Assembly: GCA_026195255.1 (NCBI GenBank)
Contig: JAPHSS010000025.1
Location: 1 to 44,290, forward strand
DNA: 44,290 nucleotides
Source of the DNA: Gammaproteobacteria bacterium
Lineage (GTDB): Bacteria; Pseudomonadota; Gammaproteobacteria; SZUA-229
Direction of reading: 5' to 3'
Position numbers and translations under genes: made by a program. Of the stretch, positions 1 through 44,290 are shown piece after piece; the first letter of the stretch is position 1, and each line of letters begins with the position of its first letter. Below the pieces are notes generated by a model. That model was given only the letters and a program-made list of their open reading frames with translations. It had not been told where the DNA came from and searched no databases.

Positions 1-15
1 TGCGGGGCCTTTTTG
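1..15. terminator. half of a probable bidirectional terminator at the window edge
   Basis: The first bases are a GC-rich run (cggggcc) followed by five T, which looks like the 3' arm and U-tract of a Rho-independent terminator on the plus strand. Its other arm would lie outside the window. Such stems often carry a matching A-tract and then also end minus-strand transcription, which here would come from the tRNA genes. Only half the hairpin is visible, so the call is weak. Confidence 0.35.
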
Positions 16-22
16 TTTTATA

Positions 23-99
23 TGGCGGACCGGACGGGATTTGAACCCGCGACCTCCGGCGTGACAGGCCGGCATTCTAACCAGCTGAACTACCGGTCC
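23..99 (-). tRNA. tRNA-Asp (anticodon GTC)
   Basis: Read on the minus strand this is a complete 77-nt cloverleaf. The acceptor stem GGACCGG pairs with CCGGTCC, there is a GTTCAGCTGGTTAGAAT D-arm, a CCGGC/GCCGG anticodon stem around CTGTCAC giving anticodon GTC, and a GCGGG-TTCGAAT-CCCGT T-arm. The discriminator is G and the CCA end is encoded. It lies 2 bp downstream of tRNA-Val in the same direction and is probably co-transcribed with it. Confidence 0.97.
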
Positions 100-101
100 G
101 T

Positions 102-177
102 TGGTGGGTGGTGAGGGAGTCGAACCCCCGACATTCGCCTTGTAAGGGCGACGCTCTACCAGCTGAGCTAACCACCC
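102..177 (-). tRNA. tRNA-Val (anticodon TAC)
   Basis: Read on the minus strand this is a 76-nt cloverleaf. GGGTGGT pairs with ACCACCC, the D-arm is GCTCAGCTGGTAGAGC, the anticodon stem TCGCC/GGCGA surrounds CTTACAA giving anticodon TAC, and the T-arm is GGGGG-TTCGACT-CCCTC. An A discriminator and an encoded CCA follow. It is the first gene of a two-tRNA unit. Confidence 0.97.
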
Positions 178-207
178 ACAATTAGCTCTTTCTGCAAAGA
201 GGCGCGA

Positions 208-236
208 ATTCTATATGATGCTTAACTTATTTACCA
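208..236 (-). promoter_or_regulatory. probable promoter of the tRNA-Val/tRNA-Asp unit
   Basis: On the minus strand there is a -10-like TAGAAT (208-213), a 17-bp spacer and a poor -35-like TGGTAA (231-236). A GC-rich discriminator (TCGCGCC) follows the -10, as is typical of stringently controlled stable-RNA promoters. The -10, its distance to the tRNA start and the discriminator are the support; the -35 is weak. Confidence 0.45.
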
Positions 237-254
237 TAGCTATGTGAAAAAAAA

Positions 255-884
255 TCACTTTTTATCAATTTTATTCTCATAATTTTTCTTATACGTGTCT
301 TCGCCCATTTGATTAATCTGAAAATTAATCATTTCAGTAAACAAACTGATTAATGACTGATATGCCTGCTGCTTACCTTCCAGCACCCTTAAAGCAACTA
401 CAACACTCTCTATGGTTGATAAATGCCCATCTTTCGGTACTTTACGAATTCTATAATTAGATATTTGCTCATTCGTTAACCTCAGGCATGTCATATCATG
501 AAATAATGGCTGTAACGCCCACATTTTCTTTGCTTTACGCCAGGTAGCATCAATAACTATTAAATTCTTTAATTTTAAGTTTTCTAGCCCTGTTTTTTCT
601 TTGCTTATAACATTTGCGCCTTCAGTAGGATATAAAATGGCTGTCTCAGCCCTGTTTTCAGTAATAAAATTAATTAACGCTTCATGTTTCGAAAAGTCTT
701 CAGATACCCATTTCTGGTGATGCTGTAAACCCAGTTCTGCTATGATTCCAGTGCCTTTCGGATTATTCACTTCATCAGGGTGTTGTAATATAATTATTTT
801 AATTTCATTTGGCTGTTTCTCTATCCGCCCACACAGACAAGCAACCTTTGCGCGATGGCATTGATAACAAAATGCTCGGGACAT
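255..884 (-). CDS. tapT: DTW-domain tRNA-uridine aminocarboxypropyltransferase (TapT family)
   Basis: The 209-residue protein belongs to the DTW family, whose bacterial members (E. coli TapT/YfiP) transfer the aminocarboxypropyl group of S-adenosylmethionine to U47 of tRNAs, making acp3U. Visible landmarks are an N-terminal cysteine cluster (CYQCHRAKVACLC) likely to bind zinc, a PTEGAN loop near residue 87, the family signature as DATW near residue 113, and RKVP...LSTIES near residue 147. The C-terminus is lysine-rich and fits RNA binding. The gene sits just upstream of two tRNA genes on the same strand. Its start is only 5 bp from the start proposed for the divergent GNAT gene. The family assignment is secure; the exact tRNA targets are not shown by the sequence. 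Confidence 0.88.
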   Translation of the reverse strand: MSRAFCYQCHRAKVACLCGRIEKQPNEIKIIILQHPDEVNNPKGTGIIAELGLQHHQKWVSEDFSKHEALINFITENRAETAILYPTEGANVISKEKTGLENLKLKNLIVIDATWRKAKKMWALQPLFHDMTCLRLTNEQISNYRIRKVPKDGHLSTIESVVVALRVLEGKQQAYQSLISLFTEMINFQINQMGEDTYKKNYENKIDKK

Positions 885-889
885 TAGTT

Positions 890-1345
890 ATGACTCCAAC
901 AGGCATCAAACCTGAGCAACTCGAATTTAAACAGGCTGAGCATTATAACCTGCCACTGGTAAAGTCTTTTTACAAAAAGAACAATATGCGAGCCCAGGCC
1001 CCTAAAGGCGACCTGATATTTATTGCAACTTCAAATAACGCAATTGTAGCCGCTTTAAGACTTCACCCTGTTAAAACCCTGTACCTGTTACGTAGTATGT
1101 GTGTACAGGCAGACAGCAGGCACCAGGGAATTGGTTCGGCCTTATTAGATCACATCCAGACTAAACTCAATGATATTGAATGTTATAGCTTCCCTTATAC
1201 ACACCTTAGCGATTTTTATTCTCGTGCTAATTTCGTCATTTATGATGCGCAATTAGTACCAGAAGCTATTTCTGATAAATTTTATCGCTATGTAAATAAC
1301 GGCAAGAAAATATGCTTAATGAAACATCAGCATAATGCTGACTAA
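890..1345 (+). CDS. GNAT-family N-acetyltransferase
   Basis: A 151-residue protein with the GNAT acyl-CoA-binding motif A as RHQGIGSALL, preceded by the LLRSMCVQ beta strand. The C-terminal part (YSFPYTHLSDFYSRANF) corresponds to the segment usually holding the family's tyrosine and late helix. The substrate cannot be told. I chose the ATG at 890 because the longer frame starting at 809 overlaps the divergent tapT gene; ATG 872 is the only other reasonable choice. No strong ribosome binding site is visible. It heads a plus-strand run continuing into ppnP and ubiD. Confidence 0.75.
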   Translation: MTPTGIKPEQLEFKQAEHYNLPLVKSFYKKNNMRAQAPKGDLIFIATSNNAIVAALRLHPVKTLYLLRSMCVQADSRHQGIGSALLDHIQTKLNDIECYSFPYTHLSDFYSRANFVIYDAQLVPEAISDKFYRYVNNGKKICLMKHQHNAD

Positions 1346-1404
1346 TTTCAGTTCAGGTCATGCTAAAATAATGTCACTTTTTTTAATCAAAATACAGGGT
1401 TATT

Positions 1405-1686
1405 ATGTTTGATGTAAATGAATATTTTGACGGCAACGTTAAGTCACTTGCTTTTAAAGCTGGAGAAGATAAAGCGACAGTGGGTGTAATGGCTGCTGGT
1501 GATTACGAATTTGGCACAGACTCACAAGAACACATGACATTAATTAGTGGTGAAATGTCAGTTAAATTACCGAATGAAGATAAGTGGCGAGATATCGCTA
1601 TAAATGAAACTTTTATTGTGCAGGCTAAGGTTTCATTTCTAGTTAAAATTGGCTGTGATAGCGCATATCTTTGCCTGTACAAATAA
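1405..1686 (+). CDS. ppnP: pyrimidine/purine nucleoside phosphorylase PpnP
   Basis: The 93-residue protein matches the small single-domain cupin family once called DUF1255/YaiE. Members cleave nucleosides with phosphate to give the free base and ribose 1-phosphate, with broad specificity. Family landmarks are the opening FDVNEYFDGNVKSLAF, the central VGVMAAGDYEF, the MTLISGEMSVKLP strand pair and the terminal SAYLCLYK. The length equals the E. coli protein (about 94 residues). It stands between the GNAT gene and ubiD, all on the plus strand with short gaps, so co-transcription is likely although their functions are not obviously linked. Confidence 0.9.
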   Translation: MFDVNEYFDGNVKSLAFKAGEDKATVGVMAAGDYEFGTDSQEHMTLISGEMSVKLPNEDKWRDIAINETFIVQAKVSFLVKIGCDSAYLCLYK

Positions 1687-1719
1687 CCTCACTAAAATTA
1701 AACCTATAAAGTTTATCTT

Positions 1720-3195
1720 ATGAAATATAAAGATCTACGTGACTTCATTTCACAATTAGAAAAAAAAGGCGAACTTAAACGTATCAGCGTTGAAGTTGAC
1801 CCTTATCTTGAAATGACGGAGATCTGTGACAGAACTCTACGCGCTTCAGGGCCTGCCCTGCTTTTCGAAAATGTTAAAAACTCGAATGTCCCCGTACTTG
1901 CTAATTTATTTGGAACACCTAAACGTGTTGCCATGGGTATGGGTGAAGAGTCAGTTGATGCGCTCCATGAAATCGGCAAATTACTCGCATTTCTTAAAGA
2001 GCCAGAACCACCTAAAGGCATGAAAGATGCCTGGGAAAAACTGCCAATTTTTAAACAGGTGCTTAATATGGCACCCAAAATTGTTAATAAAGCTAACTGT
2101 CAAAAAAACATTATTGAAAAAGACGAAATTGATCTAGCCAATATCCCTGTACAAACATGCTGGCCCGAAGATGCTGCGCCCCTCATAACCTGGGGTCTTG
2201 TTATTACTAAAGGTCCAAATAAAGATCGACAAAATTTAGGTATTTATCGACAACAAGTTATCGGAAAAAATCGCGTTATCATGCGCTGGCTTTCTCACCG
2301 CGGTGGCGCACTCGACCTGAAAGAATGGCAGGAACTACATCCCGGTGAAGCCTTTCCGGTTGCCGTTGCACTCGGCGCTGATCCTGCAACCATACTGGGA
2401 GCGGTAACACCGGTTCCAGATAGTTTGTCCGAATATGCTTTCGCCGGGTTACTACGTGGCAGCAAAACAGAAGTCACTCAGTGCAAATTATCTGACTTAC
2501 AGGTTCCGGCTTCTGCAGAATATGTATTAGAGGGTTATATTTATCCCGATGATTTCGCAGCCGAGGGCCCTTACGGTGATCACACTGGATACTATAATGA
2601 AGTTGAAAGCTTTCCCGTATTTAGTATTGAGAAAATCACTCATCGTGATAAGCCTATTTATCACACCACTTATACTGGCAGGCCACCGGATGAGCCAGCT
2701 ATTCTAGGCCTGGCTTTAAACGAAGTTTTTGTTCCCATTCTAAAAAAACAGTTCCCGGAAATTATTGACTTTTATTTACCACCCGAAGGCTGCTCATATC
2801 GAATGGCTGTAGTGAGTATGAAAAAACAATATCCTGGACATGCAAAACGAGTCATGATGGGCGTATGGTCTTTTCTACGTCAGTTTATGTACACCAAGTT
2901 TATTATCGTTGTAGACGACGACATCAATACCCGTGACTGGAATGACGTTATCTGGGCAATGACCACTCGTATGGATCCAGCACGCGATACAACTGTAATT
3001 AAAAATACGCCCATTGATTACCTTGATTTTGCTTCACCGGTTTCAGGTCTTGGATCTAAAATTGGATTTGATGCCACTAATAAATTACCCGGCGAAACCG
3101 ATCGTGAATGGGGCAAACCCATCGTCATGCAAGATGACATAAAAAAGAAAGTGGATGACAAATGGGATCAGTTAAATATTTTTGATAAAGTATAA
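1720..3195 (+). CDS. ubiD: 4-hydroxy-3-polyprenylbenzoate decarboxylase UbiD
   Basis: The 491-residue protein is a full-length UbiD (E. coli about 497). It removes the carboxyl group from 3-polyprenyl-4-hydroxybenzoate in ubiquinone synthesis, using prenylated FMN supplied by UbiX. Visible landmarks are the N-terminal [20 protein letters not shown], the prFMN-contacting stretch [20 protein letters not shown], the [12 protein letters not shown] loop with conserved acidic and histidine residues, and the C-terminal [20 protein letters not shown]. No ubiX lies in the window, so the cofactor enzyme must be encoded elsewhere. A flavin reductase of the type often found near ubiD follows at 4192, separated by three small genes. 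Confidence 0.96.
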
Positions 3196-3199
3196 TATT

Positions 3200-3514
3200 A
3201 TGGCCAATACTGACATTGAAAAACAATATAAAGTAAAAGACAGCGAGATTCATGGCAAAGGTCTTTTTGCAATATGCAATATACCTGAAGGCGAAATTAT
3301 TGGCATAATTGATTACAAACCTGTAGAAACAGATGGCCCTTATGTATTGTGGGTCGATGATACGCTAGGCATACAGGTAGACTGTGATCTAAAGTACATT
3401 AACCACAATTCAAAACCTAATGCCTGTTATTGTGAAGACTTGCAGGTAGTCGCTTTAAAAAATATTAAAGCTGGCGAAGAAATCACCCATGATTACGGTG
3501 ATGACTGGGCATAA
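3200..3514 (+). CDS. small SET-domain protein (putative protein-lysine methyltransferase)
   Basis: The 104-residue protein is almost entirely a minimal SET domain: HGKGLFA near the N-terminus, the NHNSKPNAC segment (the SET NHS-x2-PN motif) that binds S-adenosylmethionine, and EEITHDYG with the catalytic tyrosine near the end. SET proteins methylate lysines; the bacterial target here is unknown. There is no pre-SET cysteine cluster. I chose ATG 3200; a TTG at 3182 would overlap the end of ubiD and lacks a better ribosome binding site. Five bases separate it from the ubiD stop, so it is probably translated from the same message. Confidence 0.85.
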   Translation: MANTDIEKQYKVKDSEIHGKGLFAICNIPEGEIIGIIDYKPVETDGPYVLWVDDTLGIQVDCDLKYINHNSKPNACYCEDLQVVALKNIKAGEEITHDYGDDWA

Positions 3515-3611
3515 ATTTATTCACATAAATATCATTTTTTAGAATTTGATAAATCACTATCTAGCCTGAAATTAAGTAAGCAGCCTTGCGGTAGAAATAT
3601 TTAATATGATT

Positions 3612-3830
3612 TTATTTTGAATTATAAGTGAACAGACATTGTCGCCATTCTTTTACTGGTGTGGAGATAGTTAATTTTATATTTTGACCAAGTTCATTTT
3701 CATACCAACCTCGATGATTCTCCAGTGGTTCAACTGAATATCCCCACCAGCTACCATCAGAATCCTGGGCAATATAACGCACCCATTCAGGTACATTTAT
3801 TTTACTTAAATCAGGCTTCAACAAGCTCAT
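3612..3830 (-). CDS. small tryptophan-rich conserved-type hypothetical protein
   Basis: The 72-residue protein has no signal peptide or membrane segment. It is rich in aromatics: PEWVRYIAQDSDGSWWGYSVEP, split by acidic turns, then RGWYENELG. The strands suggest a small beta-rich fold. I do not recognise a named family or function. Its start lies inside the 3' end of the glutaredoxin gene (20-bp overlap in another frame), which suggests translational coupling and argues that it is real. It is convergent with the SET-domain gene. Confidence 0.65.
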   Translation of the reverse strand: MSLLKPDLSKINVPEWVRYIAQDSDGSWWGYSVEPLENHRGWYENELGQNIKLTISTPVKEWRQCLFTYNSK

Positions 3831-4068
3831 CTAACTCATCATCCATATGCAGCATCGTCAGTTCTGAAAAACCGCCGATCCACTTGCCATCAATAGCAAT
3901 TTGTGGAACTGTTCTCGCTCCCTGTGTGAGTTCAGACATTTCCCTCAACGCGCTATGGTTAGAATCTACTTTTGCTTCTTCATAAGGTATTTTCCACTTT
4001 TCTAATAAGGTTTTAGTTTTGTCACAGATAGGACAACGAGCTGTACTATAAATTTTAACGCGTGCCAT
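3811..4068 (-). CDS. glutaredoxin-family thiol-disulfide oxidoreductase
   Basis: The 85-residue protein is a single glutaredoxin domain. It has the redox motif CPIC at residues 12-15, the cis-proline loop TVPQIAID near residue 55 and the glutathione-contacting GGFSEL after it. The active site is CPIC rather than the classical CPYC, so it may be GrxC-like or a related reductase. It probably uses glutathione to reduce protein disulfides in the cytoplasm. It heads a two-gene unit with the overlapping small gene at 3612 and diverges from the flavin reductase at 4192. Confidence 0.88.
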   Translation of the reverse strand: MARVKIYSTARCPICDKTKTLLEKWKIPYEEAKVDSNHSALREMSELTQGARTVPQIAIDGKWIGGFSELTMLHMDDELDELVEA

Positions 4069-4137
4069 TAACTACTTCTCCAGATATTTTGATCATTATA
4101 ACAAAAAACTCATGACACATTATTTGTAAGCTTTTAC

Positions 4138-4158
4138 TTTGCATCTTAATGATGCAAA
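4138..4158. promoter_or_regulatory. perfect palindrome upstream of the flavin reductase gene
   Basis: TTTGCATC-ttaat-GATGCAAA is a perfect 8-bp inverted repeat with a 5-bp centre, in the gap between the divergent glutaredoxin and flavin reductase genes. It overlaps a weak -35-like TTGCAT, with CATAAT 18 bp further on as a possible -10 for the gene at 4192. The position and symmetry suit a repressor operator. No regulator is identified. Confidence 0.4.
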
Positions 4159-4191
4159 ATATCATAATAGTTATGTATCTAAGGATTTAAC

Positions 4192-5229
4192 ATGTCACAC
4201 AAAGTCACCGTTCACCCTTCCGGTCATCAATTTGATGTAGATGAGGGTGAGTCCATTCTTGATGCCGCCATGAGACAAAATATAGATCTACCCTATGGTT
4301 GCCGTGGTGGAGCGTGTGGGGCATGTGCTGGATTTGTTATCAAAGGTGAGGTTTATTATGATGAAGAACCTATTGCCCTTGATGATGATATGAAAACAAA
4401 TCACCAGGCCCTGTTTTGCCTGGGTAAAACCAGACAGGATCTTGAAATAAGTATAGATGAAATTCAAGGCCTGGCGCCTCTTGAAATAAAACAGTTAGGT
4501 TGCCATGTCAGTTCAAAAGACAGGTTATGTCACGATGTAATCGGCCTTAAGATCAAACTGGATAATAACGAAAGACTTCAATATCATGCTGGTCAATATT
4601 TAGAGTTTATTTTAAAAGACGGAAAACATCGCGCCTTTTCTATCGCTAATGCACCGCATAATGATGATTTATTAGAACTTCATATTCGACATGTAGATGG
4701 TGGTTTATTTACTGACTTTTTATTCGAATCCATGCCTGAAAATTCGAGCCTGCAGATGCAAGGGCCTCTTGGTAATTTTTATTTACGCGAAGATCGTCAT
4801 CGACCGATTATAATGGTCGGTGGTGGAACCGGATTTGGCCCATTAAAAGCAATGATTGAACATATAGAACATGTGGGATTTGATCAGCCAATCTATTTAT
4901 TTATGGGTGTTCGAGCTTTACGTGATTTGTATATGAAAGATATGGCAAATCAATGGTTAAAAAACAATTCAAATCTTAGCTTTATCCCTGTTCTTTCTGA
5001 GCCCATGAAAGAGGATGACTGGCTCGGAGAAAGCGGCTTTGTACACCAGGCTGTAGCAAATAAATTTCCTGAGTTAAGTGCTTTTGACATCTATATAAGC
5101 GGCCCCCCACCAATGGTTAATGCCGCTGTTGAATTATTTATTAAACAAGGCGCATCTAAAGATAATATGTTTTCTGATGCCTTTGAATATTCTGCTGATG
5201 CCGTGCAAGCGATTGCCGCGAAAAAATAA
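4192..5229 (+). CDS. 2Fe-2S ferredoxin-NAD(P)H flavin reductase (AscD/CDP-6-deoxyglucoseen reductase-like)
   Basis: The 345-residue protein has three modules. Residues 1-95 are a plant-type 2Fe-2S ferredoxin with ligands C37, C42, C45 and C76 (CRGGACGAC...C). Residues 100-200 form the FAD-binding barrel, with the RAFSIAN flavin motif. Residues 200-345 are the NAD(P)-binding domain, with GGGTGFGPLKAM and the late SGPPPMVNAA. Such proteins pass electrons from NAD(P)H through FAD to the iron-sulfur centre and then to an oxygenase or flavin partner. Homologues are often annotated as CDP-6-deoxy-glucoseen reductase in bacteria that make no such sugar, so the true partner is unknown. A good ribosome binding site (AAGGA) precedes ATG 4192. 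The next gene begins 3 bp after the stop. Confidence 0.88.
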   Translation: MSHKVTVHPSGHQFDVDEGESILDAAMRQNIDLPYGCRGGACGACAGFVIKGEVYYDEEPIALDDDMKTNHQALFCLGKTRQDLEISIDEIQGLAPLEIKQLGCHVSSKDRLCHDVIGLKIKLDNNERLQYHAGQYLEFILKDGKHRAFSIANAPHNDDLLELHIRHVDGGLFTDFLFESMPENSSLQMQGPLGNFYLREDRHRPIIMVGGGTGFGPLKAMIEHIEHVGFDQPIYLFMGVRALRDLYMKDMANQWLKNNSNLSFIPVLSEPMKEDDWLGESGFVHQAVANKFPELSAFDIYISGPPPMVNAAVELFIKQGASKDNMFSDAFEYSADAVQAIAAKK

Positions 5230-5232
5230 TTC

Positions 5233-5676
5233 ATGGACACATGCAATTATTTACAATCTGTATTGCACAGGGAAATACCTCTCACTATAGCAATGGGAAT
5301 CAAAGTGACCGATTGCACTCAGCATAGACTCGAGCTTCGCGCACCATTAGAACCAAATATAAATCACAAATGTACCGCATTTGGTGGGAGCCTGTACTCT
5401 GTAGCTGTATTATGCGGATGGGGATTTGTTTTTCATCAAATGCATCTAAATAAACTTACTGGACACATTGTAATTCAACATAGTGATGCTGATTATAAAT
5501 TACCCGTAGGCGGTGAAATTAGAGCCGTATGTGAAATAGGTGATGAAACAAAACTGACACGTTTTTTTAAAACATTTAAGCGAAAAAATATTGCTCGAAT
5601 TAAGTTACAGATAAAAATATTATTCAACGAAGAGGAAGCAATGTTATTAACTGCACACTATGTTGTTCATAAATAA
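5233..5676 (+). CDS. YiiD C-terminal-type hotdog thioesterase
   Basis: The 147-residue protein resembles the putative thioesterase domain found at the C-terminus of YiiD. It has the hotdog helix segment as FGGSLYSVAVLCGWG (residues about 50-65), followed by the strand HIVIQHSDADYKLPV, a region usually forming the substrate tunnel. Proteins of this type hydrolyse acyl-CoA or acyl-ACP thioesters, but no substrate is evident. It starts 3 bp after the flavin reductase stop and is almost certainly in the same transcript. It is convergent with hemY. Confidence 0.8.
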   Translation: MDTCNYLQSVLHREIPLTIAMGIKVTDCTQHRLELRAPLEPNINHKCTAFGGSLYSVAVLCGWGFVFHQMHLNKLTGHIVIQHSDADYKLPVGGEIRAVCEIGDETKLTRFFKTFKRKNIARIKLQIKILFNEEEAMLLTAHYVVHK

Positions 5677-5722
5677 CTTTATGTTTGATACTCATACTTA
5701 TTAATCAGGTTACACATCGCAA

Positions 5723-6988
5723 TTATTGAATGACCTTAAGCAGGGGACGGCCCGATTTATTATCATCGGCAATTAGTAACTGATTATCTTTAAACTGGTT
5801 ATCAACCGCATTCATCAAACCCAACTGATACAACTTTTGCGCCTCTTCATGCTCATCCATTTTTCCATCCAGTAATTCAGCTAACTTTAAATAAGCCTCT
5901 GCCGTTGGTTTAATGCCTAAACTCGATTCAAAATAACCCCTCGCCTTACCCCATAACTTACAACTAAGACATAACTTACCTAAGACTAACAAAAGAATCG
6001 CATTTCGTGACTGACCATGCAACCAGGTTTCAGCCGTTTCTAACTGTTTTGTGCAGTCGCCCACTGTTAAATTTGAATATAACATGGCCAGCTCATCGTG
6101 CCAGCTCTCACTTAATTTATTTCTAATTAAGACTTCAGCCTCAGCTTCTTTCTTTTGTTTAAATAGATAGCGACTATATAGATAAATTAATTCTGAATTA
6201 TTTTTTAATCGTTTCGGCATTTGTTGCCAAATTCGCTCTGTTTTATCGCCATCAGTATGTTTGATACTGTTTTTCAACATGCCTAAATATGCATCCACTT
6301 CATATTTTTCAAGCTGCTCCTCTTCTACTGCCTTCAGCTTACGGACATCCTCAAGAATCGGCACCAGACTATCCCAGTCACCTAGCTGTTTATATGTGCG
6401 TGCCTGTAACTTTTTAACATACCCATGTTTAGGTGATACGCTCGATAGATGATTTAGTGTCGCTAAAGCCTGCTCAAACTGTTTATGACTTAACTGCAAC
6501 TCTGCCTGTGTTAAACCTATTGCTATATCAGCTGAAGGCGTTACTTCATGAGCGAGTCTTAAATATTCATCACGACGATCATAAGCAGCAATTTGTTGCG
6601 CTGATCTGGCTGCCATTAAATAATTCAAAAGCGAGGTATCACTGTTGCCAGCCTGTTTAATTAAAATCTTTTCAGCCTGTTCAAATCGACCTTCTGACAT
6701 TTCTATAAGACCTTTAACCAGCGCATTTTTAGATCTTTCTGACTGGCGATTAGAATGCCTTTGACTCATGTAATTCGGAAAATATAAGAGTCTTGAGATA
6801 ATACGTAGAAGATAATAAAAAACAAAGAAGCCTATTGCCAGAAAACCCATCATAAATATAAATGATGTCTCAACTGTATATTCTGCAAAACTGAATACAA
6901 CATATCCTGCGCCATTATAAAAAGCGGTCACACCTATAACTACTGATAGAATTGTCGCTAATAAAATCGCAAGTATAATTCGCTTCAT
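5723..6988 (-). CDS. hemY: HemY, membrane TPR protein of the haem operon
   Basis: The 421-residue protein has two N-terminal membrane segments (residues about 5-27 and 40-62), then a region of tetratricopeptide-like helical repeats: HemY_N followed by TPRs. This is the proteobacterial HemY, unrelated to the protoporphyrinogen oxidase of the same name. Its exact role is unsettled; it is thought to help organise haem-synthesis enzymes at the inner membrane. It is the last gene of the algZ-algR-receptor-hemCDXY array, and its start overlaps the hemX stop by one base. Confidence 0.9.
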   Translation of the reverse strand: MKRIILAILLATILSVVIGVTAFYNGAGYVVFSFAEYTVETSFIFMMGFLAIGFFVFYYLLRIISRLLYFPNYMSQRHSNRQSERSKNALVKGLIEMSEGRFEQAEKILIKQAGNSDTSLLNYLMAARSAQQIAAYDRRDEYLRLAHEVTPSADIAIGLTQAELQLSHKQFEQALATLNHLSSVSPKHGYVKKLQARTYKQLGDWDSLVPILEDVRKLKAVEEEQLEKYEVDAYLGMLKNSIKHTDGDKTERIWQQMPKRLKNNSELIYLYSRYLFKQKKEAEAEVLIRNKLSESWHDELAMLYSNLTVGDCTKQLETAETWLHGQSRNAILLLVLGKLCLSCKLWGKARGYFESSLGIKPTAEAYLKLAELLDGKMDEHEEAQKLYQLGLMNAVDNQFKDNQLLIADDNKSGRPLLKVIQ

Positions 6989-8112
6989 TAGTTAGCCTCC
7001 TTTTCTTTTTCTTTATTTACATCTTTTATCAATGTTGTTTTTGTTTCTGCTGTGCTTTTAACTTCTTGCAATAATGTCCATGCTTTTGTCAGCTCTGGTA
7101 AGTCCGGGCTAAGCTGTAGTGCCGAATAGTCCAGCAACGTTTTTTGAAGTTGTTGAATGCGATTATCACTTTCATCATAGTGAAGCCTTATTATTTCACT
7201 GGCCTGATTAATTTCATGTATAAACTGAATTTGATCAAAGCGAAGAGCGGCTAAACGCGCACCCAGGATATATGTACGAAGTAATTGTTCAATACTACTT
7301 TGTTGATCTGCACTACTTGCCGCCTGTATGCTTCTACGGTGTACCTTGATATCTCCAATCTGTTTAACCGCATCAATCACCGAGTCAACAAAGTCCTTTT
7401 CTTTTACTGTTTCTTGTTCAACTGTTACATCTTCATTAAACTGTATTTTAATTTCATCTTTTATAGATTTAAAAGGAAGCTCGGGTAAATATGCTATCGC
7501 CTGATCTAAAGCCAGAGAAATTCCATTAACATCTGCTCTATGTATAGCATTCAAGTTTGCTATATCGTTGGCCAGTTGTTTACGTATATTAAATAAGTTC
7601 AAATCACCTAACTGCTCAAGACGCGAATCTGCTCCTTTAAGTGCTGCAATTGCACCATTTATATCACGTGCCACAGCAATACGTTGATGAGCAATTTTCA
7701 ACAGATAATCTATCTCAGCTAACGCCCAGTCACGTTGACTTCGATTTACAATTGCTATTGCCTTTTGCGATATAACTTCGGTCTGTTGTAACTGATTTTC
7801 CAGGCTTTCTAATTTTGTTGTGTTACTTTCTGAGACTTTTGAATTTTTATTAAACTCATCCGCCACTTTTGTTAACCGCACATTCAACTCTTCAATAGAT
7901 TGTTGTTGTGTTTTTATGGTACGGCTATGTTTTAACTGAAGATCCCAGAAATAATATGCCGCCATAGAACTGCAAGCAATGATGATTAATATTAAGAAAA
8001 TTATAATGCCATTTGCTGAAGAACTTTTTTCTTTCTTCAACTCTTTTGAAGGCTCACTAACATGTTCATTTTCTTCATCAATATTTATAATTGTATTTTC
8101 TTTTTTTGACAT
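6988..8112 (-). CDS. hemX: HemX, membrane-anchored protein of the haem operon
   Basis: The 374-residue protein has a charged lysine/glutamate-rich N-terminus, one membrane segment (about residues 33-53), a coiled-coil stretch (about 60-120) and a helical periplasmic domain. It contains AEIDYLLKIAHQRIAVARD, a hallmark of the HemX family. Databases often call it uroporphyrinogen-III C-methyltransferase, but no methyltransferase motif is present; the role is structural or unknown. It lies 17 bp downstream of hemD and overlaps hemY by one base. Confidence 0.9.
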   Translation of the reverse strand: MSKKENTIINIDEENEHVSEPSKELKKEKSSSANGIIIFLILIIIACSSMAAYYFWDLQLKHSRTIKTQQQSIEELNVRLTKVADEFNKNSKVSESNTTKLESLENQLQQTEVISQKAIAIVNRSQRDWALAEIDYLLKIAHQRIAVARDINGAIAALKGADSRLEQLGDLNLFNIRKQLANDIANLNAIHRADVNGISLALDQAIAYLPELPFKSIKDEIKIQFNEDVTVEQETVKEKDFVDSVIDAVKQIGDIKVHRRSIQAASSADQQSSIEQLLRTYILGARLAALRFDQIQFIHEINQASEIIRLHYDESDNRIQQLQKTLLDYSALQLSPDLPELTKAWTLLQEVKSTAETKTTLIKDVNKEKEKEAN

Positions 8113-8129
8113 AATGATTTACTTTAATA

Positions 8130-8915
8130 TTATTTATTCACGTTAATTTCAACAGCTTCTAATATATGCTGATTTAATGCTGACTGAGCAAGTGTAATTG
8201 ATTTAAAACCTAAACTTTGCGCCAGTTCTACACCGCGCTGCGACGCTACTATGAGTGATGTTTCTAATATTGCATTTTTGCCAGGCGGTTTAAGCATATC
8301 ATACAGGTTTTGCAATGATTCATTACTGGTAACTGTTATGACATTTATTTGCTGTTCGTTCCAGTTATTACTTAAGTCCTGGCGACTGATATATTCATCT
8401 TTCCGGGGTATAGTGCGTCGATACACTTCCGCATAGCGAACCCTCGCACCTCTTTTACGTAATTCATCAGCTAAATAAGCCAAACCGCCATTACCTCTTA
8501 AAATCAGGCATTGAGCGCCTTTTATATTAACAGCCTGCAATTCCTCAAGTTTTAATAAAGCTTCACTATTAAAGCCGCTTTCGGGGCTCAAATTAACCTT
8601 AAACCCAAGTGCGGTGGCAGCTGAAGTTGTCGCTTTTCCAACTGTCGCTATTTTTGCAGTGATTGAATCAGGTTTGATGCCTAATCGATGCATTAGTTTT
8701 GCTGTATTTTGCGCCGCATTTACGCTAACAAAAACAATTAAATTATTTTCATTTAATTTTTCCAGTACTTCTTTAAGCTCATCACTTAATTCTACCTGCT
8801 GAATTTCTATACTGGGAAAAACAAGCGATTTAAAACCTTTTGCCGTTAGTAAATCAACAAGTTCAGCAGCCTGATGTTTCGGCCGGGTTACCAGCACAAG
8901 GTTATTATTACTCAT
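8130..8915 (-). CDS. hemD: uroporphyrinogen-III synthase HemD
   Basis: The 261-residue protein is a full-length HemD. It closes hydroxymethylbilane while inverting ring D, giving uroporphyrinogen III for haem, sirohaem and cobalamin. The family is divergent, but typical points are the opening LVLVTRPKHQAAELVDLL, the middle IVFVSVNAAQ, LILRGNGGLAYLADELRKRG, then AEVYRR and the late VTVTSNESLQNL. It follows hemC after a 29-bp gap, the usual order. Confidence 0.93.
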   Translation of the reverse strand: MSNNNLVLVTRPKHQAAELVDLLTAKGFKSLVFPSIEIQQVELSDELKEVLEKLNENNLIVFVSVNAAQNTAKLMHRLGIKPDSITAKIATVGKATTSAATALGFKVNLSPESGFNSEALLKLEELQAVNIKGAQCLILRGNGGLAYLADELRKRGARVRYAEVYRRTIPRKDEYISRQDLSNNWNEQQINVITVTSNESLQNLYDMLKPPGKNAILETSLIVASQRGVELAQSLGFKSITLAQSALNQHILEAVEINVNK

Positions 8916-8944
8916 TTAAATTGCCTGACTGAAGTAAAACAGCC

Positions 8945-9874
8945 TCAATCGATCATCCCCATTTCTCGTAAAATCACATCTGCGCCATCATTTAACAATT
9001 GCTCGGCTAATTGTTTTCCAAGGCTTTCAGCTTCACTAGCCGGACCTCTAATTTCACCCCGAATTACTTCACTACCATCCGCACGGCCGACCAGACCTCG
9101 TAAATATATTTCATTATTGTCTAGCAGTGCAAAACCCGCGATAGGCACCTGACAGCCTCCATTTAAGCGATTATTCATAGCTCTCTCGGCACTTAATCGA
9201 GTGTGAGTGTGCATGTCATTCAAGGGGGCAATTAAAGCTTCAATTTCAGCATCACCAACACGACACTCTATGCCGACTGCACCCTGGCCAACTGATGGCA
9301 GGCTTTGCTCGGGCGTAATGCGCATTTTTATTCTTTCTTCAAACTCTAGTCTTAATAAACCTGCTGTCGCGAGGATAATGGCATCATAGTCACCATTATC
9401 GAGTTTTTGCAGACGACTGTTTACGTTACCGCGCAAATTCAGCATCTGGGCTTTTGGCATCGCTTCTTTTATCTGTAATTGACGACGCAAACTAGATGAA
9501 CCAATACGTGCATCTTCAGGTAAGTCTTCAAGGCTATTATAATTATTTGAAACGAAAGCATCTGTTGGATCTTCTCGCTGCATTATCACGGGAAGATGCA
9601 GACCCGGAGGGAATTCCATGGGTACATCTTTCATCGAATGTACCGCGATATCTGCCTCACCATCAAGCATAGACTGCTCTAACTCTTTTACGAACAAACC
9701 TTTACCACCTACTTTTGCCAGAGGCGCATCAAGTATCTTGTCACCCTTTGAAAGAATTTTAATTAACTCTACTTTAAGCTCAGGGTAAATAAGCCGTAAT
9801 TGACGCGAGACTTCTTCAGCTTGCCAAAGGGCCAGAGGACTTTTACGGGTAGCAATACGGATGGTTTTTAACAT
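8945..9874 (-). CDS. hemC: porphobilinogen deaminase (hydroxymethylbilane synthase) HemC
   Basis: The 309-residue protein joins four porphobilinogen units into hydroxymethylbilane in the cytoplasm. It begins with the family signature [15 protein letters not shown] and carries [14 protein letters not shown] and [15 protein letters not shown]. The dipyrromethane-cofactor cysteine is in [12 protein letters not shown] near residue 242. The length is standard (about 310). In Pseudomonas hemC directly follows algR; here a receptor gene intervenes and a 92-bp gap precedes hemC, in which I see no clear promoter. Confidence 0.97.
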
Positions 9875-9966
9875 TAATTTTTCCAGATTCTCAAATATTC
9901 CATTTTACCTCAGATTTTGGATCACAGCAGCTATTCAAATAAAATGCTTATCTCATAAGGCTTAAA

Positions 9967-11943
9967 TTAAAACTTATATCTGATGTATGTACTAATCTGC
10001 ACCCCATCTACTGGCAAACCTTCTTCATTACCCCAGATAGAAGGCACAGGGTCTTCTCTGTTTAATAAATTTCGAATATCCAGTACCAGGTTAAGGTTGT
10101 TCTTCCATTGATAGTTTACATTCAAGTTAAGCTGCCAAATTGTATCCAGCCTCTTTGCCAGCTGTTCTGAGCTGGCATGCACATCAAAATATGCAATGTT
10201 ATATAACCGCACATCTAGATTAGACCCAAAGACTGTTTCTAAACCTAACTGTAATATATGTCTGGGAAAAGCGGTGAAGTCCTGCTGTGTATTTTTATCT
10301 TCACTTTTTATAAAAGAATAAGCGCCTTGTATTTTCCAGTCATCGATTAACACTGTTGACCCAAACTCTACACCTTGTGAATTAAACTCACCCTGGTTCT
10401 CATATCGAGTTACAAACGGAGCAGGCAGGGTAGAGCCATTCACAATTATAATTGCATCCTGCCAGTTACTCATAAATAACGTTGTAGTGAATGTATATAA
10501 ATTTTCATGTTTCATCCATATCAACTCATAGGTATCTATCGTTTCAGGCTTCAAGTCCGGATTTCCCTGTATTTGTCCCGATGAAGTAATCTCACTGGCA
10601 ACGGGGGCGCGAAATGCATTTCCATATTGAAATTTTAACGCCTGATTGTCATCAAGCAGGTAAACCAGCCCCAATCGTGGCGTAAAATGTGAGCCAAATT
10701 CAGAATAATCATCTACCCTTGATCCTATATCCAGTAATAACTTTCCCTCATAAAATGGCAATCGAATTTGCGCGAAAACATTATTAATGCTTCGCTTCTG
10801 CCCATCAAAAGCCTGTACACCCGAAATGAGCTCTGTGGAAACGACCTTTGCCTTATCAACTCCAGCGCCTAGAACCCACCGTGCTGCGTTTTCCCCGCCT
10901 TCATCTTTTACAATCAGACTCATTCCGTAACGTTCATCTTCCTGAGCCTGTAATGGGATAGCCGCAAACTGATATTCAAATTGTTGATCGGTGTTCCAGA
11001 AGAAAGTTTTTAGTTCTAATGTCTTGTGCTGCCCCCATGAATATTTTGCATTGGCGGTTAACATGTAAAATTCCTGATTACCATCACTTACATCATCTTC
11101 CCCCAATGTGGTTTCACCAAAACTGGCAAAATCTGTAGCGTCCCAGTTGTTATAGTAAAGCCCAAACTCGCTATCCCAATGCTGGTTCAGCCTGTTTTGT
11201 GTTTTCAGATAAACTGTTTTTGAAATATAAGCATCTTCACGCACTCCCTGCACATCGGCATCAGAAGTTTTAAAACTTATGTTTGAATCCGCTTGGTGTG
11301 TTGATGCAATGGCACCATGCATTCGACTGCTTTCACCTACAGACTGACTAAAGCGAGCATAACCCCTGCTATAACCAGGTGAGCCGATACCCAACTCCGA
11401 TTCAACTATGTCTTCACCTGGTGAGAATGTTGATAATGAAAATACACCATGGAATGCATCACTTCCATAAACCGCTGAACCAGGTCCACGAATTAACTCA
11501 GCTCTCTGTAATGCGCCTAAATCAAAATTTGCCAGAAAATACTGTGCTGTTCCAAATGAATAAGTATTCATGGGAACACCATCAAGTAATGTGGCAACCC
11601 CCCTTACTGATAATGCGTTAGAAAATCCACGTATTGCAAAGGCATCTGAGCCACCTAATGTCGGATGGACCATAGTGGAAGGCTGGTATGACATAATCTC
11701 ATTTGTTCGACGTGCACCGTTACTTTCCCATACATTCTGGTTTATCACGGTAACGCTTGAGCTCGCCTCAAGCACTGACTCATCAAATAACGAAGCCACC
11801 GATACATTCATCAGTTCTTCTAATGACAGCTCCAGCAGTGAGTCTACATGTGCTTGAACTGTAAAAGGCAGGCAGACAAAACCTACAAGTAACCTTATGT
11901 GATTATTTGTAGGTAGCCATATTTTTGATTTTTTTTCTGACAT
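9967..11943 (-). CDS. TonB-dependent outer-membrane receptor
   Basis: The 658-residue protein has a signal peptide (residues 1-31, cleavage likely after VQA) and a short mature N-terminus with LLELSLEELMNVSV. A plug domain follows (about 60-170, with AFAIRGFSNALSVRGV and ELIRGPGSAVYGSDAF), then a 22-strand barrel ending in the terminal aromatic YIRYKF. Receptors of this class import iron chelates, haem, cobalamin or other cofactors using TonB energy; the ligand is not evident. No haem-receptor FRAP/NPNL signature is seen, although FRAP-like AFRAPV occurs at the usual barrel position. The ATG at 11943 lies inside algR (41-bp overlap), so translation is probably coupled. Its place between algR and hemC is unusual. 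Confidence 0.93.
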   Translation of the reverse strand: MSEKKSKIWLPTNNHIRLLVGFVCLPFTVQAHVDSLLELSLEELMNVSVASLFDESVLEASSSVTVINQNVWESNGARRTNEIMSYQPSTMVHPTLGGSDAFAIRGFSNALSVRGVATLLDGVPMNTYSFGTAQYFLANFDLGALQRAELIRGPGSAVYGSDAFHGVFSLSTFSPGEDIVESELGIGSPGYSRGYARFSQSVGESSRMHGAIASTHQADSNISFKTSDADVQGVREDAYISKTVYLKTQNRLNQHWDSEFGLYYNNWDATDFASFGETTLGEDDVSDGNQEFYMLTANAKYSWGQHKTLELKTFFWNTDQQFEYQFAAIPLQAQEDERYGMSLIVKDEGGENAARWVLGAGVDKAKVVSTELISGVQAFDGQKRSINNVFAQIRLPFYEGKLLLDIGSRVDDYSEFGSHFTPRLGLVYLLDDNQALKFQYGNAFRAPVASEITSSGQIQGNPDLKPETIDTYELIWMKHENLYTFTTTLFMSNWQDAIIIVNGSTLPAPFVTRYENQGEFNSQGVEFGSTVLIDDWKIQGAYSFIKSEDKNTQQDFTAFPRHILQLGLETVFGSNLDVRLYNIAYFDVHASSEQLAKRLDTIWQLNLNVNYQWKNNLNLVLDIRNLLNREDPVPSIWGNEEGLPVDGVQISTYIRYKF

Positions 11944-12649
11944 GAGGCAAGTGGCGCCGACTGATTTCCAGGCGCTCTTCTATTCCTTCTATGGTGATTA
12001 CACAATGTCCTTCAGTGTTTTTTTCCAGTCCGTTCATAAACCGATCCGCTACCAGCGCATTTCGGTGTATCCGGGTAAAGACATGATCAAATTCACTTTC
12101 CAGTGATTTCAAAGACTCTTCTATGAGGCACTCATGGTCATCCGTGCGTAAAGTAACGTATTTATGGTCCGCTAAAAAATAACGAATGCTATCAATGGGT
12201 ACTAATTCAAGAGTGCCCCGCGTTTTCACACAGATATGGGTACGTACTTTAGGTTGCTCATCCAGATATTTAAGCTGTTCTAGCTGTGGTTTGGTTAAAC
12301 GAGCTGCTGCCTTTAAAGATTTATGCAGGCTTTCCTGCTTTATAGGCTTCAGCAAATAATCAACCGCATGGGTTTCAAACGCCTTCAGAGCATGCTCACT
12401 AAAGGCGGTGGTAAATATTATTGCAGGTGGCTTGCTTAGCCGGTTCATATGATGTGCAGTCTCTATACCGTCCATTCCGGGCATACGTATATCGAGCAAA
12501 ACAACATCTGGCTTTAATTCCTGCGCTAAACGTAAAGCATCTTTCCCATTAGACGCATTAGCACATGCTTCAAAGCCACTTAATTCCTGCACCAGGCCTA
12601 TTAACCTTTGTCTAGCTAATGGCTCATCATCGACAATCAATATATTCAT
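11903..12649 (-). CDS. algR: LytTR-type response regulator AlgR
   Basis: The 248-residue protein has a receiver domain (1-120) with acidic pocket DD at 7-8, phospho-acceptor D53 (LLDIRMPGMDG) and the late conserved lysine in LLKPIK. A LytTR DNA-binding domain (about 140-245) contains the RYFLADHKYVTLRT strand pair and FTRIHRNALV. AlgR homologues control alginate, type IV pili and other surface traits in Pseudomonas; targets here are unknown. Its start overlaps the algZ end by 4 bp (ATGA). The last 41 bp overlap the start of the TonB-dependent receptor. Confidence 0.94.
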   Translation of the reverse strand: MNILIVDDEPLARQRLIGLVQELSGFEACANASNGKDALRLAQELKPDVVLLDIRMPGMDGIETAHHMNRLSKPPAIIFTTAFSEHALKAFETHAVDYLLKPIKQESLHKSLKAAARLTKPQLEQLKYLDEQPKVRTHICVKTRGTLELVPIDSIRYFLADHKYVTLRTDDHECLIEESLKSLESEFDHVFTRIHRNALVADRFMNGLEKNTEGHCVITIEGIEERLEISRRHLPHVRKKIKNMATYK

Positions 12650-13692
12650 GTTTTTAAAGGTATTCCTATGGAAACCGTATACAGATTAGGTTCTGCTTTA
12701 ATTTTAAATTCGGCTTCATCTCCATATGTCAGGGCCAGGCGAGTCTGAATATTCGCCTGCGCCATATGATTTCCCTTGTGCCGGCTCATGGCACCATGCC
12801 CTGTAACTGGATTGCTTACACTTAAGCATAGTCGATTGTTTTCGAGTTGCGCTGAAATTTTTATATTTCCTCCATCAGAAAGCGGTTCAATTCCATGATA
12901 AATGGCATTTTCCACTAATGGTTGTAAACATAAAGAAGGCACTTCTATCTCCATTGCAGATTCATCTAATATCCACTCGGTGGAAAGTCGCTGGTCCAGA
13001 CGCAAGTGCTCAATATCAAGATAACTAGCAGTAAGATCAAGCTCATCGCGTAATGTATGGCTTGTTTCTTCCATTAAACTCGCCCTGAATAGATCAGACA
13101 GGTCTTCTACGGCTTTTTCAGCTTTATCAGCATCGACACGTACAAGGCTAGCAATTGTATTCATACTGTTAAACAGAAAATGCGGCCGAATCCTCGCCTT
13201 TAATGCCTGTAATTGGGCATGGCTTTGCGCCTGTATATTCGTTCTCCACTGGTATTGCACATAAAAATAGCGAAGCAGAACGCCATAAATAATAGCGCTA
13301 ATCGCTAAGTTTCGAATGATAAAGTAAATAATTAATTGCTTATTTTCTTCACTTAGTTCTTCCATCAGGCCACTTATGTAAACTGCCAGCCCACTAAAAA
13401 TCACCGTCACCAGCATCATCAATAAAAAACTTGAGCTTGCACATACTTTAACCGACTGTTTATTAAGCCAGTCTCTTAACGCACAGAGCAAACTGGCATT
13501 AACCAGGCCTATCCATTGTGAAAAAAAGGATATTAGCGCCAGGCGCTGCCAGAAGCCCGCCTGTTCAGAGGGCGCCAGTGCAAGCAGCAATGACAATAGC
13601 TCAACCATGAGTATCAGCATAAAAACAGCTGACACATCACATAAATTAGGGATAAAGCCCTGATTTGAATTTGAATTTAAATCCTTTTCCAT
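12646..13692 (-). CDS. algZ: LytS-type sensor histidine kinase AlgZ/FimS
   Basis: The 348-residue protein has four predicted membrane segments in its first 145 residues. A His_kinase domain follows, with phospho-acceptor H171 in RIRPHFLFNSMNTI, and an ATPase domain with N-box N262 in LQPLVENAIYHGI. It is the partner of the following algR (4-bp overlap). FimS/AlgZ proteins lack the standard D/F/G boxes of larger kinases, and the same compact form is seen here. The gene diverges from argH, as in Pseudomonas. Confidence 0.93.
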   Translation of the reverse strand: MEKDLNSNSNQGFIPNLCDVSAVFMLILMVELLSLLLALAPSEQAGFWQRLALISFFSQWIGLVNASLLCALRDWLNKQSVKVCASSSFLLMMLVTVIFSGLAVYISGLMEELSEENKQLIIYFIIRNLAISAIIYGVLLRYFYVQYQWRTNIQAQSHAQLQALKARIRPHFLFNSMNTIASLVRVDADKAEKAVEDLSDLFRASLMEETSHTLRDELDLTASYLDIEHLRLDQRLSTEWILDESAMEIEVPSLCLQPLVENAIYHGIEPLSDGGNIKISAQLENNRLCLSVSNPVTGHGAMSRHKGNHMAQANIQTRLALTYGDEAEFKIKAEPNLYTVSIGIPLKT

Positions 13693-13797
13693 AATTGCAG
13701 TTTAGACGATAAGCGGTAGTTTTGTTGAGTACTTAGGCAGTTGTTAGACTATTACGGATCTTTCTCGGGCTGGTAAACTGACGGGATGACACTCTAA

Positions 13798-13826
13798 TTG
13801 GTTAGAGCCACGCCTTTTGTTATACT
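13798..13826 (+). promoter_or_regulatory. sigma70-type promoter of argH
   Basis: TTGGTT (13798-13803), a 17-bp spacer and TATACT (13821-13826) form a good vegetative promoter. Transcription would begin near 13833. This rules out the upstream in-frame ATG-like starts around 13798 and fixes the argH start at 13867. Confidence 0.72.
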
Positions 13827-13866
13827 CCGCGCTAATTCGAAACCCGCATCAGGACTCAGCAATATC

Positions 13867-15270
13867 ATGAGCAATTCTAAAGATTCAAAACAAACACCAG
13901 ACAAGTTATGGGGTGGCCGTTTTTCTGAGCCAACTGATGCATTTGTAGAGGCATTTACTGCCTCGGTACAATTTGATCAACGTATGTATCGACAGGATAT
14001 TGAAGGCTCACGTGCACACGCACGTATGCTTACAAAAATCGGCGTACTGACTGACGAAGATTGTCAGTCATTATTAAAAGGCCTCGACCAGATAGAGCAG
14101 GAAATAACTGACGGAAAGTTTGAATGGTCGATAAGCCGTGAAGATGTTCATATGAACATTGAAGCTCGTCTGACCGAAATTGTGGGTGATGCTGGCAAAC
14201 GTTTACACACAGGTCGCTCACGAAACGATCAGGTCGCCACGGATATTCGCCTGTATTTACGTGATCAGATAACCTTTGCAATTGCAGAAATTCGTCGTTT
14301 GCAAACGGGGTTACTGGATTTAGCGGAACGTGAAGCCAGCACTATTATGCCTGGTTTTACACACTTACAGGTTGCTCAACCCGTTACATTTGGACATCAC
14401 CTGTTAGCCTGGTTTGAAAACATGCAGCGTGATGCATCTCGATTTGAAGACTGTGCTCGACGCATGAATGTACTTCCCCTGGGCGCGGCGGCACTGGCCG
14501 GCACAACATATCCTATAGACCGACATTTCACTGCAGATTTACTTAAATTCGATGACGTTTGTCGTAATTCACTGGATGCTGTAAGTGACCGTGATTTTGC
14601 AATTGAGTTTTGCGCTGCGGCGGCAATTCTAATGACTCATTTATCACGTTTTTCTGAAGAACTGGTTTTATGGTCTTCTGCACAGTTTAATTTTATTAAT
14701 CTGCCTGATCGTTTCTGCACCGGCTCGTCTATTATGCCGCAAAAGAAAAACCCGGACGTACCTGAGCTCGTTAGAGGTAAAACAGGTCGAGTTAATGGCC
14801 ATTTAATTTCCTTACTCACCCTGATGAAGTCACAACCACTGGCTTACAACAAAGATAACCAGGAAGACAAAGAACCCATTTTTGACACAATCGACACCAT
14901 ATTAGGTTCATTGCGCGCATTTGCCGACATGATCCCTGCAATTGAATCAAAAAAAGAAAACATGTATGGCGCTGCAAAACAGGGCTTTTCAACTGCAACC
15001 GATTTAGCAGACTATTTAGTTGTTAAAGGCCTGCCATTTCGTGATGCCCATGAAGTAGTAGGCAAAGCTGTCGCTTATGGTGTTGAGAGTCAAAAAGACC
15101 TAAGTGAAATGACACTTGAGGAATTACAGAATTTCTCAGATATTATCCAGCAAGATGTATTTGATGTGTTAACACTGGAGGGCTCGGTTGCCGCCCGTAA
15201 CCATATTGGAGGCACGGCACCCGAACAGGTGTTAATTGCAGTTAAAGACGGCAGGGAAAGAATAAAATAA
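13867..15270 (+). CDS. argH: argininosuccinate lyase ArgH
   Basis: The 467-residue protein splits argininosuccinate into arginine and fumarate, the last step of arginine synthesis. It opens with [19 protein letters not shown], has the [13 protein letters not shown] segment and the superfamily signature [15 protein letters not shown], and ends with the usual helical C-terminus. I use ATG 13867 because the promoter ends just upstream and an AGGA lies 11 bases before it. The frame open from 13798 would begin at the -35. The divergent partner is algZ, a conserved arrangement. Its 3' end faces the large inverted repeat at 15286. Confidence 0.97.
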
Positions 15271-15285
15271 AAGCTGACTTTACAC

Positions 15286-15462
15286 TGCTCTGGCACGTCT
15301 CCCTCGGGGAAAGGTCTCGTTTTTTGAGCCCTGTCCCCTGTTTTGATGCCATCAAGAGTATTACGGCGTCGACTACCTACACTGTCAGTTCCTGGTGGTA
15401 TGACTTAAGGGACAGAGCGCCAAAAAGCGGCGGTCTTTCCCCGAGGAAGACGTACCAGAGCA
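15286..15462. repeat. 177-bp inverted-repeat element between argH and hpt
   Basis: The outer arms match over about 29 bases: TGCTCTGGCACGTCTCCCTC... on the left is near-complementary to ...GAGGAAGACGTACCAGAGCA on the right, including CGGGGAAAG against CTTTCCCCG. Inner arms continue with a T-run against an A-run, then CCTGTCCC against GGGACAG. About 70 bases in the middle are unpaired and hold a 20-codon frame at 15346-15408. It fills the gap between two convergent genes. It resembles a REPIN or MITE remnant; no clear target duplication is seen. A structured RNA is an alternative. Confidence 0.75.
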
Positions 15463-15467
15463 TATAT

Positions 15468-15806
15468 TTACAAATGTGTGCGTAATTCAGCCTCAACTAA
15501 TGCATATGCATCATTGAGATTCACTAAAATATTCGCAAGTTCATTCGCATTACTAACTTTTGCTTCGTCTTCAAGTCGTTTGGCACACTGAAAAACCTGC
15601 ATAGCACCTATACTCCCGCTACCGCCTTTCAGTTGATGTGCATTATGTATAACAGTGTCTGTATCACCCGCAGGTAGCGCGGTGTTTATGCCTTCAATCA
15701 ACTTGGGCGAATTTCCAAGATAAGTCTCAATAAACTCACCAAGAGAATCTCCCATCAGATCTGCGATCTCATTAAATACTAATTTATCTATTACTGGCTC
15801 AGTCAT
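15468..15806 (-). CDS. histidine phosphotransfer (Hpt) protein
   Basis: The 112-residue protein is a stand-alone Hpt domain: a four-helix bundle with phospho-acceptor H57 in HNAHQLKGGSGSIGA. Such proteins shuttle phosphate between hybrid kinases and response regulators. No hybrid kinase is nearby, so its partner is elsewhere. It follows the small unknown gene at 15826 after 19 bp and is likely its operon partner. The end of the gene touches the 177-bp inverted repeat. Confidence 0.9.
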   Translation of the reverse strand: MTEPVIDKLVFNEIADLMGDSLGEFIETYLGNSPKLIEGINTALPAGDTDTVIHNAHQLKGGSGSIGAMQVFQCAKRLEDEAKVSNANELANILVNLNDAYALVEAELRTHL

Positions 15807-15825
15807 AATTTCATCTAGTTAATCG

Positions 15826-16167
15826 TTATCGGGAAACATCACCGACCAACATGGCTTCAGGCACATATTGACGAATGGCGCTTGTAAGCTCTTTACATAA
15901 TCCAGGTCTGGGTTTATGTGAAACCCATAAACAGTTGATTTTTAAGTCCATATTAGCAAATACAACTTCTGAGCTATATCTACTGAGTACCATTTGAATA
16001 TCTTGCAGAGTTCGATCAATATAGTTTTGGGGTTTTTTCTTTAATTTTGGAATGATCAACATGAAATCAACGAATGAATTACCATTCTCATCACGGGTAG
16101 GCGCAAGCTTATAAAGCGGCTCTCCTGGAATCACACCCTTAAACATATCAATTTTTTGATCAGACAT
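15826..16167 (-). CDS. hypothetical protein preceding the Hpt gene
   Basis: A 113-residue soluble protein with no signal peptide or membrane segment. It alternates strands and helices: SFVDFMLIIPKLKKK, then a helix YIDRTLQDIQMVLSRY, then VVFANMDLKINCLWVSHKP, then a helix ending IRQYVPEAMLVGD, like a small alpha/beta ferredoxin-type fold. I do not recognise a named family. The tight spacing to the Hpt gene suggests a role in the same signalling step, but that is inference. Confidence 0.75.
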   Translation of the reverse strand: MSDQKIDMFKGVIPGEPLYKLAPTRDENGNSFVDFMLIIPKLKKKPQNYIDRTLQDIQMVLSRYSSEVVFANMDLKINCLWVSHKPRPGLCKELTSAIRQYVPEAMLVGDVSR

Positions 16168-16288
16168 AAGCTTCTCACATGGAATTAGCTAGTGCTTTTA
16201 TTAAGCTTAGACGAACTCATTAAAGAACGCTAAGAAATTTACATTATCATTTACTAAGACGACTGTCTAACAAATAGACTAAATATAT

Positions 16289-16317
16289 TTGCCTAAGTGG
16301 CCTATTTCGTGGATAAT
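16289..16317 (+). promoter_or_regulatory. sigma70-type promoter of the dsrC/tusE-like gene
   Basis: TTGCCT (16289-16294), a 17-bp spacer and GATAAT (16312-16317) form a promoter with start near 16324. This places the upstream in-frame start at 16289 outside the message and supports ATG 16364. Confidence 0.6.
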
Positions 16318-16363
16318 ACCTGACCAAATTAGTCAAGATTATTTATTTTTACGAGGTGATGTA

Positions 16364-16699
16364 ATGGAAGCGATTGTTGACGGTAAAACAATTGAATTAA
16401 GCGAAGCAGGCTGGCTGCTAAATTTAGATGAGTGGAGCGAAGAATTAGCTGCACAAATCGCAATTACTGAAAATGTGCCCGAGCTTACAGAAGAGCACTG
16501 GAACATTATTAGAATGGCACGTGAGTACTTTCTAGCTAACGGTACGGTTTGTGAGCCACGCGCTTTTTCAAAATTAATGAAAAAAGAATATGGCAAAGAC
16601 AAGAGTGACCAGAAGTATATATACTCTCTGTTCCCAACGGGTCTAATTAAGTGTGCAAATAAAATTGCAGGCTTGCCACGTCCAAAGGGCTGTAGTTAG
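16364..16699 (+). CDS. DsrC/TusE-family sulfur-carrier protein lacking canonical CysB
   Basis: The 111-residue protein matches the DsrC/TusE/RspA family: GWLLNLDEWSEELA, EEHWNIIRMAREYF, then the flexible C-terminal arm KCANKIAGLPRPKGCS. The penultimate cysteine CysA is C110. The canonical DsrC CysB position, 11 residues before it, is N99; instead a cysteine occurs at 97. TusE also lacks CysB, so this is TusE-like by that test, though no tusBCD genes are near. TusE passes sulfur for tRNA 2-thiouridine; other relatives act in sulfur metabolism or regulation. A strong ribosome binding site (GAGGTGAT) fixes the start at 16364. A terminator follows. Confidence 0.9.
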   Translation: MEAIVDGKTIELSEAGWLLNLDEWSEELAAQIAITENVPELTEEHWNIIRMAREYFLANGTVCEPRAFSKLMKKEYGKDKSDQKYIYSLFPTGLIKCANKIAGLPRPKGCS

Positions 16700-16728
16700 T
16701 TTTTAACTACTTCCCCCCGGCGAAAAAT

Positions 16729-16760
16729 AAAAAGGGTGACGTTGAGTCACCCTTTTTATT
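16729..16760 (+). terminator. Rho-independent terminator after the dsrC/tusE-like gene
   Basis: AAAAAGGGTGAC, loop GTTGA, then GTCACCCTTTTT form a perfect 12-bp stem with a T-tract. It lies 30 bp after the stop. The A-tract on the other side means it could also stop the minus-strand DUF3187 message. Confidence 0.88.
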
Positions 16761-16774
16761 GCGTGAAACATTAC

Positions 16775-16862
16775 CACAGAAGACAGACCCTCTGGAGAAA
16801 GGTATTTTTGAGGTTATTTCACCGCAGGCGCAGTAAGCTCAAAAAACTCTCTGTCCTCTGTG
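16775..16862. repeat. imperfect inverted repeat of CACAGAGGACAGA type
   Basis: CACAGAAGACAGA (16775-16787) is complementary at 12 of 13 places to TCTGTCCTCTGTG (16850-16862). CGCAGGCGCAG and CCTGCGTGG add further symmetry. It sits between the terminator and the DUF3187 gene and looks like a decayed dispersed repeat. Confidence 0.45.
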
Positions 16863-16902
16863 CCTGCGTGGCAAATATTTTAAAAACCCAAATAAGGCAA
16901 AT

Positions 16903-17907
16903 CTATAAACGATGCGTGATCCCAAACGTAAATGCCACATCAGGCCCATTATCAAAATTAACTATATTCTCCACCAGGCCCACTTCAATAATATTGTTCT
17001 CAGTTCGCCACTTATATCCCAGATGAATTTCATGGCTAACTTCATCTAGTGCGCCAAGATCAACCAATACACCATCACTAAATAAGTATTGCACGATAAA
17101 TGCTTCGTCTCTATCAACTGTAAACTCATAACCTAACATCCCGGAAAACTGTTTTTTTGCCAGTGGAATCAGGCCTAAGGCTTCATCTGATCCAAAACGC
17201 GTAAATGACACATTACCAAACATATAACCTGATGATTTTTTCTGGGCTATTGTTAATTGCATACCGTAATCAAAGGCACCTTTTTCAATCATTCCGTCTG
17301 ACAAGGTTTCCAGGCTTGTATTAAACACTATTGCAACCGCCGGCCACTGCTCACTTTTATCTATTAATACTTTCTGTATAGACAAACCTATTGTTTGAGA
17401 AAATGCTCCATTCAACTCATTGCCAAAACTTGCAGAATACTCTGGCACTTCTATACGAGTTTGATTTAAATTTGTATCACGTCCATTTTGCTCAATACCA
17501 AACACATCATGAAACGTTTCAACAACTTTATCTAAATTTAAATTTCTGATTCTTCTATCATTAAAAGATAACTCTGCTGACCAGCCATATTTAAAGCCAT
17601 GATTGACGGCCAGACGCGTATCTGTGAAATTAAAATCAACCAGATAGATATCTGGCGACTGTAAAAATACACTCACCGCTGCAATATTAAACTGAAACTC
17701 TGTTTCACCCTCTGGCAAACCATAAGCTGATCTCGGTAGTGGTGCTAAACGTAATGCCTGCCCGGGAGATAACGAACGAATATTCAAAGGCCCCAGAGTG
17801 CCCTCCCAATATGCATCAGGCGTAGGCGACTCTGCATTAGCCGTAGTGAAAGTAGACAAGACCGTGAGTAATACAATTAATTTGATATTATAATCGTGAT
17901 TACACAT
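16903..17907 (-). CDS. DUF3187-family outer-membrane protein
   Basis: The 334-residue protein has a signal peptide (cleavage likely after TANA, about residue 25). The mature part opens with GPLNIRSLSPGQALRLAPLPR, a hallmark of the DUF3187 family. The rest alternates short strands with glycine and aromatic ends and finishes in FTFGITHRL, which suits a monomeric beta barrel. The function of the family is unknown. It diverges from the LysR gene across a 196-bp AT-rich gap containing palindromes, so regulation by that LysR protein is plausible. Confidence 0.82.
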   Translation of the reverse strand: MCNHDYNIKLIVLLTVLSTFTTANAESPTPDAYWEGTLGPLNIRSLSPGQALRLAPLPRSAYGLPEGETEFQFNIAAVSVFLQSPDIYLVDFNFTDTRLAVNHGFKYGWSAELSFNDRRIRNLNLDKVVETFHDVFGIEQNGRDTNLNQTRIEVPEYSASFGNELNGAFSQTIGLSIQKVLIDKSEQWPAVAIVFNTSLETLSDGMIEKGAFDYGMQLTIAQKKSSGYMFGNVSFTRFGSDEALGLIPLAKKQFSGMLGYEFTVDRDEAFIVQYLFSDGVLVDLGALDEVSHEIHLGYKWRTENNIIEVGLVENIVNFDNGPDVAFTFGITHRL

Positions 17908-17958
17908 GTTTGTTTTTCATCCTTAATATTTTTTTCATTTTTATAAATCATAAATTAT

Positions 17959-18019
17959 ATTGATAATAATCAATGACTTAATCTAATATTCAAATCTTGC
18001 AATACGTCCTTTCAAGATT
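17959..18019. promoter_or_regulatory. palindromes in the DUF3187/lysR divergent gap (candidate LysR operators)
   Basis: ATTGAT-aata-ATCAAT (17959-17974) is a perfect inverted repeat. AATCTTG-N13-CAAGATT (17993-18019) is a second, spaced one. Both lie between the two divergent starts. LysR regulators commonly bind such sites between their own gene and a divergent target. No footprint data exist; this is inference from position and symmetry. Confidence 0.4.
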
Positions 18020-18103
18020 ATGTAAATATTAGGACTCAATATTAGTCAGACAGTTGCATTATTAATATTGGAAATATTTGCACATATTGTTTAAAATATT
18101 TGA

Positions 18104-18991
18104 ATGAAACTGACACTTGATGCGCTTCTCGTTCTTGACACCATCAACAGACTGGGTAGCTTTGCTGCAGCAGCAGAATCATTACACCGCGTGCCCTCAG
18201 CCATTACCTACAGCATGAAAAAACTCGAACAGGATTTAAATACCACACTGTTTGACAGGGCTGGCCATAGAGCGCATCTGACTGAATCTGGTAAATTTTT
18301 GTTATTAGAAGGCCGCCATTTATTAGACCTTGTTTCTGAGCTGGAAAATCAACTAAGAAAAGTGTCTAAAGGATGGGAGATAGAATTAAATATCGCTATT
18401 GCTGACATGTTACCCAGCAACGGTTTGCTAGAGCTTATTCAACAGTTTTATAAAGAGAAAAGTGGTACTCGAATTAAATTACACACAGAAGTTTATGGTG
18501 GTATCTGGGATGCATTAATGAGTAACAGGGCAGATCTGGTTATTGGTGCGCCGGATAATGGACCCCCAGGCGGTGGTTATCATACTCAGGCTTTAGGTGA
18601 TATCGAATGGGTTTTTGTCGTCGCCCCCGGGCATCCACTTGCAACACATAAAGAACCCATACCTGAGACTATTATTTCTGAATATCGTGGAATTGCTGTA
18701 GCTGACACATCACGAGACTTACCGAAAAGAACCGCTGGCATTTATACTGGCCAGGATGTTTTTACTGTGTCCGATTTTAAAACAAAAATTAATGCCCATA
18801 TTATGGGAATGGGTGTAGGTTTTTTACCGCAGTATTTAGTCAAAGATGAAATACAAAATGGACTATTAATTGAGAAAAAAGTCGAGACAGGTCATCAAAA
18901 GACATCCACTTACTTCGCATGGCGAACGGGCAGAACGGGTCGCTCATTAGAGTGGTTTGTAAACAGACTGAATGCTTCCGTTTTTTTATGA
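18104..18991 (+). CDS. LysR-family transcriptional regulator
   Basis: The 295-residue protein has the N-terminal winged helix-turn-helix (residues 1-62: FAAAAESLHRVPSAITYSMKKLEQDLNTTLFDR) and a C-terminal effector domain (about 90-290). No effector can be named. The ribosome binding site is poor, but ATG 18104 gives the full helix-turn-helix and no earlier start exists. It diverges from the DUF3187 gene and is followed 21 bp later by the broken GFA-family gene. Confidence 0.9.
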   Translation: MKLTLDALLVLDTINRLGSFAAAAESLHRVPSAITYSMKKLEQDLNTTLFDRAGHRAHLTESGKFLLLEGRHLLDLVSELENQLRKVSKGWEIELNIAIADMLPSNGLLELIQQFYKEKSGTRIKLHTEVYGGIWDALMSNRADLVIGAPDNGPPGGGYHTQALGDIEWVFVVAPGHPLATHKEPIPETIISEYRGIAVADTSRDLPKRTAGIYTGQDVFTVSDFKTKINAHIMGMGVGFLPQYLVKDEIQNGLLIEKKVETGHQKTSTYFAWRTGRTGRSLEWFVNRLNASVFL

Positions 18992-19012
18992 AATTATAAT
19001 GAGATTTATATC

Positions 19013-19425
19013 ATGCCTGAGAATATCTATAGCGGTAGTTGCCTTTGTAATAAAATTAAGTATGAAATATCTGGAGTAATTAAGAATATCATTTATTGTC
19101 ATTGTTCAAAGTGCAGAAAAGCACAAGGTAGCGCCTTCGCTACTAATGGAAATGTGAATAAAATTAATTTCAAGTTTATTATTGGTGAAGACGCATTAAC
19201 CGCTTATGAATCCAGCCCTGGCCAGACAAAATATTTCTGTAAACATTGCGGTTCACCAATTATAAGTAAAAACAATAAACACCCGATATAATTCGGGTGC
19301 GCATTGGAAGCATAGAATCGGAGATTACTGAAAAACCTGAAGCCCATATTTTCGTTAACTCTAAAGCTAACTGGGAAAAAATCGAAGACGACTTACCCCA
19401 ATACGATGAATATCAGACGTTGTAG
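19013..19425 (+). pseudogene. GFA-family (glutathione-dependent formaldehyde-activating-like) gene with a one-base frameshift
   Basis: The first frame (19013-19291, 92 residues) carries all zinc ligands of the GFA fold: CLC in SCLCNKIKYE, CHCSKCRKAQG and FCKHCGSPI. It stops at a TAA at 19289-19291. The next frame continues the family C-terminus without a break, reading IIRVRIGSIE, then EAHIFVNSKANWEKIEDDLPQ, to a TAG at 19423-19425. Restoring one base in the CCC at 19282-19284 gives one 137-residue protein. The break lies in a hairpin (CACCCGA-tataat-TCGGGTG), so an assembly error is possible. GFA proteins are often not truly formaldehyde-activating; no function is claimed. Confidence 0.85.
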
Positions 19426-19696
19426 TTAAAAACATTAGAGTTTTCTTCTTTGATATATTCATGAAGAATTTCTGCATACAATAAACTTTAATGTCTAGTT
19501 TCATTTTAAATAAAACGATTCATATCATTCGCTTCTGAAAAAAATTCTTATTATTTTTTGAATTACGTTCTCACACAGTCTATCTGCTATACCGGCTGTA
19601 TTTAAATATCTCAAAATACCTATAGCTATTCACACAAATACATCGATCAGTTGAAGTCACTATCAGCAACCATACGCATTAGAAAATTTTCAAACG

Positions 19697-22456
19697 TTAT
19701 TTAATATTAGCGGTATTTGGTTTTTCAATATTAACAAATGGCTGCGGTTTTGAAATAGCATAACCCTGAGCATAATCTACCCCCATCAAACGTAACTTTT
19801 CGAGGATTATTTCACTACTTACATATTCCGCAATGGTCTTGATCCCCATAATCTGACCCACTCTATGAATGGCCTCCACCATGCCGTGGGCGACAGGGTC
19901 TGACGCAATGCCTTCAATCAGCTGCCCATCGATTTTGAGAAAATCTACCGGTATGTTTCTCAGATAACCAAAGGATGAGAGACCACTACCAAAGTCATCC
20001 AGGGCAAACGAAAAACCCGTTTCTCGCAATGTTTTCATTAACTCCATGGCCTGGTCAAAATTACTGATTGCAGCGGTTTCGGTAATTTCAAAACAGATAC
20101 TAGCGGGGCGAATGAACTCATCGAGCAGCGAAGTGATAAAATGTGGAAGATTATCCAGTCCCAGTGATGCCCCGGAAAGATTGATATTAAACACAGTATT
20201 CTCAGCATGACCCGCACGAGAGAGCCTGCTGATCTCGGTAAAACTCGCGCGAATCACCCAACGATCAATATCCGGCATTAGATTATAACGCTCGGCTGAG
20301 GGTATGAATGCCATCGGTGCAATCACCTTGCCATCTCTGCCCAGCATGCGGACCAGAACTTCAATGTGTTTGGGATGCGTTTCATTCAAAGGCATAATTG
20401 ATTGAGAATAGAGGATAAATCGATCTTCTTTCAACGCCTCTGTTATGTGTGATACCCACTGCATTTCCCCCTGGCGACTGGCAAGTTCAATATTGCCTGG
20501 CTCATAAACCTGTATGCAGTTGCGGCCTTTGTCCTTGGCCGCAAAACATGCAGCATCAGCATCACTGAGAATTTCTGCAGGGCTTGCACTGTCTGCTGTG
20601 ATCGGTACTACGCCGATACTCACGCTGACTTCAAATGTTTTATCGTCCCATATAAAACGGAATTCTTTCACCACCTTGCGCAAACTTTCAGCAATATCAA
20701 CTGCTTTTTCCAATGTACAGTTTCCCAGCAACAGCCCGAACTCGTCACCTCCCAGTCGCGCCAGAATATCCGCACTCCTTATTTTCCCCTCAAACAGATA
20801 ACTAACCTGGCGTAGTAATTTGTCACCGGCCACATGGCCACAGGTGTCGTTTACAATTTTGAACTGATCGAGATCCAGGTAACATAAGGCATGTTGTTCA
20901 CCTGATTTTTTTGCATGAGCCAATGACTCAATCAGGCGCCGTTCGAACTCGCGCCTGTTGATTAATCGTGTAAGCGAGTCATGGCTGGCATGATAAGATA
21001 ACAGGTGATTTTCGCTGTGACCCATGGATGACTCATAAAAAACCATCACTGCACCCACCGCATGCCCTGCATGGTTACGTATCGGCGCGGCAGAATCCTC
21101 AATGGCGTATTCCGTACCATCCTGGTGTACCAGAATGGTATTATCATTCAGACCGACAACACGCATTTCCTGCAGGCATATATCAACAGGATTAGGTTCA
21201 GGAGCCCGTGTAAGTCCATTCATGATATGAAAATAATCCCGCAGGGGTTTGCCGCAAATATCCTGCGTTGTCCAGCCCATCATTTTCTCCGCGATAGGAT
21301 TAAGGTATCTGACATTGCCCTTTTCATCGGTACTAATAACCGCATCCCCAATTGAGCGCAGAGTAAACTGAGCCAGCTCCTTCTGCTGGAAAAGATCATT
21401 CGAGGTCTGGCGTATCTTGAGTAAAGCGATAATCATGGCTATAAATGCCACTAGCAATAACGCCAGAATCGCGATAAAACGAATTAAGCTCTGTTTTTTA
21501 ACCGCCACGGCATGCTCACTTGCTACCTCGGTAATAGCCGTATTGATCGCAATTATGCTATCAATGGCAAGCGTTGCTTTTTCCATCCATTCAATCGTGT
21601 TATAGCCATATTTACCATCAGAAATACCCTGGTAAACCCGTTTGCGTAATTCAGAGAATGTCTGTAGAAAAGTATTTTCCATCTCCTCAATCGCAACAAG
21701 TATCCGTGGATCCAGTCCCGGTTGCTGCTTTACAGACTGCATTATACGCAACTCCTGTTCCACCACATGACGATAATTTATCAGGCTAGCCTGCGCCTTC
21801 TCGGGAATGGCCTGTTGCGTACCAATATAGTAGGCAAAAACAGCGCGTTCTCTGCCGGCATGCTCACTCGCCAACCACACCCAGCGCTTTAATGTCAGGT
21901 TGAACCTGGCAATATCACGGGGCATTTCCACTGTCGTTAGTAATGAATCACGCAGTATTGCAATGGCATTTATAAAATCTGTCGCTATCTCAATCCAGGC
22001 TTCTGCTGTAATTTCCGCATCACCACTCTCTATTTGCCTGTCGACCCTGGATCGCGCCTCTCTAAATAGTTCAAACGCCTGACTTGAACGTTGCAGTTTA
22101 CTCGACAATATCTTCTTAAATTTATCCCTCTGTTGCAGCTGAAGTATTAATGCCTTCGCGTTCAGCCAGGTTGCATCGCCATCTAGTCTAAGTTGTGTAA
22201 TCTGCTCACGGATTTCGGATAATCCTGCGTTCTTACTCTCACTTAGCAATAACGAGGTTAATCCACGCTCCACTGCTTCAATATTGGAAGCCCTGATAAG
22301 ATTATCAGTTACTCGATTGACATATGCCATATCTCTGGCATCAACATATTCAAGGTAGGTGGATCTACCCCATTGGCCGACAAGGCTGACAATAATGATG
22401 CTCAGAATAATTACTGAGCTGTTTATAATCTTACGTTGATCCATACTTGCCCACAT
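19697..22456 (-). CDS. membrane PAS-GGDEF-EAL cyclic-di-GMP protein
   Basis: The 919-residue protein has a membrane segment at about residues 10-30, a large helical periplasmic sensor region to about 320, a second membrane segment at about 325-348, then PAS (about 362-475), GGDEF (about 488-650) and EAL (about 665-905) domains. The cyclase signature LGGDEFG is intact and the inhibitory RSAD lies five residues before it. The phosphodiesterase signature reads EVL instead of EAL but keeps the glutamate; NLSG, ETAAIS and DDFGSGLSSF are present. Both activities are thus possible. I chose ATG 22456: GGAGAG lies 8 bases upstream, while a GTG at 22465 is too close to it. Confidence 0.93.
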   Translation of the reverse strand: MWASMDQRKIINSSVIILSIIIVSLVGQWGRSTYLEYVDARDMAYVNRVTDNLIRASNIEAVERGLTSLLLSESKNAGLSEIREQITQLRLDGDATWLNAKALILQLQQRDKFKKILSSKLQRSSQAFELFREARSRVDRQIESGDAEITAEAWIEIATDFINAIAILRDSLLTTVEMPRDIARFNLTLKRWVWLASEHAGRERAVFAYYIGTQQAIPEKAQASLINYRHVVEQELRIMQSVKQQPGLDPRILVAIEEMENTFLQTFSELRKRVYQGISDGKYGYNTIEWMEKATLAIDSIIAINTAITEVASEHAVAVKKQSLIRFIAILALLLVAFIAMIIALLKIRQTSNDLFQQKELAQFTLRSIGDAVISTDEKGNVRYLNPIAEKMMGWTTQDICGKPLRDYFHIMNGLTRAPEPNPVDICLQEMRVVGLNDNTILVHQDGTEYAIEDSAAPIRNHAGHAVGAVMVFYESSMGHSENHLLSYHASHDSLTRLINRREFERRLIESLAHAKKSGEQHALCYLDLDQFKIVNDTCGHVAGDKLLRQVSYLFEGKIRSADILARLGGDEFGLLLGNCTLEKAVDIAESLRKVVKEFRFIWDDKTFEVSVSIGVVPITADSASPAEILSDADAACFAAKDKGRNCIQVYEPGNIELASRQGEMQWVSHITEALKEDRFILYSQSIMPLNETHPKHIEVLVRMLGRDGKVIAPMAFIPSAERYNLMPDIDRWVIRASFTEISRLSRAGHAENTVFNINLSGASLGLDNLPHFITSLLDEFIRPASICFEITETAAISNFDQAMELMKTLRETGFSFALDDFGSGLSSFGYLRNIPVDFLKIDGQLIEGIASDPVAHGMVEAIHRVGQIMGIKTIAEYVSSEIILEKLRLMGVDYAQGYAISKPQPFVNIEKPNTANIK

Positions 22457-22465
22457 CAAAGACAC

Positions 22466-22988
22466 TCTCCGGTATCTGGGCAGCTGTATTTATATTTCAT
22501 TATTACTTCAATTCAAAATGATATCTTACGACTATTATATAATAGTACAAAAAGGAGGGTTATCTATTCTCGGGTACAATTTATCTGAATTTTCCAAAAG
22601 AGATGAGATTCTCATTTAATATATAACTCTGATTATTCTCGTTGTTACCTAAGGTCACGTCAGAATATTGTATGCCGTAAATATAACCTGGTGATGTTTT
22701 ATATTACTAAGAAAGCAATACTCACAAACTTAAAGCCAACAAGTGCCATTTGTCACTATGGATTTCTTTAAGTAGATATTGAGTGCCCAGGTGTTAATAA
22801 TAACCAGTCGTAAATGCCTGGTCTGGAGCATTGTTGAGCGCATAGTCAAACGACATAAGACAGCCACTAACTGATAGCAGGCACTTATAAAACACGCTCT
22901 TAACGTCCACTATGTGTGGTGACCTGCTGGCTAAATAGTCACAAACCTGGAGTGTGGAAATATTATGTTATTTAAAATTTATAAAATA
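22466..22988. other. gene-free AT-rich gap
   Basis: About 520 bp between the GGDEF-EAL gene and cti. I found no frame with coding character, no tRNA and no convincing terminator. Short imperfect symmetries occur (for example CCACTATGTGTGG near 22910). It may hold the promoter of the minus-strand GGDEF-EAL gene at its left end. Confidence 0.6.
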
Positions 22989-25370
22989 TTAACGATTATT
23001 ATACCGATATAGGTCAAATATGCCGTATTCGACTGGCTCTTGCTTTGCAAATTGCTCATTAAAATAATCAGCCTCTTTCCAGAAATTTGACGCGGTTCTA
23101 CGTATCCCATATCTACCAACGAAACGTTCATAATCATCCCTGGTTTTAATAGCAATGATCTGATCTGCAAAACTTTTCAGATCATTTTCATCAACCGTAA
23201 AAAAGAAGTTCGGATATGAGCCTAATATACCTTTATACACGGTTAGTGTATCTGACTCTTTGTCTCTGTGATCTACTTCACTCAGCAAAGAACTAATATT
23301 TTTATATCCCTTATTATTAATCAATGTATATACCTGAGTTTTATCATTGCCTGTCACTTTGATAAAACTAAGATCAGGAAATACCATTAAACTACTCCCT
23401 TTAATTTTAGCTATTCTCTGGAGATGTTTATCCATTGAAGAAATTTTATCATCTACACTGCATAACATATTGTCACAACGATTGATCACATCATTTATAT
23501 AATCGTTATGTTTCAGTCGTTTCTCAATATTTTGATAAAGCTCTCTTTGTGGATTGTCTGTTTTATAGCCGTATACAACCTGAACATCTAACCATGCATC
23601 TGGTTCTTTAAAATATTTTATCAAACTCTCTCGAATACCTTTATACCAGGATGCGCGTAGTTCCCTTCGGTTTTCAGAGGGTATAAAGGCTAAAAAAGTA
23701 TTTTCTGCTTCCATTCTCAAAAAATCCATATAAATACGTGTATTAAATTGATGACCTATATTGCCATGAACGTCATATCCGGCAACCAGTAAGTAATGAA
23801 TTCTTTCAAATACCGGATAATCAATCACCCATGCTGATTCCGGATAATCACCTAACAAACCCTGTTTTACAGTAGCGCTATCGAAATGTCTGAATACAGT
23901 AAGCGCACTGTTATTTTTATTCATTCCATTACTACCATCCCAGATATATGAAAGCGCTTTATTTAGATCTGTAGGCGGCATATTAATATATTCTTCCTGC
24001 CTAACAAGCATATTTTTATTCTGCAGGTCCCAGTACTTTGTCCATGTACTAATTAAATTTAAAGTATTCCCCTGTTCTGCCGGCAAACTAAAATCAGAAG
24101 CCATTGCCTTTAAATACTCAGTATCACGATTTACTTTTAATTTATCTGGATCCGTAAAGAATACCCAGAAATTATCTTCGATTACATTCAAAGCAACCTG
24201 GCCTCGACATACAGGCCCTTTAATAAAACCTTCTATGAAAAATTTGGAATCATCTAATAAAAATTTATATCTGGCCTTCACCGGAATATCTGAAAATGTT
24301 TCAATAGGATTTGATGCGACAATAGCTTCATATGAAGGTAATTTATCCACCTTATAATCAGGCTTGATAAACAGCTTATTAATTCGCTTTATTCGTTCAT
24401 CTGATAATTCATAAACCACATGAGATTTATCAACAATAGATGACTTTTCATATTTCAATCTATAATAGAAAACATCAAGCTGTGGGTCATCATAAGGTCG
24501 AATACTGGCAATTTCATTTATAACGGTACCGGGAGGTGTAGATGAACGAACCAGTCTGAAAAAATCACGTGCATTCTCTCCTTTAAAATGCAGGTGGGCT
24601 ATAAATAAATGCTCGTAAATATATCGACTAACTAGTTTGTGTTTTAAATCTGTATGATTTAAAAACAACTCCCATTGTTTAATCTGCTTTTTTGTAGATG
24701 CTGAAAGTTTTATCTGGCTATCATCGGGCATACCCTGTGAGAGCCATTTAACTAATATATGGTATTCGTCGTCCGATAAATTAGGTGTTGCAAATGGCAT
24801 TCCCTGTAAGGGGTAATCATCTGCATAGTCTTCAAAATTTTCATTTACCGGGCACGTCTGCTGCCTGTTTAAACCTAAATCAAAGCTATCATCTATCATA
24901 CCCACCCTGGGCTGCGGGTTTAGTTGTTTGAGGCGCAACATTTTATATAAAACAGAATCACGTAAATTATTTATTGCGTTATCTTCCTGCTCATTTAATA
25001 TTGAATGAAACCCCTTTTCACGCCATTCTTTTTCTGATTTAGCATCAACAAAAAGGCGTGTAGGTTCTGATGAGAAAATTCGCTCCGCATCATATATTTT
25101 TTTTGGATTAGCCCCGCGCTTAATACCTTCTATTGATGTCATTTTTAGCTGACATGGCGCATCGTAACAACCATGACATACAACACATCTTTTTTCTATA
25201 ACAGGACGAGCTTCATTTATATATGAAATATTTCTATCCCCTCCCTTTAATAGTATCTGATACTCAATATCAGACTGTCCTTTAGTCAGGCTCTGTTTTT
25301 CTCCGCCACATGAAATTATTAAAAAAGTGAAGCATATAACTATTACTGACCTGTGAAACGTCCCTTTCAT
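22989..25370 (-). CDS. cti: cis/trans fatty-acid isomerase Cti (cytochrome c-type, lipoprotein form)
   Basis: The 793-residue protein is a full-length Cti. This enzyme turns cis into trans unsaturated phospholipid acyl chains, which rapidly stiffens membranes under solvent or heat stress. The N-terminus has a lipoprotein signal with lipobox FLIISC (C21). A haem-c site CVVCHG is at residues 62-66, followed by CYDAPCQLKM, characteristic of the family. Pseudomonas Cti is described as a soluble periplasmic protein, so a lipid anchor would be a variation. Its ATG overlaps the uup stop by 4 bp (ATGA). Confidence 0.92.
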   Translation of the reverse strand: MKGTFHRSVIVICFTFLIISCGGEKQSLTKGQSDIEYQILLKGGDRNISYINEARPVIEKRCVVCHGCYDAPCQLKMTSIEGIKRGANPKKIYDAERIFSSEPTRLFVDAKSEKEWREKGFHSILNEQEDNAINNLRDSVLYKMLRLKQLNPQPRVGMIDDSFDLGLNRQQTCPVNENFEDYADDYPLQGMPFATPNLSDDEYHILVKWLSQGMPDDSQIKLSASTKKQIKQWELFLNHTDLKHKLVSRYIYEHLFIAHLHFKGENARDFFRLVRSSTPPGTVINEIASIRPYDDPQLDVFYYRLKYEKSSIVDKSHVVYELSDERIKRINKLFIKPDYKVDKLPSYEAIVASNPIETFSDIPVKARYKFLLDDSKFFIEGFIKGPVCRGQVALNVIEDNFWVFFTDPDKLKVNRDTEYLKAMASDFSLPAEQGNTLNLISTWTKYWDLQNKNMLVRQEEYINMPPTDLNKALSYIWDGSNGMNKNNSALTVFRHFDSATVKQGLLGDYPESAWVIDYPVFERIHYLLVAGYDVHGNIGHQFNTRIYMDFLRMEAENTFLAFIPSENRRELRASWYKGIRESLIKYFKEPDAWLDVQVVYGYKTDNPQRELYQNIEKRLKHNDYINDVINRCDNMLCSVDDKISSMDKHLQRIAKIKGSSLMVFPDLSFIKVTGNDKTQVYTLINNKGYKNISSLLSEVDHRDKESDTLTVYKGILGSYPNFFFTVDENDLKSFADQIIAIKTRDDYERFVGRYGIRRTASNFWKEADYFNEQFAKQEPVEYGIFDLYRYNNR

Positions 25371-27268
25371 TCTATATCCTCTAATTGCTCCCAGCGTTTA
25401 TATGCCTCCTTTAACTCATATTCTATTTCTGACACCCGAGAAGTTGTAATAGCTATAATATCTTTATTTTGTTGATAAAATTTTGCATCTGCCATTTTTT
25501 CTGTAATTTCTGACATTTCCGTATCAAGTGTTTCAATCAATGCTGGCAGCTCATCTAATTCCTTCTGTTCTTTAAAACTTAATTTTTTAACCGGCGTTTT
25601 TTTTGCTGTATTAACATCTGTCTCTTTATTTGCTTTTCCTTTAACAGGTGTTTTCTTGTTTCTTGTCATTTTATCTTTAAATTGTCTTAACCAGTCTTCG
25701 TAACCACCAACATATTCATTTACCTGACAATCACCCTCAAATACTAATGTGCTTGTTACCACATTATCTAGAAATGCCCTGTCATGGCTAATTAGAATCA
25801 GGGTGCCTTCAAATTGCATTAACAGGTCTTCCAGCAATTCTAAAGTTTCAACATCCAGGTCATTTGTAGGTTCATCCATTACCAGCAAATTAAATGGTTT
25901 TGCAAATAATTTTGCCAGCATTAATCGATTTCGTTCTCCGCCAGATAATGTACTCACGGGTGAGTTTGCTCTATCTGGTGCAAACAGGAAATCGCTCAAA
26001 TAACTCATGACATGTTTTTCTCTACCTGCCACATCAATTTTATCTGTACCAGGTGCGAGATTATCTCGAACACTTTTCTTTAAATCTAATTCAGCACGTA
26101 ACTGATCAAAATAGGCAACTTCAAGTTTAGTGCCTAGTTCGACTTTACCCTGATCAGGCTTTAGCTCACCTAACAATAATTTAATTAAAGTTGATTTGCC
26201 CACACCATTAGGCCCAATAATTCCAATTCGGTCACCGCGTGTTATTAATGTACTAAAATTCTTTATTATCGGCGTATCAGCATAACTATAACTTACGTTT
26301 TCAGCTTCAATAACTCGTTTACCTGAGCTATCCTGAGCCGACATTTGCATATTAACCTGACCTTTCTGCTCTCGTCGTTGCATTCGCTCATTACGCAAAG
26401 CTTTTAATGCACGCACCCTGCCTTCATTTCTGGTACGACGTGCTTTTATACCCTGTCGTATCCATACTTCCTCCTGCGCAAGTCGTTTATCAAATAAAGC
26501 ATTTTCCTTTTCTTCATTTTCCAGTGATTCCTGCTTACGTAATAAATATGTTTCGTAATTACCCGGCCATGATGTCAGCTTGCCCCTGTCAAGCTCTATA
26601 ATACGGGTAGCTAATCGCCTTAAAAATGATCTATCGTGGGTAACAAACAAGACACTGCCATTCCAGTTAAGTAAAAACTCTTCAACCCACTGAATGGACT
26701 CTACATCGAGATGGTTGGTTGGCTCGTCCAGTAATAATAAGTCTGGCTCTGTAACTAATGCTCTGCCTAGCAATACTCGTCTCTTTAGACCACCTGATAA
26801 CGAATTGAACTCATCATCAGTCGGCAATTCAAGCAGGGAGAGTGTTGTTTCAATCTGTTGTGACAAACTCCAGCCATCTACAGCTTCAAGCTCATGTTGA
26901 ATCCTCGACAATTCCTCCATTTTCTGATCAGTATAATCTTCAGCTAATTGCAGGCTGCAGTGATGATAGTTTTTAAGTATCTCGCCCACTCCTTCAAGCC
27001 CTGAAGCAACCACATCATATACACTACCATCTACATCATCGGGGATATCCTGAGTAAGATAGGCTATTTTCAGATTTTGCTTCTGCTCAATACTGCCCTC
27101 ATCTGCTTTAATCATTCCGCCGATAAGCTTCATAAGTGTGGATTTGCCCTCACCATTACGGCCTAAAAGGCACAAGCGCTCTTTTGCTTCTATTTGTAAA
27201 TTAAGTGAATCAAACAAGTTGGGGCCGCCGAAGCCCAGATTTATATTTCGTAAAGTGAGTAATGCCAT
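25367..27268 (-). CDS. uup: ABC-F ATPase Uup
   Basis: The 633-residue protein has two ABC ATPase domains without membrane segments. The first has Walker A GRNGEGKST, signature LSGGLKRR and Walker B LLLLDEPTNHLD. The second has GPNGVGKST, LSGGERNR and LLVMDEPTNDLD. Between them lies the arginine-rich ABC-F linker (IRQGIKARRTRNEGRV), and at the C-terminus a coiled coil (about 560-633) as in Uup. Uup is linked to ribosome function and to suppression of transposon precise excision. It is translationally coupled to cti. Confidence 0.93.
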   Translation of the reverse strand: MALLTLRNINLGFGGPNLFDSLNLQIEAKERLCLLGRNGEGKSTLMKLIGGMIKADEGSIEQKQNLKIAYLTQDIPDDVDGSVYDVVASGLEGVGEILKNYHHCSLQLAEDYTDQKMEELSRIQHELEAVDGWSLSQQIETTLSLLELPTDDEFNSLSGGLKRRVLLGRALVTEPDLLLLDEPTNHLDVESIQWVEEFLLNWNGSVLFVTHDRSFLRRLATRIIELDRGKLTSWPGNYETYLLRKQESLENEEKENALFDKRLAQEEVWIRQGIKARRTRNEGRVRALKALRNERMQRREQKGQVNMQMSAQDSSGKRVIEAENVSYSYADTPIIKNFSTLITRGDRIGIIGPNGVGKSTLIKLLLGELKPDQGKVELGTKLEVAYFDQLRAELDLKKSVRDNLAPGTDKIDVAGREKHVMSYLSDFLFAPDRANSPVSTLSGGERNRLMLAKLFAKPFNLLVMDEPTNDLDVETLELLEDLLMQFEGTLILISHDRAFLDNVVTSTLVFEGDCQVNEYVGGYEDWLRQFKDKMTRNKKTPVKGKANKETDVNTAKKTPVKKLSFKEQKELDELPALIETLDTEMSEITEKMADAKFYQQNKDIIAITTSRVSEIEYELKEAYKRWEQLEDIE

Positions 27269-27356
27269 AGATTTAATTTATAATTATCCTGTTATGTAAC
27301 GTGTATTTTATCAGAGCCAGATAGTATTATTAGGTTTTTCGCCATATAGATTAAAA

Positions 27357-27749
27357 ATGAGCCTAACTATTCTTTCAATAATCGAATCCCCAACGCACCC
27401 TAAGTTATCTGGGCTGTTTCAGAGTATTGGGGCACGTGAAATCAAGGTAAACTCTAGCCGAAATGCGATTAAGGCACTTAAAACCTACAAACCAGACTTT
27501 ATTGTGGCTGAATTCTTTTACGGTTATGGTAATAACTATGCGGGAGTCAATGTAAGTAACCTGGATGTTCTGCTATCAAGCTTGCCAAAATACTCACCCA
27601 ATACCAAAACCATTGTATTTGTTCTTAAAGATGAAGCGCAACACATCGAGAAACTAAACTCTCTGTACCCTCTACATGCCGCTTTTTTACATGATACGCC
27701 CGAATACGCAATTGAAGAAGTAATTACAAGCCCAAAAGAGCAGGATTAA
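27357..27749 (+). CDS. receiver-like protein with glutamate at the phospho-acceptor position
   Basis: The 130-residue protein follows the strand/helix order of a CheY-type receiver: TILSIIES, a helix, EIKVNSS, a helix ALKTYKPDFIVAEFFYG, a long loop, TKTIVFVLKD, and AAFLHDTPEYAIEEVI. Where receivers have the phospho-acceptor aspartate after the third strand, this has glutamate (IVAEFF), and the lysine of the fifth strand is not evident. If the fold is right it is an unphosphorylatable pseudo-receiver. The family call is inference from the pattern. It diverges from uup. Confidence 0.6.
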   Translation: MSLTILSIIESPTHPKLSGLFQSIGAREIKVNSSRNAIKALKTYKPDFIVAEFFYGYGNNYAGVNVSNLDVLLSSLPKYSPNTKTIVFVLKDEAQHIEKLNSLYPLHAAFLHDTPEYAIEEVITSPKEQD

Positions 27750-28157
27750 CTGTGATTTTGACTAATTTCAAACTTAAATGAAACACACCTTTTAGCTGTA
27801 AATTATACCAGCAAAAATGAAACAGATACTCTCTATTCACACGGATATCATCAACCCTGAAATGCTGTCAAACGCTTTATTGAAAACGTTATTATTTTAG
27901 AGATACTCGTGGGTCTTAAAAAGATGCAAATTAGCTATATTGCTTTATATTCTGTCTAACATATTTACTTACGGATTAAGATCTGGTTTTACAATTATTT
28001 AGCTTAATGCGAAACTTCAGAATTCAAGTTCTCATCAAGTTTTTATGGGATAAAAATAGTGTCCGATTAAGTCATAACATAAACTATATTTTTAATATCA
28101 GATATTAAAAACTACAAATTAGACTATAGATATTTCATCACTTCACTTAACATCAGC
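27750..28157. other. gene-free AT-rich gap holding a dispersed repeat
   Basis: About 400 bp between the receiver-like gene and the DUF1631 gene. No coding frame or RNA gene was recognised. Its right part (28009-28091) is a copy of the repeat found inverted at 44101-44186. Confidence 0.6.
28009..28091 (+). repeat. dispersed repeat, copy 1
   Basis: This stretch matches the reverse complement of 44101-44186. Both begin GCGAAA, share CAGAATTCAAGTT, and share an identical 23-base core (28063-28085, containing GATTAAGTCATAACATAAAC). The spacer between the cores differs in sequence and by about 3 bases. No coding content is seen. It is probably part of a non-autonomous mobile repeat. Confidence 0.72.
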
Positions 28158-29318
28158 TTAGCGTCTAAATTTTGGTATTTTTTCAATAAGCTCGTTCCAT
28201 GTATCGACAAACTTAGGCTTGCTACTATTTACAGGTTTAGATAAAAATCGTGACAGCTCCTCTGCAAAAGCATCGATATCTTTCACCATGCCTTTAATTC
28301 CACGATGATCTACAAAAACTAGCTGGCCTTGTTCTTTTATTATAAGAGACAGTTTTAATCTATTAGCCGCAGTCTTTTCTGATGTATACAAATCAAACCA
28401 CTCACCTACTTTCACATAACCAGGTAATTCATTTAATATACTCTCATATTTATTAGACTTATCTTCAAGCGCCTGTTTTTCAAAAAGAGAATTGTTTTCA
28501 TGTTTAAATTTATTTAAATTTACAGAAATTGCCTTTTTTAAGGCTTCAGTATTAATTGTAATTCTTTTTTTATCAATATCTGATTCAGATAAGAACTCAT
28601 GTATAGACTTAATTAATTCTAACCTGTTATCATTAATATCAGTCCATTTGCTAATATCTTCAATAGGCTGTAGATACTCAATTATTATTCTAAAATAATC
28701 TATCCCTTTAACCCAGTACTCACTTTTAATATCTTTTTTATAACATTTTTTATACATGAATTGTGGCCATATTTTAAGAGTCAATTCATGTGCCAAAATT
28801 GGTATACTATTATTTGATATTACTTTTTGTAGCTCAGTTATAATCTTCTGTTTAAAGCGGTCTTTCTCATCTTTTCTTAAAAGTTGTTTGTCTTTGATTT
28901 CATAATTATTTATAACTTCATTTTTATCAGTTTCATCAATTAATGTTAGTAATTTTCTATTCGCTATTATGAAATCATCCAGGCTCACTTCATTTACATG
29001 TATTAGACTGTCAGTTATTTTACTAATATTTATCGACAGGTCTTTTAGGTTTTCTTTTGAGCTAGATATTTTAGTTAATAATAACAGTGTAATTCGTGCT
29101 GGATGTGATCGATCACTAAAAAATTTTTTATCAGATGATATTTTTATAACAGGTGAGCGTAGGCCTATTAGATACGGTTTTATTTCCTGAGGTATACTTG
29201 AGTCTTCTTTTAATGAAACGAAGAGCATGTCTATAAATTGAAGCGTTTTTGTCGCCATAATTAAACCAATAATCATATATTCTAAATGAAATTCCATTAT
29301 TAATTTAGAATAGAGCAA
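28158..29318 (-). CDS. short DUF1631-family protein
   Basis: The 386-residue protein matches the later part of DUF1631 proteins. It has FIDMLFVSLKEDSSIPQEIK and KKFFSDRSHPARITLLLL (family pattern: inter-helix FF-x-RSHPAR), then a helical middle. The end GEWFDLYTSEK...LVFVDHRGIKGM corresponds to the family's terminal PilZ-like barrel. Usual DUF1631 proteins have about 700 or more residues, so the N-terminal half is missing. ATG 29258 is an equally likely start, since recognisable similarity begins just after it; no strong ribosome binding site marks either. Function unknown. Base use is strongly AT-rich. Confidence 0.72.
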   Translation of the reverse strand: MLYSKLIMEFHLEYMIIGLIMATKTLQFIDMLFVSLKEDSSIPQEIKPYLIGLRSPVIKISSDKKFFSDRSHPARITLLLLTKISSSKENLKDLSINISKITDSLIHVNEVSLDDFIIANRKLLTLIDETDKNEVINNYEIKDKQLLRKDEKDRFKQKIITELQKVISNNSIPILAHELTLKIWPQFMYKKCYKKDIKSEYWVKGIDYFRIIIEYLQPIEDISKWTDINDNRLELIKSIHEFLSESDIDKKRITINTEALKKAISVNLNKFKHENNSLFEKQALEDKSNKYESILNELPGYVKVGEWFDLYTSEKTAANRLKLSLIIKEQGQLVFVDHRGIKGMVKDIDAFAEELSRFLSKPVNSSKPKFVDTWNELIEKIPKFRR

Positions 29319-29543
29319 TCTTCATGAATTCATTCATAAAGCACTAATCGATTATCAATTTATTTTATGTCATTTTCTCAAGAACTGAGAACTACTAGAA
29401 AGTAATTTGTTTAATTATAAAGACTACTGTAATTGTGAGCTTTATCAATCAATTTCGGTTATTTTTAGATTTATTACCGACCAATGGGAATATAATGTTA
29501 AACGCTTATAAGTATTATTTATAAGTCGTTTTGTCTTATAGTT

Positions 29544-30722
29544 TTATTTTATAGCCTGGGCAGCACACCAGGCTGATGACCATGCCCATTGAAAATTATA
29601 TCCGCCTAATTGACCTGTAACATCTAAAACTTCACCAATAAAATACAGATTATCTACTATCTTAGATTCTAAAGTTTTTGATGATATTTGTTCAGTACTA
29701 ATACCACCTGAAGTTACCTCAGCTGTTCTGTAACCTTCTGTCCCTGATGGTGTTATACACCAGTTATGTACCGCTTTATGAATCTTATTTATTACAGGTT
29801 TATCTAATTGTTTTAATTTCAGTTCTACAGGAAAATCTTCACATATAAATTCAGCTACTCTTTTTGGTATTATTGCGCTTAAACTATTTACCAAAAGCTT
29901 GTCAGGATGTTTTAATCTTTCAGATTTAAAATAGTCCGATATATTTGCAGATGGTAATAAATCGATTTCTATCTCTTCTCCATAATTCCAGTAAGCAGAT
30001 AGTTTAAGTATCGCGGGACCACTCAATCCTCGGTGAGTGAATAACATATCGTCTTCAATAGTATATTTGTTATTACTGACAGACACACGTAATGACACAC
30101 CAGCAAGCTCTTTAATTCTACTTAATAATCTTTTAGGTAACGTAAATGGCACTAATGATGCTTTTGTACTGACCATTTTATGTCCAAATTGCTCTGCAAC
30201 AGTATAACCATAAGCTGATGCACCGAGCGTTGGAATTGACAAACCACCTGTTGCAATCACTAATGAATCACAACTAAAAACATCTATGTTAGTAACAATA
30301 TCAAAATTTGAATCTTTTGTTATTTTATTTACCTCACATTTTTTAAATATTTTTACACCAGCTTTTGCACACTCATCCAGAAGCATTTTTAATATATCTT
30401 TTGAGCTATGTTTACAGAATAATTGGCCTTTATCCTTTTCCACATATTCAATATCATGACTTTCAACTAACGATAAAAAGTCGTATGCGGTATATTGATT
30501 TAAGGCTGATTTAACAAAGTGGGGGTTTTCTGATGTAAAGTCATCATACAGAGTATTCAAATTTGTAAAATTACATCTGCCTCCACCTGACATTAATATC
30601 TTTTTACCCACTTTATTTGCGTGATCAAGTACTAAAACACGTTTATTATTAGCTATATTAAATGCACAAAATAAACCTGCTGCTCCCGCACCTATTATTA
30701 TCGTGTCATAATGGTTCTTCAT
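29544..30722 (-). CDS. BaiN/YhiN (HI0933)-family FAD-dependent oxidoreductase
   Basis: The 392-residue protein opens with the dinucleotide-binding IIIGAGAAGLFCAFNIA, followed by the family hallmark KKILMSGGGRCNFTN near residue 40. It ends with the second FAD contact NLYFIGEVLDVTGQLGGYNFQWAWSSA. Members are flavoproteins of about 390-420 residues; the E. coli homologue is YhiN and the reaction is not well established. It lies 22 bp downstream of the HD-CBS-HEPN-like gene on the same strand. Confidence 0.92.
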   Translation of the reverse strand: MKNHYDTIIIGAGAAGLFCAFNIANNKRVLVLDHANKVGKKILMSGGGRCNFTNLNTLYDDFTSENPHFVKSALNQYTAYDFLSLVESHDIEYVEKDKGQLFCKHSSKDILKMLLDECAKAGVKIFKKCEVNKITKDSNFDIVTNIDVFSCDSLVIATGGLSIPTLGASAYGYTVAEQFGHKMVSTKASLVPFTLPKRLLSRIKELAGVSLRVSVSNNKYTIEDDMLFTHRGLSGPAILKLSAYWNYGEEIEIDLLPSANISDYFKSERLKHPDKLLVNSLSAIIPKRVAEFICEDFPVELKLKQLDKPVINKIHKAVHNWCITPSGTEGYRTAEVTSGGISTEQISSKTLESKIVDNLYFIGEVLDVTGQLGGYNFQWAWSSAWCAAQAIK

Positions 30723-30744
30723 ATATTAGTTATCTTATGTATCA

Positions 30745-32076
30745 CTATACATCACTTAGTCTGTTAACCAGTCGTGCTATTTGTGCCCAGTCATGTGAAA
30801 CAATATCCTGTGAATGTGCAAGATGATTTCTAAGTGACTCTAGTTCTTTAATTATTCTTTTAGCTTGTTTACCTGATTCAAAACCAATTTGCTCTACTGA
30901 TTTTTTATCTGTGATTAAGATACCAGCTTTATCTGAAAATTGTAAACAGTCTATAAAATTACAGTGCACGTCACGTTTTTTTCTTTCCTCCCATATCTTC
31001 CTGGTTTTCTCTAATCGACCGCTAGTCATTACCTGCGTCCAGGTTCCGTCAGGATATACTTTTTCTATTAATTGAGTTATAGCTGTTTCAATCATAGTCA
31101 CCAGTCCAAACAACCACATTCTAACTTGAGGCTTGTTTATTTCGTTCCTGGTTATTACTCCTGTCACCTCTGAGAAAATACTTACAAAACAAAAATCATG
31201 CCTTGTTAGTACATGTATAACATCACTTAAACTTGCAGTGCCTCTTATTACCTGATCAACAGTAAAATGACGCATACTATCGCCACACACCTTACCTTTT
31301 AATCCTATTTGTTTTACATAACCTTGAACGCTGCCATTTATTCTAATACTAGCCACACTTTGCTTATGGTATTTGAATGCTTTTTCAGCTATGTTATTTT
31401 TTGTATTACTATCAAAGGAGAGTAGACTTTCTGCAATATCCCTGGCGGTGAATAACTGTAAATATTTGTTTTTAAAATTTATATCTGAAAATCCTGGTAA
31501 ATTCATTAATGCATTTTTAACAGGTTCAATATGTCTTTGTATTCTAGGGTCAACACCAAGATCTTCACTGCTTTTTATTAACAGTTGCTCAGCTTGTTTT
31601 AATAAATTTGAGTCACCACCTACTAAAATATTTAATAATGCATACATCTCAGACATATAGGTAATAGCAAATTTTTTATCATTTTTAACTATATCTGTAC
31701 AATTATGAATTAAGTCGGCTAGCTTAATTGTTTTTGCTCGACTCGATGCGGTCGCTAAATGTTGACGATCTATTTCTTTACGTGCCGCTCGATTACCATC
31801 AGAGGGTTTACTAATATCAGTTAACTCTTCAACAAGATCTGCTACAGACCTACCAAATGATTTTTCAATATCACCTAATGTTGCAGGTGTATCCTCCACC
31901 GTATCATGCAACCAGGCTGCTGCAATGACTTCTTCATCATCAGTTACAGTAGAAACCAGTTTGGCAACTTCGTGAAGGTGTGTTTGGTAGGGTTGTTTTG
32001 TATATTTACGAACATGGCCTATTCTTTGATGCTCGGAAGTTGCAAATTTTCGTGCTTTTTTAATTAACTCTGACAT
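30745..32076 (-). CDS. HD hydrolase (SpoT/MESH1-like) with CBS and HEPN-like C-terminal region
   Basis: The 443-residue protein combines three parts. Residues 1-180 form an HD hydrolase with the RelA/SpoT-type signature: H33 in YQTHLHEVA, H57-D58 and E61-D62 in LHDTVEDTPAT, and D121 in IKLADLIHN. No synthetase domain is present. Residues about 205-320 look like a CBS pair (LFTARDIAESLL, FTVDQVIRG...FVSIFSEVTGVITRNEI). The C-terminal helical part carries LRNHLAHSQDI, an R-x4-H motif (R416, H421) with N after R, as in HEPN ribonucleases. Likely roles are alarmone hydrolysis and possibly RNA cleavage under nucleotide control; both are inference. It precedes the YhiN-like gene. Confidence 0.8.
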   Translation of the reverse strand: MSELIKKARKFATSEHQRIGHVRKYTKQPYQTHLHEVAKLVSTVTDDEEVIAAAWLHDTVEDTPATLGDIEKSFGRSVADLVEELTDISKPSDGNRAARKEIDRQHLATASSRAKTIKLADLIHNCTDIVKNDKKFAITYMSEMYALLNILVGGDSNLLKQAEQLLIKSSEDLGVDPRIQRHIEPVKNALMNLPGFSDINFKNKYLQLFTARDIAESLLSFDSNTKNNIAEKAFKYHKQSVASIRINGSVQGYVKQIGLKGKVCGDSMRHFTVDQVIRGTASLSDVIHVLTRHDFCFVSIFSEVTGVITRNEINKPQVRMWLFGLVTMIETAITQLIEKVYPDGTWTQVMTSGRLEKTRKIWEERKKRDVHCNFIDCLQFSDKAGILITDKKSVEQIGFESGKQAKRIIKELESLRNHLAHSQDIVSHDWAQIARLVNRLSDV

Positions 32077-32173
32077 ATTTTTAACTCAGAATAATACTAG
32101 GTTATGTTCTGTATAACTTAGCTGATTTATTTTCGCTACTATTGCGCGCACTAATAACTATTCAAGCTATAAC

Positions 32174-33541
32174 TTATTTCTTCTTCAATGGCCTTTGCCA
32201 TCCGGAAATAGTTTTTTGTGGTGACCGACTTATTACTAACATATCTTCTGAAACATCTTTAGTAACCGTAGCTCCGGCACCTATTGTCACACCATTAGAT
32301 ATATTAACAGGCGCTATTAGCTGGGTATCAGATCCTACAAAGACATTATCGCCAATTACGGTTTTATGTTTATTTGCACCATCATAGTTACACGTTATGG
32401 TACCCGCACCAACATTAACATTTTTCCCCATATCTGTATCACCAATATAAGAAAGATGATTCACCTTACTACCATCACCAATATTTGCCTTTTTTATCTC
32501 TACAAAATTTCCAACTTTAACATTTACACTTAAGTGAGTTTCTGGTCTTAATCTTGCGAATGGCCCAATCTCGCAGTTATTCTCTACTATTGCATTTTCT
32601 ATTACACAATTCGCTTTTATATTTACATTTTCGCCAATTACAGAATTATTGATTACACAGTTTGGGCCTATGTTTGTTCCACTACCAATTTTTACCTTTC
32701 CTTCAAACACTGCATTAATATCGATATAAACATCATTACTAATTTCAACTTTACCTCGGACATCAATTCGCGAAGGGTCTGCAAGTGCCACACCATTTGT
32801 CATTAATTCATCTGCTATATTTCTTTGATATATTCGCTCTAGTGTGGCTAACTGCAAACGATTATTAACGCCTTCTACTTCATAACTTGATTCGGGTTGA
32901 GCTGTCTTTATTTCTATTTTATCTTTTTCAGCAAGCTCAAAAATATCGGTTAAATAATATTCACCCTGACTATTTTTATTATCTATATTATTTAATAATC
33001 GTTTTAGTGTTTCACCATTACAGGAGAGTATGCCTGTATTTACTTCCTGTATTTTCTGCTGCTCTTCAGATGCATCTTTCTGCTCAACTATACCTGTTAC
33101 CTGTTTTTTATCGTTTCTTAGTATTCGACCGTAACCAAAAGGGTTATGCAGATTAACTGACAACAAGCCTACTTTGCCTTCAGAATTGTCTAATAAATTT
33201 TCTAATGTTTCTTTTTTAGTTAATGGAACATCACCATATAAAACTAAAACATTATTATTCAGGTTTACAGAATCAAACGCCTGCATCACTGCATGACCCG
33301 TACCTAATTGCTCTTTCTGTTCAACCCATTTAGCATCGAAATGTTTACAGCTAGCTTTAACCTGGTCTCCCCCATGCCCATATATAACAATGACCTCTTC
33401 AGCACCTAGATCTTTTGCCGTGTCATACACATGTTCAACTAATGGCTTATTTGCAAGTTTGTGCAGCACTTTAGGGATGCTGGATTTCATGCGTGTGCCT
33501 TTACCGGCGGCGAGGATAATTACACTTAGAGGCATTTTCAT
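32174..33541 (-). CDS. glmU: bifunctional GlmU (glucosamine-1-phosphate acetyltransferase / UDP-GlcNAc pyrophosphorylase)
   Basis: The 455-residue protein makes UDP-N-acetylglucosamine for peptidoglycan and lipopolysaccharide. The N-terminal uridylyltransferase (1-230) begins [20 protein letters not shown] and has GTGHAVMQA and LYGDVPL. The C-terminal part (250-455) is a left-handed beta helix of hexapeptide repeats with the acetyltransferase residues in LRPETHL and VNHLSYIGD. The length is standard (E. coli 456). It follows atpC in the usual order but beyond a terminator, so it probably has its own promoter; a ribosome binding site (AAGGA) precedes the start. Confidence 0.97.
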
Positions 33542-33667
33542 TCCTTATAATTTATACACATATACGCCCCAGAAGTAAAAGAACGTTATTTCTATTAACT
33601 GCTAATCATACAACATTTGTCTTATTTTGCGTCTATTTGCATTTATTTTTTTATTTTCTATTGGCAT

Positions 33668-33699
33668 AAAAAAAGCCGGAACTAAGCCCGGCTTTTTTA
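33668..33699. terminator. bidirectional terminator after atpC
   Basis: AAAAAAGCCGG, a short loop, then CCGGCTTTTTT form a symmetrical GC-rich hairpin with A and T tracts. It lies 18 bp beyond the atpC stop and separates the ATP synthase operon from glmU. Confidence 0.9.
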
Positions 33700-33716
33700 T
33701 GATTATTAACTACGGA

Positions 33717-34136
33717 TTATCTGCGGTCTTTAATCTTTTTAATTGTTTCAACCAGTGCAGCTGCCTCAGCTAACTGAGCACTCGCTTTTGCAAAGTCCAT
33801 ATTAGACTTTTTATTCTTCATAGCTTCTTCTGCGTGTTGCTTAGCTTTCAAAGCGGCTGCTTCGTCCAGATCATCTGCACGAATTGCGGTATCAGACAAT
33901 ATTGTCACTACATGAGGCTGAATTTCTAATATACCACCGGAGATGAAATATGAATCATCCTCACCGTTTTGACCACGTACACGCACTTCACCCGCTTTAA
34001 GCTTGGTTAATAATGGTGTGTGACGTGGGGCAATACCTAATTCACCCATAACACCCGGGGCAAAGACCATAGTGGCTTCACCAGACCAGATTTCTTCTTC
34101 TGCACTAACAATGTCTACATGTGTTGTCATAGCCAT
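33717..34136 (-). CDS. atpC: ATP synthase epsilon subunit AtpC
   Basis: The 139-residue protein is the F1 epsilon subunit, part of the central stalk and an inhibitor of ATP hydrolysis. It has the N-terminal beta sandwich ([36 protein letters not shown], in two linked motifs) and the C-terminal helical hairpin (about 90-139). It is the last gene of the operon, 12 bp after atpD, and is followed by the terminator. Confidence 0.97.
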
Positions 34137-34148
34137 AAGAGCTTTTCC

Positions 34149-35537
<1,389 letters not shown>

Positions 35538-35560
35538 TTAATTTTAAATTCTTTCATTAA

Positions 35561-35646
35561 CCTGTTTAATAACAGGAAAACTAAACCTGTAGACTTGTAG
35601 GTTCTTTATATTGTGCGGCTTAAACCGCACCTACTAAAGCCTACAA
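35561..35646. repeat. two hairpins upstream of atpD
   Basis: CCTGTT-taat-AACAGG (35561-35576) is a perfect short palindrome. TTGTAGG (35595-35601) pairs with CCTACAA (35640-35646) around an inner GTGCGG-cttaaa-CCGCAC (35613-35630), giving a nested hairpin. All lie in the atpG-atpD gap, within the operon message. Nested palindromes of this GTAGGTGCGG type often occur as dispersed intergenic repeats. Confidence 0.7.
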
Positions 35647-35667
35647 ATTTCAATTTCTTATCTCTAT

Positions 35668-35786
35668 TAATGACTCAGGTTGCCTCCGTGCGGCCTTCGA
35701 ACAAGGCGGAAAATGTAAGTTTACAAGTGTAAATATCCATTTTCCAACGCAGTTATAAGGTCGCGCGGGGGTGAGCTGAGTTATTA
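35668..35786. repeat. ERIC-like palindromic element, copy after atpG
   Basis: A 119-bp imperfect palindrome begins 1 bp after the atpG stop. The ends are TAATGACTCAG and CTGAGTTATTA. Inner arms are GCGGCCTT against AAGGTCGC and GCGGAAAATG against CATTTTCC-aac-GC. The centre contains TTTACAAGTGTAAA. It shares sequence and layout with 39292-39412 (TCAGGTTGCC, GGCG-AAAA, CATTTTC-AACGCAG). The size and the AACGCAG box recall enterobacterial ERIC elements, though identity with ERIC is not claimed. Confidence 0.8.
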
Positions 35787-35787
35787 A

Positions 35788-36648
35788 TTAAACTGCTGAT
35801 GCACCTGCAACTATCTCAGAAATCTCCTGAGTGATTGCTGCCTGACGCGCCTTGTTATAAACCGTTTCAAGTTCGCTGATAATATCACCTGCATTATCGG
35901 TTGCTGATTTCATAGCAATCATTCGTGCTGACATTTCACAGGCGATGTTTTCAATAACACCCTGATAAACTTGCGATTCAACAAAACGCATGAGCAGGCC
36001 ATCAAGAATCTCTTTAGAGTCCGGCTCATAAATGTAGTCCCAGTGATGTTTTAATTTCTCATCAGTAGAACCACTTATGGGTAACATTTGTAAAATGTTT
36101 GGCTGCTGTGTCATGGTATTAACAAATTCGTTACTTACCAGGTATAGCGCATCGATTTTACCCTCGGCAAATGCATCTAACATTACCTTTATAGAGCCGA
36201 TTAAGTCGTTAATGTGAGGCGAATCGCCTAACTGGCTAGCCTCAGCAACTATGTTACCCGGGTTACGTTTGAAAAAATCAACCGCTTTACGCCCAACAGG
36301 AACAACATCAATATCTACACCATTGTCATGATGTGCTTTCATATCGTTAATCGCTTTCTTGAAAACATTAACGTTTAAACCACCACACAGACCACGGTCT
36401 GATGTAACAACAATGTAACCAACTCGTTTTATTTCTCGCTCAATCATAAACGGATGTTTAATTTCCGCATGAGCTTGAGATAAATGCGCAATTACATTGC
36501 GCATTTTCTCAGCATATGGACGACTTGCTCGCATTCTTTCTTGTGCTTTACGCATTTTAGAAGCGGCAACCATTTCCATTGCTTTGGTAATCTTCTGAGT
36601 ATTTTTAATACTCTTAATTTTACCGCGTATTTCTTTTGCACCGGACAT
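35788..36648 (-). CDS. atpG: ATP synthase gamma subunit AtpG
   Basis: The 286-residue protein is the rotating central-stalk subunit of F1. It has the N-terminal coiled helix ([18 protein letters not shown], then [14 protein letters not shown]), the middle [11 protein letters not shown] and the C-terminal helix ending [20 protein letters not shown]. The length matches E. coli (287). It follows atpA after 13 bp and is separated from atpD by repeats. Confidence 0.97.
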
Positions 36649-36661
36649 CGTTTAACTCCGA

Positions 36662-38203
36662 CTACCAAACACCGTTAGCTTTGAAAGCATCTAATGCAGT
36701 TTTCATTTCTGCAGCGATGTCATCATTGTAATCACCAGCTTCATCAATCTTCGAAACTAGATCGGCGTTATTAGATTTAACGTAAGACCACATGGCTGCT
36801 TCGAAATCAAGTACTTGCTTGACGTCAATATCATCCATATAACCTTCGTTCATTGCATACAGACTGAAACCCATTTCAGCCACACCCATAGGTGAATACT
36901 GAGCCTGCTTCATTAACTCTACTGCACGTTCACCCAGAGATAGCTGTGCGCGAGTCGCGTCATCAAGATCAGATGCAAACTGTGCGAAAGCCGCCAGTTC
37001 ACGATACTGAGCCAATGCCAGACGAACACCACCACCCAGTTTCTTGATGATTTTAGTTTGAGCTGCACCACCTACGCGAGATACCGATAAACCCGCATTA
37101 ATTGCCGGGCGGATACCTGCGTTGAATAAATCTGATTCGAGGAAGATCTGACCATCCGTAATCGAGATTACATTAGTGGGTACGAAAGCAGAAACGTCAC
37201 CGTCCTGAGTCTCGATGATGGGTAGTGCTGTTAAAGAACCTGTTTTGCCTTTAACGCGACCGTTGGTTGCTTTTTCTACGAAGTTAGCATTCACACGTGC
37301 TGCACGCTCTAATAAACGAGAGTGTAAGTAGAATACGTCACCTGGATATGCTTCACGACCTGGTGGACGGCGTAACAATAGAGACACCTGACGGTAAGCC
37401 CATGCCTGTTTGGTTAAGTCATCATATACAATCAGTGCATCTTCGCCCTGGTCACGATAAAACTCACCCATTGAACAGCCTGCGTATGGTGCAATGTATT
37501 GCATAGCCGCAGAATCAGATGCTGCCGCAGCAACGATGATTGTGTGAGCCATTGCATCATGCTCTTCTAATTTACGAACCAGATTAGCAATTGTTGATGC
37601 TTTCTGACCAATCGCCACGTAAACACACTTAACGCCAGTCTCTTTCTGATTGATAATGGCATCTAATGCTACAGCTGTTTTACCTGTCTGACGGTCACCG
37701 ATGATTAACTCACGCTGGCCACGGCCGACGGGAACCATCGCATCGATAGATTTCAAACCCGTTTGAACGGGTTGATCAACTGACTTACGTTCAATAACAC
37801 CCGGTGCAATTTTTTCAATCGGCGCGAATGTTGTTGTTTCAATTGGGCCTTTGCCGTCGATAGGCACACCTAACGAGTCAACAACTCGACCTAAAAGTGC
37901 ATCGCCTGTTGGTACTTCTAAAATTTTACCTGTGCACTTGGCAACATCACCTTCTTTCAGGTGCTTGTCTGAACCTAGTACAACCGCGCCTACTGAGTCG
38001 CGTTCCAGGTTAAGTGCTAAAGCAAAAGTTTCGCCGGGCAGTTCGATCATCTCGCCCTGCATTGCTTCCGATAAACCGTGTATACGCACGATACCGTCAG
38101 CCATACTTACAATAGTTCCTTCGGTACGGGCTTCTGCTACCGTCTCAAAGCTTTCTATTCTCTTTTTAATCAGTTCACTGATTTCTGATGGATTCAGTTG
38201 CAT
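36662..38203 (-). CDS. atpA: ATP synthase alpha subunit AtpA
   Basis: The 513-residue protein is the non-catalytic nucleotide-binding F1 alpha subunit. It has the P-loop GDRQTGKT, the opening [19 protein letters not shown] and the signature [15 protein letters not shown] chose ATG 38203 because AGAGGAATTAGA lies directly before it and the length then equals E. coli AtpA (513); the ATG at 38227 is 8 codons upstream and has no better site. It is followed by atpG after 13 bp. Confidence 0.97.
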
Positions 38204-38242
38204 TCTAATTCCTCTTTTATGGCTCACACTTAGTGTGTCAAC

Positions 38243-38779
38243 CTAATGGCTTACGGCCTGGGTTAGTGACCCAATTTTAGCCTGTGTCGAGCCATCGATA
38301 ACTAAGTCGCCAGCGCGAATAATTACACCGCCTATTAACGATGAATCTACTTCGGTCGTTAACGTTATTTCGCAGCCTAATTTCTTTTTCAGGGCGTCGG
38401 TCATTGATTGAACTTGTGCATCGCTTAATGCGTATGCTGATGTCGCTGTTGCTTCAATTGTATTTTCTGCCATGGCACGCTGTGCTTCAAACAGAACTAC
38501 AATTTCAGGCATCAACATAAGACGATTATTTTCAGCCATTACTTTGATAAAGTTTTTCTGTGTTTCAGATAACTTATCGCCGCAAATATCTAAAAGAATC
38601 TCGCCTTTCGTTTCAGCTCCCATTGCTGGGTTATCAATCACGGCTACAAATTCAACGTTGCATACTACTGCATCGATAAATTGCAGGGCGTCTGACCATT
38701 CCGCCTGCTTTGATTCAGCTTGCGCTACTTCAAAGGCTGCTTTCGCGTATGGTCGTGCTTGCGTTGTATATTCTGACAT
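38243..38779 (-). CDS. atpH: ATP synthase delta subunit AtpH
   Basis: The 178-residue protein is the F1 delta subunit, linking the peripheral stalk to the alpha subunits. It has the N-terminal helical bundle (ARPYAKAAFEVAQ) and the C-terminal signature (VDSSLIGGVIIRAGDLVIDGS). The length is standard (E. coli 177). It lies 16 bp after atpF. Confidence 0.96.
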   Translation of the reverse strand: MSEYTTQARPYAKAAFEVAQAESKQAEWSDALQFIDAVVCNVEFVAVIDNPAMGAETKGEILLDICGDKLSETQKNFIKVMAENNRLMLMPEIVVLFEAQRAMAENTIEATATSAYALSDAQVQSMTDALKKKLGCEITLTTEVDSSLIGGVIIRAGDLVIDGSTQAKIGSLTQAVSH

Positions 38780-38795
38780 TACCTTTTACCCTTTA

Positions 38796-39266
38796 TTATA
38801 TCTGGGCAATCATGTCATCAACGATTTCGCTATGCGCTTTTTCGTCAACTTCACGTTTAAGGACTTTAGCAGCACCAGCCATTGCTATGCTTGCTACCTG
38901 CTGTCTTAGCGCTTCTTTTGCACGATTGACTTCTTGTTCAATCTCAGCTTCAGCTGCCGTTTTAACACGACCCGCTTCTTCTTTTGCATTGTCTTTCGCT
39001 TCTTCAACAATCTCAGCTGCACGCTTTTGTGCCTGGTTCATAATTTCAGATGCCTGAGCTTTGGCCTCTTTAATATGTTTTTCAGCCGCTTTTTCGCCTA
39101 GCTGTTGCTTATGCTGACCACGTTCTGCAGCAGCAAGTCCATCGGCAATCGTCTTTTTACGTTCATCCAGCGCTGCAATTAGCGGTGGCCAAACATACTT
39201 CATTACGAACCATACAAACACGAAAAACGCGATTGATTGTCCGATAAGAGTTGCATTGATGTTCAT
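38796..39266 (-). CDS. atpF: ATP synthase b subunit AtpF
   Basis: The 156-residue protein is the peripheral-stalk b subunit: MNINATLIGQSIAFFVFVWF is its single membrane helix, then a long charged coiled coil (about 35-156). The length equals E. coli AtpF. I chose ATG 39266 because CGAGGAAATAAC lies directly before it; an in-frame start at 39380 would translate through the ERIC-like element and into the c-subunit gap. It follows that element. Confidence 0.97.
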   Translation of the reverse strand: MNINATLIGQSIAFFVFVWFVMKYVWPPLIAALDERKKTIADGLAAAERGQHKQQLGEKAAEKHIKEAKAQASEIMNQAQKRAAEIVEEAKDNAKEEAGRVKTAAEAEIEQEVNRAKEALRQQVASIAMAGAAKVLKREVDEKAHSEIVDDMIAQI

Positions 39267-39291
39267 GTTATTTCCTCGTAACTTATAAGTT

Positions 39292-39680
<389 letters not shown>

Positions 39681-39709
39681 TTAAAATTTAAATTCTGTTA
39701 TAACCACTA

Positions 39710-40985
<1,276 letters not shown>

Positions 40986-41010
40986 TCTTCGCCTCTGAAA
41001 ACGCGCGCAA

Positions 41011-41039
41011 AGTATATGAGGATGAGCGGTTTGGGTCAA
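41011..41039 (-). promoter_or_regulatory. sigma70-type promoter of the ATP synthase operon
   Basis: On the minus strand TTGACC (41034-41039), exactly 17 bp, then TATACT (41011-41016): a near-consensus promoter. Transcription should begin near 41004, about 20 bases before the atpI start. Confidence 0.85.
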
Positions 41040-41287
41040 CCTTAATGTACGAATAAGTCCAGTTTATTTAGAACTTTCTAATTTAGTGATAAAGGCGTTA
41101 CGGCGCGGCTTCCGGGCTTATTCACTATACCCATACTTTATTCATTGAATAAAAAATATGCATACTTATGGCTGCAGGTAGTTGATATTAAACAATTATT
41201 GCTAATTCCATTTAAAAACAATGAAGTTAATAAGACATTTCTTCATCACTACGTTTTAATCAAACTTTAACGCCTGGAGAGCCAGAA

Positions 41288-42199
41288 TTAATGAATTTTA
41301 GCGAGTATCCCATCTAACTCATCGAGACTCGTATAATTGATAACCAGTTTGCCCTTGCCATTACTTTTATGCTGAACATGGACCGGTGCGCCTAAACGCT
41401 CACTCACCTGCTCCTGTAATCGTTTAATATCCGGATCAATATTGTCAGATGACTCGCTAACTTTAGGTGGCGGGTTTAACTGACGTTTAACCTGTTTTTC
41501 GGTTTCTCGTACAGACCAGCCCTGATCAGCTGCTTTATTTGCCAACATACTTTGTTCAGCACCGGATAATGCTAACAGTGCACGAGCATGACCCATATCG
41601 ATTTTGCGCTCATCGACCAGCAGTTTTACATCTTCATTAAGATCTTTAAGTCTTAATAAATTGGTTACCGATGCTCTGGAGCGGCTCACCGCCTCTGCAA
41701 CCTGTAGATGAGTCATCTCAAACTCATCAATTAATCGCTGCAAAGCCCGGGACTCTTCTAATGGATTTAGATTCTCACGCTGTATGTTCTCGATAAGCGA
41801 AATAGCTGCCGCAGACTGATCATTAAGCTCTTTAATAACTGCGGGTATTTCATGTAATCCCGCTAGTTGGCAGGCACGCCAACGGCGCTCACCAGCGATT
41901 AACTCAAATTTACCGGCAGAAATCGGGCGCACCACAATTGGCTGAATGACACCCTGCGCTTTAATAGATTCCGCCAGTTCCTGTAAGGCATCTGGCTCAA
42001 AATGAACACGCGGTTGATAGGCGCCGCGTTGAATTAATTCTACTGCGATATGACGTAGGCCATCACCGCTTAATTCAGTGGATTCGGCTACGGGCGGTGC
42101 TGTAGGTATTGGTTTAGGGTCAGTCAGTTGATTAACTTCGGCTGCACTGCCTAACAATGCATTTAAACCTCGACCCAGGCCTCTTTTCTTTTTTACCAT
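41288..42199 (-). CDS. parB: chromosome-partitioning protein ParB
   Basis: The 303-residue protein opens with KKRGLGRGLNALLGS, the ParA-interacting tail. The CTP-binding domain carries the GERRWRACQLAG box near residue 107, then a helix-turn-helix (QVAEAVSRSRASVTNLLRL) and a C-terminal dimer domain. It binds parS sites near the origin and loads SMC. It lies 112 bp after parA. I found no convincing parS in the window. Confidence 0.96.
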   Translation of the reverse strand: MVKKKRGLGRGLNALLGSAAEVNQLTDPKPIPTAPPVAESTELSGDGLRHIAVELIQRGAYQPRVHFEPDALQELAESIKAQGVIQPIVVRPISAGKFELIAGERRWRACQLAGLHEIPAVIKELNDQSAAAISLIENIQRENLNPLEESRALQRLIDEFEMTHLQVAEAVSRSRASVTNLLRLKDLNEDVKLLVDERKIDMGHARALLALSGAEQSMLANKAADQGWSVRETEKQVKRQLNPPPKVSESSDNIDPDIKRLQEQVSERLGAPVHVQHKSNGKGKLVINYTSLDELDGILAKIH

Positions 42200-42311
42200 T
42201 TTCTACTCTGATATAAATTTATATTTTTCCACAAAGCCTAAAAGCTCACAGAAGGTTAATTGGCTTTAAATAATTAACTCTAATGCACTTTAATGTCTCT
42301 GTAGCGGATTT

Positions 42312-43097
42312 TTAAGCAACTGCAGGCTGTGATTTAACCTGTTTACGGATAACTTCACCCGCTAACGAAAAATAAGCCAGGGCTCCACGTGAAGTTTTAT
42401 CATAGTTTAATACCGGCAGACCATGTGAAGGCGCTTCAGCCAAACGTACATTACGTGGCACAACTGTTCTGTAAACACGATCGCCAAAATGCTCAATTAA
42501 CTGGTCCGACACATCCGTTGACAGTTTATTACGTGGATCATACATAGTGCGCAGCAAACCCTCTATTTCAAGATCAGGGTTAACACTGCTCTTTACCTGC
42601 TCGATGGTTTCCATCAAGGATGACAAACCCTCTAATGCATAATATTCACACTGCATGGGTATTAACACACCATTTGCAGAAACCAGTGCATTTACAGTCA
42701 ACATATTAAGTGATGGTGGGCAATCAATAATGATAAAATCATAATCAGACTCAACCTGTTTAAGCGCATTACGCAAACGGGTCTCTTTACCCTCGACACT
42801 CAGTAATTCAACTTCTGCTGCGGTTAGGTCGCTATTGGAAGGTAATACATGAAAACCAATTTCATCGACTTTTTGTATACAGTTTCTGATATCTTCTTCT
42901 GCTAACAAAACATCTAAAGTACTATTTTTCAGCTCATATTTATCAACATTACAGCCCATTGTCGCATTACCCTGAGGATCGAGATCCACCAGCAGTACCC
43001 GCTTCTGAGTTAACGCTAAAGACGCCGCCAGGTTAACCGATGTAGTGGTTTTGCCCACGCCGCCTTTTTGATTAGTTACCGCTATTATTTTCGCCAT
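42312..43097 (-). CDS. parA: chromosome-partitioning ATPase ParA (Soj)
   Basis: The 261-residue protein has the deviant Walker A KGGVGKTTTSVNLAASL (lysine before the P-loop), the switch DLDPQGNAT and Walker B DFIIIDCPPSL. It is the chromosomal ParA without the N-terminal DNA-binding extension of plasmid types. It follows rsmG after 23 bp, the origin-proximal order. Confidence 0.97.
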   Translation of the reverse strand: MAKIIAVTNQKGGVGKTTTSVNLAASLALTQKRVLLVDLDPQGNATMGCNVDKYELKNSTLDVLLAEEDIRNCIQKVDEIGFHVLPSNSDLTAAEVELLSVEGKETRLRNALKQVESDYDFIIIDCPPSLNMLTVNALVSANGVLIPMQCEYYALEGLSSLMETIEQVKSSVNPDLEIEGLLRTMYDPRNKLSTDVSDQLIEHFGDRVYRTVVPRNVRLAEAPSHGLPVLNYDKTSRGALAYFSLAGEVIRKQVKSQPAVA

Positions 43098-43120
43098 GTA
43101 TACAATTCTTTATTGATGCT

Positions 43121-43738
43121 CTAATTTGATCGACAGATTTCTATTAACTGCCGATCCTCTTCCAGCCAGGGCACCTGTAATGAATGTTGCGCTAGCTGCT
43201 CATATCCCCCGATTAAATCCGGCAACTCGTCTTTTCCTTTCATTGCCAGAACCCGGGTAGTTGATGTTAACAGATGTTGGGTACGATCCAATATAGTATT
43301 TAATGCCGCAAAAGCACGACAGGTGATTATTTCAAAACCATAACCTGGTTGATAGTCTTCTACACGACTATGAATAATGTCAACGTTTTCAAGCTTTAAG
43401 TCTATTTTACACTGGGTAAGAAAGCGTGTTTTTTTACCATTACTATCAAGTAAAACAAACTGACAATCGGGCAAACAAATTGCCAACGGTATGCCCGGAA
43501 GCCCTGCTCCTGTCCCCACATCCAGTACCGGTGAGTTATTTATAAATGGTAAAATACTCAGACTATCCAGAACATGGCGAATAACCATAGAATCAAGCTC
43601 GCGTATTGAAGTCAGGTTATACGCTTTATTCCACTTAATCATTAATTGTAAATAATCTAACAGCTTTTGCTGTTTTTGTTCAGAAATATCTATAGCCAAT
43701 TGCTCCAGGCCCAGCTCGAGTCGTTTTTCAGCTTGCAT
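43121..43738 (-). CDS. rsmG: 16S rRNA (guanine-527-N7)-methyltransferase RsmG
   Basis: The 205-residue protein methylates N7 of G527 of 16S rRNA. The S-adenosylmethionine site is VLDVGTGAGLPGIPLAI near residue 75, preceded by YNLTSIRELDSMVIRHVLDS, typical of the family. The length is standard (E. coli 207). The usual upstream neighbour mnmG (gidA) is not in the 550 bp to the window edge. Confidence 0.96.
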   Translation of the reverse strand: MQAEKRLELGLEQLAIDISEQKQQKLLDYLQLMIKWNKAYNLTSIRELDSMVIRHVLDSLSILPFINNSPVLDVGTGAGLPGIPLAICLPDCQFVLLDSNGKKTRFLTQCKIDLKLENVDIIHSRVEDYQPGYGFEIITCRAFAALNTILDRTQHLLTSTTRVLAMKGKDELPDLIGGYEQLAQHSLQVPWLEEDRQLIEICRSN

Positions 43739-43900
43739 TTATAAAACTCTCTTAGTGACCTGATGCCTGATTGGTTAACGTATTTAGTGCTTTTTTCATT
43801 ATTAACTCGCTTATTATAAGCATATCGTTATATCGACAATTCTAACTGAATATTATGCTTAGAATGAGCAAATATTACATTGATGTCTCTCACTTTATAA

Positions 43901-43931
43901 CTCGTTCCCATGCTCCCGCGTGGGAATGCAT
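43901..43931 (+). repeat. REP-like palindrome, left copy
   Basis: CTCGTTCCCATGC-tcc-CGCGTGGGAATGCAT. The arms TTCCCATGC and GCGTGGGAA form a hairpin. The unit matches the reverse complement of 44068-44098 at about 29 of 31 positions. This GTTCCCA...TGGGAA type is common as a dispersed palindrome in proteobacteria. Confidence 0.85.
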
Positions 43932-44067
43932 ATAGATAGCCGTTGCCCATTTATCTTAAATTTGTACGCACTAATAGTGAAACAGTAGTTTCTTTATAAA
44001 AGCTCTCTCTATTGCGATATGGTATTTATTACTCATTTTGTAATAAATAAAATACTGTCAGTTTTTT

Positions 44068-44098
44068 ATGCATTCCCACGCAGGGGCATGGGAACGAG
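44068..44098 (-). repeat. REP-like palindrome, right copy
   Basis: ATGCATTCCCACGC-agg-GGCATGGGAACGAG, inverted relative to the copy at 43901. Together they bracket 136 bp of AT-rich sequence, an arrangement like a REPIN. No REP-associated transposase is in the window. Confidence 0.85.
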
Positions 44099-44100
44099 AC

Positions 44101-44186
44101 AAATACAGTTTATGTTATGACTTAATCGGGCATTATCTTTATTCTACTGTACCAGCATTATGGGAACTTGAATTCTGTGATTTCGC
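44101..44186 (-). repeat. dispersed repeat, copy 2
   Basis: The reverse complement matches 28009-28091: GCGAAA, CAGAATTCAAGTT, then the identical 23-base core ending CATAAACT at 44107-44129. It lies 2 bp from the right REP-like palindrome, whereas copy 1 has no such neighbour. Confidence 0.72.
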
Positions 44187-44290
44187 CCTTATGGCGACTC
44201 ACTTTTTTGCCTGCAGCTGCAAAATAGTAAGCAAAAAATAGCCGCCCTTTATTCGCTAGTTCTCATCAAAAAACGATGAGAATACCCAAA

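Follow-up and report, generated by a model that had tools for sequence, protein, structure and literature searches.

The window, by which we mean the whole stretch of 44,290 nucleotides that was analysed, encodes a real and well-conserved protein of known architecture, and our results give a sharper reading of its HD domain. Three types of domain lie on one chain and are conserved together: an HD domain, a CBS pair and a HEPN-like domain with an R-x4-H motif (Table 1). What the analysis adds to the architecture as already described is that the HD domain is predicted, from sequence comparison and structure models, to be specifically of the alarmone-hydrolase type. The reading frame given in the original prediction, its ATG start and its numbering of H57, R416 and H421 were correct.

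Table 1. Coordinates in the window of the HD-CBS-HEPN gene and its parts.
Feature	Positions	Strand	Basis
Whole gene, HD-CBS-HEPN protein, 443 aa	30745..32076	-	ATG start; AF2 model mean pLDDT 87.1, pTM 0.57
Small-alarmone-hydrolase (MESH1/SpoT-type) HD domain (predicted), residues 1-175	31552..32076	-	Pfam HD_4, VIA-align, PHROG 990
HDxxED motif, H57-D58...E61-D62	31891..31908	-	Invariant in 31/31 aligned fused proteins
CBS pair (predicted nucleotide sensor), residues 205-315	31132..31464	-	VIA-align; Pfam CBS in 9/29 relatives
HEPN-like domain, residues 316-443	30748..31131	-	Pfam HEPN_Swt1 below cut-off; VIA-align of domain model
RNHLAH, residues 416-421, R-x4-H motif of HEPN ribonucleases	30814..30831	-	R416/H421 in 39/39 rows

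Pfam matched only HD_4, HD and HEPN_Swt1 in the window protein. The same search of 29 full-length relatives found HD_4 in all of them, HEPN_Swt1 in 26 (E up to 0.01) and CBS in nine, and the C-terminal parts of 39 relatives gave HEPN_Swt1 in 31 and CBS in 15. The pTM of 0.57 for the full AF2 model (mean pLDDT 87.1) leaves the placement of the domains relative to one another uncertain. The window gene was the sole full-length copy found in the 3.56 Mb genome, where the other match fell on a long RelA/SpoT protein, in its HD part.

To collect relatives, a collection of 84,980 species was scanned with the CBS-HEPN part alone, the scan being limited to two short peptide patterns that contained neither R416 nor H421. 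This returned 40 loci, 30 of which also matched the HD domain. Two of the remaining ten are cut near a contig end (L047 and L059) and eight encode CBS-HEPN proteins without an HD match, in open frames of about 267 to 362 codons. The HD-less locus L064 also lies near a contig end, but in its near copy L068 the 3.1 kb of DNA available upstream contains no HD. Fused forms occurred in Gammaproteobacteria, including DSM strains of Plasticicumulans acidivorans and Halochromatium glycolicum, in Betaproteobacteria, and in assemblies labelled Desulfobacterales, Deltaproteobacteria, Nitrospirae and Nitrospiraceae; most came from metagenome-assembled genomes. We aligned 27 of the 30 HD-positive loci with the window protein, L003, L004 and L005 (31 rows), leaving out L032 and L061, which lie on the same contigs as L004 and L005, and L060, whose reading frame is broken. 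HEPN residues were counted in 30 of these rows since L070 is cut, the 29-row set (A3) also omits the near copy L044 along with L070, and the addition of HD-less and cut relatives gave 39 CBS-HEPN rows. The aligned proteins were chosen as unbroken, and their conservation says nothing on decayed copies.

The HD domain was matched by Pfam HD_4 (residues 8-132, E 8.9e-18) and by PHROG 990, a family of metal-dependent phosphohydrolases (residues 1-157, E 5.3e-37). Foldseek and VIA-align were used for fold matches of the HD domain and the middle region, and the HD model aligned with human MESH1 (9chy_B) over 167 residues at Z 23.9 and rmsd 1.7. By sequence, the closest solved structures were MESH1, small alarmone hydrolases and RelA/SpoT hydrolase domains. 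The hydrolase motifs of MESH1/SpoT that had been noticed at the outset were confirmed in the alignment: H33, H57, D58, E61, D62 and D121 are identical in all 31 fused proteins, and we take them, from their roles in MESH1/SpoT, to be the metal-binding and catalytic residues. We rejected a long RelA/SpoT enzyme, whose synthetase, TGS and ACT domains were absent (Pfam, E up to 5); a synthetase domain is likewise lacking in small alarmone hydrolases. The NCBIfam RelA/SpoT model TIGR00691 scored 70.7 bits on the HD region against a cut-off of 499.2.

PF04607 matched two long RelA/SpoT proteins only in the genome (99.91% complete), both on other contigs, and these presumably already control (p)ppGpp there. 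A toxSAS toxin-antitoxin module was also rejected, as no small alarmone synthetase was found anywhere in the same genome. Small alarmone hydrolases are described, in the available text of PMC9765508 and PMC7644958, as hydrolysing (p)ppGpp, (p)ppApp or, in some reports, NADPH, depending on the member; NADPH hydrolysis was not found in the study of PMC7644958, as far as its available text goes. Within the open-licence literature we found no description of the HD of CBS-HEPN fusions as an alarmone hydrolase.

The middle of the AF2 model (residues about 205-326) matched several CBS pairs at a VIA-align Z of about 9, for example 3sl7_A (Z 9.4, rmsd 2.7, 116 residues). Pfam CBS did not match the window protein itself, and its matches came from the nine full-length relatives mentioned above; together with the fold these uphold the CBS-like region that was first proposed. 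A CARF sensor of the Csm6/Csx1 type was considered as well. The region resembles CBS pairs instead, which points away from CARF, and the PADLOC match to Csx1/Csm6 was confined to the HEPN part (E 0.011). The CBS domains of mycobacterial IMPDH bind ppGpp, according to the available text of PMC11303537.

For the C-terminal domain, Pfam HEPN_Swt1 matched residues 327-440 at E 4.8e-5 and 24.1 bits, under the curated cut-off of 27.5. The PADLOC matches of the window protein were weak and fell on HEPN parts only, PDC-M34B (E 4.4e-4) standing beside the Csx1/Csm6 match. R416 and H421 were identical in all 30 fused proteins whose aligned sequence extends to the C-terminus and were kept in all 39 CBS-HEPN rows, and the poor conservation feared for these two residues of the HEPN-type RNHLAH motif did not materialise. 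When the domain was modelled alone (pLDDT 81.0), the ten best VIA-align entries were HEPN/MNT toxin structures, HI0074 (which we take to be HEPN kin) and Csm6, at Z 7.3 to 6.1, and HepT was among the top HEPN matches. The best match had a rmsd of 2.8 over 90 aligned residues and a Z of 7.3, modest for a helical domain and in a range where the tool warns that mere helical arrangement may be reflected. An unrelated complex took rank 11 at Z 5.8; a family missing from these lists is not thereby excluded. Foldseek gave 0 matches for the domain alone at E up to 0.001, and a sequence-profile search for solved HEPN relatives found none credible. The fold check put forward in the original prediction placed HEPN structures first, by a modest score and through VIA-align. 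We call the domain HEPN-like because the Pfam family, the invariance of the motif and the top-ranked folds agree, each being weak to moderate on its own.

The distribution of the gene was followed at several depths. A search of 116 relatives' genomes gave full-length matches in two genomes of the same genus (78% and 74% identity), so that three of the five genomes of the genus carry the gene, the window's own included, and one full-length match at 47% in another family of the class. Across 369 genomes of the class the CBS-HEPN profile matched 18, and BLAST of these loci found the fused gene intact in 13, counting the window's own, and broken in two, G315 and G110. What G110 retains is the HD and the HEPN end alone, read in separate frames. 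The other three were a locus that ends at the edge of the fetched DNA (G205), one without an HD (G325) and a weak match (G346). At the level of the phylum, the full-length profile at E 1e-40 picked out seven of 398 sampled genomes; the window's own was the only fused one, five had an HD protein of about 198 codons only, and the seventh was G325. For the phylum of the Desulfobacterales locus, the CBS-HEPN profile matched 25 of 297 sampled genomes, five strongly and 20 weakly (E 8e-6 or worse). Of the five, the starting genome G419 has the fused form and four had no HD match in the fetched loci.

The loci L083 and L098 carry broken copies of the fused gene. One is without its middle and the second has a partial internal repeat and an altered frame, possibly an assembly fault. 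Both have intact relatives, and the genus of the first copy includes one of these.

Trees were made for the two parts of the protein, and both have moderate branch support and drew long-branch warnings from the tree program. The HD tree, in which 31 HDs of phage, plasmid and chromosomal small alarmone hydrolases and RelA/SpoT proteins served for comparison, placed the 29 fused HDs on one side of a branch with support of 82/99 and in 84% of bootstrap trees. In the CBS-HEPN tree, ten HD-less rows (eight bacterial and two haloarchaeal) fell on one side of a branch at 63/99 and 58%. The two splits fit one domain gain that stayed useful. The simplest reading, moderately supported by these sequences, is that the HD was probably fused once onto a broader CBS-HEPN family.

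By analogy with Csx1-Crn2, the reading that we tentatively favour, and hold to be quite possible but short of probable, is a single-gene nucleotide-gated ribonuclease with an off switch or timer that destroys its ligand. The CBS pair would bind a purine nucleotide that is formed during stress or infection; candidates are alarmones, (p)ppGpp and (p)ppApp among them, and other adenine nucleotides. Binding would rearrange the dimer so that two HEPN domains build a composite R-x4-H active site, and this site could then cut cellular RNA, by which growth would be slowed or the infection aborted. The HD domain, hydrolysing the CBS ligand or its precursor, would set the threshold and end the response. 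RNase activity, dimerisation, alarmone hydrolysis, the identity of the ligand and a role in defence or stress are all inferred from the families concerned. The main uncertainty of the mechanism is whether the HD substrate and the CBS ligand are the same molecule, as it supposes. The link from alarmone or nucleotide level to RNA cleavage, as it was first put forward, is plausible.

A narrower form of the mechanism, in which RNA cutting is switched on by an alarmone at the CBS pair and the fused HD destroys the same alarmone, we regard as rather unlikely. If true, such a self-limiting alarmone-gated RNase would correspond, on the alarmone side, to the Csx1-Crn2 fusion of CRISPR, and the stringent response would be wired directly to RNA decay or phage defence. 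Were the CBS ligand the substrate of the HD, sensor, effector and eraser would sit in one gene as a very simple nucleotide-signalling circuit, and a ligand candidate would be suggested for the CBS-HEPN defence protein DS-11.

The same domains could also serve two independent outputs, the HD clearing alarmones or NADPH and the HEPN cutting RNA, with a CBS ligand (for example the ATP/AMP ratio or Ap4A) that is not the HD substrate. The R-x4-H motif is kept in the HD-less CBS-HEPN relatives, DS-11 is described with CBS and HEPN alone and with an adenine derivative suspected as its ligand (PMC13092281, available text), and small alarmone hydrolases accept several nucleotides (PMC9765508 and PMC7644958, likewise in part). 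Independent outputs would, however, give a poorer account of HD and HEPN sites that are kept together in 30 fused proteins, a set chosen as unbroken from a family in which broken copies exist, and we consider them improbable.

The genomic neighbourhood bears on whether the protein is a defence gene. Two genomes of the window's genus (G000 and G004) have the gene flanked by glmU and yhiN, and in a third (G003) it follows glmU on a short contig that also includes the beginning of yhiN. G001, which is without the gene, has glmU followed directly by yhiN. The neighbours had originally been described as AT-rich and accessory. GC is indeed 0.29 to 0.34 around 27-32 kb of the window, and the short DUF1631 gene (28158-29318, minus strand; 386 aa, AT-rich, matching only positions 356-722 of the 741 of the profile) was missing when the corresponding stretches of G001 and G004, both of the same genus, were compared. 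The description did not hold for the YhiN-like gene, which is kept in two same-genus genomes at 73-75% identity.

We clustered 199 neighbouring ORFs (90 aa or more, picked mechanically) from 27 loci. A constant operon partner was rejected, the largest neighbour cluster occurring in only seven of the 27 loci. That cluster is a hybrid histidine kinase, whose gene immediately precedes the fused gene in the seven loci (L035, L036, L037, L038, L043, L044 and L048), at a gap of 5 bases or an overlap of 4 bases, and which is confined to relatives of chemosynthetic symbionts; HisKA, HATPase and receiver domains were found by Pfam in the kinase of L048, the one searched. This suggests that the kinase and the HD-CBS-HEPN gene form an operon in symbiont-related genomes. 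The neighbours vary in other lineages, and the directly coupled downstream genes are not the same, encoding a META domain, NhaA or a solute-binding protein. PADLOC (E up to 1e-5) was run on 73 of the 199 ORFs, near copies and short ORFs being omitted, and no family matched more than one of these proteins from the 27 loci. Among the 77 PADLOC families with a match in the neighbours, the best 25 comprised 24 GajB/UvrD-helicase models plus a single RTasHel model. The neighbours examined are unlike a defence island, and that reading is not supported.

These neighbours fit a housekeeping or stress regulator of RNA turnover, under sensor-kinase control in some lineages, as an alternative to a defence gene: those identified are ordinary chromosomal genes, the kinase gene adjoins in the seven loci, and PADLOC gave no repeated family. 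On the other hand, the scattered presence of the gene, with 13 intact copies in 369 genomes, looks accessory, the gene is missing from G001 between glmU and yhiN, and broken copies occur in two genomes. On balance a housekeeping role seems doubtful to us.

Conservation is uneven along the chain. The HD is the best-conserved domain, with a mean pairwise identity of 0.63 in the 29 fused rows and 47 of its 175 columns invariant, and the values for the HEPN, the CBS pair and the HD-CBS linker are 0.56, 0.43 and 0.12. The linker is free to vary while both predicted active sites are invariant. Hydrolysis could be the main function because the HD is best conserved, and the HEPN might then control it as an RNA-binding sensor that does not cleave; a precedent is the Swt1 HEPN of eukaryotes, described as inactive in the available text of PMC3710099. 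We find this quite unlikely, as R416 and H421 are invariant in all 39 rows, and CBS-HEPN without HD at eight of the 40 loci implies that the HD is not needed for its service.

The HD might instead be a hydrolase captured from a phage or plasmid, serving against the alarmone hydrolases of phages as a safeguard or bait. This appears very improbable: although the best stand-alone HDs among the matches listed were those of phages and plasmids (44-52% identity, against 34-41% for stand-alone HDs in relatives' genomes) and PHROG 990 matched strongly, the HD tree joins the fused HDs to no single phage or plasmid HD, and further stand-alone HDs in five genomes of the phylum sample (E 1e-55 to 1e-66) are off the tree. 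A phage-borne HD as the partner of a conserved gene was rejected, the eight genes beside six phage and plasmid HDs being mutually unrelated. In Komagataeibacter phage phiKM1 (L106, 2298-3477) a stand-alone HD comes directly after HicA- and HicB-like genes.

Among 50,697 phage records none matched the C-terminal part (E up to 1), and ten of 72,556 plasmid records did, all haloarchaeal. Two of the plasmids carry distant CBS-HEPN proteins of about 26% identity (L116, 3977-4831; L117, 3809-4642) with R-N-x-x-A-H kept, and both have a 357-base gene on the opposite strand just upstream of the CBS-HEPN gene.

Returning to the nucleotide-gated ribonuclease with its own off switch, we compared the protein with known systems. 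The architecture is already in print and is neither distinct nor new in kind: HEPN, CBS and HD appear together in PMC3710099 and CBS-HEPN defence in PMC13092281. The available text of the former (Anantharaman et al., 2013) gives, under the Swt1/Abi2 group, a HEPN fusion with 'CBS and HD (alr3009), active', also names gi 118580987 of Pelobacter propionicus, and proposes that such proteins might respond to nucleotides and so regulate RNA stability. By this domain description they are like the window protein, with HEPN, CBS and HD on one chain. They differ in that the HD is termed a phosphohydrolase only in that text, whereas the window's HD is predicted to be of the MESH1/SpoT small-alarmone-hydrolase type. 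The available text of PMC7701990 and PMC6563490, which mention both domains, does not describe a HEPN-CBS fusion.

DS-11 is an experimentally supported CBS-HEPN protein that stops phage (2026; PMC13092281, available text). Its defence was lost when the CBS residue Y157 or the HEPN catalytic residues were altered, and its ligand is called undiscovered by its authors, who suspect an adenine derivative. The window protein resembles it, by description, in having CBS and HEPN on one chain from a single gene, and differs in carrying an HD, of which the available text makes no mention for DS-11. The HD itself shares with small alarmone hydrolases and MESH1 the fold (Z 23.9) and the conserved active-site residues, but those are stand-alone proteins of about 180-200 aa and the window protein has 443 aa with CBS and HEPN. 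Csx1-Crn2, as described in the available text of PMC7293037, is a nucleotide-gated RNase fused to an enzyme that destroys its activator. It has a CARF sensor and a ring nuclease where the window protein has CBS and HD, and its ligand is a cyclic oligoadenylate from type III CRISPR, whereas that of the window protein would be a putative nucleotide.
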